A stretch of DNA of 64,000 bases from Akkermansia muciniphila (lineage in GTDB: Bacteria > Verrucomicrobiota > Verrucomicrobiia > Verrucomicrobiales > Akkermansiaceae). Location of the stretch: positions 1-64,000 of the forward strand of contig CAMCUY010000001.1 in assembly GCA_945879075.1 (NCBI GenBank), written 5' to 3'. The number at the start of each line of letters is the position of its first letter. Positions within the stretch are counted from its first letter, which is position 1. The notes under the pieces are model-generated. The model ran no database searches and had not been told where the DNA came from. It worked only from the letters and a program-made list of their open reading frames with translations. This document shows, in pieces, positions 1 to 64,000 of this stretch. Position numbers and translations under genes: made by a program.

Positions 1-464
1 TCACAGTGACCATCAATCTCACCGGCACTTGGAACGGTGACCTCTACGCCTATCTCGCCCACGACAGCGGGTTTGCCGTCCTGCTCAACCGCCCCGGCCG
101 CAGTCTCGACAATCCCGACGGCTCCGCCACTACCGGCATGGTCACCACCTTCGCTGACTACGCGGTTTCCGACATCCACACCGCCATCCCGATGAGCGGC
201 GGATCCTTCACCGGCACCTATCAGCCCGATGGCCGCATCACCGATCCACTCGCCGTGCTCAATACCGACAGCCGTCCGGCCATGCTCTCCTCCTTCAGCG
301 GTTTGAATGCCGATGGCTCCTGGACCCTCTTCATCGCCGACCAATCCACCGGCGAAACCAGCACCCTGCAAAGCTGGTCCATGAACATCACCAGCGTGCC
401 GGAGCCCAGCACGACCCTGCTGGGATGCGTGGTCATGATGGTTCTATTGCCCAGAAAACGTTGA
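1..464 (+). CDS. C-terminal part of a PEP-CTERM surface protein with a proprotein convertase P-like domain
   Basis: The reading frame is already open at base 1, so only the C-terminal part is in the window; the GTG at base 6 in the ORF track is not a convincing start. The visible part resembles the jelly-roll P domain found downstream of subtilisin-like proteases and in many secreted bacterial proteins: a FTGTYQPDGRITDP stretch, then a NADGSWTLFIADQ stretch and a SWSMNIT ending. It finishes with VPEPS, a short hydrophobic stretch and the basic end PRKR, which is a PEP-CTERM sorting signal. Such proteins are exported and processed at the envelope by an exosortase. The identity of the missing N-terminal part cannot be told. 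Confidence 0.8.
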   Translation, partial: TVTINLTGTWNGDLYAYLAHDSGFAVLLNRPGRSLDNPDGSATTGMVTTFADYAVSDIHTAIPMSGGSFTGTYQPDGRITDPLAVLNTDSRPAMLSSFSGLNADGSWTLFIADQSTGETSTLQSWSMNITSVPEPSTTLLGCVVMMVLLPRKR

Positions 465-589
465 AGTTGCCAACGAGGAAAAAACCACCTCATCCGCGCT
501 CCAACGCTTGTTAGTGTTTCTTCTCTGGGGTTAGTCCCCCGCAGCAGAACAAATGCGCCATTTTTGATGGCGAAATGTTACACTGAGGG

Positions 590-871
590 GACACCGACCC
601 GAGAGATTTCCCTGAAATCTACGGCGAAAGCCAGCCCAGGCTTGCCGCCTAAGCCGAGGAGAACCTGCCCGAAGGCTTCGCCTTTCCGGAAGCCCACAGG
701 AAGCGCCTGCGGACATCCAACGCCTGCGAGAATGTCAACGGCCAGATCAAGTAGCGCACCCGCGTCGTCGGACTCTTCCCGAGTGAGGAATCACTCCTGA
801 GACTCGTCACCGGCGTCCTCATCTAGATCTCCGAGTCATGGGAAACCGGCAAAACCTACCTCTCTCAACTA
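590..871 (+). pseudogene. Decayed C-terminal end of an IS256-family (mutator-type) transposase
   Basis: Read in the frame of base 731, the translation is ENLPEGFAFPEAHRKRLR, TSNACENVNGQIK, stop, RTRVVGLFPSEESLLRLV, TGVLI, stop, ISESWETGKTYLS. This matches the conserved C-terminal layout of IS256-family transposases (TTNxxExxNxxIKRRTRVVGIFPxExSLLRLV, then a tryptophan-containing tail). There are in-frame stops at 650 (TAA), 752 (TAG) and 824 (TAG), and no N-terminal catalytic DDE region is present. No terminal inverted repeats or target-site duplication were recognised. It is a dead fragment, a scar of past transposition next to the tRNA gene. Confidence 0.8.
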
Positions 872-1012
872 ACAAAAAATCCGAAAAACACAAACCCGGC
901 CACCTTCAGAAAAAGTCACCAGCCACTTTTACAGAAAAAAGTTTGCTCGGCCAGGACACGCTTTGGGTCACAAGTGTCATGCACCGCAAATGCAACTCAT
1001 TGAAACCAAGAG

Positions 1013-1088
1013 TGGTGGAGCGTAGCGGATTCGAACCGCTGACCCCTTGCATGCCATGCAAGTGCTCTACCAACTGAGCTAACGCCCC
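1013..1088 (-). tRNA. tRNA-Ala (anticodon GGC)
   Basis: The reverse complement begins GGGGCGTTAGCTCAGTTGG and ends with an encoded CCA. The acceptor stem pairs GGGGCGT with ACGCTCC, including one G-U. The anticodon stem CTTGC/GCAAG encloses the loop ATGGCAT, giving anticodon GGC, and the T arm holds GGTTCGAATCC. All cloverleaf arms are present in 76 nt. The neighbouring IS256 remnant and decayed ORF suggest this tRNA lies in a region of past insertion. Confidence 0.95.
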
Positions 1089-1186
1089 TTTCGGGTGGGG
1101 CGGAGGTTTATTCGCGGACCTTCCGGTGGGCAAGACGATTTTTGGAAATTTTTGCCATTTACGGGTTTCTCAGTGGATCGGATCAT

Positions 1187-1500
1187 TCAGTGCTCGCGGC
1201 GGAGGAGGATCAGCAATCGAATCCCGCCGAGGAGGCCGCCAACGGGAGCAACGGTGAAGCGTCCCATCAGGGTTGCGCTGCCTTGGGTTTGCTCGAAGGT
1301 GTCGACTGCCACCGCGTCGCTGAAGGCGAGCGGCTTTAACCACTGGGCGCTGGCATGCGGGAAGCTGGAAGTGGAGGAGGGCGTGCCCCATTGAAAGGCC
1401 GCCGCTCCATTCGGGCCGGTGGGGATTGAATGTGGCGGGAGCGTCCTTGAGATCGAAACCGGACTTGTAGCGGCTGGATAGGTCCTTGTTTGCCGCCATC
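1187..1500 (-). pseudogene. Decayed secreted-protein fragment, possibly from a choice-of-anchor type protein
   Basis: This stretch has no convincing intact gene. On the minus strand one frame reads SIPTGPNGAAAFQWGTPSST, then FPHASAQWLKPLAFSDAV, and ends near a hydrophobic VGGLLGGIRLLILL with a basic RREH tail at the stop (1187-1189). The FQWGTPS start resembles the choice-of-anchor K domain of Verrucomicrobiota/Planctomycetota secreted proteins. The overlapping frame (MAANKDLSSRYKSGFDLK) holds what may be the upstream part, which would imply a frameshift. The homology is short and by eye only, so both the family and the decay are tentative. Confidence 0.35.
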
Positions 1501-1548
1501 AAATAGTGGCCAAGGGGCCGCCGAGTGGGGAGTTGTGGGTCAGGCGAT

Positions 1549-2310
1549 TCAGCCTCCCTGCAACACCTCGACCCCGCGGTTCTGCAATTGCTCGATGAAC
1601 GTCGGATCGGCCGCTTTGTCGGTGACTAGGCAGCTCAGATCGGCGATGTCCGCGAAGAAGAAGGCAGCTTTCTGCCCGAGTTTGGAATGGTCTGCCAGGA
1701 AGACGACATCCTCCGCGTTGGCGATGACCCGCTCCTTGAAAGCGGCTTGGCGGGCATTGCTCTCGCTGACGCCGCGCCCGAGGTGGAGGCCGTTTCCCGA
1801 GAAGAACATGCGGTGGATGTTATAACGTTGCAGTGACTTTTCCGCCGTTAGACCGATGAATGACCGGGACTTGGGGTCGAACAGGCCACCGGTGCAGATG
1901 AGGTCGAGATTCGGACGGTCAGAGAGGGCGGTGAAGACGTTGAGCGCGTTGGTCAGGATGGTGAGTGGGAGGTCGGGGAGAAACTCGGTGAGGGTCAGGA
2001 CGGTGGAGCTGGCATCGAGGAAGATGGTTTCATTCGCCTGGATACGGCCGACGGCGAGACGGGCGATAGACAGTTTTTCTTCCCGGCGGACCGCTTGCCG
2101 CTCGGTGAAGGGGAGGTCTTCGCGGATCCGCCCGGGCGGAATCGCACCGCCGTGGGTGCGGAGAAGTTCGCCGCGTTTTTCGAACATTTCGAAGTCCTTG
2201 CGGATAGTTTCGACAGTCACGCCCAGTTCCACGGCTGTCTCAGCGGTGCGGAGGGAACCTGCTTTCAGGAGAAGTTCTAGGATGCGGCGGTGTCGATCGA
2301 TCGTCAGCAT
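1549..2310 (-). CDS. DeoR/GlpR-family transcriptional regulator of the adjacent aldolase operon
   Basis: An N-terminal DeoR winged helix-turn-helix is clear (RHRRILELLLKAGSLRTAET, then VTVETIRKDFEMFEKRGELLRTHGGA), followed by a DeoR C-terminal sugar-phosphate sensing domain (FLDASSTVLTLTEFLP, LICTGGLFDP, VVFLADHSKLG). The total of about 253 aa is normal for the family. I chose the ATG at 2310 (MLTIDRHRR) over the track start at 2340 because the best minus-strand -10 candidate (AATAAT, 2344-2339) overlaps the upstream ATG. The gene is divergent from the class II aldolase across 83 bp containing a perfect palindrome, so it most likely represses that operon and itself. The inducer is probably a phosphorylated deoxysugar or its breakdown product (inference). 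Confidence 0.88.
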   Translation of the reverse strand: MLTIDRHRRILELLLKAGSLRTAETAVELGVTVETIRKDFEMFEKRGELLRTHGGAIPPGRIREDLPFTERQAVRREEKLSIARLAVGRIQANETIFLDASSTVLTLTEFLPDLPLTILTNALNVFTALSDRPNLDLICTGGLFDPKSRSFIGLTAEKSLQRYNIHRMFFSGNGLHLGRGVSESNARQAAFKERVIANAEDVVFLADHSKLGQKAAFFFADIADLSCLVTDKAADPTFIEQLQNRGVEVLQGG

Positions 2311-2338
2311 GGTTTTGGTTTTCTGTGAATTTCTGGAC

Positions 2339-2385
2339 ATTATTGGGTTTTTTGGGTTGACCTGTCAACCCAATCCCACAAGAAT
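2339..2385. promoter_or_regulatory. Divergent promoters and a perfect palindromic operator between the deoR-type gene and the aldolase operon
   Basis: TTGGGTTGAC (2352-2361) and GTCAACCCAA (2364-2373) form a perfect 10-bp inverted repeat with a 2-bp spacer. Each arm carries a -35-like hexamer: TTGACC on the plus strand (2357-2362), 17 bp before AAGAAT (2380-2385), and TTGACA on the minus strand (2368-2363), 18 bp before AATAAT (2344-2339). A repressor bound to the palindrome would cover both -35 boxes. A further TTGGGTT half-site lies just upstream at 2343-2349. The plus-strand start point would fall about 2391-2393, nearly at the ATG at 2394. Confidence 0.6.
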
Positions 2386-2393
2386 TGGAGCAG

Positions 2394-3155
2394 ATGCCAG
2401 CAACCGAATTGATTTCCCGACTACTTGAATTGTCCCACCAGCTTGGCCGCGAGGAGAGGAAACTTGCGATTCTCGGCGAGGGAAACACCTCCGCACGGCT
2501 CTCGGACGGCACCTTCGTCGTCAAAGCGTCGGGCTCAAATCTCGCTACCCTCAGCGAGGCGGGGGTGGCTGAGTGCCGATTTGAAAAACTCCTGCCGCTG
2601 ATGGCGGAAGGTGAAATGACGGACGCCGCCATCGACCAAGCGCTTTTTGATGCACGCACTTCGCCGGATGCCAAGAAGCCGTCCGTCGAGGCGATTTTCC
2701 ACAGCTATCTGCTGACACTGCCGGGTATCAACTTCGTGGGGCACACGCATCCGATCGCGGTGAACGCGCTGCTGTGCTCCCGTTATGGTCGGACTTTCGC
2801 GTCCCGCCGGATTTTCCCGGATGAAATCGTCTGTTGCGGTGTGGAGAGTGTTTTCGTGCCCTACACGGATCCGGGTCTGAAGCTCTCACAGGCGATCAAG
2901 CTTGCCGTGCAGGAATACATTTCACGCCTTTCCCGCCCACCGCGCATCATCCTTCTGGAGAACCATGGCCTGATCGCACTCGGTGCGACGCCTGAAGCGG
3001 TGCTCGCCGCAACTCTCATGGCGGTGAAGGCCGCCGAGATCTTTGCCGGGGCTGCGGCCGTTTCCGGTGAACCGCAATTTCTAACATCCTCGCAGGTGGA
3101 GCGCATCGCCGGTCGTCCAGACGAGCACTACCGGCAGAAGGCTCTCGGTCTCTAA
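2394..3155 (+). CDS. Class II aldolase/adducin family protein
   Basis: The protein has the class II aldolase fold: an N-terminal GEGNTSARLSDGTFVVKASG phosphate-binding region, a metal-binding GHTHPIAVNALL (H-x-H), and a late ENHGLIALG carrying the third metal histidine. The family includes fuculose- and rhamnulose-1-phosphate aldolases and related sugar-phosphate enzymes, which cut to dihydroxyacetone phosphate and an aldehyde. The start is taken as ATG 2394; the TTG at 2385 in the track overlaps the predicted -10 box. It is 20 bp upstream of the aldolase/SDR fusion and under the divergent DeoR-type regulator, so it probably acts on the same deoxysugar pathway. Exact substrate not determinable. 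Confidence 0.85.
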   Translation: MPATELISRLLELSHQLGREERKLAILGEGNTSARLSDGTFVVKASGSNLATLSEAGVAECRFEKLLPLMAEGEMTDAAIDQALFDARTSPDAKKPSVEAIFHSYLLTLPGINFVGHTHPIAVNALLCSRYGRTFASRRIFPDEIVCCGVESVFVPYTDPGLKLSQAIKLAVQEYISRLSRPPRIILLENHGLIALGATPEAVLAATLMAVKAAEIFAGAAAVSGEPQFLTSSQVERIAGRPDEHYRQKALGL

Positions 3156-3175
3156 TTCATAAATACTCGCAAATT

Positions 3176-5368
3176 ATGTCCAAGTACAAACACGTCAATT
3201 TCCTCTGGGACGATGCCAAAGCCGCTTCGTTTGATCCAGTGGGCCGCCTAATTTACCGCTCCAACCTGCTCGGCAGTGATCAACGCATCACCAATACCGG
3301 CGGTGGGAACACCTCTTCGAAAATCATGGAGAAGGACCCGCTCACCGGCGAGTCCGTGGAGGTTCTCTGGGTGAAAGGCTCCGGTGGTGACCTCCGCACC
3401 AGCTCGCGGGAGAACTTCTCATCACTTTACCAGAATAAGCTGATAGGGCTCCAGGAAATCTATGCAGCCCGTCCGGACAAGGGACTTAAATCACAGGCGG
3501 AGGATGACATGGTGGGCATGTTTTCACACGCCACCTTCAATCTGAATCCGCGCGCGTCCTCCATCGACACCACGCTGCACGGCTTCCTGCCGGGCAAGCA
3601 CGTCGACCACATGCACCCGAACGCGATCATCGCCATCGCCGCTTCGCAAAACCGCGAGAAGCTCACGCAGGAGATCTTCGGCGGCGAGATGGCCTACGTG
3701 CCATGGATGCGCCCGGGATTCGAACTCGGTCTAGCGATGCAGGAAATCGCGAAGAACCAGCCGAACGTGAAGGCGATCATGATGGGTCAACACGGATTCA
3801 TTTCTTGGGATGATGACGAGAAGACCTGCTACAAACACACTCTCGATTTCATCGAAACCGCCGCCAACTACATTGAGGCGAAATACGCGGCCAAGGGTGG
3901 CGATGCCACGGCATTCGGCGGGCAGAAGTATGCCACGCTTGAGGTGGAGAAGCGCGAGGCCATCCTTGCTGCGATCCTGCCTTGGCTCCGCGGCCAGGTT
4001 TCCAAGGAGAAGCGTTTCGTCGGCACCATGCAAGATGACAAGAAGATCCTGCTTTTCGCAAACTCGCATGACGCCGTTCGCTTGGCGGAACTTGGCACCA
4101 GCTGCCCGGACCATTTCCTGCGCACGAAGATCAAGCCGCTCTATGTGGATTGGAATCCGCAGGCAGAGGATGCTGCTGCGCTGAAAGACAAGCTGGCCGC
4201 AGGTCTGGAAGGATACCGCGAGGATTACGCGGAGTACTACTCGCTCTGCAAGCACGACAATTCGCCGGCCCAGCGTGATCCAAATCCTACGGTCGTTCTC
4301 ATCCCCGGCATCGGCATGATTACCTGGGGCAAGGACAAATCCGAGAGCCGCGTCACTGCGGAGTTCTATAACTGTGCTGTCGAGGTCATGCGCGGAGCGG
4401 AGGCGATCGACACCTACGTGTCGCTTCCCCAACAGGAGGCGTTCGATATCGAATACTGGCTGCTGGAAGAGGCCAAGCTCAAGCGCATGCCTGCGGAGAA
4501 GGAGTTGGCCCGGCAGGTGATCATCGTCATCGGCGCAGGTTCTGGTATTGGCAAGGAGACCGCCCACCGCCTCGTCAAGGAAGGAGCGCACATCGTGTGT
4601 GTCGATTTGAACGAAGAAGCGGCAAAGGCGACGGCCAAGGAAATCGCCGACAAGTATGGCGTCGGTATCGGTGTGGCTGGAACCGGGCTCTCCAATTGTG
4701 GACCAGCCATCGGACTCGCTGCCAATATCACTGACCGCACGAGTATCCGCAAGATGCTCGACAATGTCTCGCTCTCCTACGGCGGCTTCGATTCGATTTG
4801 CGTCACCGCCGGGATTTTTGTGCCGAGCGACACCACCGGGCACATTTCTGATGACAAGTGGGCACTCACCTTCGCCATCAATGTGAGCGGCAGCTACTTC
4901 GTCGCGGACGAGGCATACAAGACCTGGAAAGAACAAGGTCTGCGCGGCAATCTTGTTCTAACCACAAGCGCCAACGCCGCTGTCGCGAAAAAGGGCTCTG
5001 TCGCTTACGACGTATCCAAGGCTGCCGCAAACCATCTGGTCCGCGAGCTTGCGATCGAACTCTCGCCATTGGTCCGCGTGAACGGTGTGGCTCCGGCAAC
5101 CGTCGTGCAAGGCTCCGCGATGTTTCCGCGGGATCGGGTGATCGGCTCACTTGCGAAGTACGCGATTCCCTACACCGAAGATGAAGCGACGGAATCGCTG
5201 GTGAGCAAGCTCGCGCAGTTCTACGCGGATCGCACGCTCACCAAGAGCCCGATCACGCCTGCGGATCAGGCAGAGGCTTATTTCCTCCTCGTGTCAGGAC
5301 GCCTTAGCAAGACCACCGGGCAAGTCGTTACCGTGGACGGCGGTCTGCACGAAGCGTTTTTGCGCTGA
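3176..5368 (+). CDS. rhaD: Bifunctional rhamnulose-1-phosphate aldolase / lactaldehyde-type short-chain dehydrogenase
   Basis: The 730-aa protein joins an N-terminal class II aldolase (TLHGFLPGKHVDHMHPNA with the H-x-H metal ligands, later MGQHGFISWDDD) to a C-terminal short-chain dehydrogenase starting near residue 440 (VIIVIGAGSGIGKETAHRL Rossmann motif, catalytic YDVSKAAANHL, final TGQVVTVDGG). This architecture is the known RhaD aldolase/alcohol dehydrogenase fusion (also called RhaE or RhaEW), which splits L-rhamnulose-1-phosphate into dihydroxyacetone phosphate and L-lactaldehyde and oxidises the lactaldehyde. It is probably cotranscribed with the class II aldolase. No rhamnose isomerase, kinase or transporter is in the window. 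A role on L-fucose intermediates cannot be excluded. Confidence 0.88.
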   Translation: MSKYKHVNFLWDDAKAASFDPVGRLIYRSNLLGSDQRITNTGGGNTSSKIMEKDPLTGESVEVLWVKGSGGDLRTSSRENFSSLYQNKLIGLQEIYAARPDKGLKSQAEDDMVGMFSHATFNLNPRASSIDTTLHGFLPGKHVDHMHPNAIIAIAASQNREKLTQEIFGGEMAYVPWMRPGFELGLAMQEIAKNQPNVKAIMMGQHGFISWDDDEKTCYKHTLDFIETAANYIEAKYAAKGGDATAFGGQKYATLEVEKREAILAAILPWLRGQVSKEKRFVGTMQDDKKILLFANSHDAVRLAELGTSCPDHFLRTKIKPLYVDWNPQAEDAAALKDKLAAGLEGYREDYAEYYSLCKHDNSPAQRDPNPTVVLIPGIGMITWGKDKSESRVTAEFYNCAVEVMRGAEAIDTYVSLPQQEAFDIEYWLLEEAKLKRMPAEKELARQVIIVIGAGSGIGKETAHRLVKEGAHIVCVDLNEEAAKATAKEIADKYGVGIGVAGTGLSNCGPAIGLAANITDRTSIRKMLDNVSLSYGGFDSICVTAGIFVPSDTTGHISDDKWALTFAINVSGSYFVADEAYKTWKEQGLRGNLVLTTSANAAVAKKGSVAYDVSKAAANHLVRELAIELSPLVRVNGVAPATVVQGSAMFPRDRVIGSLAKYAIPYTEDEATESLVSKLAQFYADRTLTKSPITPADQAEAYFLLVSGRLSKTTGQVVTVDGGLHEAFLR

Positions 5369-5383
5369 CTTCGCTATCCTGCT

Positions 5384-5435
5384 GACGTGCGATGCGAGTA
5401 GCGTGTTGAAAAACACATCACTTGGATCGCACGTC
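5384..5435 (+). terminator. Long hairpin downstream of the aldolase operon
   Basis: GACGTGCGAT (5384-5393) pairs perfectly with ATCGCACGTC (5426-5435). Inside it GTGTT (5403-5407) pairs with AACAC (5412-5416) around a GAAA tetraloop, separated from the outer stem by internal loops. It starts 15 bp after the rhaD-type stop codon. There is no U-run, so intrinsic termination is uncertain; it could instead stabilise the mRNA 3' end or be a mobile palindromic element. Confidence 0.4.
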
Positions 5436-5499
5436 GCACCAGCCGTTCTTTCTCAGGACAAGGGGTTGGAATTCCGACGGCATTTCTCCGGGAAGGTGA

Positions 5500-5823
5500 G
5501 TGACGAGCATGACATCTCGTTCAAGTCCGTGCAAGGAATGGAGCGTCGAGGTGAGTTGGAACGCTGCCGTGAATGCCGCGCTCGACACGGTGAAAAGCCT
5601 GATCACGCCGACTCCGGCCGGGGACTGGCATTCCGTCGCGGTCTGCTCGGACGGTTCATATGGCATCGAAAAAGGCCTCAGCGCCTCGATGCCGATCCGC
5701 ACCCTTGCGAACGGCAATTGGGAAGTCGTCCAAGGTCTGCCGATCGACGCCTTCAGCCAGGAAAAAATCGATCTCACTATCAGCGAACTCAAAGAAGAGC
5801 GCGACGCGGTGAAAAGCTTTTGA
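5500..5823 (+). pseudogene. C-terminal remnant of a malate dehydrogenase
   Basis: From about base 5550 the translation reads NAAVNAALDTVKSLITPTP, AGDWHSVAVCSDGSYGIEKG, then IRTLANGNWEVVQGLPID, AFSQEKIDLTISELKEERD and AVKSF. This is the C-terminal substrate-binding end of a NAD-dependent malate dehydrogenase of the MalDH type (SDGSYG and the NWEVVQGLxIDxFSxxKID region). The N-terminal Rossmann domain and catalytic Arg/His segments (about two thirds of the protein) are missing, and the first 15-20 codons of this ORF do not look like the family. It is a truncated gene; whether the remaining ORF is translated is unknown. Confidence 0.78.
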
Positions 5824-5845
5824 TTCCCGGCTAAATCAAGTCCGC

Positions 5846-6517
5846 TCAGTGGGTGCCTTCGTAAATGGTGACGACACCGAGCGTGACCGGCGTGCAGTCG
5901 GTTTGTCCGAAGCCGCAGGTCTCCAGCAAGTCCGTCATCGCCTTGCCTGATGGGAATTGTTCGATCGAGCCGCCGAGGTATTCGTAGGCGTCCTTCTGGC
6001 CGGTTAGCCAGCCAGCCATGTGCGGCAGGACGTGGTGGAGATACCAGCGGTAAGGGCCGCGCAGGATGCCGTCGGGCAGCGAAAAATCCAGGATGACGAG
6101 GCGGCCGCCGGGCTTGAGGACGCGGTGCATTTCGCGCAGCGCGGCGGGGTAGTCGGCCATGTTGCGCAGACCGAAGGCGACGGTGACAACGTCGAATTCG
6201 GCGTCTTTGAAAGGGAGTTGCAGCGCGTCTGCGACGATGGTTTTGGCCATGCCGCGACTGGCGGCGTGGGCGAGCATCTCCGCGCAGAAGTCGGAGGCGA
6301 TGACTTCGCACCGTGGGCATTCGTCCTGGATTTCCAAGGCGAGGTCGCCGGTGCCGCTGGCGACGTCGAGTAGGCGCGCCGGCTTCCACTTCCGGACGCG
6401 GGCGGTGACGACCTTGCGCCACCAGATGTCCATGCCGCAGCTCAGGACGTGATTGGTCAGCACGTAGCGGTCGGCGATTCTCGCGAAGGCATCTTGGACG
6501 TAAAGGGCGTCGGGCAT
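5846..6517 (-). CDS. menG: Demethylmenaquinone/ubiquinone methyltransferase
   Basis: A class I SAM-dependent methyltransferase of the UbiE/MenG family. Visible signatures are YVQDAFARIADRYVLTNHVL at the N terminus, the SAM loop LLDVASGTGDLALEIQ, the family hallmark FDVVTVAFGLRNMAD, and EMHRVLKPGGRLVILDFS. The enzyme performs the C-methylation in menaquinone (or ubiquinone) synthesis at the membrane. I chose the ATG at 6517 (MPDALYVQDAF) because it gives the usual family length; the track start adds 21 residues unlike the family. The gene stands between the mdh remnant and the aldehyde dehydrogenase operon, with no other quinone genes nearby. Confidence 0.9.
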   Translation of the reverse strand: MPDALYVQDAFARIADRYVLTNHVLSCGMDIWWRKVVTARVRKWKPARLLDVASGTGDLALEIQDECPRCEVIASDFCAEMLAHAASRGMAKTIVADALQLPFKDAEFDVVTVAFGLRNMADYPAALREMHRVLKPGGRLVILDFSLPDGILRGPYRWYLHHVLPHMAGWLTGQKDAYEYLGGSIEQFPSGKAMTDLLETCGFGQTDCTPVTLGVVTIYEGTH

Positions 6518-6558
6518 GCGGGATGGGTAAACCGGATGGGATTTCGGACAAGCGCGAA

Positions 6559-7419
6559 TTACGCGCCGATGGGATGCCAAGTGGTTTTGGCTTCGAGGTG
6601 GTCGCGGATTTCATAGAGGCCCTGGGCGTTTTCCGCGAACCAGTCGGTGGGGGTTTCGGCAGGAATGAGCTTGAGGCGCTTGACGCTGTCAGCGGCTCCG
6701 GTCTGGAGGGTTTTGCGCTCCTCGAGATTTCCGACGACGGCGAGTCCTCGCAAATGGGCGTGAGTCACGAAGGTCGGGATGAGCTCGTCGCGCCGGCCGG
6801 TGAGTAGATTGACGACTCCGCCGGGCAGGTCGCTGGTGGCGAGCATCTCGCCCAGCAGGATGGACGGATAGGGTTGCGTGGAAGAGGCGAGCGCGACGAC
6901 GGAGTTGCCGCTGGTGATGGCTGGCAGGATGAGCGAGAGCAGGCCTAGCAGCGGTGCCTCGTCCGGCGCGATGATGCCGATGATGCCCATTGGCTCGGTG
7001 ACGGTGAAATTGAAATGGGGCGAGGAAACCGGGTTCACACTGCCGAGCAGGGCTTGGAATTTATCCGTCCAGCCGGCGTAGTGGACGATGCGCTCGATGC
7101 TGGCGCGGACCTCGCGCTCGGCGTCTTTTTTGGAACTGCCACCGAGGGAGATGGCATCCGTCATTTCCGCGGCGCGGGCCTCCAGCATTTCCGCGAGGCG
7201 ATAGAGAATCTGCCCGCGGTTGTACGCATTGCGGGCGGACCAGCCGGGGCCGGCCTTGGCGGCGGCTTCCACGGCGTTGCGCAGGTCCTTGCGGGAACAG
7301 AGCGGGATGTTCGCGAAGAATGCGCCGCTGGCGTCGGAGAGCGGATAGACACGACCGCTCTCCGAGCGGATGAAGGCTCCGCCGACGTAGCACTTGGGGG
7401 TTTTGGTGATTCGAAGCAT
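6559..7419 (-). CDS. Aldehyde dehydrogenase-like protein without catalytic half (ALDH16 second-domain type)
   Basis: The sequence follows the N-terminal, NAD-binding part of an aldehyde dehydrogenase (FNFTVTEPMGIIGIIAPDEA, LPAITSGNSVVALAS, then DLPGGVVNLLTG) but stops at 286 aa. It lacks the catalytic-cysteine domain and ends with a private tail (WFAENAQGLYEIRDHLEAK). Instead of the usual PWNFP it has APDEAP. A full ALDH is about 490 aa, so this is a truncated, non-catalytic paralogue. It lies 14 bp after the complete ALDH gene in the same operon; together the two equal about 780 aa, the size and layout of ALDH16, whose second domain is likewise truncated and lacks the cysteine. Probably a structural partner (inference). 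Confidence 0.8.
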   Translation of the reverse strand: MLRITKTPKCYVGGAFIRSESGRVYPLSDASGAFFANIPLCSRKDLRNAVEAAAKAGPGWSARNAYNRGQILYRLAEMLEARAAEMTDAISLGGSSKKDAEREVRASIERIVHYAGWTDKFQALLGSVNPVSSPHFNFTVTEPMGIIGIIAPDEAPLLGLLSLILPAITSGNSVVALASSTQPYPSILLGEMLATSDLPGGVVNLLTGRRDELIPTFVTHAHLRGLAVVGNLEERKTLQTGAADSVKRLKLIPAETPTDWFAENAQGLYEIRDHLEAKTTWHPIGA

Positions 7420-7433
7420 GATGAATATGGGAC

Positions 7434-8918
7434 TTATATCAGATTTGCGTAGTCGAGCAGTCCTTGTTTTCCGCCTTCCCGGCCGAAGCCGGATTCCTTG
7501 TAGCCGCCGAAGGGCGAGGCGGGGTCGAATTTGTTGAACGAGTTCGCCCAGACGACGCCGGCTTTGAGCTCGGTGGACATCTTCAAAATGCGCGAGCCCT
7601 TGTCGGTCCAGACACCGGCGCTGAGGCCGTAACAGGTGTTGTTGGCTTTTTCCACGGCTTCCTCCGGCGTGCGGAAGGTGAGGATGGAGAGCACAGGCCC
7701 GAAGATTTCATCGCGGGCGATGCGGTGGCTCATGGCGACGTTGGAGAAGAGGGTGGGCGGGAAGTAGAAGCCTTTTGCCGGGAGCTTGCTGGCGGCCTGG
7801 TAGAGATCCGCGCCCTCGGCGACTCCGCAGGCGACGAGCTCGCGGATGCGGTCGAGCTGGGCTTGCGAGTTGATGGCACCGACGTCGGTGTTCTTGTCGA
7901 GCGGGTCGCCGGTGCGGAGGGATTTGAGGCGGATCTTGAGTTTGGACAGAACTTTGTCGGCGATGGATTCCTGAACGAGCAGCCGCGATCCGGCGCAGCA
8001 GACGTGGCCTTGGTTGAAGAAGATGCCGTTGATGACGCCCTCGACGGCTTGGTCGAGCGGGGCGTCTTCGAGGACGATGTTAGCCGCTTTGCCGCCGAGT
8101 TCGAGGGTGAGGCGCTTGGCGGTTCCGGCGAGCGCGCGCTGGATGGATTTGCCAACTTCGGTGGAGCCGGTGAAGGCGATCTTCGCGGCGAGCGGGTGGT
8201 TGACCACGGCGGCTCCGGTTTCGCCCGCGCCGGTGACGATGTTGACGACACCCGGTGGCAGTCCGGCATCTTGTAAAATCGAGGCGAACTTGAGTGCGGT
8301 GATGGAAGTGGTTTCCGCAGGCTTGAGGACCACGGTGTTTCCCGTGGCGAGGGCGGGGGCGAGTTTCCACGCGAGCATCAGCAGCGGGAAATTCCACGGG
8401 ATGATCTGACCAATGACGCCCAGCGGCGCGAGCGTGCGGCCCGGAGTGACGTAGCCGAGTTTGTCCGCCCAGCCGGCGTGATAGAAGAAGTGGGCGGCGG
8501 CCATCGGCACGTCGAAGTCGCGGGATTCCTTGATCGGCTTGCCGCCGTCGAGCGTCTCGGCGACGGCGAACTCGCGGGCGCGGTCCTGCAGCAGGCGGGC
8601 GATGCGGAAGAGATATTTCGCGCGCTCGGTGCCGGGGAGTTTGCTCCATGAGGTGAACGCGGTGGCGGCGGACTGATAGGCGGCATCGACATCGGCGGCT
8701 CCGGCGACGGCGATTTCCGAGAGTTTCTCCTCGTTGCGCGGGCTGATGGAGTCGAAATAGTTGCGGGTCTTGGGCGCGACGAACTTGCCGTTGATGAACA
8801 GGCCGTAGCGCGGCTCGATGAAGGCCGGCGCGGATTCCGGAGCGGGATCGTATTCCCAGAGGTCGCCGAAGAGCAGTTCTCTGGCGTCAGGGGGGATAGG
8901 GCGTTTTGGCGAAGGCAT
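7434..8918 (-). CDS. Catalytic aldehyde dehydrogenase (ALDH16 first-domain type)
   Basis: A complete 494-aa aldehyde dehydrogenase: cofactor region APLGVIGQIIPWNFPLLMLA, LKPAETTSITAL, IAFTGSTEVGKSIQ, the catalytic glutamate motif LELGGKAANIV and the catalytic cysteine in FNQGHVCCAGSRL near residue 304, then IFGPVLSILTF and SPFGGYKESGFGREGG. It oxidises an aldehyde to the acid with NAD(P)+. The gene sits 42 bp after deoC, so acetaldehyde released by the deoxyribose-phosphate aldolase is the most likely substrate (inference). It precedes a truncated ALDH-like gene, an arrangement matching a split ALDH16 protein. Confidence 0.88.
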   Translation of the reverse strand: MPSPKRPIPPDARELLFGDLWEYDPAPESAPAFIEPRYGLFINGKFVAPKTRNYFDSISPRNEEKLSEIAVAGAADVDAAYQSAATAFTSWSKLPGTERAKYLFRIARLLQDRAREFAVAETLDGGKPIKESRDFDVPMAAAHFFYHAGWADKLGYVTPGRTLAPLGVIGQIIPWNFPLLMLAWKLAPALATGNTVVLKPAETTSITALKFASILQDAGLPPGVVNIVTGAGETGAAVVNHPLAAKIAFTGSTEVGKSIQRALAGTAKRLTLELGGKAANIVLEDAPLDQAVEGVINGIFFNQGHVCCAGSRLLVQESIADKVLSKLKIRLKSLRTGDPLDKNTDVGAINSQAQLDRIRELVACGVAEGADLYQAASKLPAKGFYFPPTLFSNVAMSHRIARDEIFGPVLSILTFRTPEEAVEKANNTCYGLSAGVWTDKGSRILKMSTELKAGVVWANSFNKFDPASPFGGYKESGFGREGGKQGLLDYANLI

Positions 8919-8960
8919 GAGAATTATAATTCGTATGGGTCCTATGAGGCCTATTTCCTA

Positions 8961-9929
8961 CTAGGCTGACGAGGATTCGCTAAAGGTGTAAGGCGCTTGG
9001 TAATTGCCGGTTTTCTCCTTCACGAGCTGGCGGACGAGGTCGTTGAGCAGGGCGGAAGCACCGAAGCGGTAGCGGGTGTTGGTCAGCCACGCGTCGCCGA
9101 GGGTTTCCTTGACGGCGACGAGGAAATGCAGCGCCTGTTTGGCGGTGCGGATGCCGCCGGCGGGTTTCATGGCGATCTCGATGCCGGTGGCGAGGAAGTG
9201 GTCGCGGATGGCTTCGAGCATGACCTGGTTGTTGCCGAACGTGGCGTTGGAATTGGTCTTGCCGGTGGAGGTCTTGATGAAATCGCCGGGACGCAGGACT
9301 TGCATCGCGAGGAACGAGGCGGCGCGGATGTTGTCATAGGTTTCGAGCTCGCTGGTTTCCAAGATCACCTTGAGCGTGCGATCGCCGCAGGCTTCGAGCA
9401 CGGCGGAGATTTCGTCCTGCACGAGCTGGAGTTCCCCGGCGAGGAAGGCGCCGCGGTTGATGACCATGTCGATTTCATCCGCCCCGTCGGACACGGCGGC
9501 GCGGACTTCCGCGAGGCGGGTTTTGAGCGGTGCCTGGCCTGAGGGAAACGCGGTGGCGACGGAGGCGATCCTGACCGGCGTGCCTCGCAGATGTTTCGCC
9601 GCGTATTTCACCATCGACGGATAGACGCAGACGGCGGCGGTCGGCGGGATGTCCGTATCGTCGTGCGGGCGGAGGGCTTTCTGGCAGAGCGAGGCGACTT
9701 TTCCGGGAGTGTCCTTGCCTTCGAGCGTGGTCAAATCGACCATCGTCGTCGCGAGTTTGAGGCCGAAAACCTTGGCGTGTTTCTTGATGCTGCGGGTGGC
9801 GTATTTGGCCACGCGCTCGTCGATGCCCACTTGATCGACCGTTCCGACGTCGTTGAGGAGGTGTCGGAGGGCTTGTGAAATCGGCGTGGCCATTGGCTGG
9901 AGGCTCATGGGAAGGGGGCGGTCTGCCAA
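8961..9929 (-). CDS. deoC: Deoxyribose-phosphate aldolase (long form)
   Basis: DeoC splits 2-deoxyribose-5-phosphate into glyceraldehyde-3-phosphate and acetaldehyde. The TIM-barrel landmarks are present: TTMVDLTTLEGKDT, VCVYPSMVKYAA, EIDMVINRGAFLAG, the Schiff-base lysine in DFIKTSTGKTNSNATFGN, and EIAMKPAGGIRTAKQAL. At 322 aa it belongs to the longer type shared with animals rather than the 220-250 aa bacterial form. The start is uncertain: ATGs exist at 9929, 9908 and 9893. It heads an operon with two aldehyde dehydrogenase-like genes, fitting salvage of DNA-derived deoxyribose to acetate. Confidence 0.92.
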   Translation of the reverse strand: MADRPLPMSLQPMATPISQALRHLLNDVGTVDQVGIDERVAKYATRSIKKHAKVFGLKLATTMVDLTTLEGKDTPGKVASLCQKALRPHDDTDIPPTAAVCVYPSMVKYAAKHLRGTPVRIASVATAFPSGQAPLKTRLAEVRAAVSDGADEIDMVINRGAFLAGELQLVQDEISAVLEACGDRTLKVILETSELETYDNIRAASFLAMQVLRPGDFIKTSTGKTNSNATFGNNQVMLEAIRDHFLATGIEIAMKPAGGIRTAKQALHFLVAVKETLGDAWLTNTRYRFGASALLNDLVRQLVKEKTGNYQAPYTFSESSSA

Positions 9930-10018
9930 GTTTCAAGTGAGACGCGGGGCGAAAATGCCTTGGCGAACCCACGTGAATGCCCTATCGGTGGGGCTCGATT
10001 TTTAATCCCCAAACAGCC

Positions 10019-10441
10019 ATGTTCAAAGAATTCAAAGAATTTGCCCTCAAAGGAAACCTCATCGACATGGCCGTGGCCTTTGTCATGGGAGCCGCATTCA
10101 CCAAGCTTTCCACCGCATTCATCGAGGACCTGATCATGCCGCTGATCGGCAAGATTTCGGGCGGCATGGATTACACGAACAAGTTCATCGAGCTCGGCGG
10201 AAACATCACCGCCACGAATCTCATTGAGGCGAAAAAGCAGGGGGCGGTGTTCGCTTACGGGAATTTCATCACCATCGGGATCAACTTCGTCATCGTGGCG
10301 TTCGTGATGTTTTTGGTGGTGAAGGCGATCAACAAAGCCAAGGCACTGACGGAAAAACAAGCGGCCGCGGCGGCTCCCGAGCCGAGCGCTCAGGAAAAAC
10401 TTCTCACCGAGATCCGCGATTTGCTCAAGCAGAAGGCTTGA
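10019..10441 (+). CDS. mscL: Large-conductance mechanosensitive channel
   Basis: MscL is a homopentameric inner-membrane valve that opens under osmotic downshock. The N-terminal helix and first membrane segment MFKEFKEFALKGNLIDMAVA are typical, followed by FVMGAAFTKLSTAFIEDLIM, a periplasmic loop, the second membrane segment (FITIGINFVIVAFVMFLVV) and a cytoplasmic helix ending EKLLTEIRDLLKQ. The start is the ATG at 10019 because homologues begin MxxEFKEFAxKGN; the track start adds 14 residues. It converges on the Fe-S protein gene with only 2 bp between stops. Confidence 0.95.
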   Translation: MFKEFKEFALKGNLIDMAVAFVMGAAFTKLSTAFIEDLIMPLIGKISGGMDYTNKFIELGGNITATNLIEAKKQGAVFAYGNFITIGINFVIVAFVMFLVVKAINKAKALTEKQAAAAAPEPSAQEKLLTEIRDLLKQKA

Positions 10442-10443
10442 GA

Positions 10444-11118
10444 TCAGGCTCCGGCGGCTTTCGCCTCAAACTCGGCTTTTGCCGCTTTCCGGCACTCGGC
10501 GACGAAGTGGTTGCACGCTTCGCGGCAGAGCAGGGGAATCGCCTCGGATGCCGGCAGGTCGCCGGGGATGCCGTTGAAGCGGCTCGCCTCGCTGTCGTCG
10601 AGCGGGGTGTTTGCATCGAGCCGCCACAGGATTTTCTTGGCGCACTGGTGGGCGGGTCCGCAGATTTCCTGGACGAGTTTCTGCGCTCCGGCGTCGCTGA
10701 TCGAGCGGGCGAACCGATACATCCCGGTCTGGCGGTTGAGCTTGTCGCGCAGGGTTTCGATTTCCAGGATGCCGCCTTGCTGGGCGATGAACAGGCCGAC
10801 GCAGGCCGGATAGATTTGGTCGAGCGCGAGCAGGAGGTCCTTCTCGTTTGCCAGCGCCATCACCCAGCCGCGCTTGAGATTCGTCTGGCCTTTGGTGAAG
10901 CGATAGGTCCCGTCCTCGGCGTAAGTCGATAGGTCGCGGGCGTCGGCCGGGCCTGCGTGGACTTGCAATCCGCCGAAGTCCGGCTCGGTGGGATGCGCGG
11001 CGTCCGCCATGTGGCAAATCACGTGGGGAAAGCCGTGAATGTCGGTTAGTATCTCAAGTTCGCCGATGCGGTGAATGCCGGATCGGAGCAAATCGCGGAG
11101 CTGGATTGCGAGGGACAT
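10444..11118 (-). CDS. DR2241-like 4Fe-4S protein
   Basis: This 224-aa protein resembles the C-terminal part of Deinococcus DR2241, in which a CbiX-like chelatase is joined to an iron-sulfur domain. Cysteines occur in the right style: YPACVGLF, EICGPAHQCAKKILWRLD and LCREACNHFVAECRKA, enough to hold a 4Fe-4S cluster. Here the domain is a separate gene directly downstream (22 bp) of a CbiX-like gene in the same direction, so the two products probably work as one unit. The role in tetrapyrrole metabolism is inferred from that pairing and is not proven for the family. Confidence 0.7.
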   Translation of the reverse strand: MSLAIQLRDLLRSGIHRIGELEILTDIHGFPHVICHMADAAHPTEPDFGGLQVHAGPADARDLSTYAEDGTYRFTKGQTNLKRGWVMALANEKDLLLALDQIYPACVGLFIAQQGGILEIETLRDKLNRQTGMYRFARSISDAGAQKLVQEICGPAHQCAKKILWRLDANTPLDDSEASRFNGIPGDLPASEAIPLLCREACNHFVAECRKAAKAEFEAKAAGA

Positions 11119-11140
11119 GTGCGGAATGGGGTGAGATTGG

Positions 11141-11959
11141 TCAGAGCGATTTGTGAATTTTATCGAAATCCGAAATCTGGTCGAGGATCACGTCCGCCAG
11201 CAGCCTTTCGGTGCCGATGGCGGAGGTGTAGTAAAGCGTCTTCCCGCGGAGGTGGTGGGGGTTGTGGCGGAAGACCTCGCGCTGGCTGGCGGCCGCTCCG
11301 ACTTCGTCTTCCATGCCCAGAAGCACCGGAATATCCTGATAGGAATGGAGTCCGTCCGAGATGAAAAACGGCACGACGACCACGTTCGGGGTGTCCGACA
11401 TTTTGTCCCACTCGGCGATGAACGGCGGCTCTTCCATGTAGGCGTCGAGCACGGCGGCATAACCGGCACCCGAGGCGGCGATCAGGTCGACCTGGTCGCG
11501 GATGGCCTTGGTGGAGTTCTGGTTCAGGCCGGTGCCGTGACCGGTGATGATCAGCGTGGTGGTGGCGGGAGCTATCCCGGTGGCGACCTCCCTGGCGCGC
11601 CTCAGGATCAGGTCGGTCATCGAGCGGTGGACGCCGACTGGCAGGCAGTAATGGAAGGTTTTCCCGCGGACGACGGTGGTCGGGCCGGTGAGCTGGAGTT
11701 CGCGGGGAATGACGTCCTGGGTGAAATAGCCTTCGCTGATGAAATCGGGGACCACGTAGATTTCATCCGAATCGATCATGTAAATCGCCTCGCGCATCGA
11801 CGGCTCTTCCTTCCAGAAGCAGCAATGGACCTCGGCGAACAGGCCGCGGCTGCGGATTTCTTCGGCGTGCTCGAAGTAGGGCGTCGAGGAGTCCGGATTC
11901 TCGGTGGAACCGTGACCGACGATGAGAAGGGCGCTGGTTGGCTTGGGCGCGATGGGCAT
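11141..11959 (-). CDS. CbiX-like sirohydrochlorin chelatase family protein
   Basis: Two CbiX-type halves are visible: an N-terminal LLIVGHGSTENPDSSTPYFE and a second LIITGHGTGLNQNSTKAI, each with the HG motif that opens the class II chelatase fold, plus VVVPFFISDGLHSYQDIP near the C terminus. The family inserts cobalt, nickel or iron into sirohydrochlorin in B12 or siroheme-type pathways. The ATG at 11959 (MPIAPKPTSALLIVGHG) is chosen because the track start adds 38 residues without family features. The partner gene downstream is a DR2241-like Fe-S protein. The metal and the product cannot be decided from sequence; no other cobalamin genes are present. Confidence 0.75.
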   Translation of the reverse strand: MPIAPKPTSALLIVGHGSTENPDSSTPYFEHAEEIRSRGLFAEVHCCFWKEEPSMREAIYMIDSDEIYVVPDFISEGYFTQDVIPRELQLTGPTTVVRGKTFHYCLPVGVHRSMTDLILRRAREVATGIAPATTTLIITGHGTGLNQNSTKAIRDQVDLIAASGAGYAAVLDAYMEEPPFIAEWDKMSDTPNVVVVPFFISDGLHSYQDIPVLLGMEDEVGAAASQREVFRHNPHHLRGKTLYYTSAIGTERLLADVILDQISDFDKIHKSL

Positions 11960-12090
11960 ATGGGGAAGTTGGCGAGACTTGGCCGGAATGCAAGGCAGGG
12001 AAAGTAGCTGGTATTTCGGACGGGGCCAACGCGATGAGTGAGGCTTGAAATAAACCGCGCTATCGGCTCGCAAGTTTGTCAGGGTCGCCG

Positions 12091-12219
12091 ATCGGTCGTT
12101 ATGCGGCGCAGTTCATCGGGGACGGCTCGACGATCCAGGCGGGTCTCGGAAACAACCCGGAAGTGGCGTTCATCGTCCATGAGGGGACCCGACACTTGGG
12201 AATCGGCCACAACCCGTAG
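12091..12219 (+). pseudogene. Remnant of an acetyl-CoA hydrolase/CoA-transferase family gene
   Basis: One frame reads IGRYAAQFIGDGSTIQAG, LGNNPEVAFIVHEGTRHL, GIGHNP, stop. It resembles the IGxYxAxLIxDGxTLQxGIGxIPDAV segment of acetyl-CoA hydrolases and 4-hydroxybutyrate CoA-transferases. Only about 42 codons remain, without start or the catalytic glutamate region, so it is a dead fragment. It is one of two gene scraps in the otherwise empty 12.0-12.7 kb interval and lies just before a long hairpin. Confidence 0.55.
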
Positions 12220-12244
12220 AAACCCGGCCTCCCCGGCCACGTCT

Positions 12245-12292
12245 ATCACGCTCCCGAGTAACACTTACAAAAGTGTTACTCGGGAACGTGAT
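12245..12292. repeat. Near-perfect 22-bp inverted repeat (hairpin)
   Basis: ATCACGCTCCCGAGTAACACTT (12245-12266) and AAGTGTTACTCGGGAACGTGAT (12271-12292) are reverse complements except for one position, with a 4-nt ACAA loop. The hairpin separates the CoA-transferase remnant from the broken BrkB gene, and the BrkB reading frame runs into it and stops inside (TAA). It could be a terminator for both sides or a small palindromic mobile element; no second copy was noticed in the window. Confidence 0.7.
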
Positions 12293-12696
12293 CCGTCATC
12301 GCCTGCCGGATGAATTTCCTCCAGGTGGGCGGGCGGTTGAAAATGATGGCGATGGCGTTCTCCATGACGCGGAAGGTGAGTGAGCTGAAGACGACCAGCG
12401 AGATGCCGCCGACCCAGCCGATCAGCCCGCAGTGCGCAGGAAGCCGGTTAGCACCTCGGTGAGGGTGGGGGCGAATCCCGGGGCGAGGAGGGAGACTTCC
12501 GCGGTGATGGTTTCCATCAGCAGTGTCTCGTCGATGAAGTGCGAGAAGATGACCATGAGCACGGCCGAGAGGGGAATCAGCGAGAGCACATGTTATAGGC
12601 GACGGCGGCGGTGAGCAGCAGGCCGTGCTTGCGCAGGAAAAGGTCGCGCAGCACTCGGCTGGCGAACCGAAGGGTTTTCGGTAGTCGTCTTTCCAT
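12293..12696 (-). pseudogene. Broken YihY/BrkB-family membrane protein gene
   Basis: From ATG 12696 the frame reads MERRLPKTLRFASRVLRDLF, LRKHGLLLTAAVAYNM, then continues only after a frame change as LSLIPLSAVLMVIFSHFIDE, TLLMETITAEVSLLAPGF and TEVLTGFLRT, and after a second frame change as GLIGWVGGISLVVFSSLTF, RVMENAIAIIFNRPP. These are the N-terminal half and first membrane segments of the YihY/virulence factor BrkB family of inner-membrane proteins. Two frameshifts and loss of the C-terminal half at the hairpin make it a pseudogene. Bases 12290-12750 hold nothing else recognisable. Confidence 0.72.
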
Positions 12697-12749
12697 CCGG
12701 GTTGAGCTTGAACCGGGTCCCCGGCCGGGGCAAATACAAATCAGCCGGG

Positions 12750-13958
12750 CTACAGATGGAGCGAGCGGTCGATCAGGGTGAGGAAGTCCGCGCGGTCGGC
12801 GGCGAGGGTGGTGGAGGCGATTTCCCGGGCAAGCGCGGCGACGATTTCGGCGTCGATCACGCCATTCTGTCCGCCGGCAAGCCACTCGGCGTAGGTGCAG
12901 ACGAGCGCGGCGAAGCGGGCGTCGTCGGAGGGTTCGGCGTCGTTTTTGCGGACGAGGGCAATGGCGGGCGCGGACTTGTCGTCGGTGGACCATTCGAGCG
13001 AGCCGAAGTTGCCAGCTGGGGCGGACGGCTCGATCACGAGGGCGAGGGTGGTGACGGCATTTGCGGGCAGCGTGGCGGGCAGGCTTCCGGGTGTCCGGCC
13101 TTCGATGGGATGAAAGCCGAGGAGCCGGCAGCGGAAGATGTTAGCTGAATCTGGGTGGAAGGTGATTTTGATCTCGTGGTCCATTTGGTCGTTTCCGCGG
13201 ATGGAGATGAGGAGCAGAATGGCGGAGGGCTTCCACGGGCAGGGGATCATTTCGGTGGAAAGGGTGGCGATGGGGCGGGGGACGCCGTTGGAGCGTTCGT
13301 CCGGATGCCAGGTGCCGGCAGGGCCGCGGGCGATGGCGGTGACTCCTTGCAGGCGGAGGGGGAAGTTGTTGAGGATTTCCTCAAGGCGCACGTCTTGAGG
13401 AGCCGGGAGTTGGCGGTCTTGATGAATCGATTTGGAAATCGCGGCGAGATTGGCTTTTGCGGATGCGACCGGCAGGTCGAGAGTAGGGAAACCCTCAGCG
13501 CTGTCTGGCAGAAACCAAGCGGGAGGGGCCGGGGCGGAGGGCGCGACAGGGGCCGGGGCCGGGGCTTGCGCGGTTTTCTGCGAGGGTGATGGGTCGCTGG
13601 TGATCGGAAGCGGCTTGTCCGCAGGCATGCGAAGCAGGATGAAAGTGGCCAGGGCGAGGACGGCGGCCGTGGCGGCGGGAATGAGCCAGGCTTGCAGCGA
13701 GGCGAACGGGATAAGCTTCGCGGCGGAGTCCGCCCGATGGGCGCTGCGGCGGATGTTGTCGCGCTGCTGCGGCAGCAGTTTGTGGGTTGGCTGGACCAGT
13801 CTTTTGGTTAGGAGGCGCTGGAGGTCTTTCATTTCCGCGACCTTCGCTTGGAGCGCGGGATCGGCAGCCACGGCGAGCTCGACGGCGGCGGCGTCTTCAG
13901 GCCCGAGCTCGCCCAGGACGTAGGCGGTGAGACGGGGATCTTCGGGGTGGAGTTGCAT
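12750..13958 (-). CDS. Membrane-anchored anti-sigma-like protein with YfbK-type flanking domains but no vWA domain
   Basis: The N terminus (HPEDPRLTAYVLGELGPEDA, then AVAADPALQAKVAEMKDLQ) is of the anti-sigma type common in Verrucomicrobiota, followed by one membrane segment (AWLIPAATAAVLALATFILL) and a Pro/Ala-rich linker. Near residue 190 comes VRLEEILNNFPLRL, the start of the domain preceding the vWA module in YfbK proteins, then CPWKPSAILLLISIRG. Here the sequence jumps directly to a YfbK C-terminal-like part (ITFHPDSANIFRCRLLGFH, LPANAVTTLALVIEP). The entire vWA domain with its metal site is absent. It lies 14 bp after an ECF sigma gene, so it probably holds that sigma factor at the membrane (inference). 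Confidence 0.65.
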   Translation of the reverse strand: MQLHPEDPRLTAYVLGELGPEDAAAVELAVAADPALQAKVAEMKDLQRLLTKRLVQPTHKLLPQQRDNIRRSAHRADSAAKLIPFASLQAWLIPAATAAVLALATFILLRMPADKPLPITSDPSPSQKTAQAPAPAPVAPSAPAPPAWFLPDSAEGFPTLDLPVASAKANLAAISKSIHQDRQLPAPQDVRLEEILNNFPLRLQGVTAIARGPAGTWHPDERSNGVPRPIATLSTEMIPCPWKPSAILLLISIRGNDQMDHEIKITFHPDSANIFRCRLLGFHPIEGRTPGSLPATLPANAVTTLALVIEPSAPAGNFGSLEWSTDDKSAPAIALVRKNDAEPSDDARFAALVCTYAEWLAGGQNGVIDAEIVAALAREIASTTLAADRADFLTLIDRSLHL

Positions 13959-13972
13959 GGGGATGGTTGGTT

Positions 13973-14554
13973 TTAGAAACGGACGTCGTCCGGCAGGATT
14001 TCCCTCAGGCGTTTGAGGCCGGTGTGAATGAGGAATCCGACGTTGCCAGAGCGGAGGCCGGTGATTTCCTGGATTTCCTGATAGCTGAGTCCTTGTTGGA
14101 ATTTGAGGAGGATGACTTCGCGTTGGTTGGGGTTCAGGCGGTCGAGATAGATTTTAAGCCGGGAGGAAATTTCCTTCCGGTCGGCCTGTGCATCAGGCTG
14201 GAGGTCGGGGCCGGCGATGTTCCGCCATTGGAGGTCTTCGAGTGGTTGGATGCGTTGGTTCTTTCGAAGGACGTCGAGGGCGCGGTTCCGGCAGACGGTG
14301 AAGAGCCAGGATTTGAGACCGTGCCGGACCTTGGGGATGTCCTGCTGGCAGAGCCGGATGAAGGTGTCTTGGACCACGTCGCGGGCGAGGTCGAGATCGT
14401 TGAGAATGGAGGAGGCATAGCCGATGAGCGGGGATTCGTAATCCGCCATCGCTTGGCCGATGAACTTTTCCCAGATGAGCGGGCAAGTTGGATTCCCGGT
14501 ATCAACGGACGCGACCGACGGGACATTAGGAAAATTTTCCGAAGCTTCCGGCAT
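13973..14554 (-). CDS. ECF-type RNA polymerase sigma factor
   Basis: A 193-aa sigma-70 family protein with region 2 (ILNDLDLARDVVQDTFIRLC, then SWLFTVCRNRALDVLRK) and region 4 (LNPNQREVILLKFQQGLSYQ, EIQEITGLRSGNVGFLIHTG, LKRLREIL). Regions 1 and 3 are absent, as in ECF factors. The start codon follows the rex stop by one base, so it is translationally close to rex, and the anti-sigma-like gene follows 14 bp later. Its position at the end of a pyruvate dehydrogenase/rex run hints at a link between redox state and an envelope or stress response, which is inference only. Confidence 0.88.
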   Translation of the reverse strand: MPEASENFPNVPSVASVDTGNPTCPLIWEKFIGQAMADYESPLIGYASSILNDLDLARDVVQDTFIRLCQQDIPKVRHGLKSWLFTVCRNRALDVLRKNQRIQPLEDLQWRNIAGPDLQPDAQADRKEISSRLKIYLDRLNPNQREVILLKFQQGLSYQEIQEITGLRSGNVGFLIHTGLKRLREILPDDVRF

Positions 14555-14555
14555 G

Positions 14556-15194
14556 TCAGCGGATGAAATAGCTGAGATGCTCGAGTTCGAGCGCGAGATC
14601 GACGTTGTTGACGGTGATCTCCGGCGGGACTTCGAGCATGATCGGTGAGAAATTCAGCACGCCTTGGATGCCGGCGGCGACGAGGCGGTTGACAACCGCT
14701 TGGGCGAACTCAACGGGCACGCAGAGGATGGCGAGTTTGACGGAATTTCCTGAAATGAATGTTTCCAAGTCCGAGTCGGGGAAGACCGGGATGATGACGC
14801 CGCGGGCGACGGCCGCCGCGGGATTCGCATCGAACGCGGCGATGACCTCGAAGCCTTCCTTTTCAAACCCGTGGTAACGGAGCAGCGCGGAGCCGAGATT
14901 GCCCGCGCCGACGAGGATGACGGGCTGCAGGTGCTCGCGGCCGAGCGTTTCGCGGATGATCGTGGAAAGAGTATCGACGGGGTAGCCGAGGCCGCGCGTG
15001 CCGAATTGTCCGAGGTAGGCGAGGTCCTTGCGGAGCTGCGCGGGCTTCACCCCGGCCGCGCGGGCGAGGGTGGTGGAGCTGACGGTTTCCACGCCGTTGT
15101 CGTGCAGCTTCTGCAGGCAGCGATGATAGATCGAGAGCCGGTAGATCGCCTTTTTCGGGATGTCGATCCTGGCGGCTTTGTCGGGGGCTTCCAC
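14556..15194 (-). CDS. rex: Redox-sensing transcriptional repressor Rex
   Basis: Rex senses the NADH/NAD+ ratio and represses fermentation and respiration genes when NADH is low. The winged-helix part is seen in YRLSIYHRCLQKLHDNGVET, SSTTLARAAGVKPAQLRKDL, YLGQFGTRGLGYPV, followed by the Rossmann domain ILVGAGNLGSALLRYHGF, FDANP and VNFSPIMLEVP. I propose the GTG at 15194 as start (VEAPDKAARIDIPKKAIYRL): it begins 13 nt after the E2 stop and gives a normal 212-aa Rex, whereas the track start overlaps E2 heavily. It is probably cotranscribed with the dehydrogenase complex genes. Confidence 0.9.
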   Translation of the reverse strand: MEAPDKAARIDIPKKAIYRLSIYHRCLQKLHDNGVETVSSTTLARAAGVKPAQLRKDLAYLGQFGTRGLGYPVDTLSTIIRETLGREHLQPVILVGAGNLGSALLRYHGFEKEGFEVIAAFDANPAAAVARGVIIPVFPDSDLETFISGNSVKLAILCVPVEFAQAVVNRLVAAGIQGVLNFSPIMLEVPPEITVNNVDLALELEHLSYFIR

Positions 15195-15207
15195 GGCGGG
15201 ATGTTGG

Positions 15208-16446
15208 TTAGAGGTCCTCGGGCTTCTGGAGCAGCGCTGAAACCCGGTTGAGAAGGACTCCTGCGCCGCCGCCATCGACGACGCGGTGGTCGAAGGTGAG
15301 CAGTAGGTCCGCTTCGGTGGCGGGCAGGAAGGCTTCGACCTGCGCGCTCCAGACCGGTTTCTTCACGCCGGCACCGATGCCGAGAATGAGGGTTTCATTT
15401 GGCAGGGGAATGGGCGTGCCGGTGGTGAGGCCGAAGGTGCCGAAGTTGGTCACGGTGGCGATGCCTCCGCTGCAATCCTGCTCGGTGAGGCGGCGGCGGC
15501 GGGCGCGGTCCACCAGATCATCGTATTCGGAAACGAGGTCGCGCAGGGATTTCTGGTCCACCTTCCGGACGACGGGCACGACCACGCCGTCTTCGACCTG
15601 CACGGCCACGCCGATGTCGAACGAGCGCGGGTGAACGACCTTGTCGCCGATGAGATAACCGGCGGTCGTCGGATTTTCCGTCAGCGCGAGGGCGAAGGCG
15701 CGGAGCAGATAGAGCGTCAGGCCCGGCTTGGGCGACTGGTCGCGGCGGTGATCGAACGTGCGGTCCAGCAGCACGGGGCGTCCCACCGTCGCCAACGGAC
15801 GGGTCCAGCTGCGGCGCATCGCGTCGGCCACCGCGAGGCGCATCGGCGAGGCGGCGGAGTTCGGCCAGGTGCCGAGGTAGTCGAGGAAACGCTCGAGATC
15901 CTCGACCGTGACGCGTCCGCCGGCACCGGTTCCGGCGATCGCCGAAATGTCCGCCTCACGGATTCCGAGGTCGTTCATGCGGGCCCGCATGCGCGGAGAA
16001 ATGTAATGGGCGCCCATCACGCCGGTCGGCACGGGCAGGCCTTTCACGCTGGGCACCACGGCGGGAGATTCCTCGTAAGCGTCATCATCGAGGGCGAAAT
16101 GTAAGTTCGCCTCCGCTCGCGCCGGGCTGTTGGACTGGCTGCTGGCGGCGCGCTTTTCCTCGATGGATTCCAGCGATTCCACGCCGGTGCGGACGATTTC
16201 TTCTTGCGTGACTTCGAGCAGTCCCAGCAGCGTGCCGACCGAGTAGGAAATCCCTTCCTGCGCCCGCAACTCGGACACCACTCCGTCGCAAAGCGTTGTT
16301 ACTCCCATGACCGCCTTGTTGGTTTCCACCTCGATGATTTCCTGATCGGTACGGACGGAATCACCTACCTTGATACCGAGGCGGATGACGGTGGCCTCGG
16401 CGATGGATTCGCCGAGTTGGGGCATGAGAATGGGAACGGTGGGCAT
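15208..16446 (-). CDS. pdhC: Dihydrolipoamide acyltransferase (E2) of a 2-oxoacid dehydrogenase complex
   Basis: One lipoyl domain is present with the lipoylated lysine at residue 44 (EVETNKAVMGV), then a linker, a peripheral-subunit-binding domain near residues 148-185 (YISPRMRARMNDLGIREADI, GTGAGGRVTVEDLERFL), and a C-terminal catalytic acyltransferase domain ending [19 protein letters not shown] with the active histidine and aspartate. The acyl group is carried from E1 to CoA. The E1 subunits are immediately upstream. No E3 gene is in the window. Pyruvate is the likely substrate, but branched-chain 2-oxoacids cannot be excluded from E2 alone. Confidence 0.9.
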   Translation of the reverse strand: MPTVPILMPQLGESIAEATVIRLGIKVGDSVRTDQEIIEVETNKAVMGVTTLCDGVVSELRAQEGISYSVGTLLGLLEVTQEEIVRTGVESLESIEEKRAASSQSNSPARAEANLHFALDDDAYEESPAVVPSVKGLPVPTGVMGAHYISPRMRARMNDLGIREADISAIAGTGAGGRVTVEDLERFLDYLGTWPNSAASPMRLAVADAMRRSWTRPLATVGRPVLLDRTFDHRRDQSPKPGLTLYLLRAFALALTENPTTAGYLIGDKVVHPRSFDIGVAVQVEDGVVVPVVRKVDQKSLRDLVSEYDDLVDRARRRRLTEQDCSGGIATVTNFGTFGLTTGTPIPLPNETLILGIGAGVKKPVWSAQVEAFLPATEADLLLTFDHRVVDGGGAGVLLNRVSALLQKPEDL

Positions 16447-16479
16447 TTTGGTAAAAGCTGAAATACTGAAATGCTGAAA

Positions 16480-17445
16480 CTAGAAAGAGAGTAGTTTGCG
16501 GAGCGCCTCGCAGATGGATTCCGGCGTGGGGCGGTGGGCGGCCCAGAGTTTGGGATGATAGGGAACCGGTGTGTCGCGGGCATTCAAGCGCTGCGGCGGA
16601 GCGTCCAACAGGTGGAATCCTTCCTCCGTCACGCGCGCGACGACCTCCGCAGTAACGCCGCCCCACGGGAAGGCTTCGCCCACCGCCAGCAAGCGCCCGG
16701 TCCGCGCGACGGATGCCAGGATCGTGTCTAGGTCCAGCGGTTTCACCGAGCGCAGGTCCACCACTTCGATTTCCCAGCCGTCCTGTTGCAGACGCTCTGC
16801 GGCGCGCACGGCCTCGTGGACCATCGCGCTGTAAGCCACCACGGTCGCGTGCTTGCCGGGGCGGGTGATCCGCGCCTGGCCGATGGGCAGATGGTCGCCG
16901 TTGATCGACTTCGCCTTGAGCCACCGATAGAGAAACTTGTGCTCGCAGTAGATGACCGGATCGTCGAGCGCCACGCCGTCGAGCAGCATGTGATAGGCGT
17001 CGGAAACGGTCGCCGGAGTTAGCACGACGAGGCCGGGATATTGGGCGTAGATTCCCTCCATGCTCTGGCTGTGGAAGGGGCCGGAGCCGGGAGTGCCACC
17101 GGAGGGCAGCCGCACCGTGATCGGGATGGGCATCCCGGTCCGGTAGAAATGCGTCGCCGCCTGGTTGACGATCTGGTTGAACGCCACCGACGAAAAATCC
17201 GCGAACTGCATTTCCACGATCGGCCGCATGCCTTCGATGGCCGCGCCGACCGCCATGCCGATCATCGCGTCTTCCGAAATCGGCGCGTCGAACACGCGGT
17301 TGGGAAATTGCTCGGCGAGGCCTTTGGTGGCCTTGAACGCCCCGCCGAAGGTGGCGATGTCCTGGCCATAGAGAAACACGCGGTCGTCCTCGCGCAGGAG
17401 TTTTTCCTGGGCCTCACGGATGGCGTCGATGTAGGTCACACTCAC
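16480..17445 (-). CDS. pdhB: 2-oxoacid (pyruvate) dehydrogenase E1 component, beta subunit
   Basis: The 321-aa protein starts MSVTYIDAIREAQEKLLRED and carries the E1-beta hallmarks VFDAPISEDAMIGMAVGAAI, MRPIVEMQFADFSSVAFNQI, then VRLPSGGTPGSGPFHSQSME and the C-terminal transketolase domain (VEVVDLRSVKPLDLDTI). With E1-alpha it forms the thiamine diphosphate-dependent decarboxylase of the complex. Its start overlaps the end of the E1-alpha gene by 4 bp (ATGA type), implying coupled translation. Confidence 0.92.
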   Translation of the reverse strand: MSVTYIDAIREAQEKLLREDDRVFLYGQDIATFGGAFKATKGLAEQFPNRVFDAPISEDAMIGMAVGAAIEGMRPIVEMQFADFSSVAFNQIVNQAATHFYRTGMPIPITVRLPSGGTPGSGPFHSQSMEGIYAQYPGLVVLTPATVSDAYHMLLDGVALDDPVIYCEHKFLYRWLKAKSINGDHLPIGQARITRPGKHATVVAYSAMVHEAVRAAERLQQDGWEIEVVDLRSVKPLDLDTILASVARTGRLLAVGEAFPWGGVTAEVVARVTEEGFHLLDAPPQRLNARDTPVPYHPKLWAAHRPTPESICEALRKLLSF

Positions 17446-18491
17446 GGTAAAAATGGCTGGGAAACAGACTCGGTCAGGGGAAAACGGGTGGCCAGCGCGG
17501 TCCAGTCCTCGTGATAAGGATCGGGCGCGGCTTCCTGTTGGGCCTGGGCAACGGCACGCTGGACATCGTCGGCGAACTGGTCCTGCCAGGCGAGGATTTC
17601 GTCCACGGTGGCGAGGTTGTTTTCCACCAACTGGCCCATCGCCACCTCGATGCAGTCGCGCCCGTAGTGATCGCCGCGGAGTTCAGCCGGCACGTAGGAA
17701 CCATCGTCATGCTCGCCGTGGCCGGACAGCCGCAACAATTGCGCGACGACCATTTGCGGCCCACCGCCCTCGCGCGCCCGCCGGACGGCCTCGCCGATCA
17801 CCGATGCGCAGGCCAGCAAATCCGTGCCATCCACCGAGAACCCGCCGACGCCGTAGCCGCGGGCTTTTTCCACCAGATCCGCGCAGGCGAACTGGCGGTG
17901 GTTCGGCGTTGAGTAGGCGAACTGGTTGTTCCCCACCACGACCACCATCGGCAGTCGCTCGACGGCTGCCAGGTTCAAGCCTTCGTGAAATGCCCCGGTC
18001 GAGGTCGCGCCGTCGCCGATGCAGGTCGCGCCGACGCGTCCGGCCAGTGTGCCTTGCAGGCGTTTTGCAAAAAGCATTCCCGCGATCACCGGCACCTGCG
18101 CGCCGAGGTGGGAAATCATCGCCGGCATGCCCATTTCCGGGCGCCCGCGGTGGATGTTGCCGTCTCGCCCGCGCATCGGACCCTCGACCGAGCCGAGATA
18201 AGTCCTTGTGCAGTCGATCAAAGGCTCGCCGAAAGCGGTGCGTCCCGCCTGGTCGCGGATCAGCGGGGCGAAGAAATCCGTGCCTTGGATTAAGGCGGTT
18301 CCGAGCGTGGCGCTGACCGCTTCCTGACCGCGTCCGAGATAGACGCCACCGACGATTTTGCCAGCTTTGTAGAGGCTCGAAAGCTTGTTTTCCAAAATCC
18401 TCGCACGGAGCATCGACTGAAACACCGACCTCAGGAAATCACGGTTCATCACCACTCCGTCGGCGAAAGATTGCATATCCAAGTGCGGCAC
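17442..18491 (-). CDS. pdhA: 2-oxoacid (pyruvate) dehydrogenase E1 component, alpha subunit
   Basis: The thiamine diphosphate-binding motif GDGATSTGAFHEGLNLAAVE with the later VVVVGNNQFAYSTP is clear, preceded by GGVYLGRGQEAVSATLG and HLGAQVPVIAGMLFAKRL. The phosphorylation-loop region SGHGEHDDGSYVP follows. The 349-aa length fits the alpha2beta2 E1 type. First gene of the run E1alpha, E1beta, E2, rex, sigma, anti-sigma. Because E1-alpha sequences of pyruvate and branched-chain complexes are similar, the substrate is inferred from the linkage with rex. A second internal ATG (MNRDFLRSVFQ) at residue 15 is an alternative start. Confidence 0.88.
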   Translation of the reverse strand: MPHLDMQSFADGVVMNRDFLRSVFQSMLRARILENKLSSLYKAGKIVGGVYLGRGQEAVSATLGTALIQGTDFFAPLIRDQAGRTAFGEPLIDCTRTYLGSVEGPMRGRDGNIHRGRPEMGMPAMISHLGAQVPVIAGMLFAKRLQGTLAGRVGATCIGDGATSTGAFHEGLNLAAVERLPMVVVVGNNQFAYSTPNHRQFACADLVEKARGYGVGGFSVDGTDLLACASVIGEAVRRAREGGGPQMVVAQLLRLSGHGEHDDGSYVPAELRGDHYGRDCIEVAMGQLVENNLATVDEILAWQDQFADDVQRAVAQAQQEAAPDPYHEDWTALATRFPLTESVSQPFLP

Positions 18492-18543
18492 GCGGCGAGC
18501 CTAAGACAGTGCGTGCGGAACCTGCAACCGCTTTCCCGCAAAC

Positions 18544-19314
18544 TCACGCCTCGCGCCGGTTCCAGGCGACCAAGTCCTTGTAACGCAGTCCCTTGCCGCC
18601 GAAAAGATCCAGCGCGCTGCCTACGGTTACATCCACCGAACCACGCCCGGCCTGCTCGACGAGTAACAGATCCGCCATCGTCGCCGCGCCGCCCGCGTAG
18701 GTCACCGGGCGTTTCCCCCAGCTCCCGAGCAGTGCGACCAATTCCGCGTCGATTCCGCCGCACAGGCCCTCGACGTCCGCCGCGTGGATCAGGAACTCGT
18801 CACAAAACGGTGCGAGCCGGTCGAGCGTGGCGTGATCCACCGTCAGGTCGGTCAGCGTTTGCCAGCGGTTCATTGCCACCGTCCAGCCCGCCGCGGTCCG
18901 GCGGCAGGAAAGGTCGATGACGAGTTTTTCACAGCCGATTTTTTCCACCAGCGAGCGCAGAGTCTCTTCCAGAAATTTCCCCGCCGCGTCAAACAGCGCC
19001 GACGTCACAATCACATGGCTCGCCCCGGCGTCCAGCCACTCCGCCGCGTTGCCTTCATGGATTCCGCCGCCGATCTGCAAACCGCCGGGCCAAGCTGCCA
19101 AGGCTTCCCGCGCGGCCGCGTCATTTCCCGGGCCCAGCTTGATCACGTGCCCGCCGGTCAGTTCGTCGTCGCGGAAAGTCTCCGCGAACCAGACTGCCGG
19201 CCGGTCCGAGACGAAATTCTCCGTCGGCCCCGCGCCGTCGTCGCGCAGGCTGCCGCCGACAATTTGTTTCACCTTGCCTTGGTGGAGGTCGATGCACGGG
19301 CGGAATCTTGTCAT
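18544..19314 (-). CDS. hisA: Phosphoribosylformimino-5-aminoimidazole carboxamide ribotide isomerase, eukaryote-type
   Basis: HisA performs the fourth step of histidine synthesis, an Amadori rearrangement on a TIM barrel. The start FRPCIDLHQGKVKQIVGG has the catalytic aspartate, and LQIGGGIHEGNAAEWLDAGA and VTYAGGAATMADL give the phosphate-binding loops. The longer insert (GPTENFVSDRPAVWFAE) and the VIDLSCRR segment are of the fungal/plant HIS6 type rather than the usual bacterial HisA. The ATG at 19314 (MTRFRPCIDLH) is preferred over the track start. No other his genes are nearby. Confidence 0.85.
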   Translation of the reverse strand: MTRFRPCIDLHQGKVKQIVGGSLRDDGAGPTENFVSDRPAVWFAETFRDDELTGGHVIKLGPGNDAAAREALAAWPGGLQIGGGIHEGNAAEWLDAGASHVIVTSALFDAAGKFLEETLRSLVEKIGCEKLVIDLSCRRTAAGWTVAMNRWQTLTDLTVDHATLDRLAPFCDEFLIHAADVEGLCGGIDAELVALLGSWGKRPVTYAGGAATMADLLLVEQAGRGSVDVTVGSALDLFGGKGLRYKDLVAWNRREA

Positions 19315-19362
19315 GGGGATCAGAGCTGCGGGGATGTTTGTTATCAAGTCTTCGACTGCAAG

Positions 19363-19419
19363 GTAGTCGTGGACTTCAGTCCGCAGGAGAATGAAGAACG
19401 GACTGAAGTCCTAGACTAC
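19363..19419. repeat. Imperfect 21-bp inverted repeat at the 3' end of the riboflavin synthase gene
   Basis: GTAGTCGTGGACTTCAGTCCG (19363-19383) and CGGACTGAAGTCCTAGACTAC (19399-19419) are reverse complements except at two adjacent positions, with a 15-nt spacer. The element contains the ribE stop codon and encodes the last 13 residues of that protein. The form (long palindrome with short loop) fits a dispersed palindromic element or a terminator between ribE and hisA. Not otherwise seen in the window. Confidence 0.7.
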
Positions 19420-20017
19420 TCTTTGCGAGGCCGCGGGCCGCGAGCAATTTGTCCACGTACTTCGCGAGCATGTCGGTTTCCAGATTCATCGCCTGGCCGA
19501 TGACCGCGCGGTGGAGATGGGTTTGCTCCCAGGTGTGCGGGGTGATCCAGAACACCGCGCCGTCGGGCGTGAGCTCGGCGATGGTTAGGGAAATCCCGTC
19601 GAGGGTCAGTGAGCCCTTGTCGATGCAGAGTCGGTGGATTTCCGGCGGCAGGGAAACGCCGACGATGTGGTCCTGGCCGCTGGCTTCGAGGCGGGTGATC
19701 TTCCCGGTGCTGTCCACGTGGCCCTGGACGAAGTGCCCGCCGAAGCGGTCGCCAACCATCATCGCGCGTTCGAGATTCACGATCGATCCGGCGGCGAGCC
19801 CGCCGAGCGAGGTGACGCGCAGGGTCTGGGCTAGCAGGTCGAAGGCAACGCCGTCGGGCGCGAGGTCGGCGACGGTGAGGCAGCAGCCGTTGATGGCCAC
19901 CGAGTCGCCGAGCGCGAGCTCGGCGGCGAAGGGGATTTCGAGGGTGAGCCGCGCTTGTTCGCCTTTGGATTCAAGGCTGAGCACGGTGCCAATGGCTTCG
20001 ACGAGTCCAGTGAACAT
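19376..20017 (-). CDS. ribE: Riboflavin synthase, alpha chain
   Basis: The two-domain lumazine-binding repeat is clear: MFTGLVEAIGTV at the start, GDSVAINGCCLTVADL, FDLLAQTLRVTSLGGL, then FGGHFVQGHVDSTGKI, KGSLTLDGISLTIAEL and FWITPHTWEQTHL. The enzyme dismutates two 6,7-dimethyl-8-ribityllumazine molecules to riboflavin; the active form is a trimer. It begins 7 bp after the antiporter gene, so the two are probably cotranscribed; no FMN riboswitch is visible upstream. The final residues SLGLQSVLHSPAD are encoded by an inverted-repeat element and are unlikely to be ancestral. Confidence 0.93.
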   Translation of the reverse strand: MFTGLVEAIGTVLSLESKGEQARLTLEIPFAAELALGDSVAINGCCLTVADLAPDGVAFDLLAQTLRVTSLGGLAAGSIVNLERAMMVGDRFGGHFVQGHVDSTGKITRLEASGQDHIVGVSLPPEIHRLCIDKGSLTLDGISLTIAELTPDGAVFWITPHTWEQTHLHRAVIGQAMNLETDMLAKYVDKLLAARGLAKSSLGLQSVLHSPAD

Positions 20018-20024
20018 AGGGGTG

Positions 20025-21623
20025 TTAGTGGGCGGCGGGTGCGGTGGTTTGGACTTTTTGCACCGGCGCGAACATTTCGTCGATGCCGCGGTCGGGGAAG
20101 AATAACATGCAAAGCGCGACGATGATCGTCGGTAGAAGGGCGGCGAGGGCGAGCTTCACGGGAGAGACTCCCTCGCCGAAAAACTTGCCGAGCAGCGCCT
20201 GGCCGGCGGGGTTCGGCGCGTTGGCGATGACGGTGAGCCCGCCGCCGGTCACGGCTCCGGCGAGGACGGCGTATTTCAACTGGGGCGAGAGCCCTTCGAC
20301 CTGGCTGGCGAGGAAGGTGATCGCGGCGTTGTCGTTGAACGAGGTGAGGATGGTGGCACCGACGAACAACGGGATTTCCGACAGGCTCGAAATAATTGGC
20401 GCGAGCCACCAGCCTTGCAGCCCGCCGTGGACGACGAGGCCGGCGAGGAAGAATCCGACGAGGATGGGGCCGCGGAGATTGGCCTCGTGCTGGTGGTTTG
20501 CGGTGGCTTGGGAGAACGCGAGGAAAAACAGGAATCCGCCGATGAACAGCGGCGGATAGTGGGAGAATGCCACGGTCCAGGCCATGAAAGCGAGGTGCGT
20601 GAGGGTGATGAACAGCGGCACGCGGCGCTTCTCTTGGATCATGTCGCCCACACCGTCGCCATCATGGTCGCCCGCCCGTTTCTCCATGGCGGCCAGTTCC
20701 TTGCGGAAGAAGAAGTAGTAGACCGCGGTGGAGATCAGGATCGAAATAATCGCCTTCTCTCCGTAGTGGAGGAACATTTCGGAACTGGTGATTCCCCATT
20801 TCTTGGCGACCATCAGGACCGGCGGCGCGGCGAAATTCGTCATGACGCCGCCGATGGAAATGTTGACGAAAAGCAGCCCCAGCGTGGCGTAAGCGAAACG
20901 CGGCGACGGCTTGAGTTGATAGAATTTCTTGGCCAATAGCATCGCGGCGATGGTCATTGCGCCGGGCTCGGTGATGAACGAACCTAGCAGCGGAGCGACG
21001 ATCATGAGCGAGATCCACCAAGCCGCCGGGGTCTGCCTGCCAATGCGGGCGAAGTAGCTGAGGCAGGTCTCGGCGAAGTGCAGGATAGGCCGGGTGGAGG
21101 CGAGCGCCATGATGATCACCACGAACAAGGGCTCGGTGAAATTAACACCCATGATGTAGGTTTTCACGGTCGTCAGGTCGTAGAAGGCGACGATCGCGCC
21201 CATCAGGGCGATGACCCAGATGCCGAAGATCGCCTCCACCTCGCCGAGGAAATGGAGCAGCGTCGCCTTGAAATTGACGAAGTCGTCGGCCTCCGCCGTT
21301 TCCCGGCGTTCCGCCATCAAGCGGCGGACCTTCGCGTCATGGTCGTGCTGCACCTTGTGGGATAGCTTGGTGATGGGAATGGCGAAAAAAGTGTGGATGA
21401 TGGCGAGGACGAAGATGATCGTCGCCACCAGCAGGAACGGCTGCTGCTTGGCCCGGAAGGCGAGCTTTTCACCGATGGTATCTAGGCCCATGGCCTTTTC
21501 CTGGCCCGCGAATGTCGCCATTTCAGTGACGAAGGCGGGCTCCTTGGCATGGGCGTCCGCGGCGGCCGCGCCGGCGGGAACTAGCAGGAAAAAAACGGTA
21601 AACAGCAGGGCGAGTGATTTCAT
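20025..21623 (-). CDS. Putative Na+/H+ antiporter (Na_H_antiport_3-like)
   Basis: A signal peptide or first membrane segment (MKSLALLFTVFFLLVPAGAA) leads about a dozen hydrophobic segments, with charged helices between (KVQHDHDAKVRRLMAERRE). Conserved-looking stretches include GSFITEPGAMTIAAMLLAKK, NISIGGVMTNFAAPPVLM, TSFNDNAAITFLASQVEGL and VIANAPNPAGQALL, the style of the putative sodium/proton antiporter family related to NhaD/ArsB carriers. The ATG at 21623 (or 21626) is chosen so that the signal-like segment is N-terminal. It is followed 7 bp later by ribE. Ion specificity is not proven. Confidence 0.75.
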   Translation of the reverse strand: MKSLALLFTVFFLLVPAGAAAADAHAKEPAFVTEMATFAGQEKAMGLDTIGEKLAFRAKQQPFLLVATIIFVLAIIHTFFAIPITKLSHKVQHDHDAKVRRLMAERRETAEADDFVNFKATLLHFLGEVEAIFGIWVIALMGAIVAFYDLTTVKTYIMGVNFTEPLFVVIIMALASTRPILHFAETCLSYFARIGRQTPAAWWISLMIVAPLLGSFITEPGAMTIAAMLLAKKFYQLKPSPRFAYATLGLLFVNISIGGVMTNFAAPPVLMVAKKWGITSSEMFLHYGEKAIISILISTAVYYFFFRKELAAMEKRAGDHDGDGVGDMIQEKRRVPLFITLTHLAFMAWTVAFSHYPPLFIGGFLFFLAFSQATANHQHEANLRGPILVGFFLAGLVVHGGLQGWWLAPIISSLSEIPLFVGATILTSFNDNAAITFLASQVEGLSPQLKYAVLAGAVTGGGLTVIANAPNPAGQALLGKFFGEGVSPVKLALAALLPTIIVALCMLFFPDRGIDEMFAPVQKVQTTAPAAH

Positions 21624-21703
21624 CATGAGGTGGCCAAAGCCCGCGCAAGTCATAGGCAAGGCGCGAACTGCGGGCAAGGGAAACCGGGAGTGAGGGAAAG
21701 CGA

Positions 21704-24700
21704 GTGGTTGACCCGGTTGCGGGTTCCTGTGAAACTGGCGGCGTTTTGTCAGACTTGGAAACAGTACTTGAGGAGGCCGAGCCGCGCCTCAAACGACGCC
21801 GGAAGTATCGGCGTTGGTTTATTGCCGCGGCGCTGGTGCTTGGTTTGCTTTGGCTGAATGGTCCGGGAACCCGGCTGATCGCGCCCCGCGCAGCCATGTA
21901 TTTCCTGGAAAAATCCGGGCTGCGCGGAAATTTCAAGGTCGGCGGAAGCCTCACCGGCGGCCTGTCGATTTCTGACCTGGAGATCAAGGGCGACCGCGAA
22001 CTCGCCAGTCTAAGCATCGATCGGCTGACTCCGGATTACCAATGGCGCGGTCTGCTCAGGGGCCGCTTGGAGGGTCTCGTGGTGGACGGCGTGCACGTGA
22101 ATCTCCGGCTGGGGCTGAACAAGAACGAGGCGAAAAAGCCGCCGCTGGATTTGAAGGGATTGGTGGAAACCCTGCACTCTGTGCGGGAAAGGATCGCGCC
22201 CGTGGAGTTTGTTCTGAAGAACATCAGCCTCGCCGCCACCCGCGATGGGAAACCGCTTTTAGCACTCGCGGGGAGCCGCGTTTCCCACAAGTCCGGCAGC
22301 GGGGAGATTCTGCTCGAACTCGGCGTCCTCACCGAAGCCGACGGCCGCGAGTGGCCGGCGCGGGAATCCACCGTCATCTGGGCGCCCGACGCGCTCTTGA
22401 TCGCGCGCGTCGACCCCTATCCGGGCGTTAGTTTGCGAGACCTGTTCGTGCGGCTTCCGGCTGGTGGCGAGCCGTCGGCGGAGGCGGAGCTGCATCTGGA
22501 CGACGCGGTGTTCGTCGTCACCAGCACGGCGGGTTTCGCGTCTGCCAGGATCGACCTCCGCGAGGGCGGGCTCGATGTGGCGCGGACGGCGAAACGCTTC
22601 GGATTCGAGGTTCCGGCCAGCGCGGCGCTCACTTCCCTGGCGGTCGAGCTGGATCAGATCCTGCCGGAGCCGAAGTCCGCGACAGGCACGGTTAGGTTCA
22701 TGTTGGAAAATATCGCCTGGCAGGATTGGAGCGCGTCCGAGCTGGCCATGGACGCGACGCTTGCCGCGGACCAGGCATCGGTGACCGCCCGAGGAGTCAT
22801 GCTGGGCACCGGCTTCTCGTTGGATGCCGCAGCCCCGGTCACGCGCGGGGAAAACCGCTTCGTGCTCGGCGACGCGCAGGGCCGTTTCAACATCGCGGAT
22901 GTGCCCATGCTCCTGCGCGAACTGGCAACCCGCGTGCCGGCCATCGATCCGCAGGCTCCGGTCCCGCCGTCGAGGATGGACGGAAATTTCAACGTCTCCT
23001 TCCTCGCGAACAAGCCCCAATCCGCCAACGCCGACCTTGTCTTGAAGCCGGACGACGCCGAGCTCGCTTCCACCGTCGCGCTCAAAGCCCGCTGGGCGCG
23101 AGACCAGCCGCTCGGCGCGGATCTCACGCTCGACGGACTGAGGGCGGCGATCGACTATCACATTGAGCCGGCCACCTATCATGGCATGCTGGAGTTTGAT
23201 GAGTTCGACAGTCGCCGGATTGACCGCTGGCTCTCCATCGTGAGGGTGAAGCCTGGTGGTGCCGCAAATCTATCCGGGCTGTGGACGGGCAAGGGGGGAT
23301 TGAAAACCGGGAAACACCTCGGCGAACTTGACCTGAGTCAAGCCAGCTGGTCGCGCGAAGAGCTGGCTCCCGTCACCGCCATCGGCGGCATCCGCTACGA
23401 CTGGCCGGCGGGCTTCGAAACGCATGGACTGCGGCTGCGGGTGAACGAGCAAACAGTAGCGCTCAAAGTCGCGCTTGCAGACAATCTGCTGGAACTCCGC
23501 CATTTCCTCTGGAGCGATGGCAAGGAGGAACTCGCCGAGGGCACGGCCAGCCTGCCGGTGCCGCGGGATTTCTCGAAATGGCGCGACACGCTCGCCAAGG
23601 ACGTCCGGCCGATGGCGGTCTCCATCAAGTCGCGGGTGCTCTCGCTGGGCGTGCTCAAGGAGTGGCTTCCAGCCATGGGAAAACTCGACCCACGCTCCAC
23701 CGGCCAGCTCGATTTGCAAATCTCGGGAACCTATCCGGCGCCGGTGGTCGATGCGGTTTTGGAGGCCAAAGATCTTCGCTCGCCCACCCAGCCGAAGCTG
23801 CCGTCGGCCGATTTGAAACTCGTTCTTACCGGCCGGGACGGGCGTCTAACGCTGGGCGGAAGCGCGACCGCTCCGGACTATCCCGCGGCCGCCATGAAGG
23901 CGTCGATGGCCTTCCGCCCGGGCGAATGGGCCGAGGCGCCTGGCCGGATCAAGGAAGAGCCCGTGGAAGCGCGCGTCGATCTGCCGCGCTTGGATTTCTC
24001 GCGTTTCAGCTCCCTTGTCCCGGCCGCCGAGCGGATCGCCGGAATCGCAACCGGCCACATCGTCGTCTCGGGAAAGATCGGTAAACCCGGACTCAAGGGC
24101 TCCATCGACCTAACCGGGATCGGTGTTCGCTTTAAAAACGACCGCTTCCCCGCCCTGGAAGGCGCTTCCGCATCGTTGGATCTCGCCTTGGACCGCGTCA
24201 CCCTGAAGAGCCTGAAAAGCAGCATCGCGGGTGGCACCTTGCAGGGCGAAGGCTCGCTCGCGATCAGCGACGGCAAGCCGGGCGAAATTAACCTGCGCCT
24301 CCGCGGCGATCATCTGCCGATCGTCCGCAACGATGTTTTGATTCTCCGCGCCAATGCCGATTTGCGCCTGCAAGGCCCGTGGCAGCGGCCGGTGCTTTCC
24401 GGCAGCGTCGGCGCGGTGGACAGTATATTCTATCGAGATATCGAGTTGCTGCCCATCGGCTCGCCTTTCGTTGCTCCCCGGGCAGCGGCTTTGCCGAAAA
24501 TCGATGCACCGAAAGCCCGGCCAAGCTCCATTCCAGAACCGTTCCGGGACTGGGCGCTCGACGTGCAGGTCGGCACCCGGGAACCGCTGCTGATCCGCGG
24601 AAATTTCGCCACCGGCCAGGTCACGGGAAAGGTCCGCATCGGCGGCACGTTTGGTGCTCCCGCTCCGGATGGCGCGCTTGAAATCAAGAATTTCCGCGCC

Positions 24701-25201
24701 GCCTTGCCGTTCAGCACCCTGTCCGTCAGCTCGGGCACGGCGACTTTCACCCCCGCGTCCGGCTTCGATCCGCTGTTGGAAATCAACGGCACCGCGGAGC
24801 CCCGTCCTTACCGCGTGACCGTCTATGTCTACGGTCGCGCCTCCGATCCCCAGCTCGTTCTAACCTCAAATCCGCCGCTGCCGGAAAATGAAATCATGAC
24901 CCTGCTCGCCACCGGCACCACCACCAGCGGGCTGGAGGATCCGCAGGCGGCCTCTTCGCGCGCCCTGCAGCTCCTCGTTGAGGAGATGCGGCGCGGCAGG
25001 TTCCGCTTCGGCAGGCATCTCTGGCCTTTGTTAGGAATGCTGGACCGGGTCGATTTCAACCTTGCCGAGGCCGATCCGTATTCCAGCGAATCCTTCTCCA
25101 CCGCCACTTTGTCGATCACGGACCGCTGGCTTCTTTCCACCGGGATGAGCTCGACCGGCGACTCCCGCGTGCTCGCGATCTGGCGTCTTTCCTTCCGCTG
25201 A
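21704..25201 (+). CDS. TamB-like translocation/assembly module protein
   Basis: A long protein of about 1150 aa with one N-terminal membrane anchor (RRRKYRRWFIAAALVLGLLW), an AsmA/TamB-like repetitive beta-rich body, and a C-terminal DUF490/TamB domain (LILRANADLRLQGPWQRPVL, DVQVGTREPLLIRGNFATGQ, FTPASGFDPLLEINGTAEPR, RVTVYVYGRASDPQLVLTSN, PPLPENEIMTLLATG). TamB proteins bridge the periplasm and are thought to carry lipids or help insert outer-membrane proteins. Its stop overlaps the start of the BamA/TamA-like gene (TGATG), the usual tamA-tamB pairing in reversed order. The start codon is uncertain: GTG 21704 or TTG 21749. Confidence 0.85.
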   Translation: MVDPVAGSCETGGVLSDLETVLEEAEPRLKRRRKYRRWFIAAALVLGLLWLNGPGTRLIAPRAAMYFLEKSGLRGNFKVGGSLTGGLSISDLEIKGDRELASLSIDRLTPDYQWRGLLRGRLEGLVVDGVHVNLRLGLNKNEAKKPPLDLKGLVETLHSVRERIAPVEFVLKNISLAATRDGKPLLALAGSRVSHKSGSGEILLELGVLTEADGREWPARESTVIWAPDALLIARVDPYPGVSLRDLFVRLPAGGEPSAEAELHLDDAVFVVTSTAGFASARIDLREGGLDVARTAKRFGFEVPASAALTSLAVELDQILPEPKSATGTVRFMLENIAWQDWSASELAMDATLAADQASVTARGVMLGTGFSLDAAAPVTRGENRFVLGDAQGRFNIADVPMLLRELATRVPAIDPQAPVPPSRMDGNFNVSFLANKPQSANADLVLKPDDAELASTVALKARWARDQPLGADLTLDGLRAAIDYHIEPATYHGMLEFDEFDSRRIDRWLSIVRVKPGGAANLSGLWTGKGGLKTGKHLGELDLSQASWSREELAPVTAIGGIRYDWPAGFETHGLRLRVNEQTVALKVALADNLLELRHFLWSDGKEELAEGTASLPVPRDFSKWRDTLAKDVRPMAVSIKSRVLSLGVLKEWLPAMGKLDPRSTGQLDLQISGTYPAPVVDAVLEAKDLRSPTQPKLPSADLKLVLTGRDGRLTLGGSATAPDYPAAAMKASMAFRPGEWAEAPGRIKEEPVEARVDLPRLDFSRFSSLVPAAERIAGIATGHIVVSGKIGKPGLKGSIDLTGIGVRFKNDRFPALEGASASLDLALDRVTLKSLKSSIAGGTLQGEGSLAISDGKPGEINLRLRGDHLPIVRNDVLILRANADLRLQGPWQRPVLSGSVGAVDSIFYRDIELLPIGSPFVAPRAAALPKIDAPKARPSSIPEPFRDWALDVQVGTREPLLIRGNFATGQVTGKVRIGGTFGAPAPDGALEIKNFRAALPFSTLSVSSGTATFTPASGFDPLLEINGTAEPRPYRVTVYVYGRASDPQLVLTSNPPLPENEIMTLLATGTTTSGLEDPQAASSRALQLLVEEMRRGRFRFGRHLWPLLGMLDRVDFNLAEADPYSSESFSTATLSITDRWLLSTGMSSTGDSRVLAIWRLSFR

Positions 25202-27192
25202 TGAACCTGCTCCGCACCATTTTGATCCTCATGCTAACGGCGCTGTCCGCCGTCGCCGAGACGCGCGTGCGGATCACCGGCACGAAGCAGAAATCCGAGA
25301 ACGAGATTCTGGATCTCATGGGCGGCAGGCTGGCCCATGTCCGGGCGAATGAAGCGGCACCTTCGCGCGCGGATGACGCCGCATTCCTTGTCCGGCAGGT
25401 GTTGCGGAAAGACGGTTACACCGATGTCCGGGTGGATTGGAAAATCGTCGGCCGTGGGGAAATCGTGCTAACCGTCCATGAGGGAGGGCGGCTCTCGCTG
25501 GGGCGGGTCCGCGTAAACGGCGTGCCGCCCGCCGAGGCGGAAAAGCTCGCGAAACTTTACGCTCGTCCCGCTCGGAAGGGGCATTCTTTCACATCCGGTG
25601 CCGCACCGTTCCGCGAGGAAGACGCGGAAACCGGCCTGTCGTATCTCCGTCAGGAGCTCAATGCGCAGGGCTATTGGGGCGGCGAGGCGGTCGTCACTTC
25701 CCGCGCCACCGATCCGGCTTCCGGTGCGGTTGATTTTATGATCGAGGTGCGTCCGGGGCCCTTGTACGGCATCAGCGAAGCGCGGATTGTGAGTCGGGAC
25801 GGTCGCGGCATGCCCGAAGCGCAGACGGCCGCGAAGCCTTATGCCAGCAAGACCGCCACCACCGGGAATTTGAACGCGATGCGCCTTGCGGTGGAGGAAG
25901 TGTTTGTTAGCAGCGGATACCCCGATGCTGTAATTTCCATGACCCGCACTCTGGACGCCCCGCGATTCGTCCCTGAGTTTTTCATCAATCTCGGAAAGCG
26001 CGTGCGCCTCAACCGGATTGATGTCGAGGGGCTGGTGCGCACCAATCCGAAGCGGATCGAAGCGAGGTTGAAGTCCCTTGAAGGGGATTGGTATGACGAG
26101 GCGGCGATGAACAAGCGCCTCCGCGGCTTCCTGGCCATCGGCGCGTTTTCTTCCGCCCGGCTCGAGACCCGCGAGATCGCGGGAGACCGTATCGACGCGA
26201 CCCTGCATCTGGAAGAAGCACGCGCCAAGGAGATCAGCTTCGCCGCTGGCGGCGATTCCTATCTGGGGGCGCTGCTTCGGACCACTTACACCGACCGGAA
26301 TCTCATGGGCGAGCTGCTCGGATTCAGCGCCGGATTCGAGTTCAGCTCGCGCGGGGTGTTAGGAGAGGCGCGGCTCGTCGATCCATGGTTCATGGGGACC
26401 GATGTGGCCGCGAGCGCCCGCGTCTATGCCCTCGTTTACGGCCGGGAGGGATACAGCACGTTTGAAACCGGTCTGGAGGGAACCGGCACTTGGGAGTTTG
26501 GCGACCACTATAAATTAGAGGCTCTCGCCGGCTTTTCCTTCGTGAATCTCACCGAGGACGGGCTTCCCGTGTCGGAGCTCGGGGAGACCGTTTACGGCCA
26601 GCCCCGCCTCCGCGTCACCCAGACGCTCGACTACCGGGACAGCGCGGTGCTGCCCCGGAATGGCTGGCATCTGACGGCGCCGTTGGAAATCGGCTCGGCC
26701 ATGGGTGATCTATCCACCTCCTATGTCCAGGCGGAGCTTTCCGGCGCTTGGTATCACACATTTGAAAACGACTGGCAGATCGTGCTGGGCGGGGCAGGCG
26801 GAATTCTCATGCCATCCGGCGACGGGGTGGATCTCCCTGTCAATCTCCGCTTGTTCAACGGCGGCGCGCACAGTGTCCGCAGTTTCCCCGAGCGCGAACT
26901 GGGGCCCACCGTCGAGGGCTATCCGACCGGCGGGGAAGGCGTGTGGCACGCCAATGTCGAACTGATCCGCAGGCTTGCCGGTAGTCTCAAAGCCGTCGGT
27001 TTTGTCGATGCCGGCAGCCTTTCCCGGGAGTTCGACAAGCTCGGTTCCGGTGACGTGGAGCTCGCGGTCGGGCTGGGTCTGCGGCTTGATTTACCCATCG
27101 GTCCCGTGCGGTTGGAATATGGCTACAATCTCACCCGGGATCCGGGCGATCCCGTCGGCACGCTCCATTTCGCCATCGGCGTGGCGTTTTAA
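25201..27192 (+). CDS. BamA/TamA-family outer membrane protein
   Basis: The 663-aa protein has a signal peptide (LLRTILILMLTALSAVAETR), several POTRA-like segments (QVLRKDGYTDVRVDWKIVGR, LSYLRQELNAQGYWGGEAVV, VEEVFVSSGYPDAVISM, VRLNRIDVEGLVRTNPKRIE), and a C-terminal 16-strand barrel of the D15 type: VLGEARLVDPWFMGTDVAAS, LRLFNGGAHSVRSFPERELG, and LGLRLDLPIGPVRLEYGYNL. The RSFPERELGP stretch corresponds to the conserved VRGF-type loop. It is translationally coupled to the upstream TamB-like gene and is therefore more likely a TamA-like partner than the essential BamA. Confidence 0.85.
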   Translation: MNLLRTILILMLTALSAVAETRVRITGTKQKSENEILDLMGGRLAHVRANEAAPSRADDAAFLVRQVLRKDGYTDVRVDWKIVGRGEIVLTVHEGGRLSLGRVRVNGVPPAEAEKLAKLYARPARKGHSFTSGAAPFREEDAETGLSYLRQELNAQGYWGGEAVVTSRATDPASGAVDFMIEVRPGPLYGISEARIVSRDGRGMPEAQTAAKPYASKTATTGNLNAMRLAVEEVFVSSGYPDAVISMTRTLDAPRFVPEFFINLGKRVRLNRIDVEGLVRTNPKRIEARLKSLEGDWYDEAAMNKRLRGFLAIGAFSSARLETREIAGDRIDATLHLEEARAKEISFAAGGDSYLGALLRTTYTDRNLMGELLGFSAGFEFSSRGVLGEARLVDPWFMGTDVAASARVYALVYGREGYSTFETGLEGTGTWEFGDHYKLEALAGFSFVNLTEDGLPVSELGETVYGQPRLRVTQTLDYRDSAVLPRNGWHLTAPLEIGSAMGDLSTSYVQAELSGAWYHTFENDWQIVLGGAGGILMPSGDGVDLPVNLRLFNGGAHSVRSFPERELGPTVEGYPTGGEGVWHANVELIRRLAGSLKAVGFVDAGSLSREFDKLGSGDVELAVGLGLRLDLPIGPVRLEYGYNLTRDPGDPVGTLHFAIGVAF

Positions 27193-27277
27193 CACCCGCC
27201 GGATTTCCCCTTCACGCTGGACTTGCGGATGATCCCGTAGAGCCTGTAGAGGTCGTCCGCGAGCGATCTTTAGATTC

Positions 27278-29740
27278 ATGGCCGACAGCTTCCGCCCTCA
27301 AAACCCATCGCCGCCTGTCCTCGGGGCGGGCGGTCCGGTGTGGGATGAAATGAGCGATCCGCGCGGCCAGATCAGGCCGCATTGGCTCAGCATGGGGAAG
27401 AAAATCCACCGATGGAGCACCGAGGAACGCGGTTCCATCGCCGCCGCCGCCGCCCGGATGATCGCGGATCTTGGAACCACCTTCAATGTTTACAGCGATG
27501 TCGGGGGCGTGGGGCAGCCTTATGAACTCGATCCCGTTCCCTTGTTGGTTCCCGCCGCCGAGTGGGCGCAGGTTTCGGCCGGGCTGATGCAGCGGGCGCG
27601 CTTGATCGACACAGTTCTGGCAGATCTCTACGGCCCGCAGCAATTGCTGCGTGAAGGCCTGATCCCGCCGGACCTGGTGAATTCCAGCCCGGCTTTTCTT
27701 CACTATGCGCGCGATGTTCAGCCGGTCGGCGGCCGCTTCGTGGTCACCACCGGCTGCGATCTCGTCCGCCTGGCTAACGGTCAGTGGACCGTGTTCCGCG
27801 ATTACACCAGCGCGCCGGGCGGGCTGGGTCAGGTGTTGGAAAACCGCAACGTCACCTCGAACCTCCTGTCCGACCAGTTCGAAGCCCTGCGCGTCGCCAG
27901 GCTCGGCGCTTTTTTCGATCTGGAGCGCCGCACGCTGCAATCGTTGCTGCCGACGCGCGGCGAGATGCCGAACGTGGTTTTCCTCACGCCCGGTTTCCGC
28001 CATCCGTCATATTTCGAACATGCCTACAAGGCGCGTCTGCTAGGTTTTCCGCTGGTCGAGCCGGCGGACCTCACCGTCCGCGAGCGCCGCCTGTTTTTGA
28101 AAACCCTGTCGGGCCTGCGCCGGATCGATGGGGTGGCCAGCCGGATTGATGACGACGGCCTCGACCCTCTCGAACACTGGGTCCGCGGCCGCGGCGGGGT
28201 GCCCGGAATCGTGGAAGCCTGGCGGAGCGGAAATGTCGCGCTGGCGAACGCGCCGGGCTCGGGTTTCGCGTCGAGTCCCGCGCTGATGCCGTTTCTTCCC
28301 GGGATTTGCCGCAAGTGGTTCGGCGAGGAAATCAAGCTGCCGTTCGTGGAAACCTGGTGGCTCGGCCAGCCCGACGTGCGCCGCCGTGTGCTCGTAAATT
28401 TGCAGCGCTATGTCCTGATTTCCGCATTTCATCGCGACTCTCATCTGCCGCTGCGCTGCGCCAATCTATCACCTGCCGCGCGCAAGCAGTGGGTGGCAGC
28501 GGTCGAGGAGCGCCCGTATGATTTCGTCGTCCAACTGGATATCACCCCGAGCGAGGCACCATCGCTCGAAGCACGGGGAGTCCGCCAGCGCCCGGTCATC
28601 TGGCGGGCCTTCACCGTCAACGCAGCGGACGGTCCGGTCGCTCTGCCGGGTGGTCTCGCCAGAGTGGGGAAAGCCGCGCAAGCGCCTCAGTTGTGGCCGT
28701 CGCACGCGGGATTCACCAAGGACGTGTGGGTCTCTGATAGTGCTACGGATAACAGCGCGAAGGCCGAGGTGAAAAGGCCGCGGCCGCTGCAAGACCGGCA
28801 TCCGGCCGCGCTGGAAGTCCCGAGCCGGATCGCCGAGCAGTTGTTCTGGGTCGGTCGTTACGCGGAGCGCGTCGAGCTGGCGACCCGCCTGCTGCGGGTG
28901 ACCTTGCGCAATCTCAGTGGCGAGGCAGGCCAACTCCAACAGGAGCAACTCGCTGCGTGCCTCAGCTTGATGCGCGGCAGCAATCTCATTTCCAAGGAAA
29001 CTGTCTTCCAAGCGACGCAGACCCAGAAAATCCTCGCCGACCTGATCCATGATCCGGCGGCGCGCGGCGGCATCGCCAGCCTGACCCGCTCGTTGCTGCT
29101 GAACGCCGCCGCCGCTCGTGACCGTCTATCGGACGATACCTGGCGCTTTTTCAACCGGCTTGAAGGCATCGTTCATTTGCCACAGGGACTGGCGAGCACG
29201 GCGGATTTGCTAGGCACTCTCGACACGTTGGTTCTCCATCTCGCGGCCTTCGGCGGGATGCAGGCGGAAAACATGACCCGCGGCCAGGGCTGGCGTTTTC
29301 TTGAAGTCGGCCGCCGCATCGAGCGCGCCCTGAGCGGACTCAAGCTCCTCCGCACGGCGGCGGGGCAGGGGGATGGCGAGTCGCCGCTGCTTGATCCGCT
29401 CTTGGAAACCTGCGACAGCGTGATGACTTACCGGCGCCGCCATTTCTCCCGTCCACGGCTGGACGCGGTGATCGGTCTGGTATTCTTCGATCGGACAAAT
29501 CCGCGCTCCGTCGCCTATCAGATCGGTGTGCTGGACCGGGAAATCGCCTTTTTCCCCGGCGAGTCGGATTTCGGCCTGCTGCCGAAGATCCGCGAGCATT
29601 TGCAGGAGCTCGACCAGCGGTTTATCAATCCGGCCGCTCCCGATGAAAGTGGCTTCGACGGAATCTTCACCTCGCTCGAAGTTTTCGCCGACATGCTCAC
29701 CCAACATTATTTCAGCCACTCGGTGCGGCACGTTTACTGA
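27278..29740 (+). CDS. Circularly permuted type 2 ATP-grasp and alpha-E domain fusion (ATP-grasp centre probably degraded)
   Basis: Residues 1-510 are a circularly permuted ATP-grasp domain (DUF404/DUF407): GTTFNVYSDVGGVGQPYELD, VFRDYTSAPGGLGQVLENRN, VFLTPGFRHPSYFEHAY, RGGVPGIVEAWRSGNVALAN. Residues 514-820 are an alpha-E domain (PSRIAEQLFWVGRYAERVEL, AAARDRLSDDTWRFFNRLEG, FLEVGRRIERALSG). Related proteins are predicted peptide ligases. Where the paralogue at 30701 has VVKAANESGGYGM, this copy reads VLISAFHRDSHLPL: the lysine and glycine-rich loop are missing. It therefore may not bind ATP normally and may act as scaffold or regulator. A transglutaminase gene follows after 1 bp. Confidence 0.85.
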   Translation: MADSFRPQNPSPPVLGAGGPVWDEMSDPRGQIRPHWLSMGKKIHRWSTEERGSIAAAAARMIADLGTTFNVYSDVGGVGQPYELDPVPLLVPAAEWAQVSAGLMQRARLIDTVLADLYGPQQLLREGLIPPDLVNSSPAFLHYARDVQPVGGRFVVTTGCDLVRLANGQWTVFRDYTSAPGGLGQVLENRNVTSNLLSDQFEALRVARLGAFFDLERRTLQSLLPTRGEMPNVVFLTPGFRHPSYFEHAYKARLLGFPLVEPADLTVRERRLFLKTLSGLRRIDGVASRIDDDGLDPLEHWVRGRGGVPGIVEAWRSGNVALANAPGSGFASSPALMPFLPGICRKWFGEEIKLPFVETWWLGQPDVRRRVLVNLQRYVLISAFHRDSHLPLRCANLSPAARKQWVAAVEERPYDFVVQLDITPSEAPSLEARGVRQRPVIWRAFTVNAADGPVALPGGLARVGKAAQAPQLWPSHAGFTKDVWVSDSATDNSAKAEVKRPRPLQDRHPAALEVPSRIAEQLFWVGRYAERVELATRLLRVTLRNLSGEAGQLQQEQLAACLSLMRGSNLISKETVFQATQTQKILADLIHDPAARGGIASLTRSLLLNAAAARDRLSDDTWRFFNRLEGIVHLPQGLASTADLLGTLDTLVLHLAAFGGMQAENMTRGQGWRFLEVGRRIERALSGLKLLRTAAGQGDGESPLLDPLLETCDSVMTYRRRHFSRPRLDAVIGLVFFDRTNPRSVAYQIGVLDREIAFFPGESDFGLLPKIREHLQELDQRFINPAAPDESGFDGIFTSLEVFADMLTQHYFSHSVRHVY

Positions 29741-29741
29741 C

Positions 29742-30626
29742 ATGAAATACCGGCTCATCCATCGCACGAAATACTTCTACGAGGGAGCGGTGACCGTCTC
29801 GCATCATCTGGCGAGACTGGCACCGCGGACCTTGCCGGGGCAGCGTTGTCCGTGGCATGAGTTGGAAATCCAACCCGTGCCCGTCGGCCGCGGCGTGCAT
29901 GTGGATTCGTTCGGAAACTCGACCGCTTATTTCGAAATCGAGGGCAAACATGAAACTCTCGAAGTGACCGCGCGCAGCCTGGTGGAGGTTTTCCCGACGC
30001 AGCATCCCGACGCTCGTTCGACACCGGCGTGGGAGCGGGTCCGCGACGCCTGTCAGTTGGAAAAGCTCACGCCGGGCTCGGAGGCGGGTGCGTTTCGCTT
30101 CGGCTCGCCGATGGTGCCGCTCGGCAAGGAATTCGCGGACTATGCGGCGGCTGAATTTTCTCCAAGTCGCCCGATTTTGGAAGCAGTGCTCGGTCTGACG
30201 AACCGGATTTTCCGAGACTTCAAATTCGACCCGCGCGCGACGGAAGTGAGCACGCCGGTTTCCGAGGTTCTGAAAAAGCGCGCCGGGGTTTGCCAGGATT
30301 TCGCGCACCTGATGTTAGCCTGCCTGCGCTCGCTGGGCCTGCCCGCCCGCTACGTCAGCGGCTATCTGGAAACCAAGCCGCCACCGGGGAAAGTCCGGCT
30401 CACCGGAGCGGATGCGTCGCACGCCTGGGTCTCGGTCTTCTGTGGCGAATCCGCCGGCTGGATCGACACCGACCCGACGAACAACCTGCTGCCCGGAGAG
30501 CGTCACATCACCGTCGCCTGGGGCCGTGATTTCTCCGACGTGAGTCCCCTGCGCGGCGTGACGCTCGGCGCGGGCGGCCAGAAACTCGATGTGGCCGTGG
30601 ACGTGATTCCCGTGGAAGAGCTGTGA
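29742..30626 (+). CDS. Transglutaminase-like cysteine protease/transferase (copy 1 of the ATP-grasp cluster)
   Basis: The N-terminal beta domain (MKYRLIHRTKYFYEGAVTVS) is the bacterial transglutaminase N-terminal type, followed by the papain-like core with catalytic cysteine in KRAGVCQDFAHLMLACLRSL (about residue 183), histidine in DASHAWVSVFC (about 226) and aspartate in GWIDTDPTNNLLPGERH (about 241). The catalytic triad is complete. The start at ATG 29742 directly follows the stop of the ATP-grasp/alpha-E fusion (TGACATG). In this gene cluster the protease is predicted to cut or transfer peptide products made by the ATP-grasp partner (inference from gene neighbourhood). Confidence 0.88.
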   Translation: MKYRLIHRTKYFYEGAVTVSHHLARLAPRTLPGQRCPWHELEIQPVPVGRGVHVDSFGNSTAYFEIEGKHETLEVTARSLVEVFPTQHPDARSTPAWERVRDACQLEKLTPGSEAGAFRFGSPMVPLGKEFADYAAAEFSPSRPILEAVLGLTNRIFRDFKFDPRATEVSTPVSEVLKKRAGVCQDFAHLMLACLRSLGLPARYVSGYLETKPPPGKVRLTGADASHAWVSVFCGESAGWIDTDPTNNLLPGERHITVAWGRDFSDVSPLRGVTLGAGGQKLDVAVDVIPVEEL

Positions 30627-30700
30627 GTGTGATCCGCGATCTCGCGGGAAGGAGATTAAAAAGTTGGCCCGCCGCCTGCTAATCGGTAGCCATAGAACCC

Positions 30701-32137
30701 ATGGAAATGTTTAAGGGCTACAACCCCGGCAAGTTTTACGACGAGATGTTTGGCGGCGATGGCGCCGTGCGGAGCCACTGCGCGCCGCTTCTCCAGAAGT
30801 TCGGCAAGATTGATGAGCGCGATTTCCTGGCACGCAAGGCGAACTCGGAGCTCTATTTCCTGCGCCAGGGAATCACTTTCAACGTTTATCACGATGATCG
30901 GGGGACGGAGCGGATTTTTCCGTTCGACCCGATTCCGCGGGTGATGCCGGCGAGCGAGTGGGAGCATCTGGAAGCCGGGCTGACGCAGCGAATCGTGGCG
31001 CTGAACTTGTTCCTGCACGATATCTATCACGACCAGCAGATCCTCAAGGACGAGGTGATCCCGCGGTTCTACATCGAGCAGGCGAAGCATTACCGGCCCG
31101 AGTTCCGCGGGGTGGATGTGGCGGCGGATACTTACATTCACATTTGCGGCAGCGATCTGATCCGCGGCGCGGACGGGGTTTATTACGTGCTGGAGGACAA
31201 CGGCCGCTGCCCGTCGGGGGCGTCGTACCTTCTGGAAAACCGCAACGCGCTGAAGCGGGCGTTTCCCGGGATTTTCGAGACGCTGGGCGTGCGTCCGGTG
31301 GATTCGTATCCGCGGGATCTGTTGGACATGCTCCATCACATTTCGCCGCGCCGCGATGGCGATCCGGTGTGCGTGTTGCTCACGCCGGGCTGCCATAACA
31401 GCGCCTATTTCGAGCACTGCTACCTGGCGCGGGAGATGGGCATCGACATCGTCGAGGGCAAGGACCTAGTCGTGGTGGACAAGTTCGTTTACATGCGGAC
31501 GACCCGCGGGCTGCTGCGGGTGGATGTGATCTATCGGCGGATCGACGATGATTTCATCGACCCGGTGGTGTTCCGGAAGGACTCGGTGCTCGGCGTCCCC
31601 GGCCTGATGAACGCTTACCGTGCGGGCAATGTCTCGCTGGCGAACGCGGTGGGAACCGGCGTGGCGGACGACAAGGTGATCTACTATTTCGTCCCGAAGA
31701 TGATCGAGTATTACCTCGGACAGGAACCGATCCTGCCGAACGTCCCGACCTATCTAGCCTCGGAGGAGGCGGACATGAAATACATTCTCGCCAATCTGCC
31801 CGAGCTGGTGGTGAAGGCGGCTAATGAGTCTGGCGGCTATGGCATGTTGATGGGGCCGACTGCGACGAAGGACGAGATCGCGGAGTTCCGCGACCGGATC
31901 ATCGCCGATCCGCGCAATTACATCGCCCAGCCGGTCATCTCGCTTTCCACCTCGCCGACGTGGTGCGACGGCGCGATGGAAGGCCGGCACATCGACCTGC
32001 GGCCGTATATCATTTACGGCAAGGACGTGAAAATCGTCCCCGGCGGCCTCACCCGCGTGGCGCTAGCCAAAGATTCCCTGATCGTTAACTCTTCCCAAGG
32101 CGGCGGCAGCAAGGATACTTGGGTGCTGCGCCACTAA
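30701..32137 (+). CDS. Circularly permuted type 2 ATP-grasp protein (intact copy)
   Basis: A 478-aa stand-alone ATP-grasp of the DUF404/DUF407 kind: MEMFKGYNPGKFYDEMFG, ITFNVYHDDRGTERIFPFDP, IPRVMPASEWEHLEAGLTQR, DGVYYVLEDNGRCPSGASYL, VLLTPGCHNSAYFEHCYLAR and LRVDVIYRRIDDDFIDPVVF. The nucleotide-binding lysine and glycine-rich loop are present near residue 370 (LVVKAANESGGYGMLMGP) and the metal-binding end is IVNSSQGGGSKDTWVL. The predicted activity is ATP-driven amide bond formation through an acyl-phosphate; the acid and amine partners are unknown. It is followed by separate alpha-E and transglutaminase genes (gaps of 6 bp and an overlap). Confidence 0.9.
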   Translation: MEMFKGYNPGKFYDEMFGGDGAVRSHCAPLLQKFGKIDERDFLARKANSELYFLRQGITFNVYHDDRGTERIFPFDPIPRVMPASEWEHLEAGLTQRIVALNLFLHDIYHDQQILKDEVIPRFYIEQAKHYRPEFRGVDVAADTYIHICGSDLIRGADGVYYVLEDNGRCPSGASYLLENRNALKRAFPGIFETLGVRPVDSYPRDLLDMLHHISPRRDGDPVCVLLTPGCHNSAYFEHCYLAREMGIDIVEGKDLVVVDKFVYMRTTRGLLRVDVIYRRIDDDFIDPVVFRKDSVLGVPGLMNAYRAGNVSLANAVGTGVADDKVIYYFVPKMIEYYLGQEPILPNVPTYLASEEADMKYILANLPELVVKAANESGGYGMLMGPTATKDEIAEFRDRIIADPRNYIAQPVISLSTSPTWCDGAMEGRHIDLRPYIIYGKDVKIVPGGLTRVALAKDSLIVNSSQGGGSKDTWVLRH

Positions 32138-32143
32138 ATCATC

Positions 32144-33187
32144 ATGCTCTCCCGAGTCGCCAATACTTTATACTGGATGGTCCGCTACGTCGAGCGGGCT
32201 GACAACCTTGCCCGATTGATCGACGTCAACCAGCAGTTGCTGTTGGATTTTGAACGGCTCGACAGCGAGCGTCTCCGCGGTTTCTGGCAGCCGATCATCC
32301 TGAGCACTGGCGACGAGGAAGCCTTCAGCAAGCTTTACGACGAGACTGGCAGCGACGAGGTGATCCGGTTCCTGACGGATGATCCGCGGAATCATAACAG
32401 CATTACCTCCTGCATCGCCCTCGCCCGTGAAAACGCGCGGACGGTGCGCGACCAGTTGTCCGACGAGCTGTGGGAAGAGTTGAACGCCTTGTATCTTTTC
32501 ACGCGCTCGGACGAGGCGCACCGCTTGATCGATTCCGATCCGCCGAAGTATTACGAAAACATCCGGAGGTCGGTGATGACCTTTCTTGGCATCGCGGCGT
32601 CCACGATTTCGCGCAATGAAGCATGGGAGTTCATGGACTTGGGGCGGCATTTGGAGCGGGCGGACAAGACCACGCGCTTCCTCGATGTTTCGAGCTATCT
32701 GCCGCCGGGAGCGGATGGCTTGGAGGCGATCTCTCCGGGAGTTCTCCATTGGACGGCCATCCTGCGTTCGTGTGGGGCGATGGGAGCATTCCGTGCGGCG
32801 AAGCTCGAAATCAGCGCGCGCGGCATCGCGGATTTTCTGATTTTCTCGAAGGAATTCCCGCGCTCGGTGCGGTATTGCATCGAGAAGGTGGATGCCGGTC
32901 TGCACTTGATTTCCGGAACTCCGCGCGGGTCGTTTTCCAACGAGGCGGAGCGCGAGGCCGGGCGGGTGCTGGCGGATTTGAATTTTGGTTCGACGGAGGA
33001 TCTCTTTGCGTCCGGATTGCACGATTATCTCGATGCGCTGCAAGGGCGGTTCAACCGGATCGGAGCCGAGATTTTTGAAACCTACGTGCTGATGCCGGAA
33101 CGCATCCAGAGCAGTCCCGGGCCGCGGTCTTCCAGTCTATCCGATGTCGCTGCCTGGCAGATGGAACAACAGCAACAGCAACAGTGA
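32144..33187 (+). CDS. Alpha-E domain protein (DUF403)
   Basis: An all-helical protein with the repeated ER motifs that name the family: MLSRVANTLYWMVRYVERAD, CIALARENARTVRDQLSDEL, and EFMDLGRHLERADKTTRFLD. The function of alpha-E domains is unknown; they nearly always occur beside or fused to circularly permuted ATP-grasp proteins and transglutaminases, and are presumed partners. The C terminus is MEQQQQQQ, encoded by a CAACAG repeat that runs up to the stop codon; the next gene starts by overlapping that stop (GTGA). Confidence 0.88.
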   Translation: MLSRVANTLYWMVRYVERADNLARLIDVNQQLLLDFERLDSERLRGFWQPIILSTGDEEAFSKLYDETGSDEVIRFLTDDPRNHNSITSCIALARENARTVRDQLSDELWEELNALYLFTRSDEAHRLIDSDPPKYYENIRRSVMTFLGIAASTISRNEAWEFMDLGRHLERADKTTRFLDVSSYLPPGADGLEAISPGVLHWTAILRSCGAMGAFRAAKLEISARGIADFLIFSKEFPRSVRYCIEKVDAGLHLISGTPRGSFSNEAEREAGRVLADLNFGSTEDLFASGLHDYLDALQGRFNRIGAEIFETYVLMPERIQSSPGPRSSSLSDVAAWQMEQQQQQQ

Positions 33188-34065
33188 GTGATCCCAATGA
33201 ACCGGTCCAGTCCGCGTCCGGCATGAAGCTCGCGGTGTTTCACCGGACAGTGTTCCACTATGGAATGCCGGTGACCCACAGTCTGAACACGCTGCATCTG
33301 GAGCCGCGGACGTTTCCCTATCAGAAGACGATCGGGGCTTTGATCCGGGTGATTCCGGCGACGCGCGTGCGGCGTTTCACCGATCTTTTTCAAAACATCA
33401 CGCACCACTTCGAGCTGCCGGGGGCGCATTCGAAGCTGGAGATCGAGAGCCGGATCAAGGTGTACAACCTGCCACTGGATATCTCCGCGGCGAGTCGCGC
33501 GGCGACTTTGGAGGCTTACGGCGATTCGTCGATCCGCGAGCAGATCTGGCCGTATTTGCAGGAAAGCCGGTGGGTTTCCCGGCATCCCGAAGTGTGGCGG
33601 CAGGCGGTGGATGTGACGGTTCCGTTTAAGGCGGTTTTTGATCAGGCGAACGCGCTGATGGAGTGGGTTTACCGGGAGTTTCGCTACGAATCCGGAGTGA
33701 CGAATGTGAACACTCATTTGGAAGAGGCCTTCCAGATGAGGCGCGGCGTTTGCCAGGATTTCACGCATGTGATGCTGGGCTTGTGTCGGGCGGTCGGAAT
33801 CCCGGCGCGCTATGCTTCCGGCTATTTATACAACGGGCCGCGCGACACGCTCGTCGGCGCGCAGGCTTCGCACGCCTGGGCCGAGGTCTATCTGCCCGCC
33901 GCAGGCTGGATCGGATTCGACCCGACGAACAACACGCTGGCGGACGAGCGCTACGTGAAGATTTCTGTGGGCCGCGACTACGAGGACGTGGCCCCGGTAC
34001 GTGGGAGCTACAGCGGCACCGGCCACTGCCGGATGGAAGTGCAGGTGGAGGTGGAGAAAATCTAA
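33184..34065 (+). CDS. Transglutaminase-like protein (copy 2 of the ATP-grasp cluster)
   Basis: Same architecture as the gene at 29742: an N-terminal beta domain (KLAVFHRTVFHYGMPVTHSL, then LEPRTFPYQKTIGALIRV) and a papain-like core with cysteine in RRGVCQDFTHVMLGLCRAVG (about residue 189), histidine in QASHAWAEVYLP and aspartate in IGFDPTNNTLADERY. Catalytic residues are intact. The start is either GTG 33184, which overlaps the alpha-E stop, or ATG 33223. The two transglutaminases share the layout but differ widely in sequence, so the duplication is old or one set was acquired separately. Confidence 0.88.
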   Translation: MSDPNEPVQSASGMKLAVFHRTVFHYGMPVTHSLNTLHLEPRTFPYQKTIGALIRVIPATRVRRFTDLFQNITHHFELPGAHSKLEIESRIKVYNLPLDISAASRAATLEAYGDSSIREQIWPYLQESRWVSRHPEVWRQAVDVTVPFKAVFDQANALMEWVYREFRYESGVTNVNTHLEEAFQMRRGVCQDFTHVMLGLCRAVGIPARYASGYLYNGPRDTLVGAQASHAWAEVYLPAAGWIGFDPTNNTLADERYVKISVGRDYEDVAPVRGSYSGTGHCRMEVQVEVEKI

Positions 34066-34398
34066 TCAGAACGGCTTGGCGAGGCCGAGCCACGCGGCGG
34101 TCACCGCGGCGGCGATGGACAGCGTCAGGACGATGGAGCCTGGCAGGACTTTGCGCTTGGCGAGGACGGGGGCGACGCCGAGGAAGAGCCACAGACCGAG
34201 TTTGATCATCCACCAGGATTGGCCCATCGGCGGCTTTTTCAGCATGGCGAAGCCGACGAGGAGAATGAGGACGAGCGAGATGCCGTGGAGCATGGAGGCT
34301 CCCTTTTTACCCGAGCCGCCTAGCAGCGTTGCTCCGAGCGAGCTGAACAGGGCGATGACGCCGGCGAGATGCAGTGTTTTGAGGATAACTGGGTCCAT
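34066..34398 (-). CDS. Small integral membrane protein, four predicted segments
   Basis: From ATG 34398 the protein is 110 aa, with four hydrophobic stretches: ILKTLHLAGVIALFSSLGAT, MLHGISLVLILLVGFAML, WWMIKLGLWLFLGVAPVLA and GSIVLTLSIAAAVTAAWLGL. There is no signal sequence beyond the first segment and no catalytic motif. The arrangement resembles small inner-membrane proteins of the SirB or CopD-like kind, but I do not recognise a specific family. It converges on the second transglutaminase gene, with stop codons adjacent. Confidence 0.7.
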   Translation of the reverse strand: MDPVILKTLHLAGVIALFSSLGATLLGGSGKKGASMLHGISLVLILLVGFAMLKKPPMGQSWWMIKLGLWLFLGVAPVLAKRKVLPGSIVLTLSIAAAVTAAWLGLAKPF

Positions 34399-34465
34399 GG
34401 GATGATTGAGCTGCCGGAGTCTCTCTACATCGGGCTCGGGATCAAGGAAGTTCGGGCTGCGGCTG

Positions 34466-35527
34466 TCACTTGAAGACAGCCAGCACCGCGCGGTGGTCCG
34501 AGGCTGTGTCCCAGTCCGCGTCGTCGATGATTTTCGCGGCGGGGAAATCGACGTCCTTGCGGAGTTCACGGGTCACCATGATGTAGTCGATGCGCGAGTA
34601 GATGTCATGCAGGGCCCAGTGGTAGGTCCACGCGTCGTGGCGCGAGTCTTTGGCGGGGATGGCAGTCAGATAGGTGGGATCGTTGTAATTTCCAGTGATG
34701 GTTTTGATCGTGGGGGTGGCGCGGGTGTCGTTGAGGTCCCCGTAAACGACGAGCCGGGCGTCCGCATTGGTTTTGAGAATGGACGTCACGTGACGGCGCA
34801 ACAAGCGGGCCTCGTTGAGGCGGATCGCTTCCTGATCGCCTTGTTCGCTGTCGCGCTTGGACTTGAGATGGGTTCCGATGAAGCGGTAGGATTTCCCGCG
34901 TGCCTGGATGGTCGCATCAAGAATTCCGCGGTTGATCGCGAAGGTTTGGCCGGCGAGTCGGTATTCGGTTTCGGCGGGCTTGGCGGTGGATGTAATCGGG
35001 AAACGTGAAAGTAGCCCGAGGTGGCGGGTGGGATCGGAGCCCCCGGTGTAATGGGAATGCGGAAGATTCAAGCCGGCGGCCTTGAGGTCTTCTTGGATTT
35101 CCGCGAGATCCGAGGCTTCGCCGATTTCACAGAGACCGATGACATCCGGCGTGTGGCGGGAGATGATTGCGACGACCGCCTGTTTTTCGCTCTCCGGCTT
35201 CGGGGTGCCTTTGAGGGCTTTCCGGTCAACGTAGCGATCCATCGTCAGCCAGTTCTCGACGTTGTAAGTGATGAAGCGGAGTCCGCTTGGGGAAACAGTT
35301 TCAGATGAAACCGAGACGGACTCGGAGGCGGCGGGGGCGTCGATTTCAACTGGAGTCGCTTCGTCGGGTTCCGGCGCGGTCGTTTGGGTTCTGGGCGCGT
35401 CCCAGGTCGGAGTGCCGGTTTTGCGATCGCAGGAAGAAGCCGCGAGCATCGTGACCACACAGAAAAAAGCCCCAAGAATCCTTGAGGCGTGATTTCCGAA
35501 CGAAGCGGCAAACTGGCGAAATCCCAT
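34466..35527 (-). CDS. Endonuclease/exonuclease/phosphatase family lipoprotein
   Basis: A lipoprotein signal (ILGAFFCVVTMLAASSC) and a Pro/Glu-rich linker precede an EEP fold: FITYNVENWL, TPDVIGLCEIGE (metal glutamate), SHYTGGSDPTRHLGLLSRFP, FIGTHLKSKRDSEQ, VVYGDLNDTRATPTIK and DTASDHRAVLAVF (catalytic D and H). The family covers nucleases and phosphodiesterases acting on DNA, phospholipids or sugar phosphates; an anchored periplasmic form suggests nutrient scavenging (inference). It lies 4 bp downstream of tatA, probably in one transcript, which may be coincidental. Confidence 0.85.
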   Translation of the reverse strand: MGFRQFAASFGNHASRILGAFFCVVTMLAASSCDRKTGTPTWDAPRTQTTAPEPDEATPVEIDAPAASESVSVSSETVSPSGLRFITYNVENWLTMDRYVDRKALKGTPKPESEKQAVVAIISRHTPDVIGLCEIGEASDLAEIQEDLKAAGLNLPHSHYTGGSDPTRHLGLLSRFPITSTAKPAETEYRLAGQTFAINRGILDATIQARGKSYRFIGTHLKSKRDSEQGDQEAIRLNEARLLRRHVTSILKTNADARLVVYGDLNDTRATPTIKTITGNYNDPTYLTAIPAKDSRHDAWTYHWALHDIYSRIDYIMVTRELRKDVDFPAAKIIDDADWDTASDHRAVLAVFK

Positions 35528-35531
35528 GCAA

Positions 35532-35744
35532 TCAGGATTCCCGGGGTTCTTTGCCCGGAACCTCCTTCACGCGGGTTTCGGTCTCGGAGCGGGTGATTTC
35601 GTGTTCGAAGTCTTCACGCGCTTTTTTGAATTCGCCCATGCTTTTGCCGATCCCGCGAGCGAGTTCGGGCAGCTTCTTGGCTCCGAAGAGCAATAAGATT
35701 ATGATGAAAATCACAACCATTTCCTGCATTCCAAATGATCCCAT
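35532..35744 (-). CDS. tatA: Sec-independent protein translocase TatA/E-type protein
   Basis: A 70-aa protein with a single N-terminal membrane helix (QEMVVIFIIILLLFGAKKLP) followed by the amphipathic helix ELARGIGKSMGEFKKAREDF, exactly the TatA/E pattern (FGxxKLPELARGxGKxxxxFKxA). TatA forms the pore-like assembly of the twin-arginine pathway that exports folded proteins. TatC is not in the window. The C-terminal tail is charged and variable as usual. Confidence 0.93.
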   Translation of the reverse strand: MGSFGMQEMVVIFIIILLLFGAKKLPELARGIGKSMGEFKKAREDFEHEITRSETETRVKEVPGKEPRES

Positions 35745-35826
35745 AATTTTAGTGTTGTTGTCGGGGGCAAAGTAGTCGCGTTCGATGCGGTTGCAATGCT
35801 TTTACCGCGAAACGGGGGAGGATCTT

Positions 35827-37461
35827 TCAGTGGCAGACCGGGCAGGTGTTCAGCGAGGTGAAAAAGTCGTTGCCCTTGTTGTCGACGAGGATGAACGCCG
35901 GGAAGTTTTCCACGGTGATTTTCCAGACCGCTTCCATGCCGAGTTCGGGGAATGCGACGACTTCCTGCGAGCGGATGTGCTCTTGGGCAAGCAACGCAGC
36001 GGGTCCGCCGGCCGAGCCGAGGTAGAAACCGCCGTGGCTCTGGCAGGCGGCGGTGACTTGTTTCGAGCGGTTGCCCTTGGCCAGCATGACCATCGAGCCG
36101 CCGTTGGCTTGGAAAAGATCGACGTAGCCGTCCATTCGCCCGGCGGTGGTCGGGCCGAAGGAGCCGGATGGCATGCCTGGCGGGGTTTTGGCCGGGCCGG
36201 CGTAGTAAACCGGGTATTTCCTGAAATATTCCGGGAGTTCGCCTGTTTCTTCGAGGATTTCCTTGAGCTTCGCGTGGGCGATGTCGCGGGCGACGATGAT
36301 GGTGCCGCTGAGCGCGAGTGCGGTGGTGACGGGGTATTTCGAGAGGGTTTTGAGGGTTTCCTCCATTCCGAGGTCGAGATCGATCGGCACCCCCTTGAAT
36401 TTCCAGTCGCGGAATTTCTCGGGGATGAAACGGCCGGGATTTTTCTCCAGCTTTTCGAGAAAAATTCCGTCCTTGGTGATTTTCGCCTTGGCTTGGCGGT
36501 CCGCCGAGCAGGAAACGCCGATGCCGACGGGGCACGAAGCGCCGTGACGCGGCAGGCGGATGACGCGGACGTCGAGCGCGAGGTACTTGCCGCCAAACTG
36601 GGCGCCGATCCCGACTTCGCGGGCCATGGCGAGCAGTTCGTTTTCCAGCTCGATGTCGCGGAAAGCCCGGCCATGCTCGTTGCCGGAGGTCGGCAGCTCG
36701 TCGTAATAATGGGTGGAGGCGAGCTTGACCGTCTTGAGGCAATTCTCCGCGGAGGTGCCGCCAATGACGAAGGCGAGATGATAAGGGGGGCAGGCGGCGG
36801 TGCCGAGCGATGCCATTTTTTCCAGGCAGAATTCCTTCAGCTGCTTCGGGTTGAGGAGAGCCTTGGTTTCCTGGTAGAGGAAGGTTTTGTTCGCCGAGCC
36901 GCCGCCTTTGCTGACGAAGAGGAATTTGTAGGCATCGCCCTCGGTGGCGTAGAGATCGATCTGCGCGGGGAGATTGGTCTTGGTGTTGACCTCGTCATAC
37001 ATCGTGAGCGGGGCGGTTTGCGAGTAGCGGAGGTTCTCCTTGGTATAGGTCTGGTAGATTCCTTTTGAGAGGAATTCCGCGTCGTCGCAGCCGGTCCAGA
37101 CTTGCTGGCCCTTCTTCCCGACGATGGTGGCGGTGCCGGTGTCCTGACAAAACGGCAGGATGCCGTGCGAGGCGATTTCCGCGTTTTTCAGCAACATCAG
37201 CGCGACCATGCGGTCGTTTTCCGAGGCTTTCGGGTCGTTGAGAATGGCTGCAACCTGTGAGAGGTGGGAGGCGCGGAGAGTGAAGTTGATGCCTTTGATC
37301 GCTTCGGCCGCCAGTAGCGTTAGTGCTTCCGGGGCGATCTTAAGCATCGGCTTGCCCTCGAATTCCGAGACCGAGACATGCTCCATGCTGATCAGTTCGT
37401 AGTCCGTGGTATCGGGACCGAGAGGGAAGGGATCTTGGTAGAAGAATGGTTTGTCGGACAT
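35827..37461 (-). CDS. fumA: Fumarate hydratase, class I (iron-sulfur type)
   Basis: The 544-aa single-chain class I fumarase contains both the alpha part ([60 protein letters not shown]) and the beta part ([40 protein letters not shown]). Cysteines in FCQDTG, ACPPYH and [12 protein letters not shown] can hold the 4Fe-4S cluster. It interconverts fumarate and malate in the TCA cycle. It is a single gene bordered by tatA and the toxin-antitoxin pair. The start at ATG 37461 gives the usual length. Confidence 0.93.
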
Positions 37462-37568
37462 GGCGTGTGGCTTTTTCTAAGCACGATGGGCTGGGGGAGC
37501 AACCGTTTCTCGAGTCGCCGCAATGAATGCATGGTGTATGGCGGAATCTGCTGTTTCCGCACGGCGAG

Positions 37569-37940
37569 TCACCCCCCGGTGAAGTTCACGCCCATTTCCT
37601 CGGAGATCGCCTTGAGGCGCAAATCGAAGGTCCAGAGCGGAATCTCGCCCAGCACCGCCGACGCGAGAATATTCGCGTCGTTCCACTGGATTCCACGGCC
37701 CCAGAGCCGTCGAGACTCCACCATCTGGCGGGTTTCGGAAAAACTGGCGATCGGCGGGCGGTTCAATTTCGCGAGATCGATCACCGTTTGCCGCCGGTCC
37801 TTCAAGGTTCCCATGGACAGCTCGCCCACGATGATCGGATGGCACCAGACTTCGCCGTCTTCCAGCATTGCCGCGAGCAGGGAATTCCGCTGTCGGAAAT
37901 GATGAATCCAGACGCAGGTATCTACGAGGATCGGTTTCAT
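37569..37940 (-). CDS. vapC: PIN-domain ribonuclease toxin, VapC family
   Basis: A 123-aa PIN domain with the four acidic residues in place: D7 in LVDTCVW, E40 in IIVGELSM, D88 in IQWNDANILAS and D106 in LWTFDLRL. VapC toxins cleave tRNA or rRNA when the antitoxin is lost. Its start overlaps the antitoxin gene end by 4 bp, typical of vapBC operons. It appears intact and likely functional. Confidence 0.9.
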   Translation of the reverse strand: MKPILVDTCVWIHHFRQRNSLLAAMLEDGEVWCHPIIVGELSMGTLKDRRQTVIDLAKLNRPPIASFSETRQMVESRRLWGRGIQWNDANILASAVLGEIPLWTFDLRLKAISEEMGVNFTGG

Positions 37941-38182
37941 TTTGGTTCGTCGGCGACTCTGGAGCTTGGAAATGTGGAATCCGAGTAATAGCTCACGCGG
38001 GAGTCCCGGGAAGCGATATCGAAGTCAGGCATAGTCCCGCCCAAGGCGGCGAGTCTGCGGGCGGCCATCCTTTTGACATAGGCGTCGAGGACGAAGTTCA
38101 GAAGCTTTGACTTTTCATCGATGCCACTGAAGTCTGCCGCTGCTGCGAGTAAATCGTCATCAATTGTTACGGTAGTTCTCAT
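37937..38182 (-). CDS. vapB: VapB-type antitoxin
   Basis: The N terminus MRTTVTIDDDLLAAAADFSG is the ribbon-helix-helix start of the VapB/DUF2191 antitoxins, followed by KSKLLNFVLDAYVKRMAARR, LAALGGTMPDF and a flexible C-terminal tail likely to bind the toxin. The ATG at 38182 is chosen over 38200 because homologues begin MRTTxxIDDxL. It precedes vapC and probably represses its own promoter in the AT-richer 38.18-38.28 kb region, which also contains the perfect palindrome AAAGGCCTTT (38254-38263). Confidence 0.85.
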   Translation of the reverse strand: MRTTVTIDDDLLAAAADFSGIDEKSKLLNFVLDAYVKRMAARRLAALGGTMPDFDIASRDSRVSYYSDSTFPSSRVADEPK

Positions 38183-38308
38183 GCCAAAAAGATGCATCAA
38201 AAGTGTATCGTTTTCAAGCTCATTTTTAGGTCATTTCAAAATTCGCTTTTAGCAAAGGCCTTTCAAGGCTTGCGGGACTGAGTGGGTAGCGGTAAACGCT
38301 CCCTTGCC

Positions 38309-39847
38309 ATGGACAAGAAACCTGTAGTGCTCATTATTCGCGACGGCTGGGGTGTGAATCCCGGAGGGAAAGAAACAGCAATCAAAGACGGCAACGCGAC
38401 CTTGTTGGCGAAGACCCCGTTTCACGAAGCGATGTTCAAAGCCTATCCGAAGGGTTTTCTCAGCGCCTCCGGTCTCGATGTGGGGCTGCCTCCCGGCCAA
38501 ATGGGAAACTCGGAGGTGGGCCACCTCAATCTCGGGGCCGGCCGGATCGTTTACCAGGATCTTACCCGCATTAACAAGGCGATCGACGAGAGGACACTCG
38601 CGACAAATCCGGTCTTCGTGGAAGCGCTGGAAAAAGCCAAGACCGGGCGGTTGCATTTCATCGGCCTCGTTTCCGACGGCGGCGTCCACAGCCACCAGGA
38701 CCAGCTCATCGCCATGGTGAAGCTGGCGAAAGTAGCAGGTGTGAACGACATTTTTATCCATGCGATCACCGACGGTCGCGACACTTCCCCGACGGGTGGC
38801 CAAGGCTATCTGGCGAAGGTCGAGGACGAAGCTGCGAAGAGCGGTGCCCATGTGGCCACGGTGATCGGCCGCTATTTCGCGATGGACCGCGACAAGCGCT
38901 GGGACCGCGTGAAGCTCGCCTGGGACGCCATCGTGTTAGGAAAAGGCGAGAAGCGCGATGTCCTCGCGAGCGAGGCCGTGGCCGACTACTACCGGATGGA
39001 CAAGACCGACGAGTTCATGCCGCCGATGATTTTCGCCGAAGCGGACACGCAGCGTGTTCGGGATGGTGATGTGGTCCTGTTTTTCAATTTCCGCTCCGAC
39101 CGTGCGCGCGAGCTTTCCGAGGCGTTTCTCTATCCGGATTTCGCCGGCTTCGATCGTCAGATCACTCCGAAGGTGCACTTCGTCACCTTGACTCAATACG
39201 ACGAGAAATACGGATGTCCGGAAATTTTCCCGCCGCAGACGCTCGATAATGTGTTGGGCAAGGTGGTCGCCGCTGCGGGTCGGAACCAGATGCGGATCGC
39301 TGAAACCGAGAAATACCCGCACGTCACTTACTTCTTCAACGGTGGCGAGGAAGCTCCTTACGACGGTGAAGACCGCGTGATCATCCCGTCGCCCAAGGAC
39401 GTGCCGACCTATGATTTCAAGCCGGAGATGAGCGCCCAGCAAGTGACGGACACCGTCGTTGCCAAGCTCAAGGACTACGACATGGTCATCCTGAATTTCG
39501 CCAACCCGGACATGGTGGGTCACACCGGCGTGGTCGAAGCCGCGATCAAGGCCTGCGAGGTGATCGACGCCGACGTGAAGGCGGTGGCCGAGGAAACCCT
39601 CCGCCTCGGCGGAAAGCTCCTCATCACCGCCGACCACGGGAACTGCGAATACATGCGCAATCCTGACGGCTCGCCTAACACCGCACATACCACCAACCTG
39701 GTGCACATCTTCTACGTCGCGGCCGATGCGGAGGATTACTCCGTGAAGGATGGCGTTCTGGCAGACGTCGCGCCGACCTTGCTGGAGATGCTCGGACTGC
39801 CCAAGCCCGGGGAAATGACCGGAACGAGCCTGCTGGTCAAAAGATAG
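38309..39847 (+). CDS. gpmI: 2,3-bisphosphoglycerate-independent phosphoglycerate mutase
   Basis: The enzyme interconverts 3- and 2-phosphoglycerate in glycolysis using a phosphoserine and two Mn ions. The N-terminal metal region VVLIIRDGWGVNPGG, active serine 68 in GQMGNSEVGHLNLGAGRIVY, FIHAITDGRDTSPTGGQGYL, VVLFFNFRSDRARELSEAFL, ADHGNCEYMRNPDGSPNTAH and TNLVHIFYV are all present. The ATG at 38309 gives 512 aa, the family norm. It is transcribed alone, divergent from vapBC and convergent with the metal ATPase gene. Confidence 0.95.
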   Translation: MDKKPVVLIIRDGWGVNPGGKETAIKDGNATLLAKTPFHEAMFKAYPKGFLSASGLDVGLPPGQMGNSEVGHLNLGAGRIVYQDLTRINKAIDERTLATNPVFVEALEKAKTGRLHFIGLVSDGGVHSHQDQLIAMVKLAKVAGVNDIFIHAITDGRDTSPTGGQGYLAKVEDEAAKSGAHVATVIGRYFAMDRDKRWDRVKLAWDAIVLGKGEKRDVLASEAVADYYRMDKTDEFMPPMIFAEADTQRVRDGDVVLFFNFRSDRARELSEAFLYPDFAGFDRQITPKVHFVTLTQYDEKYGCPEIFPPQTLDNVLGKVVAAAGRNQMRIAETEKYPHVTYFFNGGEEAPYDGEDRVIIPSPKDVPTYDFKPEMSAQQVTDTVVAKLKDYDMVILNFANPDMVGHTGVVEAAIKACEVIDADVKAVAEETLRLGGKLLITADHGNCEYMRNPDGSPNTAHTTNLVHIFYVAADAEDYSVKDGVLADVAPTLLEMLGLPKPGEMTGTSLLVKR

Positions 39848-39852
39848 GCGGG

Positions 39853-42219
39853 CTAGCGAATTGTCGCCCGGCCGATGAGCAGAAGGCGGAGGCCATTGAG
39901 GCAGACCAGCACGGTGCTGCCTTCGTGGCCGACTACGCCTAACGGTAGAGCGAGTGAGAAACCGAGTGCGGCGAAGATCAGCACGACGATCACGCCGCTG
40001 GCGAAAACGAGGTTCTGCAGCAGCACGCGTTTCGCCCGCCTCGCGTGGCCGACGAGCAGTGCGATGTTTTCCAGTCGGTCGCCCATCAGGACGACGTCAG
40101 CCGTCTCCATCGCGACATCGGTGCCGGCCGCGCCCATGGCCACGCCGATGTCGGACATAGCGAGTGCGGGAGCGTCGTTCACGCCGTCGCCGATCATCAT
40201 GACGGTGCCTTCTAACTTGAGCTCGCGGATGACTTTCAGTTTGTCTTCGGGCAGGAGCTCGGCGAAGACCTCGTCCACCTTGGCTTCGAGCGCGATGGCT
40301 TCCGCGACGAGCCGCTGGTCGCCGGTGAGCATGACGACCTTTTTCACCCCGAGGCGGTGCAAGTCTTCGCAAAGGCGGCGGGCGGCGGGGCGGATGGTGT
40401 CGGCCATGACGAGCACGGCTTGCGCGGTGACGGTGTCGCCCTCGCGGAGGCCGAGCCAGACGCAGGTTTTGCCCTTGGACTGGAGCGGTTGGGATTTTTC
40501 CAGAAGGGAGGCGGTGCCCTTCGCGTTGAGTTCCAGCAGCAGTCGCTCGCTGCCGATGAGGTAGCGTGCGGTCTCGATGGTGGCTTCCGCGCCTTTGCCG
40601 GCGGTGGATTGGAAATCGGAAGCTTCGGGCAGCGTGATGCCCAGATCCTCGGCGCTTTTGACAATCGCGTGGGCGAGGGGATGCTCGGACTTCGCTTCCA
40701 AGGCGGCGGCCGCGCGGAGGATGGCCGCGACGTGGGCGGGCAGGGGATTTCCGATCTCATGGATGCCGTCGGCGGTGACGATTTCAGTGAGCGACGGCTT
40801 GCCGACGGTGAGGGTTCCGGTTTTGTCGATGGCGACGATGTCGATTTTGGCGGCCCTTTCGAGATGGGAACCGCCTTTGATGAGAATTCCTCGTCGAGCA
40901 GCGCCGCCGATGGCTGATAGAACCGTGGCGGGCGTGCTGATCACCAGCGCGCAGGGCGAGGCGACGACCATGATCGTCATGGCCCGATAGAAAGCATGGG
41001 CGAATGACGCGCCTTGGAAAATGAAGGGCACTAGAAACACCAGGATCGTGAAACCGATGACTCCCATGGCGTAGTATTGCTCGGCTTTTTCGAGGAAGCG
41101 CTGGGTGCCGGATTTTTCCGCCTGGGCCTCGGCGACGAGCTTGACCATCCGCGCGAGGGCGGAGTCTTCCGAGCGCTTGGTGACCCTGAGCTCGACGCCG
41201 CCGCTCTGGTTGATCGTGCCGGCGAAGAGCGTGCTGCCGAGGGATTTCGAAACGGGCATGGATTCGCCGGTGAGCGAGGATTCGTCCACATTGGTGCTGC
41301 CTTCGGAAATGACTCCGTCCACCGGGATCTGCTCGCCGGGCCGGACGATGACGATTTCGCCGATTTCCAAGTCTTCAACCGCGACCTTGACCGTGCCCCC
41401 GTCGCGTTTGACCGTGGCTTCGCTGGGCCTGAGGGTGAGCAGGGACTCGATGGCTCTTTGCGTGCGCTCCAAGGCGTGGCGCTGAAGGACGTTGGAAAAA
41501 CTGAACAGGAAAAGCAGAAGCGCTCCCTCGAACGGGGCTCCAATGATGGCCGCGCCGAGGGCGGCGAGGACCATCAGCACGTCCACGTCGAGCACGCCTT
41601 CGCGAAGCGAGGCGATGGCGGAACGCACGCCTTTTTGTCCGGCGAAAATGTAGGCCGCAGCGTAGAGCGTGTGCGTGGCGGGTCCGATCCCCGTGGTTTT
41701 TTCGACGATCAATCCGGCGATTAGAAAAAGCAGGCCGAGGCCGCAGGAAATCTCCTCGTTGAGGTCGCCGGCGCGGATTTTTTGCATCAGCGAGCGAGTG
41801 TCCGCACGCCGGGATTCCAGCGGTTTGATGTCGGCACCGGTTTTCTTCAGGTCGTCGGCCATGCGTTCTTCCGGTTCGATGTCGGAATCGAAAGTGACTG
41901 ACAGGACCCTGCCGAGATAGGTCGCGTTGGCGCGCCTCACGCCGGGAATGCGGCCCACTCGCTTCTCCAGTTTCTGGGCGCAGGCCTCGCAGGCGTTTCC
42001 TTCCAAGCGGAACGTGTGTTTGCGGATCGCGGATTCGACGTGGGCGATGTGTTCCTTGAGCAGCGAACGCACTTCGGTTTCACTCAACAGCGCCGGATCG
42101 AAGTCCACCTTGACGACCGCGTGTTCCGGATCGGTTGATGCCCGGATGATGCCGCTGTGAGCGGTCAGATCCTGGTCGGCTTTTTCGACGACGGGTGACT
42201 TCGGAGGGGCGTCGTTCAT
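39853..42219 (-). CDS. P1B-type heavy-metal ATPase, probably P1B-4 (Co/Zn/Fe)
   Basis: A 788-aa heavy-metal P-type ATPase: phosphorylation motif DKTGTLTVGKP, nucleotide-site SEHPLAHAIVKSAE, hinge GDGVNDAPALAMSDIGVAMG. The membrane metal site reads SPCAL rather than CPC, and the last helix contains HEGSTVLVCLNGLRLL; SPC plus HEGxT is the P1B-4 signature, associated with cobalt, zinc or iron export. The N terminus is unusually long, with a ferredoxin-like stretch and a second HMA-type module with a CxxC (LEGNACEACAQKLEKRVGR), while P1B-4 pumps usually lack such domains. No metal regulator lies next to it. Confidence 0.85.
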   Translation of the reverse strand: MNDAPPKSPVVEKADQDLTAHSGIIRASTDPEHAVVKVDFDPALLSETEVRSLLKEHIAHVESAIRKHTFRLEGNACEACAQKLEKRVGRIPGVRRANATYLGRVLSVTFDSDIEPEERMADDLKKTGADIKPLESRRADTRSLMQKIRAGDLNEEISCGLGLLFLIAGLIVEKTTGIGPATHTLYAAAYIFAGQKGVRSAIASLREGVLDVDVLMVLAALGAAIIGAPFEGALLLFLFSFSNVLQRHALERTQRAIESLLTLRPSEATVKRDGGTVKVAVEDLEIGEIVIVRPGEQIPVDGVISEGSTNVDESSLTGESMPVSKSLGSTLFAGTINQSGGVELRVTKRSEDSALARMVKLVAEAQAEKSGTQRFLEKAEQYYAMGVIGFTILVFLVPFIFQGASFAHAFYRAMTIMVVASPCALVISTPATVLSAIGGAARRGILIKGGSHLERAAKIDIVAIDKTGTLTVGKPSLTEIVTADGIHEIGNPLPAHVAAILRAAAALEAKSEHPLAHAIVKSAEDLGITLPEASDFQSTAGKGAEATIETARYLIGSERLLLELNAKGTASLLEKSQPLQSKGKTCVWLGLREGDTVTAQAVLVMADTIRPAARRLCEDLHRLGVKKVVMLTGDQRLVAEAIALEAKVDEVFAELLPEDKLKVIRELKLEGTVMMIGDGVNDAPALAMSDIGVAMGAAGTDVAMETADVVLMGDRLENIALLVGHARRAKRVLLQNLVFASGVIVVLIFAALGFSLALPLGVVGHEGSTVLVCLNGLRLLLIGRATIR

Positions 42220-42257
42220 GTTTGGCAGAGTAGTTGGTTTGCAGCCTCAGCACCAGA

Positions 42258-43307
42258 TCAGCCAATCGGTATCTTCGATCTGACCTTTGCCGCGATTTCG
42301 TGAAACGCGGCGGACACCTTGTTGCTTGCCGGCGGGGCAAGGGCGATCGGCGAGCCCGAGTCGCCGCGCTCGCGGGTCTCGACGTTGATCGGGATTTGTC
42401 CGAGCAGCGGGACATTGAGGTGTTCCGCCTCGCGGACGCCGCCTTCCTGGCCGAAAATGTAGTATTTCTTGCCGGCATCGCACTCGAACCACGCCATGTT
42501 TTCGACGAGTCCGGTGATAGGCACGTTCACCTTGGCGAACATGGAAACCGCCTTGCGGGCGTCGATCAGCGCGACTTCCTGCGGCGTGGTGACGATGATG
42601 ACGCCGTCCACTGTCACGGTTTGGACGATGGTGAGCTGGATGTCACCGGTGCCGGGCGGTAGGTCGAGCACGAGGTAATCGAGGTCTTCCCACGCGACTT
42701 GGCGGAGAAATTGCTGGGTGTAGCGTGTCGCCATCGGTCCGCGGACGATCACCGGCGAGCGGTCTTCCAACAGGAATCCCATCGACATGAGTTTGAGCCC
42801 GTGGGCTTCAAGCGGAATGATTTCATCGTGCTCGTTGGCCATCGGGCGCTCGTTGACGCCGAACATCTGGGCGACGGACGGACCATAGAGATCGCAATCG
42901 CAGAGGCCGACCTTCGCGCCGGTGGCGGCGAGGGCGACGGCGAGATTCGCCGCGACAGTGGATTTGCCCACGCCGCCTTTTCCCGACGCGACAGCGATGA
43001 TGCGCTTCACTCCGGGGATCGAGGATTTGCCGACCGTGCCGCCAACTCCGCCGGCGGCCGCGGACGCGTCCTTGACGTCGATCTCGATTTTGACGGTTCC
43101 GATGTCTGGCAGGGGATCGAGGATCGCGTGGCAATTCTGAAAAATTTGTTGAGGAATCTTTTCGTCGCGCGTTGCGATTTCGATGTGGACGGTGACAAGG
43201 CCGGGCTCGCATTTGACGTCCTTGACGAGGCCGAAGGAGATGATGTCCCGGGAAAAACCGGGGTAGCGGACTTGGCGAAGGGCTTCGCGGATGAAATCAG
43301 GGCTCAT
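42258..43307 (-). CDS. apbC: Mrp/ApbC-type iron-sulfur carrier ATPase
   Basis: An N-terminal MIP18/DUF59 domain ([40 protein letters not shown]) precedes a P-loop ATPase with deviant Walker A ([20 protein letters not shown]), [32 protein letters not shown] and the late [21 protein letters not shown]. Mrp proteins carry 4Fe-4S clusters to target proteins, although the usual CxxC of Nbp35-like members is reduced to a single cysteine here (FECDAG). The ATG at 43307 is used. It is divergent from trxB, both fitting Fe-S and thiol maintenance. Confidence 0.88.
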
Positions 43308-43385
43308 GGACGGTGCGATTCTCTTCCATTCGGGCGGCGGCGCAACGCGATTGTGATCATTCGCCGAAATTGCCGTGGCCGGGGG

Positions 43386-43414
43386 TTGACTCAATCCCTG
43401 ATACGCCGAAATAC
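43386..43414 (+). promoter_or_regulatory. Possible sigma-70 promoter of trxB
   Basis: TTGACT at 43386-43391 is followed, 17 bp later, by AAATAC (43409-43414), 27 bp before the trxB ATG. The -35 is good and the -10 weak. No other convincing promoter is visible in the 134-bp region between the divergent apbC and trxB genes. Confidence 0.35.
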
Positions 43415-43441
43415 TCCGCCGCCTCGAACGCTCACAAATCT

Positions 43442-44368
43442 ATGGAAAACGTCATCATCATCGGCACTGGCTGCGCGGGATACACCGCGGCGATTTACAC
43501 CGCCCGCGCCAATCTCACGCCGCTTCTTCTCTCCGGCACCCAGCCCGGCGGCCAGCTTACCACCACGACCGAGGTTGAGAATTTTCCGGGCCACCCGGAA
43601 GGTATCATGGGTCCGGATTTGATGATGAAAATGCAGACGCAGGCCGAGAAATTCGGTGCGCGGATCGCTTGGGCGAGCGTTGAGTCGATCGAGCGGCGGG
43701 CGGACGGCAGCTTCCTGCTGAATGCGGGTTCGGAGACTTTCGAAGCGAAAACCGTCATCGTGGCCACGGGCGCTGCTCCCCGCCACTTGGGAATTCCCGG
43801 CGAGCAAAAACTCATCGGCCATGGTCTCACTTCCTGCGCCACTTGCGACGGGGCTTTCTATCGCGATGTCCCGGTCTGCGTGATCGGCGGCGGCGACAGC
43901 GCCTGCGAGGAGGCCGGTTTCCTGACTCGTTTCGCCAGCAAGGTTTACCTCATCCATCGCCGCGACGAGCTGCGCGCTTCCAAAATCATGGCCGACCGCG
44001 CTTTGGCGAATCCGAAGATCGAGCCGATCTGGAACTCGACCGTCAGCGATTATCTCACCGACGAAAAAGGCGAAATGCGGGCGGTGATGCTCAAGAGTCT
44101 GATCAATGGTGAGGAAATGGAGCTCGAAGTCGCCTGCGTTTTCGTAGCCATCGGCCACGTCCCGAACAGCGCCTTCCTCGGCGATCTTGTGGATAAGGAC
44201 GAGAACGGCTACATTCTCCAAAATCCCGGCCGGACCTCGACCAAAACTCCGGGCCTCTTCGCCGCGGGCGATGTGGCCGATCATTATTACCGCCAAGCCA
44301 TCACGGCGGCGGGCCAAGGTTGTGCGGCCGCTCTCGAAGCGGAACGCTACCTCAGCGATCACGACTGA
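43442..44368 (+). CDS. trxB: Thioredoxin-disulfide reductase
   Basis: FAD motif [20 protein letters not shown], then [20 protein letters not shown], redox-active CATCDG (in [16 protein letters not shown]), NADPH motif [20 protein letters not shown] and the C-terminal FAD motif [20 protein letters not shown]. The enzyme reduces thioredoxin with NADPH. An extra cysteine replaces the usual proline or glycine in GTGCAG. The ATG at 43442 is used because the track start adds 43 unrelated residues. Length of 308 aa is normal. Confidence 0.95.
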
Positions 44369-44466
44369 TCCCGTCCTGTGTAAACTGATCGCGGCGAGCA
44401 TTTATGGCTTTAGTAAAATCTTACTAATAGTTAAGAAAACCTTAATTATCAAGCCGAAGTGCTCAA

Positions 44467-44701
44467 ATGTGTCTATTGCGTCCGTCGGCTTGCGACTCCC
44501 TCCCCTTCAACTGGAATTCCAACTTCATCTATTCCGTCGGCGGCACTCACTGTTTCGACAATGGCTGGAACGTGAGCGCGGGCTACAATTTCATCGCGAA
44601 CAGCATCCCGGACTCAAACTACAACCTCGGGCACGCTGGCGGACGTAACCTTCAAGTCAAGATTCCACGGTTTCATGTTCAACTGCGACGTCGCTCCGTA
44701 A
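44467..44701 (+). pseudogene. C-terminal remnant of a FadL/TodX-like outer membrane protein
   Basis: In one frame FNWNSNFIYSVGGTHCFDNG, WNVSAGYNFIANSIPDSNYN, and in the shifted frame TLADVTFKSRFHGFMFNCDV, AP, stop (44699-44701). This order matches the last beta-strands of FadL-type long-chain fatty acid/hydrocarbon transport proteins (YSVGGTHxFDNGWNVSAGY, and an aromatic final strand). The rest of the gene is missing and a frameshift divides the remainder, so it is a dead end. Otherwise 44369-44854 is without genes. Confidence 0.6.
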
Positions 44702-44854
44702 TGCTGCTCGGCACCTTGGGTGTGGTGATCCTGTGATTGACCGGCACCGTCTTGCCGAGGCGGGTCGTGCGCGCGCTTTCAAATCGCTGAAGACTTCCAT
44801 CGACCAGACGCGATGCTTGTTTTTCAAAATGGATCGCTTTGAATCGGCGGCGCT

Positions 44855-45562
44855 ATGAATATCGATCCCATCGGCACGGTCCGCTCGTGCTTCGGCGAGA
44901 AATTCGCGGTTCCGCGGCAGCCGGGCTTGTGCCCGAGCGCGTGGGGCAGGCTAGTGTTTCATCCGGCTTACCGCAGCCCGGAGGCGGTCCGCGGGATCGA
45001 GGGGTTTTCGCATTTGTGGCTGGTTTTCGGCTTTCATGAAACGGTCGCGCAGGGATGGAAGCCGACGGTCCGCCCGCCGCGGCTCGGGGGTAACCAGCGG
45101 ATCGGCGTGTTCGCGAGCCGCTCGACTTTCCGGCCTAACGGGCTCGGGCTTTCGCTGGTGCGGTTGGAGGGAATCGATACGATGTGCGCGGACGCGCCGG
45201 TGCTGTTAGTGGGCGGGCTTGATCTGTTGGACGGCACGCCGGTGTATGACGTGAAGCCGTATTTGCCTTACGCCGAGGCGCTGCCGGAGGCGATGGGAGG
45301 CTACGCCGGGGAGGCGATTTCGCGGTTGCCGGTGGAAGTGGAGGCGGCGGCGGCGGAAAATTTCGGGCGCCTGCCCAAGCGGGCGCGGGCGGTGTTGTTG
45401 GAAGCGTTGTCGTTGGATCCGCGGCCGGCGACTCAGGTGGCGGATGCGGAGCGGGTGTTCGGCGCTTCGCTGTGCGGGTGCAATGTGCGCTTCACGATCC
45501 GCGAGGGCGTGTGCCGGATTTCCGGAATCGAGCCAGCTGAAGGTTCGGGGTTGAATGCTTAG
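44855..45562 (+). CDS. trmO: tRNA (N6-threonylcarbamoyladenosine(37)-N6)-methyltransferase TrmO
   Basis: The TsaA/TrmO beta-barrel hallmarks are MNIDPIGTVRSCFGEKFAVP, RQPGLC, GIEGFSHLWLVFGFH, VRPPRLGGNQRIGVFASRST, FRPNGLGLSLVRLEGI and LDLLDGTPVYDVKPYLPYAE. TrmO uses SAM to methylate t6A37 in certain tRNAs. The 235-aa length is normal. It precedes the ankyrin lipoprotein gene by 23 bp. The t6A enzyme TsaE is encoded about 3.5 kb away, a weak thematic link. Confidence 0.93.
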   Translation: MNIDPIGTVRSCFGEKFAVPRQPGLCPSAWGRLVFHPAYRSPEAVRGIEGFSHLWLVFGFHETVAQGWKPTVRPPRLGGNQRIGVFASRSTFRPNGLGLSLVRLEGIDTMCADAPVLLVGGLDLLDGTPVYDVKPYLPYAEALPEAMGGYAGEAISRLPVEVEAAAAENFGRLPKRARAVLLEALSLDPRPATQVADAERVFGASLCGCNVRFTIREGVCRISGIEPAEGSGLNA

Positions 45563-45585
45563 GAAAACCGAAGTAATTTTCCGCC

Positions 45586-47064
45586 ATGAACCGGATTTGG
45601 GAAAAGCTGGCGGTCGTTTTTTTCCTGGCGCTGCTGCCGTCCTGCAAGAAGCGCGGCGAGACGGTGAAGTCGGATCTCGGGGAGGCCGGCTATCAGCTGA
45701 CGACGGAGGATTGGTTCCGGGCCAGCCGTGAGAACGATGTTTCGGCGTTGAAGAAGTTCATTTCAGGAAAATTTGCGGTCGACAGCCGGAACGCGGAGGG
45801 GGATTCCGCCCTGCATGCGGCGGCGGCCGCCGGGGCGCAGGGCGCGGCGGATTTCCTGCTCAATCGCGGTCTGGCGGTGGACCTTCGCGGCGCGGAGGAA
45901 CGCACGCCCTTGATGGCGGCGGTGATGGGCGATCAATCGGAGATGGTGCGCTGGCTGCTGCGCCAAGGCGCGGATCCGGGTTTGAAGGATAAAGATGGCT
46001 TCAAACCGCTGATGCTCGCCGTGCGCGAGGGCCGTCCCGCCGCAGTGGGTGAGCTGGCCGCTTACAGTCGCGAGGACCTCGACCCCGCGCTTTTGCTGGC
46101 CGCGCTGGTCGGCCGGGCGGACGTGATCGACTCGCTCACCAACTTCGGCGCGTCGGTTTACGCGCGGATGGAAGACGGTCGGTCGCCGCTGATGATCGCC
46201 GCTGAAAATGGCCATGCGGACGCGGTGAAGCTGCTCATCGACATCGGGGCCAGCCGCTTCACCACCGATCCGGACGGACGGACTGCGGCCGAGATGGCGA
46301 CGGCGTCGGGCCATCCGGAGATCGCCGCGCTGATTTTCCGCGATCCGCTTCCTGCGGAACTGGCCTTGGAGTCTCCGATCGAAATCGCGAAATCGATGGA
46401 TGCCTTCGTCGATGCGGTGGCCGTGGGAGCGGATGCTGGGAATGCGTCGGTTTCACCGGCAACCCTCCCGCCGCGCGCCGCCTCCAAGCCGATCGAAGGC
46501 GAGACGCTCAGCGGTCCGGTCGCAAGTCGGCAGGCACAGCGGAAGTCTTCGGCCGCCAGTCCGGCGCTTGCCGAACCGCTTCCCATGCCGCCGCTGGTGA
46601 TGCGTCATTATCGTGAAAAGGAAGTGCCGGTGAGCGTGAAATCCGTGTCGGGCGTCACCGCCACGTTGCGCGTCGCCGGGGCAGCTCCGCGCGAGGTCAG
46701 CGTCCGGGCCGGTGATACGGTTCCCGGCTCGAATCTCGTCATCGTGCGCGTCCAACGACGGATGGAGCACAGCAAGGTCAACCTCGGGCGTGCTGCGGAA
46801 ATCTCCGTGGTGGAAGTCCGGGACCGCTCCACCGGTAGTACGCGCGAGTGGATTTCCGGGGTTGCTTCCAAGGCCCACGATCCGGTCGCGCTGGTGGAAG
46901 ATGCCGCCACCGGCAAGCGCTACCTCGCCTCACCCGGGCAACGCTTCAAGGGAGCCGACGGCGCGGAATATCTCATTTCCGACGTGCGCCCGAACCAAAT
47001 GGTCATCCAGGAAACCGCCAGCGGCGCGGTTCAGACGATCCCCTTGCGCGGACCGCGTGGTTGA
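45586..47064 (+). CDS. Ankyrin-repeat lipoprotein
   Basis: A lipoprotein signal (KLAVVFFLALLPSC) is followed by about six ankyrin repeats between residues 45 and 245: FISGKFAVDSRNAEGDSALH, GLAVDLRGAEERTPLMAAVM, GADPGLKDKDGFKPLMLAVR, GASVYARMEDGRSPLMIAAE, GASRFTTDPDGRTAAEMATA. The second half is Pro/Ala-rich and contains short beta-like repeats (VRAGDTVPGSNLVIVRVQRR, ATGKRYLASPGQRFKGADGA) without a known family. It is likely an envelope-anchored interaction protein. The ACT-domain gene follows 15 bp later. Confidence 0.85.
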   Translation: MNRIWEKLAVVFFLALLPSCKKRGETVKSDLGEAGYQLTTEDWFRASRENDVSALKKFISGKFAVDSRNAEGDSALHAAAAAGAQGAADFLLNRGLAVDLRGAEERTPLMAAVMGDQSEMVRWLLRQGADPGLKDKDGFKPLMLAVREGRPAAVGELAAYSREDLDPALLLAALVGRADVIDSLTNFGASVYARMEDGRSPLMIAAENGHADAVKLLIDIGASRFTTDPDGRTAAEMATASGHPEIAALIFRDPLPAELALESPIEIAKSMDAFVDAVAVGADAGNASVSPATLPPRAASKPIEGETLSGPVASRQAQRKSSAASPALAEPLPMPPLVMRHYREKEVPVSVKSVSGVTATLRVAGAAPREVSVRAGDTVPGSNLVIVRVQRRMEHSKVNLGRAAEISVVEVRDRSTGSTREWISGVASKAHDPVALVEDAATGKRYLASPGQRFKGADGAEYLISDVRPNQMVIQETASGAVQTIPLRGPRG

Positions 47065-47079
47065 GATAGATTTCGCTCT

Positions 47080-47538
47080 ATGGATTCCGACACCATCATC
47101 GACCACAGCGAGCCTGTCCGCCAATTCTCCGTTTTGCTGCCCAACCGCGTCGGCGCATTGGCCGCGATGGTGAAACTGCTGCGGTCCCTCGGAATCGAGG
47201 TCATCGGCCTGAGTGTTCAGGATTCGCGGGACGCGACGGTGGCGCGGTTGGTGGTTTCCGATCCGGACGGCACCGAGCAGTTGTTCATGGAAAAAGGAAT
47301 TCCGTTCACCACTTGCGAGCTGATCGTGATCGCGATGCGCGAGTCCGGCCCCGGACTGCTTCAGTGCCTCGACACGCTGATGATTGCCGAGACCAACATC
47401 GATTTCGCCTACGCGTTGATGCCGAGTCCGGAAGGGCGGTCGATGCTGGCGATGCACGTGGAGGACTACGAATTCGCGGTGGCCGTTCTCCATCAGAGCG
47501 GTTTCAAGCTGATGTATCAGGACGATCTCAGTCGTTGA
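47080..47538 (+). CDS. Tandem ACT-domain protein
   Basis: Two ACT-like halves are seen: VRQFSVLLPNRVGALAAMVK, LLRSLGIEVIGLSVQDSRDA, and LIVIAMRESGPGLLQCLDTL, with MLAMHVEDYEFAVAVL in the second. ACT domains bind amino acids or small ligands. There is no attached enzyme, and the 152-aa size resembles small regulatory ACT proteins. The ligand is unknown; no amino-acid biosynthesis gene is adjacent. Bases 47539-47729 after it contain no recognised gene. Confidence 0.8.
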   Translation: MDSDTIIDHSEPVRQFSVLLPNRVGALAAMVKLLRSLGIEVIGLSVQDSRDATVARLVVSDPDGTEQLFMEKGIPFTTCELIVIAMRESGPGLLQCLDTLMIAETNIDFAYALMPSPEGRSMLAMHVEDYEFAVAVLHQSGFKLMYQDDLSR

Positions 47539-47729
47539 TCCCAAGCCGGAACGCTGGTTGGAATCAATCTGGATCAAGTGCCGCCCGGATTTATCCGGGA
47601 AGAGGGCATCGTGGCCGTCGCCGCGCTTCGCAACGTGATTTGAGGCAGACTCCTTGAATTTACCGGAAAACACCGGGGTTGCGCCTGGTTCGGCGGCGGG
47701 GTATCTCCCGCTGCGGAAACCCCCGAATT

Positions 47730-48818
47730 TTGAACTCTCCGACACCCGCCCCGCCGCCTGCCAAATGGCTGATCCGTATCTCCGAGGTATTCGAGGAATT
47801 TTCCGGAGAGATTGTCAAAGGACTCGGCGGGGAAATTTCCAAGAAGCTGGGTAGCGAGTATTATCTGATCCAGACGCGGAATGCGGCGGCCGTCCACCAG
47901 TCGGAAGCCGCGAGGTATCTTCGCTGGAATCTGCCGCTCGACCACTCCTGGCCCTGCAATCCCGAGACCATGGAGGGTTTCGTCGAAAAGGCGGCGCAGG
48001 CGATGTTCCGGAAATTCGGCGTCCGCAATCCTCAGGCGATCTTCATCGGCCAGCTCGATCCGAGCGCGACGAACCGTTATTACAAAACGCTCGCGTCCAA
48101 CCTCCGCGGCCGGACGCTCCAGCTTTTTCCCGCGGAAATCGCCGCGTTCAAGGACGTGGAAGCCCAGCACAGCGGGCGGGCGACCCTGTTCTGTCTGGTC
48201 GGAAAGGAAGGTCTTTTCTGCGGCATGCAGAGCCCGAAGGCATCAAACGGATTCTATCCGGGCGGCACCAAATTCATCAGTCAGAACTCGCCGGACACCA
48301 TCAGCCGCGCCGGCGCGAAAATCGCCGAGGCGCTCCATTACCTGCAAATGCACCGTCCTCCGCTCAAAAAAGGCCGCCACTGGCTCGAACTCGGAGCCAG
48401 CCCCGGCGGCATGACCTCCGAGTTGCTCGGCCGCGGATACAAGGTGACCGCCATCGACCGCGCGCCGCTCGACAAACGGCTCGACTCGCAGCCGGGCCTG
48501 CATTTCGCGCTGATGGACGTAGCCGCTTTCAAGCCGAATGCGAGCATGACCTACGACGCGATTCTCTCGGACATGAACGGTGACCCGCTCGAATCCATCC
48601 GCCAGGTCGGCCGCTTGTCGAAGAATCTCAATCCGGGCGGCATCGTGATTTTCACCCTGAAAACCACGGGCGTCACCACCTTCGGCGAGATGAACGCGCT
48701 CTTTCAATCCGCCGCGGACTCCGCCGCCGCAGCCGGACTGAAGCTGATCGCCAGGACGCATCTCACCTACAACCGTCAGGAACTCACTTTGTTTTTCGAG
48801 TCTGGAGCAGCGGCTTAA
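47730..48818 (+). CDS. RlmM/FtsJ-like SAM-dependent RNA methyltransferase
   Basis: An N-terminal THUMP-like region (IFIGQLDPSATNRYYKTLAS) precedes an FtsJ-type Rossmann methyltransferase domain: HWLELGASPGGMTSELLGRG, YKVTAIDRAPLDKRLDSQPG, YDAILSDMNGDPLESIRQVG, GGIVIFTLKTTGVTTFGEMN. This combination is that of RlmM, which 2'-O-methylates a cytidine of 23S rRNA. The start is uncertain; the TTG at 47730 (NSPTPAPPPAKWLIRISEVF) is suggested because the track start lies in a region unlike the family. Target RNA not proven. Confidence 0.75.
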   Translation: MNSPTPAPPPAKWLIRISEVFEEFSGEIVKGLGGEISKKLGSEYYLIQTRNAAAVHQSEAARYLRWNLPLDHSWPCNPETMEGFVEKAAQAMFRKFGVRNPQAIFIGQLDPSATNRYYKTLASNLRGRTLQLFPAEIAAFKDVEAQHSGRATLFCLVGKEGLFCGMQSPKASNGFYPGGTKFISQNSPDTISRAGAKIAEALHYLQMHRPPLKKGRHWLELGASPGGMTSELLGRGYKVTAIDRAPLDKRLDSQPGLHFALMDVAAFKPNASMTYDAILSDMNGDPLESIRQVGRLSKNLNPGGIVIFTLKTTGVTTFGEMNALFQSAADSAAAAGLKLIARTHLTYNRQELTLFFESGAAA

Positions 48819-48863
48819 AGAGGCTTGCTTGACTCCGCATTGGCGATGGACATGCTCCCGACC

Positions 48864-49028
48864 ATGCAACGGATTCTTCAGTGGATCGCACTGGCGATCG
48901 TCATGCTCTCCCTCAGCTCTTGTGGTTTGCCCGGCGCACTCATCCGTTCCACAGGCAACTTGGTGAAGGGGGTTGGAACCGTGGCCGGCCCCTTGGTCGG
49001 CCCTGCCTTGACCGGTGGCGTGCTCTAA
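48864..49028 (+). CDS. Small lipoprotein
   Basis: From ATG 48864 the product is 54 aa: MQRILQWIALAIVMLSLSSC, then GLPGALIRSTGNLVKGVGTV and a Gly/Val/Pro-rich end. The LSLSSC lipobox predicts lipid anchoring, leaving a mature peptide of only about 35 residues, of the kind seen in entericidin-like or small envelope lipoproteins. It converges on tsaE with a 4-bp overlap. Function unknown. Two upstream ATGs exist in the track ORF but give poorer signal sequences. Confidence 0.65.
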   Translation: MQRILQWIALAIVMLSLSSCGLPGALIRSTGNLVKGVGTVAGPLVGPALTGGVL

Positions 49029-49441
49029 AATTCTCCTTGGCGCACGCTTCGAAGGCCCTCCGCCGCCACCGTGAAATGCAGCCAAATCGTCTCCGGTGGC
49101 AGCAATTCCGGGAATTTATCGCCCCACTCGGCGATGATCACGCCGCCTTGATCGAGCAATTCATCCCAGCCCAGCGCGATCAATTCCGCGGCCGACTCCA
49201 GCCGATAGAAATCCAGGTGAAACACCGGCAAGCGGCCGCCGGGGTATTCGTGGAGCAGCCCGAAGGTCGGGCTCGTGACATCCGCCGCCGAGCCCATCCC
49301 CGCGACGAATCCCTTGGTCCATTGGGTTTTCCCCGCGCCGAGTCCGCCGACCAGGGCGATCACGGAACCCGGCCGTGCCAGATCCGCCGCCTCCCGGCCG
49401 AGGGCTTCCATCGCTTCGGGACATTCCGCGTGTCGTTGCAT
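49025..49441 (-). CDS. tsaE: tRNA threonylcarbamoyladenosine biosynthesis ATPase TsaE
   Basis: A small P-loop ATPase with Walker A GGLGAGKTQWTKGF, then VTSPTFGLLHEYPGGRLPVF, HLDFYRLESAAELIALGWDE and GGVIIAEWGDKFPELLP. These are the TsaE signatures (SPTFxLxxxY, HxDxYRL, EWxxK). It works with TsaB/TsaD in t6A37 synthesis in tRNA. The 138-aa length is normal. The other t6A genes are not in the window. Confidence 0.93.
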   Translation of the reverse strand: MQRHAECPEAMEALGREAADLARPGSVIALVGGLGAGKTQWTKGFVAGMGSAADVTSPTFGLLHEYPGGRLPVFHLDFYRLESAAELIALGWDELLDQGGVIIAEWGDKFPELLPPETIWLHFTVAAEGLRSVRQGEF

Positions 49442-49579
49442 CGTTCCTTCGGAAAGCGGAAACCGCGGATCAAGTCGATTTAAAAAGCGAAGTCGAGCCG
49501 ACCTTCATCGGGTGATATCCCGCATTCGCTCAAAATTCGGTTGATTCTCCACCCCATCGGCCGTGAGAGTCTCGCCGCC

Positions 49580-50857
49580 ATGCTCGACATCCGCGTCATC
49601 CGCGAAAACCCCGCCGCCGTTCAAGACCGCCTCAAAGCCCGCGGCGGCGACCACTGGAAACTTGTCCACGAAGTGCTCGCCTGCGACGAGTCCCGCCGGG
49701 CGCTTGAAACCGCCAAACAACAGCTCCAGAACTCGCGGAAAACGATTTCCAAGCAAATCGGCATGCTCAAAGCCAAGGGCGAGGACACCTCCACTATCGA
49801 GGCCGAGGTCCGCGCCATCAACGAGCAGATCACCGCGCTCGACGCGAAGTCGGACGACGCCGCCGCCGAGCAGAATGATTTGCTGCTCAATATCCCAAAT
49901 CTCACCCACGAAGCCTGCCCCGTCGGCTCCGATGAAACGGCCAATCCGATTGTCCGCGAGTGGGGGACCAAGCCCGATCTCGCCGAGCCGAAGGACCACG
50001 TCGAGCTCGCCCTCAAGCACGGCCTGATCAACTGGGATGACGGCATCCGCACCGCCGGCTCCGGCTTCGTCGTCTATCGCGGGAAGGGCGCCCGCCTCGA
50101 GCGCGCGCTGATCAATTTCCTGCTCGATACCCAGACTGCTAACGGCTACGAGGAGGTCAACGTCCCGCACCTCGTCAAGCGCGAGTGCATGGAAGGCACC
50201 GGCCAGCTGCCGAAATTCGAGGACGACATGTATGGCACCAACGCCGACGAGGACGGCGTCAACAGCCTCTTCCTCGCCCCCACCGCCGAGGTTCCCGTCA
50301 CTAATCTCTATCGGGACACGATCCTGCCCGAGTCCGCGCTGCCGATCCAAATGGTCGCCTACACCCCGTGCTTCCGCCGCGAGGCCGGGTCCGCCGGGCG
50401 CGACAACAAGGGCATCATCCGCATGCACCAGTTCGACAAGGTCGAGCTCGTCCAGATCGTCCACCCCGACCACGGCTTCGAGGTGCTCGAGCAACTCACC
50501 GCCCACGCCGAATCGATTTTGCAAAAACTCGGCCTTCACTACCGGACCATCGAGCTCTGCACCGGCGACATCGGTTTCTCCTCCGCGAAAACCTACGACA
50601 TCGAAGTCTGGGCGCCCGGCCACGGGAAATACCTCGAAGTTTCCAGCTGCTCGTGCTTCGGCGACTATCAGGCCCGCCGCATGAAACTCCGCTTCAAGGA
50701 CGCCGATGGCAAAAACCGTTTCCCTTACACGCTCAACGGCTCCGGCACCGCGCTGCCGCGCCTCTACGTGGCGCTGCTAGAACAATGCCAGCAACCCGAT
50801 GGCTCCATCCGCATCCCGGACGCCCTCGTCCCTTACTTCGGCGCGGCTCAAATCTGA
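49580..50857 (+). CDS. serS: Seryl-tRNA synthetase
   Basis: SerRS charges tRNA-Ser. The N-terminal coiled-coil arm (VQDRLKARGGDHWKLVHEVL, ALETAKQQLQNSRKTISKQI, LDAKSDDAAAEQNDLLLNIP) is followed by the class II core with motif 2 AYTPCFRREAGSAGRDNKGI and IRMHQFDKVELVQI, then CTGDIGFSSAKTYDIEVWAP and motif 3 LNGSGTALPRLYVALLEQ. The ATG at 49580 (MLDIRVIRENP) is the standard start. Converges with gmk. Confidence 0.96.
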   Translation: MLDIRVIRENPAAVQDRLKARGGDHWKLVHEVLACDESRRALETAKQQLQNSRKTISKQIGMLKAKGEDTSTIEAEVRAINEQITALDAKSDDAAAEQNDLLLNIPNLTHEACPVGSDETANPIVREWGTKPDLAEPKDHVELALKHGLINWDDGIRTAGSGFVVYRGKGARLERALINFLLDTQTANGYEEVNVPHLVKRECMEGTGQLPKFEDDMYGTNADEDGVNSLFLAPTAEVPVTNLYRDTILPESALPIQMVAYTPCFRREAGSAGRDNKGIIRMHQFDKVELVQIVHPDHGFEVLEQLTAHAESILQKLGLHYRTIELCTGDIGFSSAKTYDIEVWAPGHGKYLEVSSCSCFGDYQARRMKLRFKDADGKNRFPYTLNGSGTALPRLYVALLEQCQQPDGSIRIPDALVPYFGAAQI

Positions 50858-50868
50858 GAGCGCCGGCC

Positions 50869-51471
50869 TCAGGATTGCGAAATCCGCGAAACCCGCAGCC
50901 GTTCCGCGGCAAGCAGGGCGTGGAAATTCGCCCGGTCCTGCTCGCGGGTCGAGGAAAGCAGGCGGTAGGTGTATCGCCGCCAGTGCTGCATTTCCTCAAG
51001 CGCGTTGGTCATCCGCAGGGCGATGGTTTCCGCGCTGTCGGTGCCGCGGCCGGCAAGCCGCTGGTAAAGCTCGGCCTCGCTCGGCGGCATCACGAAAAGA
51101 TCCACGAAGGCGCGCTGGATGTCGCTGTCCCGGCAGCTCCGGACTTGGCCCGCGCCCTGGATGTCGATGTCCATCACCACGTCGGTGCCGGCTTGGAGAT
51201 GCGAAATCACCTCGGATTTGAGCGAGCCGTAGAGGTTGCCGTGGACCAGCGCGTGTTCGAGGAAATCGCCGGCGTCGAGACGTTGTTGGAAATCCTCCCG
51301 CGAGAGAAAATGATAGTCCTTGCCGTTTTCCTCGCCCGGGCGGGGCGGGCGGGTGGTGCAGGAAATCGAGTAGCGGACCTCGCCGGAATCGGCCAGTTGC
51401 CTGCAAAGCGTGGTTTTTCCCGATCCCGAGGGACCGGAAACGACAAGGAGGATGCCGGTGCGTGCGGACAT
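50869..51471 (-). CDS. gmk: Guanylate kinase
   Basis: Converts GMP to GDP with ATP. P-loop VVSGPSGSGKTTLCRQL, the GMP-binding YSISCTTRPPRPGEENGKDY, HFLSREDFQQRLDAGDFLEH, and VVMDIDIQGAGQVRS are present. The ATG at 51471 (MSARTGILLVVSG) is preferred because it puts the P-loop in the usual place; the track start is 7 codons earlier. A late segment RMTNALEEMQHWRRYTYRLL also matches the family. Confidence 0.94.
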   Translation of the reverse strand: MSARTGILLVVSGPSGSGKTTLCRQLADSGEVRYSISCTTRPPRPGEENGKDYHFLSREDFQQRLDAGDFLEHALVHGNLYGSLKSEVISHLQAGTDVVMDIDIQGAGQVRSCRDSDIQRAFVDLFVMPPSEAELYQRLAGRGTDSAETIALRMTNALEEMQHWRRYTYRLLSSTREQDRANFHALLAAERLRVSRISQS

Positions 51472-51630
51472 GAACAGCGATCTAGAACCCAATGCCGGGA
51501 AGGAATCGAGCAGTTTGTTTGGAATTTCTCCAAGCGTGCGGAAAAATCTCCTGATGGAAAAGCCGAGCTAGACGGGGGAACGGGATTAAGCATTACTCGC
51601 CCGGCAGCCGCCTTGCGGAGCTGCTAAAAT

Positions 51631-51713
51631 GCCGCCGTGGTGGAATGGTAGACACCCCAGACTTAAAATCTGTTGTCAGCAATGGCGTGCCGGTTCGAGT
51701 CCGGCCGGCGGCA
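51631..51713 (+). tRNA. tRNA-Leu (anticodon TAA)
   Basis: GCCGCCGTGGTGGAATGGTA begins the molecule; the acceptor stem GCCGCCG pairs with CGGCGGC at 51706-51712. The anticodon loop CTTAAAA gives TAA. A long variable arm (TTGTCAGCAATGGCGT region) and GGTTCGAGTCC T arm mark it as a class II tRNA. The discriminator is A; the CCA is not encoded, unlike the tRNA-Ala at 1013. Lies 87 bp before the DNA polymerase delta-prime gene. Confidence 0.94.
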
Positions 51714-51800
51714 CTCTCTGCTTTCAGTTTAGCCGGGGAAATCTCCGGGTATCCGGTTTTCGGATTGCCTCGGCGGACGTTCGGGAGACGATGGCCGCGC

Positions 51801-52811
51801 ATGGCGTATTTGACAGACCGGGCATTTGAGTTGATTACCTCCGCACACGAACGCGGGCGGCTGGCGCATGCGTTTCTCATCAGCGGGGCACATGGCAGCG
51901 GCAAGGAAAACCTCGCCGCGCGCATGATCCAGCTGGTGAACGGCGCGCCGAAATCCGGCGGTTTTGATTTGTTCGGCGAGCCGATCGTGGTCGAGACGCC
52001 GTTGCTCGACGAGCTGGAGAGCGGCTGGGTTCGGATCGTCCGTCCGCGGATGAAGTCGCGCCGCATCGGGGTGGATGAAATCCGCGATCTGGAGCAAACG
52101 CTCCATCTCGCCGCGCCCGGCGGCGCGTGCAAGGTGGGCGTTATCACCGAGGCGGACCGGATGAACGACCAGTCGGCTAACGCGTTTTTGAAAACCCTCG
52201 AAGAGCCGCCGCAAAACACGCTGTTGCTGCTTCTCACCGCCAATCCGCAGCGGCTGCTGCCCACGATTTTATCCCGCTGCGTGCGCCTTCCGCTGCTCGG
52301 TGGTCGGGCGCTTCTTGCAGATGGCGGGGCCGAGCTGGTCAGTGCGCTCAACGCCGCTGCCGCCCGTGGCTTTGGCACTCCGGTCGCGGCATTGCACTTG
52401 AAAGCCGCCTTCGCCTCGTTTCTCGTCGAGTTCCGCGAGGAAGCGGATGCCGCCGCGAAAGCCGCGGAGAAAGAGGAAACCGCCGCTTACCGCGATGCCA
52501 CCGACGGCTCTTGGCTGAAAGAGCGCGAGAATTTCCACAAAGCCGCCGCCGAGGCTGAGTATCTCGACGCGCGCAACCGGCTCTTCGACGTGCTGATGGC
52601 CTGGATGGCGGATCTCCTCCGGATGAAGGTGAACGGCGGCGGCCTCGATTTTCCCGATTCCGCGCCCGCCTTGCGCGCCCTCGCCGAGGCGGAAACGGAA
52701 GGCCGCCTGCTTAAGCGGATGGAAGCCCTCGACTCGCTGCGCCGGACTCTTGAGACGAACGCGTTCGAGCCGCTCGCCATCGAGGTCGGGTTCTTGAAAG
52801 CGTTCGGCTGA
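51801..52811 (+). CDS. holB: DNA polymerase III subunit delta-prime (clamp loader)
   Basis: The AAA+ clamp-loader subunit starts MAYLTDRAFELITSAHERGR, LAHAFLISGAHGSGKENLAA with a modified P-loop, then RRIGVDEIRDLEQTLHLAAP, KVGVITEADRMNDQSANAFL, KTLEEPPQNTLLLLLTANPQ and LLPTILSRCVRLPLL, with the SRC motif. The C-terminal part is helical and variable. The start is the ATG at 51801, since the track ORF upstream runs through the tRNA-Leu gene. Delta-prime helps load the sliding clamp at the fork. Confidence 0.88.
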   Translation: MAYLTDRAFELITSAHERGRLAHAFLISGAHGSGKENLAARMIQLVNGAPKSGGFDLFGEPIVVETPLLDELESGWVRIVRPRMKSRRIGVDEIRDLEQTLHLAAPGGACKVGVITEADRMNDQSANAFLKTLEEPPQNTLLLLLTANPQRLLPTILSRCVRLPLLGGRALLADGGAELVSALNAAAARGFGTPVAALHLKAAFASFLVEFREEADAAAKAAEKEETAAYRDATDGSWLKERENFHKAAAEAEYLDARNRLFDVLMAWMADLLRMKVNGGGLDFPDSAPALRALAEAETEGRLLKRMEALDSLRRTLETNAFEPLAIEVGFLKAFG

Positions 52812-52924
52812 TCGGTTAGAAATCGCTGTTTTCGGAGGGATCCGCCTCTTCATGAATCACGATGGATTTTCGCGATTTCATTCCTCAGCTCCAATTGATC
52901 CGCCCGCCGAGCCGCCGAGTGGTG

Positions 52925-53059
52925 TCAGCGACCACCGGCGCAAGCGCCGACCAGCGCGCTGGTCCGCGAAATCATCAGGCGGCAAGCCGGGCACTCGGCG
53001 GCGTCGGCTTTCAACGGGGTCTGACAGAACGGGCAATGCACGGGGTGGCGCGGAATCAC
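52925..53059 (-). CDS. Very small zinc-ribbon protein overlapping the fur-type gene
   Basis: A GTG at 53059 overlaps the stop of the Fur-family gene (GTGA) and opens a 44-codon frame too short for the ORF track: VIPRHPVHCPFCQTPLKADA, AECPACRLMISRTSALVGAC, AGGR, stop. Two CxxC pairs (CPFC, CPAC) spaced as in a rubredoxin-like or double zinc ribbon are clear. It may be a real peptide translationally coupled to the regulator, or the N-terminal part of a longer zinc-ribbon protein cut by a frameshift near base 52940. Bases 52812-52924 hold nothing else convincing. Confidence 0.5.
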   Translation of the reverse strand: MIPRHPVHCPFCQTPLKADAAECPACRLMISRTSALVGACAGGR

Positions 53060-53514
53060 GCGCACTTCGGGCAGACGCCGAAGAACTCCAGCTCGTGGTA
53101 GAGATTCCGGAAGCCGGTCTTCTCGCGGATCTCGTCCTCAAGCTGGTGGACCGGACAGGGGGCCTGGATCGGCTCGATGCTGCCGCAGCTGGTGCAAATC
53201 AGGTAGTCGCTGTGCTTGCCCGGGACCAGTAGGGTGAAATACGCGGCGCGCTCGTGCAGCCCGAGCCGCCGGACCAGGCCGTGCTCGGTGAGGCGTTGCA
53301 GCAGGCGGAAGACGGTAGCCTTGTCGCACTGGTCGGTGAGTCGTTTGGAAGTGGCGAGTTCGGACAGAGTCATCGGCCGCTGGCTTTCCAACAAAGTGAT
53401 CACGAGCTCCTCCAGTGCCTTGGTGCGGCGGAGCCCGGCGCTGCGGCAGCGCTCAATGGTTTCACGGACGATGGGATTCATCATGCCGCCAAGCGTAAAC
53501 TGGGGCTTTTCCAT
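53056..53514 (-). CDS. Fur-family transcriptional regulator
   Basis: The winged-helix part (GLRRTKALEELVITLLESQR, TLSELATSKRLTDQCDKATV, FRLLQRLTEHGLVRRLGLHE) and the metal-binding C-terminal domain (HSDYLICTSCGSIEPIQAPC, PVHQLEDEIREKTGFRNLYH, ELEFFGVCPKCA) are typical for Fur/Zur proteins, with both structural CxxC zinc sites (CTSC, CPKC). The ATG at 53514 has AAGGAG upstream at a wide spacing; ATG 53484 is an alternative. Zur or PerR-like function cannot be separated from Fur by eye. Confidence 0.87.
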   Translation of the reverse strand: MEKPQFTLGGMMNPIVRETIERCRSAGLRRTKALEELVITLLESQRPMTLSELATSKRLTDQCDKATVFRLLQRLTEHGLVRRLGLHERAAYFTLLVPGKHSDYLICTSCGSIEPIQAPCPVHQLEDEIREKTGFRNLYHELEFFGVCPKCA

Positions 53515-53531
53515 AAAGCAAGCGCGGCTCC

Positions 53532-56500
53532 TTACCACTCACAAAGCCCTTCAAGATAGGCTGCTGAGCCGTCGCGGAGCCACCCGTCGAGTTGCGACGG
53601 GTCTTTGAGCTGCTGGCCGCGGAGACGGGGGACGGCGATGTATTTGGTTTCGAGCGACGGCAGATTGCTCATGTCCACCCAGAGTTTTTCGAACTGACAG
53701 ACGGGGAAGATGTCTTCCTGACCGTGGCCCCAGCGTTTCTTCACGTCCTTGAGGGTGATGTAGGTGGGCATCCGCGCGGCAAGGTTGCGGATTGCGGTGT
53801 TGACCTTAACGAGATCGGTGAGGTCGGCGCGGGTGAGTTGAAAGGACTCCAACAGGGCGTTGATCTGGATCCAGCAGGTGTTGCTGTTATAGTAAGAGAG
53901 GTTGAACTCGTCCTCTTCGCGTGGCATGGCGAGGCCTTCGACGAGCTGCGGGTGGCCGTTGACGCGGGCGAGGCCGCCGCCGCGGTCTTCGAGACGGCGG
54001 GTAATGACCTCGAAGCTGAGGCCGGCTCCGCTGTCGAGGTGGTGGCCTAGCAGCGCGGGGTCCACGTTCATGCCCACGGTGTCGATGTTGTGGAGGACGA
54101 GCGTCTTGAGCTGCGGGCGTTCTGCGAGAAGGGCGGCGAGGGTGCCGTTTCTCAGGAGGTTGGGGACTTCATACCAATGGCCGACAGGGTGGAGGCACTG
54201 GAGCGGGAGGTTGTCGGTGTAGTCGCTGGCCTCACCGGTGGATTCCGCCCAGCCGAGAAGGGCGGTGCGGAGGGAATCGCGGACTTTCTGCTGCTGCACG
54301 TCGAGCACCTGTTGGGGCATTTCCTCCCAAGCGAAGCGCAGGTCGCGGACGGTGGGGACGGTGCGCAGACCGATGGATTTCCCCTGCGAGAGATAGAGCG
54401 GGCCGTCGTAGTGGTAGTTCTCGTAGTGAGTTAGAAAACGTTCGGTTGGGTCGTGGGAGAAGTAACTGGTGGTGAAAATGTGGGGGATGGACATGCCTGC
54501 CTCGCGCCCGGTTTTGCGGCTCTTGGCGAGGTGGGTCTCGATGAACGAACGGTGGCGGCCGCCGAGTTTGCAGAACGGGTGCAGCGCCTTGACGACGCCC
54601 GCGCCCTGGGTCCAGCGGGATCCGGCTCCGGCGGCAAGGGTGACGACGGCGACCTCGCCGTTTTTCAAGGCGGCTAGGCCTTTTTCCCGCGAGGCGGCGG
54701 AAATGGAATCGGCCTGGGTGAGGTCGGTGTCGTGGACGTCTTCGATGATCGCGTTCGCGGGCAGCCGGTTCTGGACGAGTCCGATGCGGCCGGCTTTGAG
54801 GTCCTCGCGGATCTGCTCATGGGCGGTGCGGTCGAAGCCATGTGCGGTGAGAATATCCGCGAGCGACTCGCTGTTGCGGCTTTTTCCCTGGCTGCGCGGG
54901 AAAATGGAGTCGAACAAGGTTTGCACCATGCCGCGGAGCTCGGGATGGTCGCGGCAGGCGGTGGCGAAGTGGTCGAGTTCGGCGAGGCGCAGCGGGGAGA
55001 GTTCGTGGCGGCCTTTCCGCAGAAGTTGGGGTACGATGTAGCTGTAGTAACCGGACGGCATCAGCGCGTCCTCGCCTGCTAGCAGGTCCGCCCAGGTGCC
55101 GCGCTCGTTGATGGCGAAATCGTAAACGACCGGTTCCATGGCGAAGGGTAGCGCGGAACCTAACATCTCCTTGGTCTCGGACATGATGGCTTGGAGTCGC
55201 TGCTGGCCTTCGGCTTTTCTCTCGGGGGCGAAGATGAAGCCCATGCCGCCGCCGGCCATGCCGCCGAGCATCCAGAAACCCCAGAAGTCGGAGCCGAACT
55301 CGCCGCTGATTTTCTCGATGAGCGTCTCGGTATAGAGGTTGCTGGCCCACGGGATGATGGTCTGGAGAGGCTGGCGGAAATTCTCGGTGGTGGCCGCGCC
55401 GATGGCCGAAATGTCGCCGGTGTGGAGGGCGGATAGAATTCGATCGAGAATGCCGTGGGTCTGCTGGCGGGCGATCCACTCGGGGCCGCTGCGCAGGAGG
55501 AATTTCTCGGTGACCATTTCCAGGATGGGGCCGACGTTCTGGGCCATGCCACCGTGGACGAGCACGAGCGAGTCCTGGAGTTTTTGGCGGGCGGCGGCGG
55601 GAACGTCGGTGTCGTCGAGCACCTTGTGGGTTGGCATGAGCCGGCCGCGGGAGATGCCGAATTCCGGATCACCTTCCTTGGCGAAGGTGCCTTGGATGAG
55701 CTTCATGCCGGGCCAGACGCCGCCGGAATCTTGCCAGCCGCCGCCGGAGCCGCCGATCCACTCGCCTAGCAGCGCGCGGGCGAGCACGATGCGGCGCTCG
55801 CTTTCCTCGAGCGGGCCGGTGAGCGAACGGGCCTGGCCGGTGGCGCGCATGCAGACGCTGATGAGCGCGGCTAGCAGGTTGGTGGAAACGGCGAGGCGCG
55901 AGCCTTTGGGGATATTGTTGACGTTGGAGACGAGTTCGAGGCCTTTTCCCGGACCGACGACGCGGGCCAGCAGGTCGGCGAGGCTTTGGCCGGAACCCTC
56001 GATGCCGGGCGGGACGATGCCGCTGGCGATGACGGCGGCCTTGAGCAGGCCTAGGTAGTCTTTGGCGAAATCGAAGACTTCGTTGAGGCTGGAAATCTCC
56101 GCGCTGCAGCCAAGATCGACGCTGGTGAGTCGGAGGATGGGTTCCTCGATGATGCGCAGGCTGGCTTCGACCGGCGGGCTGGGGGCCTTGTCGCGGCCGT
56201 GCACGGCGAGGTCGATGGAGATGTTGAGGACCTTGGCGCCCTCGGGGTAATCCATGCCGAGGAAGAAGATGTCGCTCCAGCCGCAGTGGGTGAGGTCCAT
56301 GCGGACGGGCGTGCGCTCGCGGAGAATCGGATAGGTGGCTGTGGACGGATCGCGGCGCGTCATTTCCGGACGGATGCGCAGCGGTTGGTCGGCCGGGTGG
56401 CCCATGCGGAACATCCATTGGTTGCCGCTCACGCTGCGGACGCTGCGGCGGACCTGGTCGGCGAGAGTCTGGAAGGCGAGGCGTTGATAGACGGAGGCGA

Positions 56501-56855
56501 GGGCGCTGGAAATGCCGTCGCTGGGGCCTTCGGTGCGCTGGGTTTTAAGAAAAATGTCGATAGCTTCCTCGAAGCGGCGTTCGAGCAGGTTTTCATATCC
56601 CTTGAAGGGGATGGCTCCGGGCTTGTCGCCGGATTTCACCGCGGCGAGGCGCAGCGGTAGGTGGAAGCGGTGGATGGAGTAGAGGAACAACAGGGCGCGG
56701 ACGCGGTGATAGAGGTTCTCGCTGGTACGGCGGAAGGCGTCGAGTGCGTCGGCTTCGGCAAGGAGTTCCGCGAGGCTGAGTTTCTCGCAGGCAGCGTCGA
56801 GCGAGAGGTCGCGGACGGCGTCGTCCGGCGAGGTGATGAGGGTGAGCAGTGCCAT
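53532..56855 (-). CDS. GHMP-type sugar kinase fused to a UDP-sugar pyrophosphorylase-like domain
   Basis: An 1107-aa protein. Residues about 180-600 contain a GHMP kinase of the fucokinase kind: [20 protein letters not shown], substrate loop [36 protein letters not shown], and motif 3 [15 protein letters not shown]. The C-terminal third resembles UDPGP-family pyrophosphorylases: [64 protein letters not shown]. The pair of activities would phosphorylate a free sugar at C1 and then activate it with a nucleotide, as the FKP/FKGP enzymes do for fucose, but with reversed domain order. The sugar is unknown. An atypical GalU-like gene lies directly upstream in the same operon. Confidence 0.72.
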
Positions 56856-56867
56856 GGCCGTTTTTGG

Positions 56868-57701
56868 TTAGGCGTGGGATTGGGCGAGTAGCTCGACGAT
56901 GTTGGTGAGGATCTCGTCGCGGTCGCTGCCGGCGAGTCCGAGGGCGATCTGGGCGGTGAGCAGGCCGTAGTGGACGCCGATGTCGTGGCGGCGGCCCTGG
57001 AGTTCATGGGCGAGGTAGCGCTCGCCGCGGGCGATTTCCGAGAGGGCGCGGGAAAGGTCCGCGCGGCCTTCAACAAGCTGGCGGGCGAGGATTTCCATGA
57101 CGATGGGGGTGAGGACGTGGAGGCCGAAGAAGCAGAGGTAGTTCCCGGCGCGGAGTCCGGGAACGACGAGTTTCTGCTCGGCCTCGGTGGGAGTGGGTTT
57201 TTCGATGACCGTCTCGACTTGATAGAGCAGGTCGCTGCCTCGCAGGCGGCGTCCGCCGATGGCTCCGTAGAGCGGGAGCTTGCTCTCGTGGGTGGCCTGA
57301 ACGGCGGAGACGGCGCATTTTTCGGCAGCGGCGGTGGCGAGGAGCTGAGCGGCGCAGGAGGTCTCGGTGCGGCTCAGATAGAGGTGGTCGCCGACCATGA
57401 GCAGAAACGGATCATTGCCCGTGAAAGTGGCGGCGCAGTGAACGGCGTGGGCATAGCCGAGGGCTTCCGGTTGCTCGATGAAACGCATGTGGCTGGCGTG
57501 CGGGCCAGCGGCTTCAGTGTAGGCGGCCTCGTCGCCGGGACAGATGACGACGGCGATTTCCTCGATGCCGGCGGCAGTGATTTCGTCGGCAAGGATGGCG
57601 AGGGCGGATCTTGAAGCACCGTCGCGGTCAACAAGGGTCTGGAGCGGCAAGGTGCGCTGGGATTTTCCGGCGGCGGTAATAACTGCTTTTTTAACTTTCA
57701 T
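56868..57701 (-). CDS. GalU-like sugar-nucleotidyltransferase family protein with a divergent N-terminal signature
   Basis: A 277-aa nucleotidyltransferase fold: [20 protein letters not shown] at the N terminus, [33 protein letters not shown] (metal aspartate), [40 protein letters not shown] and a [15 protein letters not shown] end. It resembles bacterial UTP-glucose-1-phosphate uridylyltransferase (GalU), but the usual GxGTRxLPxTKxxPKE loop reads [20 protein letters not shown], lacking the lysine pair. It starts 12 bp before the kinase/pyrophosphorylase fusion and probably works with it. Catalysis may be altered or lost. Confidence 0.78.
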
Positions 57702-57731
57702 ATGAAGGTGTTGGTAACTCTTTGGAGCGAA

Positions 57732-60164
57732 TCAGGCAGATTTGCCGTCGGCTTTGGGTTTGCGGAATTTCGGCGGCTCCGGGGCTTTTTCGGGGACGAC
57801 TTTTTCGATGGCTTCGACGGGAACCCAGCCGCGGGTCTTGGTGGCGAAGGCGACGTAGGCCCAGCGTCCGGACTCGGTGATGATTTCGCAGAGCGAGCCG
57901 GGTGGCGCATCGATGACCTCGGGTGCGGTGCGGGCGGCGTCTGTGTGAAGCGCGGTTTTTTCCGCGATGATGACCGCTTGTTTGGCGAGCGGCGCGAACT
58001 CGGCGTCGTTCGGGAAATATCGCCAGCCGAGCGCGCCGACGGATACTAGCAGAGGAGCCAGCACGAGGGCTCCGACGGCGGCGACCCGTAGTCGCGCGCC
58101 GGGGCGGGTCGCGGGGAAGACGAGCAGCGCGAGGCCGCAAAGCCAGAGGCCGCTCCAACAGGCGGCCTGCCAGAAGGAGATGGGAAACTTGGCGAGCGCG
58201 TACTGGTATTCCGGCCGATGAACGACGATGGCGCCATGTTTCCGCTCGATGAAGCGGAGGTTCTGGCGGGCTTCTTGGTGGCTGGAATCACGGGCGAGAG
58301 CGCGGCGGTAATAGAGCGCGGCGTGGCCGGGTGAGCCGGAACGGTAACAGGCGTTGCCGATGTTATAGAGCGTGTTTGCGGAGAGTTGTTCGTAGTTTCC
58401 GGCGCCGAGCCAGAGCTTCACGGAGTCGTCGTATTTCGCGGATTCGTAGGCTTCCAATGCTAGAGTGGTGGTGTCTTCCGCCCGTGCGGGCTGGCCGAAA
58501 CCGAGCGAGGCGATGAACGCGAATGCGAGCGCCGCCTGGCGGAGAAGCTTGAGGATTTGATTGCGGCGATTGGGATCGAGCGCGGCTTTGGGTTTGTCGG
58601 CCAGAAAGCAGACGGCGTCACGCTCGGCAAGGATGGCTTGGATTTCCGGGTTCGGATTTTCACCAAGGTGGCGCTCGATGAAAGCGCCGGCGGATTTGAG
58701 GAAACGCGTGTCATCGGCGGGCGGGGTCTTGGCGATTTCCCGCAGCTCGCGCATCCGCGCATCGCGGGCGGGGTTCTTCCTGAGGCGCGGGGCGTAGCGC
58801 ATCCAGAGTGCCTTGGCGATGAGGACGAGTGCGAGCAACGCGCCGCCCGCGTGACCGAGCCACCCGGGAATCGCGCGGGCGGCGGGCACGGTGAGTTGCG
58901 CCGGACGGAGGACTGCCAGGATGTCGGTCATGCGTTCGAAGGGAATTGGTAGAGCTTGGACGGATGCGGCGGGGTTGGCACCTGCCGATGTGTTAGGACG
59001 CATTTTCAGCGCGATGGGTTCGGACGTCAGGGTCTTGTAGGTTTCGTCTTTCGGGTCGAAGTAGGCCAGGCGGAATGGCGGGATTTCCGATTTCATTTCC
59101 AAGGGGCGGATGGATTGGTGGAAAACGACGTTGCCGGAAAGTTGGCGGCGCTCGTCGCCGCGTTGTTCGGTGGTGGTACCGTAGATTTTCCAACCGGCGG
59201 GGTTGTCGAGTTGCGGCGGACGCAGTGTGTCGAGATTGCCGCTGCCGCTGACGATCAGATCGACGGAGATCGGGTCGCCTTCCTGGACCTCGGTGACGGT
59301 GGTGCTGGCGTTCAGTCGGAAGCTTCCCACGGCGTTTTCAAAGCCTGCGGGCGCGCCTTCGGGCAGCGGGATCGACTCGATTTCAAGCTTGGGAACCTGC
59401 AGATAGACCTCCGCACTGACTTGGCGCGGGAAGGGGTCCATGATCATCTCGCGGGTCATCAACCGGATTTTCGCCGGGCCAATCGCGACTTTTCCGCTGC
59501 GGGTTGGGGTGATGGTGCTCGGGTAGGCCACCGAGACATAGCGCATTCCTAGCAGGTTGATCCTGCTGCGCATGGGGGACGGTTGGAAACGCCATGCCGC
59601 CACGCCGTCACGCTCGAAATCCGGAATCCCCCAGTCCTCGATGACCATCTCTTCGGGGACGAACACTTTGATTTCAGTGGTTGTGGTTTCGTTTTCGAAA
59701 GGTTTGTCGTTGAGGACGCGAAACGAACTGGCATAGCGGATGGTTTTCCCGCCGGCCTCGACTTCGGACCATTGGAGCTCGTCCGGGTTGAAGATGACGA
59801 AATCGAGTGGTTCGGTTAGCACCTTGCCGCCGTCCACCACCACCTCGACAGGCGGAATGGCGTATTTGCCGGTTTCATAGCCGGAGACGATGTAGTCGAA
59901 GACATACTCGAGTCTCCTGCCGGGCAGCATCCTTGTTTGCGGACCCCGGCCTGAGGCTTGGATGGCGATGTTCTTGATTTTGGGTGGGGTTGGAATTTCG
60001 TTAGGCAGGCCGCCGGCCACGGAAATTTCGAGCAGGGCTTGCTCGCCGCGGGCGAGAAAGGAGGTGGAAAGCCGGCACGTCGTCTGGCCGTGGGCAGGGG
60101 CGCTGAGGAGGATCGAGGCCGCGAGGACGCGGAAGGCTCGGATGGAATGTTTCAAAGTGTTCAT
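57732..60164 (-). CDS. BatD-BatE fusion protein (Bat operon)
   Basis: A signal peptide (FRVLAASILLSAPAHGQ) is followed by a BatD-type region (LSTSFLARGEQALLEISVAG, GRGPQTRMLPGRRLEYVFDY, DPISVDLIVSGSGNLDTLRP) to about residue 420, a membrane helix (GWLGHAGGALLALVLIAKAL), then TPR-like repeats (LALEAYESAKYDDSVKLWLG, NTLYNIGNACYRSGSPGHAA, LYYRRALARDSSHQEARQNL), two more membrane helices, and an SH3-type domain (TALHTDAARTAPEVIDAPPG, GRWAYVAFATKTRGWVPVEA). BatD and BatE are usually separate in other phyla; here they are one chain. The Bat system supports envelope stress and oxygen tolerance in some bacteria. Starts 4 bp after the BatB-BatC gene. Confidence 0.85.
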   Translation of the reverse strand: MNTLKHSIRAFRVLAASILLSAPAHGQTTCRLSTSFLARGEQALLEISVAGGLPNEIPTPPKIKNIAIQASGRGPQTRMLPGRRLEYVFDYIVSGYETGKYAIPPVEVVVDGGKVLTEPLDFVIFNPDELQWSEVEAGGKTIRYASSFRVLNDKPFENETTTTEIKVFVPEEMVIEDWGIPDFERDGVAAWRFQPSPMRSRINLLGMRYVSVAYPSTITPTRSGKVAIGPAKIRLMTREMIMDPFPRQVSAEVYLQVPKLEIESIPLPEGAPAGFENAVGSFRLNASTTVTEVQEGDPISVDLIVSGSGNLDTLRPPQLDNPAGWKIYGTTTEQRGDERRQLSGNVVFHQSIRPLEMKSEIPPFRLAYFDPKDETYKTLTSEPIALKMRPNTSAGANPAASVQALPIPFERMTDILAVLRPAQLTVPAARAIPGWLGHAGGALLALVLIAKALWMRYAPRLRKNPARDARMRELREIAKTPPADDTRFLKSAGAFIERHLGENPNPEIQAILAERDAVCFLADKPKAALDPNRRNQILKLLRQAALAFAFIASLGFGQPARAEDTTTLALEAYESAKYDDSVKLWLGAGNYEQLSANTLYNIGNACYRSGSPGHAALYYRRALARDSSHQEARQNLRFIERKHGAIVVHRPEYQYALAKFPISFWQAACWSGLWLCGLALLVFPATRPGARLRVAAVGALVLAPLLVSVGALGWRYFPNDAEFAPLAKQAVIIAEKTALHTDAARTAPEVIDAPPGSLCEIITESGRWAYVAFATKTRGWVPVEAIEKVVPEKAPEPPKFRKPKADGKSA

Positions 60165-60168
60165 GATG

Positions 60169-62121
60169 TTACCAATCTTTCTCCGCGTCCCGGAACTCGC
60201 GCCGGCCCGGAGTTAGCGGGCCTTTTTCGAGGTCGGCGTTTTCCTTGAGAATCCGGTGGGCGCGTTCCTGGGGCGACTCGTTGGGATTTTCGCCTTCTTT
60301 GTCCCCGTCTTTCTTGTCCTTATCCTTGCCCTTCTGACCGTCGTCCTTCTTCTCCCCGTCGTCGCCTTTGCCGTCTTTGGGCTCCTTCTCGCCGTCGCCT
60401 TTTTGGCCGGGTTGCTTGGGGCCGTTCTCACCCTCTTCTCCTGCTTTTGGTTCGCCCTCGCCGGGTTGGGGTTGGCCTTCACCGGGCTGGGGCTGTGGCA
60501 TGGATTGCTCGGTGTCTTGCTTTTCCTGATCCAGCAATTCCCCGAGCCGCTTGAGATAGGTCATCGTTAGCTCGCGGTTCTTGCCGGCGATCTTGTCCGA
60601 AGGAAACAGGGTCAGTGTGGAATCATAGTGTCTAACCGTATCGGCCCAGTTGGTGATGAGTGACTCGAATTTGACGTATCCGCCCGCCTCGCCTTCGTCG
60701 GGAGATTCGGATTCGCGCAGTTTGGCGAGGGCTTCCTTGACGACTGTGTCGAATCGGGCGAGGTCGGGAACCGCTTGCGGGTCGCTTGGATAAGCATCGC
60801 CGGAGAGGCCTTTCCAACCGAGCTGGAATAACGAATTTCCAATGCCAGTATGTCCGTTCGCTTGGACCACCGAGTCGCTCGACAACAATGACTGGCTGAA
60901 GGCGGTGCGTGCGCCGCGAAAATCCCCCGCACGATAGGCCGCCGCCGCCTCGCCGAGGCGGTAGCGGGCTTGGGTTTCGCGGAATTTCGATGCTCCGGCG
61001 AGCTTGTGATAGGCGTCGCGGGCTTGCTCGTAGTGTTGCCCGGCCAGCGCGGCCTTGGCGTCGGACGCGTCGCCGGCTTGCGCGTGATTGACTGTTAGGA
61101 ATCCGCCGGTCAGGAGGATCGCCGCCCGGATTCCCTTCCACCGCGTGCCCGCGACGATGGAGGTGACGAGGAACAGGATCGCGGGAAAGACCAGCCATTG
61201 ATAGAATTCGATGGAGATCCGGCGCTCGCGGCCTTCCATTTCAAAGGCATCCAGTCCCTGCACCACGGACTTCACCATCGCGGGTGCATCCAGCCCAGAG
61301 CCGGCGGTGGTGAAGCGGCCCTTGGTGCCTTCCGCGAGTTTGCGCATCGCGTCGCTTTGCAGGCGGCTGATGACGGCTTGGCCCGAGCGGTCTATCATCT
61401 GGCCGTTCGGGAAGTCGGAATTCGGGACGAAGCCGCCATCCTCGGTGCCGACTCCGATGGCGATGATGTAAACGCCGGACCGCTCGGCTTCGGCGATTAT
61501 CGCGTCGAGGTCGCCGTCGTGTTTCTCGCCATCGCTGAGGATGACGAGCGCGTTGTTTTTCTGACCGGTTTTTTTCAAGGTCTCGGTCGCGAGATGGACG
61601 GCGGCGGCGAGGTCGGAGCCGCCGAGCGGGGCCCAGGTTTCATCGATCTGCTCGATGGTCTCGCGCACGGCGCTGTGGTCGATGGTGAGAGGCGCGTAAA
61701 CATGCGGGTTGCCGGCGAATCCGAGGAAGCCGACGCGCTCGTTGGGCATCGCTTCCATTAGTTCGTAGATGACGACTTTCGCCTGGGCGAGCCGGTCGGG
61801 TTTGACGTCGCTGACCCGCATGCTTTTGGAAATATCGAGGGCGATCATGATGTTCCGGCCAAGTGTTTTCTCGGTCTTGGTGCCCGCGTCGCTTCGGGGG
61901 CGGGCGAGCCCGATGATCATGGCCGCACAAGCGGTTAGCAGGAAAAACAACGCGAGCCAGCGTGGCAGGGAACCGCTGCGTTTGAGCAAGGTTTCCCTTA
62001 GCCGCGGGGCCACGAAAGTCGCCCACTGCTGCCGCCGCAGGCGCGACGCCAGCACCGCGCCGACTCCCAGGATGGGAAGCAGGATCAGCAGGGCGAGCCA
62101 GCCGGGTTGGGCGAAATTCAT
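60169..62121 (-). CDS. BatB-BatC fusion: vWA domain plus TPR
   Basis: Two N-terminal membrane helices (WLALLILLPILGVGAVLAS, WLALFFLLTACAAMIIGLA) flank the start of a vWA domain with MIDAS motif NIMIALDISKSMRVSDVKPD and later LVILSDGEKHDGDLDAIIAE. A membrane helix near residue 320 is followed by TPR-like repeats (AKAALAGQHYEQARDAYHKL, YRLGEAAAAYRAGDFRGART, GIGNSLFQLGWKGLSGDAYP), the BatC part. The last 120 residues are highly charged and low complexity (PGEGQPQPGEGEPKAGEEGE, KDKDKKDGDKEGENPNESPQ). The vWA side binds partners through the metal site. Confidence 0.88.
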   Translation of the reverse strand: MNFAQPGWLALLILLPILGVGAVLASRLRRQQWATFVAPRLRETLLKRSGSLPRWLALFFLLTACAAMIIGLARPRSDAGTKTEKTLGRNIMIALDISKSMRVSDVKPDRLAQAKVVIYELMEAMPNERVGFLGFAGNPHVYAPLTIDHSAVRETIEQIDETWAPLGGSDLAAAVHLATETLKKTGQKNNALVILSDGEKHDGDLDAIIAEAERSGVYIIAIGVGTEDGGFVPNSDFPNGQMIDRSGQAVISRLQSDAMRKLAEGTKGRFTTAGSGLDAPAMVKSVVQGLDAFEMEGRERRISIEFYQWLVFPAILFLVTSIVAGTRWKGIRAAILLTGGFLTVNHAQAGDASDAKAALAGQHYEQARDAYHKLAGASKFRETQARYRLGEAAAAYRAGDFRGARTAFSQSLLSSDSVVQANGHTGIGNSLFQLGWKGLSGDAYPSDPQAVPDLARFDTVVKEALAKLRESESPDEGEAGGYVKFESLITNWADTVRHYDSTLTLFPSDKIAGKNRELTMTYLKRLGELLDQEKQDTEQSMPQPQPGEGQPQPGEGEPKAGEEGENGPKQPGQKGDGEKEPKDGKGDDGEKKDDGQKGKDKDKKDGDKEGENPNESPQERAHRILKENADLEKGPLTPGRREFRDAEKDW

Positions 62122-62125
62122 AGGA

Positions 62126-63142
62126 TCAGGCGCTAGGAGGTGGGTTCAGGGCCATGTAAACCGCAGAGCTCAGGGCGGCGAGCAGGGTGACGCCCACAAA
62201 CCAGGGAAACAGCTCGGTATCATCGATCACGGTCAGGCTTTTCGCATCCGTTTTTTCGAGGTTGTCGATGGTGGTGAAAGTTTGCTTCAGCGCGGCGAGA
62301 TCCTGCGCCCAATAGTGCTCCGCGCCGGTGAGCTCCGCGATTTTCTTGAGCGTGGGCAAGTCGAACTCCTGATAGGGAAAGCGCATGATGCTCGGGTCCA
62401 CCCGGCCTTCGGTCGTGCCGATGGCGACCGTGTAGATCTTGATGCCGAGCGTCTTCGCGTGTTCGGCGGCCTCGATCGGCGAGATTTTCCCCGAGTTGCT
62501 CGCTCCGTCGGTGATGAGGACGATGATCTTGCTCTTCGCGTCGCGGGCCTCCAGGCGGACTGCGGCGGCGGACAGGGCGGATCCGATCGCGGTGCCTTGT
62601 TCCTTGATAGTGCCCATGTCGCGTTGGTCGTTCAGGCGGAGTTCGTTCAGCGATCTTCTCAGCCACCGATGGTCGAGCGTGATCGGGCTGGCGTCACGCG
62701 GCCTGCCGGCGAAGGCGACCAGACCCATGCGGTCTTCCGGGCGGCGGCCGATGAAATCATCGACCACTTTCTTCGCGACATCGATGCGTTTCACCCGCTC
62801 GCCCTGATCGACGAAGTCATCGATGTCCATCGAAAGCGAGACGTCGAAGGCGATCATGATGTCGATGCCGCTCGCCGAGCGGCTTTGGTATTCATTGCGC
62901 CAAACCGGGCGGGCCATCGAGATGATAGAGCAAAACAACGCGAGGTAGGCGAGCGGCAGCCCGAGACTCCACGCCACCCGCCGGACCTGGTTCCCGAGAC
63001 TGGCCAGGACGGATAGGTTCGGGAAGACCACGGCCGCCTCCGAGCCCTTTCCGCGGCGGAGCGCGAGCAACAGGAATGCCGGCAGAAGCAGCAACAGCCA
63101 GCCCGGCTGCGCGAAACGGAAGTATTCGAGAAACGCGCTCAT
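62126..63142 (-). CDS. BatA-type vWA membrane protein
   Basis: The 338-aa protein begins with a membrane segment (FAQPGWLLLLLPAFLLLALR), has a second one, and then a vWA domain with intact MIDAS residues (DIMIAFDVSLSMDIDDFVDQ; ALSAAAVRLEARDAKSKIIV, LITDGASNSGKISPIEAAEH), ending in a C-terminal helix (FVGVTLLAALSSAVYMAL). BatA and BatB proteins form the membrane core of the system. It overlaps the DUF4381-like gene upstream by 4 bp (ATGA), indicating coupled translation. Confidence 0.9.
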   Translation of the reverse strand: MSAFLEYFRFAQPGWLLLLLPAFLLLALRRGKGSEAAVVFPNLSVLASLGNQVRRVAWSLGLPLAYLALFCSIISMARPVWRNEYQSRSASGIDIMIAFDVSLSMDIDDFVDQGERVKRIDVAKKVVDDFIGRRPEDRMGLVAFAGRPRDASPITLDHRWLRRSLNELRLNDQRDMGTIKEQGTAIGSALSAAAVRLEARDAKSKIIVLITDGASNSGKISPIEAAEHAKTLGIKIYTVAIGTTEGRVDPSIMRFPYQEFDLPTLKKIAELTGAEHYWAQDLAALKQTFTTIDNLEKTDAKSLTVIDDTELFPWFVGVTLLAALSSAVYMALNPPPSA

Positions 63143-63648
63143 GCCCGGAATCCGTGGTGCAGGGTTTCCAGCAGCGCGCGTGATTCGGCGACGACTTCGC
63201 TGGCGGCGGCATTGGGGATTTCAGCGGCGTATTTCAAGGATGCGAGTCGGGCGAATCCGTGAGTGGCGGTCGCGCGCGCTTCTTCCGAAAAATTCTTCAG
63301 CGCATCGTGCCGGGAAATGGTTTCCTCGTGGGTCTCGAACAACGCGGGGTCGCCTGCGGCGACGGAGATATATTTCCGAAGGATTAGGGACGCGCGCACC
63401 GCCGCGTCGCGCGCCGGGACGGCGTCGATTTTCTCCAAGGCTGCGGTGGCTTCCGCGTAGGCCGCCCTCCGCGCGGCTAACGGATTAATGGGCGCGGGCT
63501 TCTTTCTTTTTAGAATCAAAACCGCGAGGGCCACGACAAGCAGGGCGACCGCCGCGGCGATCATCCATGGCTCGACCCACGAATCCGGAACCAAGGCCCC
63601 GGGCGGACTTGGTTCGAGTAATTCAAAACTGCCGGACTTCTCGTTCAT
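63139..63648 (-). CDS. DUF4381-like membrane protein of the Bat operon
   Basis: The 169-aa protein has a short N-terminal Pro-rich segment (ELLEPSPPGALVPDSWVEPW), one membrane helix (MIAAAVALLVVALAVLILKR), and a cytoplasmic helical part (RASLILRKYISVAAGDPALF, ETHEETISRHDALKNFSEEA). This is the pattern of DUF4381 proteins, found between the DUF58 and BatA genes in MoxR/Bat operons. The function is unknown. Its start is 1 bp after the DUF58 stop. Confidence 0.8.
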   Translation of the reverse strand: MNEKSGSFELLEPSPPGALVPDSWVEPWMIAAAVALLVVALAVLILKRKKPAPINPLAARRAAYAEATAALEKIDAVPARDAAVRASLILRKYISVAAGDPALFETHEETISRHDALKNFSEEARATATHGFARLASLKYAAEIPNAAASEVVAESRALLETLHHGFRA

Positions 63649-63649
63649 T

Positions 63650-64000
63650 CTATCCGGAGCGTTTGCGGCTGCGCTTTTTCAAGAGTTGGTGAAGCGCGGC
63701 CAGCGTATCTCCGTCGGTTTTCAAGTCCGCCGAGTCGATTCCGTGCTTCTTGAAGATCGCCGCGACGCCCTCGATTTGTCTCTTCATCAGCCCGGCGTAG
63801 CTCATCCGCAGGTTCGGATTGCTGGTGTTGACCAGCGTTTCCCAGCCGGTTTCCGGATCGATCATCACGACCTTCCCACCCTTTGGCAGCTTGGTTTCAA
63901 GCGGGTCGAGGACGCGCAGCGCGATGGTCTCGTGTTTCTTCGCCAGCTTGCCGATCGGTTTTTCCAGCGGGTCGGAGAAAAAGTCGGAGATCAGGAAGAT
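63650..64000 (-). CDS. DUF58 domain protein, C-terminal part (runs off the window)
   Basis: On the minus strand the frame is open to base 64000: IFLISDFFSDPLEKPIGKLA, KKHETIALRVLDPLETKLPK, GGKVVMIDPETGWETLVNTS, NPNLRMSYAGLMKRQIEGVA. This is the end of the DUF58/vWA-like protein that accompanies MoxR ATPases; the LISDFF and DPLE features are typical. The ORF-track start at 63868 is an internal ATG, not the gene start. It is the first visible gene of the Bat operon; a MoxR gene is expected just outside. Confidence 0.85.
   Translation of the reverse strand: MFLISDFFSDPLEKPIGKLAKKHETIALRVLDPLETKLPKGGKVVMIDPETGWETLVNTSNPNLRMSYAGLMKRQIEGVAAIFKKHGIDSADLKTDGDTLAALHQLLKKRSRKRSG

Follow-up and report, generated by a model that had tools for sequence, protein, structure and literature searches.

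A palindrome of two putative abutting -35 boxes between a DeoR-family gene and an aldolase-rhaEW operon in Akkermansia muciniphila, at a locus where relatives carry a microcompartment operon

A gene set comprising pduL and the genes for shell proteins, acetate kinase, aldehyde dehydrogenase and lactate/malate dehydrogenase (mdh) constitutes the PVM-type locus, which encodes a microcompartment for fucose and rhamnose (PMC4207490). In Planctomycetes and Verrucomicrobia the DeoR-family gene pvmA adjoins such an operon (PMC4207490, PMC11958385), and the P. limnophila pvmA gene and promoter (the pvmA/PpvmB pair) confer rhamnose-inducible expression (PMC11958385). DeoR-family regulators of L-rhamnose utilisation (RhaR) are also described for Chloroflexus, Rhizobium, Bacillus and Thermotoga, in several lineages together with rhaEW; these regulators fall into non-orthologous groups, and their motifs are imperfect direct repeats with a period of 10-11 bp (PMC3870299). 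Symmetric promoter DNA, finally, is found in bidirectional E. coli promoters with a shared -10 element, which allow two mutually exclusive orientations of the polymerase and whose start points are separated by 10-23 bp (PMC12825309). The present study deals with a 64-kb stretch of DNA (the window), in which a deoR gene diverges from an operon for a class II aldolase and RhaEW. The relevant features are the following, in coordinates of the window:

1549-2310, minus strand: deoR, DeoR-family regulator (PF08220 HTH_DeoR, 2.5e-13; PF00455 DeoRC, 3.6e-45)
2314-2356, plus strand: conserved T-rich tract in front of the operon -35 box, with a GG roughly every 10 bp; UP-like element or operator
2339-2344, minus strand: -10-like AATAAT of deoR, 18-nt spacer
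2352-2373, no strand: 22-bp inverted repeat, outer 5 bases of each arm species-specific
2357-2362, plus strand: candidate -35 box TTGACC of the aldolase-rhaEW operon
2357-2368, no strand: conserved core TTGAC-NN-GTCAA, read as two abutting -35 boxes from its conservation and from halves that segregate with their own genes
2363-2368, minus strand: candidate -35 box TTGACA of deoR
2380-2385, plus strand: -10-like AAGAAT of the operon, 17-nt spacer, weak
2394-3155, plus strand: class II aldolase, 253 aa, first gene of the operon (PF00596; N-terminal region alignable to relatives)
3176-5368, plus strand: rhaEW, bifunctional rhamnulose-1-phosphate aldolase/dehydrogenase, 730 aa (NF006189, TIGR02632)
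5563-5823, plus strand: C-terminal mdh stub (89.5% identical to residues 241-326 of a 329-aa protein); in relatives this lactate/malate dehydrogenase gene is the last of the microcompartment operon

The DeoR protein combines an N-terminal HTH_DeoR domain with a C-terminal DeoRC sensor domain, as expected for a sugar regulator of this family. RhaEW was recognised by NF006189 with 1095 bits (cut-off 634) and by TIGR02632 with 993 bits (cut-off 568). An L-rhamnose isomerase (RhaA; PF06134, 708 bits) is encoded elsewhere in the genome, as is a rhamnulokinase-like kinase, which with 433 bits remains under the family cut-off. Judged from this gene content, namely the aldolase, RhaEW, the isomerase and the kinase-like protein together, rhamnose is the likely substrate. 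Note that a tRNA-Ala (ggc) gene is present near the locus (1013-1088, minus strand), and that an intergenic inverted repeat, CCGAGTAACACTTACAAAAGTGTTACTCGG, at 12254-12283 is a possible terminator or regulator site.

At 2352-2373 the sequence reads TTGGGTTGAC-ct-GTCAACCCAA, with perfect 10-bp arms around a 2-nt centre that is itself non-palindromic. The palindrome described in an earlier sequence-only reading of this DNA is thus real, and re-reading of the sequence also confirmed the hexamers and the 17- and 18-bp spacings given there. The boxes were described as standing 'face-to-face'; they are located as stated, but they stand back-to-back, touching each other, with the promoters pointing apart. 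The 22-bp palindrome is the sole match at up to three mismatches both in the window and in the genome (2.39 Mb, 90% complete), in which the core TTGACNNGTCAA likewise occurs a single time. Since the window contains two more 10-bp inverted repeats with gaps of 0-10, such a repeat is not rare in 64 kb and the case for the palindrome rests on comparison with relatives. A dinucleotide-shuffle null was set aside because the pattern had been picked after being seen.

The genus was represented by 73 genomes, and 46 of them, the present one included, have a DeoR orthologue (at least 70% identity); in 43 of these 46 genomes deoR is divergent from an operon. The core is intact in 39 of the 43 divergent loci; a palindrome between the orthologous genes of relatives, the absence of which the sequence-only reading had named as evidence against itself, is thus present as far as the core is concerned. 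All ten defined positions are invariant in 32 distinct sequences, an invariance that follows from the construction of the search as these sequences were chosen for having the core; variation is seen in the two central bases and in the flanks. A genus-wide search for the core plus its downstream context yielded 33 matches, 30 of them at deoR; with the pattern reversed as a control there were none. Orthologous aldolase loci with upstream sequence numbered 79, mostly from Opitutae; only five of them have the core, and these are the ones with a DeoR orthologue. The outer arms TTGGG/CCCAA are confined to this species, and in 23 of the 37 distinct loci the arms are no longer than 5 bp, which rules out the outer arms as a conserved operator. 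The expectation that the same palindrome would also precede other rhamnose genes did not hold: the core is absent near rhaA and near the kinase gene in this genome. As a rule there is one core site per genome, and no multi-site regulon was detected.

The identity of the two halves is indicated by loci in which the genes have become separated. In G017 and G025 (L199/L220 and L211/L222), deoR and the microcompartment operon are located on different contigs with one palindrome half each: the operon promoter features TTGACC or TTGACG with unrelated sequence behind it, and that of deoR has kept GGTCAA and lost TTGAC. In G081 and G092, for which the DeoR search across the 73 genomes returned no orthologue, the operon promoter has kept TTGAC and lost GTCAA. 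Within this sample of four operon promoters and two deoR promoters each half follows its own gene. This is in agreement with the conservation of the core and supports the assignment, already proposed from the sequence, of the halves as -35 boxes of two divergent promoters; with this identity a dimer operator is unnecessary to explain the core. The T-rich tract with its GG pairs is kept, in whole or in part, at three of the four operon promoters without a neighbouring deoR. The -10 boxes are weak, those on the operon side most of all (mean 3.1/6 compared to 2.4 expected).

In 38 of the 43 divergent loci the ATG of the operon is positioned 37-40 nt from the first base of TTGAC, regardless of whether pduL or the aldolase gene comes first. 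The five exceptions (60-105 nt) all have rhaEW directly behind the promoter, and in the rearranged loci, as determined by eye, the ATG follows 39-41 nt from the -35 box. Assuming a normal spacer, the operon transcript would start 1-5 nt before the ATG; the predicted start points are ≈2391-2393 for the operon and ≈2332 for deoR, about 60 bp apart. Shine-Dalgarno-like bases are missing at nearly all operon starts of the 43 loci. The fixed distance to the ATG together with the near lack of Shine-Dalgarno bases suggests that a near-leaderless operon mRNA (5' end within ≈8 nt of the start codon) is probably conserved, and the earlier proposal of such an mRNA for the present aldolase gene is thus probable. 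The aldolase gene has a GGAG 3 nt before its ATG, which would be inside the mRNA if transcription began earlier. Akkermansia and IMCC26134 are among the Verrucomicrobia listed as Shine-Dalgarno-scarce (PMC10783764). At the first start codons across the window, TTGAC is infrequent and Shine-Dalgarno-like sites number 2 in 40, start calls being too rough for these values to carry weight. A start of DeoR at 2310 instead of 2340, also suggested before, is confirmed by the relatives: in 31 other loci there is no alternative start from the core up to the codon equivalent to 2310, and seven of them have an in-frame stop in this interval.

The most interesting point, which is outside the finding of the sequence-only reading, is an exchange of the operon, with the divergent promoter staying as it was. 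The core precedes pduL and the genes for shell proteins, acetate kinase, aldehyde dehydrogenase and lactate/malate dehydrogenase in most of the genus members that have a DeoR orthologue. The DNA match to one such relative, G061, covers deoR and the promoter and breaks off at 2381; it sets in again at 5566, inside mdh, and continues with ≈91% identity to 9283; in between, aldolase-rhaEW occupies the place of ≈7 kb of microcompartment genes. The mdh stub at 5563-5823 is the scar of the lost microcompartment operon. Stubs of this kind were sought in the other replaced loci and none was found, so the window has the only one. Neither this genome nor the ten others with aldolase/rhaEW behind deoR have BMC-domain genes, which are present in genomes with pduL behind deoR. 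The replaced loci of these eleven genomes are scattered on the DeoR tree: the AU test rejected a single clade (p=0.009), and the scatter, which transfer of deoR itself could mimic in part, requires a minimum of seven label changes.

Orthologous aldolase and rhaEW genes are also present in loci of Opitutae (L034, L049, L084 and others) that lack both a DeoR orthologue and the palindrome and are often located beside a different DeoR protein (≈26-33% identical). Such loci are possible donors of the replacement. Downstream in the window (6559-8918), two adjacent aldehyde dehydrogenase-like genes are syntenic with deoC and ubiE as in G061; the second one (6559-7419) codes for only 286 aa and lacks the C-terminal half.

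The site at which the repressor binds allows for different readings. The palindrome itself might be the DeoR operator, with one dimer over both -35 boxes silencing both genes, a possibility that we regard with some doubt. The two halves remain 2 nt apart in 39 of 43 divergent loci, the core decays where deoR and operon part, TT/AA at ±4-5 are symmetric and the first three flanking pairs have an excess of complementarity (46 vs 37.8, p=0.044), all of which would suit a bound dimer. However, only the 5-bp arms are conserved, and variants of the core occur: the spacing is shortened from 2 to 1 nt in G030 (TTGAC-T-GTCAA, both boxes intact) and altered in the divergent locus of G013, and G083 and G059 have lost the right arm but retain both deoR and pduL. 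Each half, moreover, survives alone exactly at the expected -35 position, and direct repeats make up the DeoR-type RhaR motifs known to date (PMC3870299). The 10-11 bp periodicity of these motifs (PMC3870299) and the GG columns of the T-rich tract, conserved with 0.9-1.8 bits at -20/-19 and -10/-9, would suit another reading. We tentatively consider that DeoR binds to the T-rich direct repeats at 2314-2356 and/or to an inverted CCAACnAAACAAAG-like pair near each -10 box, leaving the palindrome as a pair of -35 boxes only. The GG/T tract, however, persists at G092, where no DeoR orthologue was detected, and it may be an intrinsic promoter element. As for the inverted pair, CCAAC..AAAG matches in 13 of 14 positions at the consensus level (p=0.03), but the excess per locus after composition is small (10.3 vs 9.8), and an operator formed by inverted CCAACnAAACAAAG near both -10 boxes was rejected as weak after this control.

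A chance palindrome from two unrelated -35 boxes that share no function would be compatible with the two other short-gap 10-bp inverted repeats of the window and with the lack of conservation of the outer arms. It is nevertheless very improbable, as the abutting arrangement is kept across a genus in which the DeoR proteins differ by up to 30%.

The reading that we favour and, taken as a whole, consider probable is that of a compact divergent promoter pair with a near-leaderless operon, repression by DeoR and a module older than the genes it drives. The conservation of the core, the -35 identity of its halves, the fixed ATG distance and the replacement emerge from the comparison of loci. In the proposed mechanism deoR and the operon have abutting -35 boxes, TTGAC-NN-GTCAA, which would thereby form the palindrome. 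We infer that two RNA polymerases cannot occupy these boxes together, since they abut, and that the operon transcript begins at the ATG or a few bases before it. DeoR, a putative counterpart of PvmA, most likely represses the operon and itself within a region of ≈90 bp, and a metabolite of the rhamnose pathway would release it. Ancestrally the module presumably controlled a PVM-type microcompartment operon, which was replaced by aldolase-rhaEW here. A more far-reaching idea, which we put forward as speculation and rather unlikely, is that of a portable socket, a module of regulator and promoter whose -35 boxes abut and whose start codon is built in; organelle and free-enzyme operons for the same sugar would have been exchanged behind it several times, and polymerase competition would tie the output of the regulator to that of the operon.

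Most members of the genus resemble the known PVM-type loci in that deoR adjoins the operon from pduL to mdh. In contrast to those loci, deoR is divergent here, and aldolase-rhaEW has taken over the site of the microcompartment operon, which is gone; an interval of 46 bp lies between pvmA and pvmB of P. limnophila, where pvmA may belong to the operon. A pduL/BMC shell operon beside deoR, the hallmark of PvmA, is thus present in relatives and missing in this genome. The locus illustrates how soluble RhaEW repeatedly took the place of a microcompartment pathway, with the regulator and the promoter staying the same, and this allows one to ask when lactaldehyde metabolism needs a shell and when it does not. 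With the RhaR regulons it has a DeoR-family regulator of L-rhamnose genes and, for several lineages, rhaEW in common, but the conserved element is here a palindrome of putative -35 boxes. It also makes a divergent promoter of Verrucomicrobiota accessible to testing, with a single 12-bp element that would contain both -35 boxes and with an operon mRNA that probably has almost no leader. As in the E. coli promoters with a shared -10 element, symmetric DNA would serve two mutually exclusive orientations of the polymerase; contrary to the situation in E. coli, the -10-like boxes are separate (2339-2344 and 2380-2385), it is the -35 boxes that abut, and the start points are predicted to be far more distant from each other.

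What the first reader, a model, noticed from the sequence alone, without database searches (positions are those of the whole stretch)
28380..28480. The fused ATP-grasp copy appears to have lost its nucleotide-binding loop
At the place where the stand-alone paralogue reads VVKAANESGGYGM, the fused protein reads VLISAFHRDSHLPL: the ATP-contacting lysine is replaced and the glycines are gone. The C-terminal GGGSKDTWVL of the paralogue corresponds only to FTKDVWVSDSATDN. The fused protein may therefore be a pseudo-ligase that regulates the active copy encoded just downstream.
Basis: partly seen in the sequence, partly recalled or inferred. Interest (0 to 1): 0.6.

Follow-up and report, generated by a model that had tools for sequence, protein, structure and literature searches.

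The report
Fused ligase class lacking ATP site
A bacterial protein built like an ATP-driven peptide-linking enzyme has lost the parts needed to hold ATP and magnesium, and so have all of its sampled relatives, so it most likely serves as a non-catalytic partner in a peptide-modifying gene set whose probable companion ligase has been deleted from this genome.

Summary
At 28412-28453 the fused protein (27278-29740, circularly permuted ATP-grasp + Alpha-E) reads VLISAFHRDSHLPL where the stand-alone paralogue (30701-32137) reads VVKAANESGGYGML. The damage is larger than reported: the Mg ligands E-x-N are R174/Y176 and the second ATP lysine is P334. It is not a loss of this copy. In 95 fused proteins the metal-ligand Asn is kept in 0, the second ATP lysine in 0, and the loop glycines in 3-13%; all are 66/66 in stand-alone proteins. 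Fused and stand-alone proteins form the two sides of one branch, so the change is old and class-wide. The Lys itself is lost repeatedly and survives in about half. The gene is under purifying selection (dN/dS about 0.1) and keeps the fold. 'Pseudo-ligase' is therefore well supported. 'Regulator of the downstream active copy' is not specifically supported: fused genes track DUF2126 (putative amidoligase) far more tightly (24 of 25 carriers in the genus) than the stand-alone ligase, which often occurs without them. In the window the DUF2126-transglutaminase gene, normally just upstream, is deleted, leaving a 42-bp scar at 27199-27240. My reading: a non-catalytic substrate-binding partner of the DUF2126 module, orphaned here.

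The parts
27278..29740 (+). Fused protein P0001, 820 aa: circularly permuted ATP-grasp domain (residues about 22-490) + Alpha-E domain (about 514-812)
   Evidence: Pfam PF14403 383 bits and PF04168 197 bits; AlphaFold model pLDDT 80.5, best PDB match 3n6x TM 0.87 of target
28412..28453 (+). Site of the finding: VLISAFHRDSHLPL in place of K + glycine-rich loop (I381 at 28418-28420 takes the place of Lys)
27797..27805 (+). R174-D175-Y176 in place of the Mg-binding E-x-N (P0002 E165-D-N167; E. coli Gss E330/N332)
28277..28279 (+). P334 in place of the second ATP lysine (P0002 K325; 66/66 in stand-alone, 0/95 in fused)
   Evidence: mapping to E. coli K498 / human GS K305 by motif register (PMC2845819), inferred
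28706..28729 (+). AGFTKDVW, counterpart of the A-loop GGGSKDTW; K481, D482 and W484 kept
28817..29713 (+). Alpha-E domain of the fused protein
29742..30626 (+). Transglutaminase-like protein TG1 (P0005), one base after the fused gene's stop; Cys-His-Asp motifs present
   Evidence: dN/dS 0.037 to L041
30701..32137 (+). Stand-alone circularly permuted ATP-grasp P0002, all catalytic motifs intact; close solved relative 3n6x
32144..33187 (+). Stand-alone Alpha-E protein P0003
33184..34065 (+). Second transglutaminase-like protein TG2 (P0004)
27199..27240 (+). Deletion scar: last 13 codons and stop (PDFPFTLDLRMIP*) of the missing transglutaminase-DUF2126 gene that sits here in L041

Best explanation
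The fused protein belongs to an old, separate class of circularly permuted ATP-grasp proteins that cannot carry out normal ATP-grasp ligation: the E-x-N metal motif, the second phosphate-binding lysine and the glycine-rich loop are missing or incomplete throughout the class. Shown: sequence losses, class-wide distribution, single branch, purifying selection, retained fold (model). Inferred: the domain acts as a non-catalytic partner that still uses the non-nucleotide half of its cleft (the DP..GVPG..N..G and K-D-x-W segments stay conserved) to bind a peptide or a partner protein. The ligase chemistry of its module would be supplied by the DUF2126 putative amidoligase with which it co-occurs, working with the transglutaminase-like proteins and next to the stand-alone ligase module. 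In the window genome the DUF2126 gene has been deleted, so this copy is an orphan, perhaps at the start of decay.
For: Class-wide loss: N167 0/95, K325 0/95, G381 3/95, E165 15/95 in fused; 66/66 in stand-alone. Fused and stand-alone are the two sides of one branch, SH-aLRT 100. The Tsukamurella fused protein shows the same losses. dN/dS 0.07 in the ATP-grasp part, 0.10 overall, against 0.010 for the stand-alone gene. Model closest to 3n6x and glutathione synthetases. DUF2126 co-occurrence: 53 of 64 fused genomes and 53 of 55 DUF2126 genomes in 289 (Fisher 3e-44; within stand-alone carriers p=1.6e-4); 24 of those 53 pairs are more than 10 kb apart or on different contigs; in the genus 24 of 25 each way, p=1e-14. 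Fused remnants occur in genomes without DUF2126. A stand-alone homologue releases phosphate from ATP (PMC6376114).
Against: Co-occurrence is not phylogenetically corrected, and in the genus the genes are usually neighbours and can be lost together. Eleven of 64 fused genomes lack DUF2126, including all six carriers of one family (f4), so DUF2126 is not strictly required. Every fused genome in the phylum sample also has the stand-alone ligase, which fits a partnership with that enzyme too. No binding or activity data exist. DUF2126 activity is itself only predicted. No atomic mapping of the ATP site was made: the match to E. coli Gss was not significant as a score and rests on motif register.
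Confidence: 0.5

Rival explanations
1. One reading: the fused protein is a pseudo-ligase that binds and regulates the active stand-alone ATP-grasp ligase.
For: All 64 fused-bearing genomes of the phylum sample also carry the stand-alone gene, none has the fused gene alone. The two are adjacent in the window, L041 and some other families. The fold is retained.
Against: The stand-alone gene occurs without the fused gene in 10 phylum genomes and 21 of 45 genus genomes. In many genomes the two genes are far apart. Association with DUF2126 is tighter within the genus (p 1e-14 against 9e-4).
Confidence: 0.2
2. The fused class is an active enzyme with altered chemistry, holding ATP or another activated substrate by different residues, as SelO does among kinase-like proteins.
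For: Conserved, non-random replacements: the metal-ligand Asn becomes Arg or His in 72 of 95; D161, R190, D296, R443, K481 and D482 stay conserved; strong purifying selection.
Against: Phosphate lysine, E-x-N metal ligands and the glycine-rich loop would all have to be replaced at once; no invariant new acidic pair or loop was seen in the class.
Confidence: 0.12
3. The window copy is a gene on its way out, without current function.
For: Its DUF2126 neighbour is deleted. Related genomes carry broken or remnant fused genes (G300, G289, G344, G309). Replacement changes are 35 on the window branch against 19 on the L041 branch with outgroup L033.
Against: The 820-codon frame is intact, dN/dS to L041 is 0.10, TG1 next to it is under strong constraint. 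The branch excess is not robust: p 0.02 to 0.73 by outgroup. It would not explain the class-wide loss.
Confidence: 0.18

Closest known systems
Stand-alone circularly permuted ATP-grasp type 2 ligase (PF14403; PDB 3n6x; Yersinia bercovieri Anbu-operon ATP-grasp, PMC6376114)
   Same: Same fold and domain family; operon with Alpha-E and transglutaminase
   Different: Stand-alone proteins have E-x-N, K325, K372 and GGYG intact, and one releases phosphate from ATP; the fused class has none of these sets complete and carries Alpha-E in the same chain
Glutathione and glutathionylspermidine synthetases (human GS, E. coli Gss)
   Same: Fold (Foldseek E 3e-11 and weaker for glutathione synthetases) and order of motifs
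   Different: Metal ligands, phosphate lysines and G-loop absent in the fused class
Anbu operon (ATP-grasp, Alpha-E, transglutaminase, Anbu)
   Same: Three of the four partners are present in the window
   Different: No proteasome-family (PF00227) gene found in the window's genome; a second, fused ATP-grasp is present
Other degenerate ATP-grasp proteins (e.g. truncated ATP-grasp proteins of graspetide branch 8, PMC8939145)
   Same: A non-catalytic ATP-grasp relative encoded with other peptide-modifying genes
   Different: There by truncation of whole domains; here the complete fold is kept and only the ATP and metal sites are gone

Membership tests
Circularly permuted ATP-grasp type 2 (PF14403), as a sequence family | Profile match over full length above curated cut-off | tested here: met
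   383.3 bits against cut-off 32, positions 1-373 of 374
ATP-grasp ligase, as a functional class | E-x-N metal ligands | tested here: not met
   R174/Y176 in the window; N kept in 0 of 95 fused
ATP-grasp ligase, as a functional class | Two phosphate-binding lysines | tested here: not met
   I381 and P334 in the window; K325 0 of 95, K372 45 of 94 in fused. Identity of K325 as second lysine is inferred
ATP-grasp ligase, as a functional class | Glycine-rich loop | tested here: not met
   RDSHLPL; G378/G379/G381 kept in 13/9/3% of fused
ATP-grasp ligase, as a functional class | Glutathione-synthetase-like ATP-grasp fold | tested here: met
   3n6x TM 0.87 normalised by target, E 7e-28
ATP-grasp ligase, as a functional class | ATP-dependent carboxylate-amine ligation | not testable with these tools
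   needs purified protein
Alpha-E domain (PF04168) | Profile match; conserved R-x-x-E-R motif | tested here: met
   197.1 bits; GRYAER at 526-531
Anbu operon | Presence of Anbu (proteasome family) | tested here: not met
   no PF00227 match in the genome, 90% complete
DUF2126-fused ATP-grasp-transglutaminase module | DUF2126 gene in the genome | tested here: not met
   no PF09899 match in G000; 42-bp scar at the expected place
Decaying pseudogene | Broken frame or dN/dS near 1 | tested here: not met
   frame open over 820 codons; dN/dS 0.10

The most novel reading that the evidence does not exclude
A widespread class of full-length pseudo-ATP-grasp proteins handed ligase chemistry over to an unrelated amidoligase (DUF2126) and survives as its substrate-binding scaffold; when DUF2126 is lost the scaffold gene decays, and the window genome is caught between the two steps.
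Probability: 0.3. Interest if true: 0.65.

Novelty: new variant of a known kind. Interest (0 to 1): 0.5.

Why it matters
These proteins are annotated simply as 'circularly permuted type 2 ATP-grasp protein', the same label as the active stand-alone ligases. If the fused half of the family is non-catalytic, many annotations are wrong, and the long-unsolved question of what the Alpha-E / transglutaminase / ATP-grasp gene sets make becomes easier to test, because the roles can be split: stand-alone ligase, DUF2126 ligase, and a non-catalytic fused partner. The genus also offers several independent natural losses of the module.

Tried and rejected
Copy-specific loss: rejected by the 95-sequence comparison. 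Misalignment: rejected, since three alignment routes (phmmer to 3n6x, MAFFT of 163 sequences, a 6-sequence set with distant members) agree on register. Neutral pseudogene: rejected for the class by dN/dS. A significant profile match to E. coli Gss was not obtained (hhalign probability under 1%); only the register of D318/E330/N332 was used. Anbu as partner: not found in the genome. The 2009 amidoligase survey (PMC3268129) that named these gene sets is not held, so I could not check whether its authors already called the fused copy inactive; passages on the ATP-grasp in the held Anbu papers do not mention a fused or inactive copy, and the DUF2126 literature search listed no paper containing that word.

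Full report
What was checked. The fused gene is 27278-29740 (820 aa) and the stand-alone paralogue is 30701-32137 (478 aa). The site is residues 379-392, window 28412-28453.

The loss is wider than reported. Taking the stand-alone protein as ruler, the fused protein has R174 and Y176 for E165 and N167, P334 for K325, I381 for K372, and D387-S388-H389-L390 for the GGYG loop. By register with E. coli Gss, whose D318, E330, N332, K498 and K533 were read from the K-12 genome, E165/N167 are the Mg ligands, and K325/K372 are the two lysines that bind the ATP phosphates, as Lys305/Lys364 do in human glutathione synthetase (PMC2845819). The roles of the Gss residues come from my own knowledge; the letters at those numbers agree. 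The profile match itself was not significant, so this mapping is inference. The C-terminal K-D-x-W is kept.

The loss belongs to the class. I collected fused and stand-alone relatives from 289 genomes of the phylum, from a species-level genome collection and from plasmids. In 95 fused proteins (the window copy included) N167 is kept in 0, K325 in 0, E165 in 15, the three loop glycines in 13, 9 and 3%, and K372 in 45 of 94; in 66 stand-alone proteins each is 66 of 66. The set oversamples the window's own relatives, but Azospirillum, Rhizobiaceae, Burkholderia, Caballeronia, Halomonas and Tsukamurella fused proteins show the same pattern. Fused and stand-alone proteins lie on opposite sides of one branch with SH-aLRT 100 (root not inferred). 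N167 needs one change on that tree, K372 twelve, so the metal site went once and early, while the lysine changed many times, the window's clade being one case. Six ATP-site residues are retained less than other invariant columns (0.15 against 0.56, p about 0.002).

It is not a dead gene. dN/dS between the window and L041 (93% identical) is 0.10 for the fused gene and 0.07 for its ATP-grasp part, against 0.010 for the stand-alone gene. The AlphaFold model (pLDDT 80.5) is closest to 3n6x and then to glutathione synthetases. Conserved columns in the class include R106, D116, R190, D296, G307, G310, N324, G327 and D482, so part of the domain is under constraint while the triphosphate and metal side is not. 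That the retained part binds peptide is inference.

Which partner? All 64 fused-bearing genomes also have the stand-alone gene; 10 genomes have the stand-alone gene only. In the genus, 21 of 45 stand-alone carriers lack the fused gene. So the dependence runs one way. The fused gene follows DUF2126, the C-terminal putative amidoligase domain of a long transglutaminase protein usually encoded just upstream: 53 of 64 fused genomes and 53 of 55 DUF2126 genomes. In 24 of these 53 genomes the two genes are more than 10 kb apart or on different contigs, so linkage alone does not explain it. In the genus both occur in 24 genomes; the exceptions are the window's genome, with fused but no DUF2126, and G307, 59% complete, with DUF2126 only. 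None of this is corrected for phylogeny, and one family (f4) keeps very divergent fused genes without DUF2126.

The window has lost DUF2126. L041 reads BamA - transglutaminase/DUF2126 - fused - TG1 - stand-alone - Alpha-E - TG2. The window lacks the second gene: 3.37 kb of L041 (2548-5921) is absent, and the last 13 codons and stop of that gene remain at 27199-27240. No other copy is in the assembly. In G300 (L051/L162) most of the same gene is gone with other breakpoints, and the fused gene itself is broken; G289 keeps only fragments of fused, Alpha-E and TG2 in order; G344 and G309 hold fused remnants. The window branch shows somewhat more replacement changes than the L041 branch, but not robustly. 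The window assembly is in 135 contigs and the relatives are mostly draft or metagenome assemblies, so misassembly at single sites cannot be excluded.

Conclusion. Observation confirmed; pseudo-ligase supported at the level of the class (about 0.8 by itself); regulation of the downstream copy not specifically supported; partnership with DUF2126 is the better-supported inference, about 0.5 for the whole explanation.

Noticed in passing
27199-27240: Scar of a deleted 3.4-kb transglutaminase-DUF2126 gene: last 13 codons and stop remain between BamA and the fused gene; the gene is absent from the whole assembly.
   Followed up: yes
L161 5380-5791; L162 7549-9899; L163 190-687; L164 5906-6097: Remnants of the same operon in related genomes of the genus, with different deletion breakpoints, suggesting repeated loss of the fused-gene module.
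   Followed up: partly
27803-27805: At the metal-ligand Asn position most of the window's clade has His; the window and L051, both without an intact DUF2126 gene, have Tyr.
   Followed up: partly
G078 C1, G091, G272 and other genomes of families f3, f5, f10, f12, f13: A shorter DUF2126 form (about 710-870 aa, matching the profile in separate blocks) goes with the lowest-scoring fused proteins, hinting that the two proteins change together.
   Followed up: no
28748-28816: The linker between ATP-grasp and Alpha-E domains evolves fast (dN/dS 0.2-2.1 over 23 codons in pairwise comparisons), unlike both domains.
   Followed up: no
L083 4750-8214: A 1155-aa fused protein from G078 keeps Glu of the E-x-N motif and GGGSKDTW but not Asn or the loop; it branches near the stand-alone side and may be an intermediate.
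   Followed up: no
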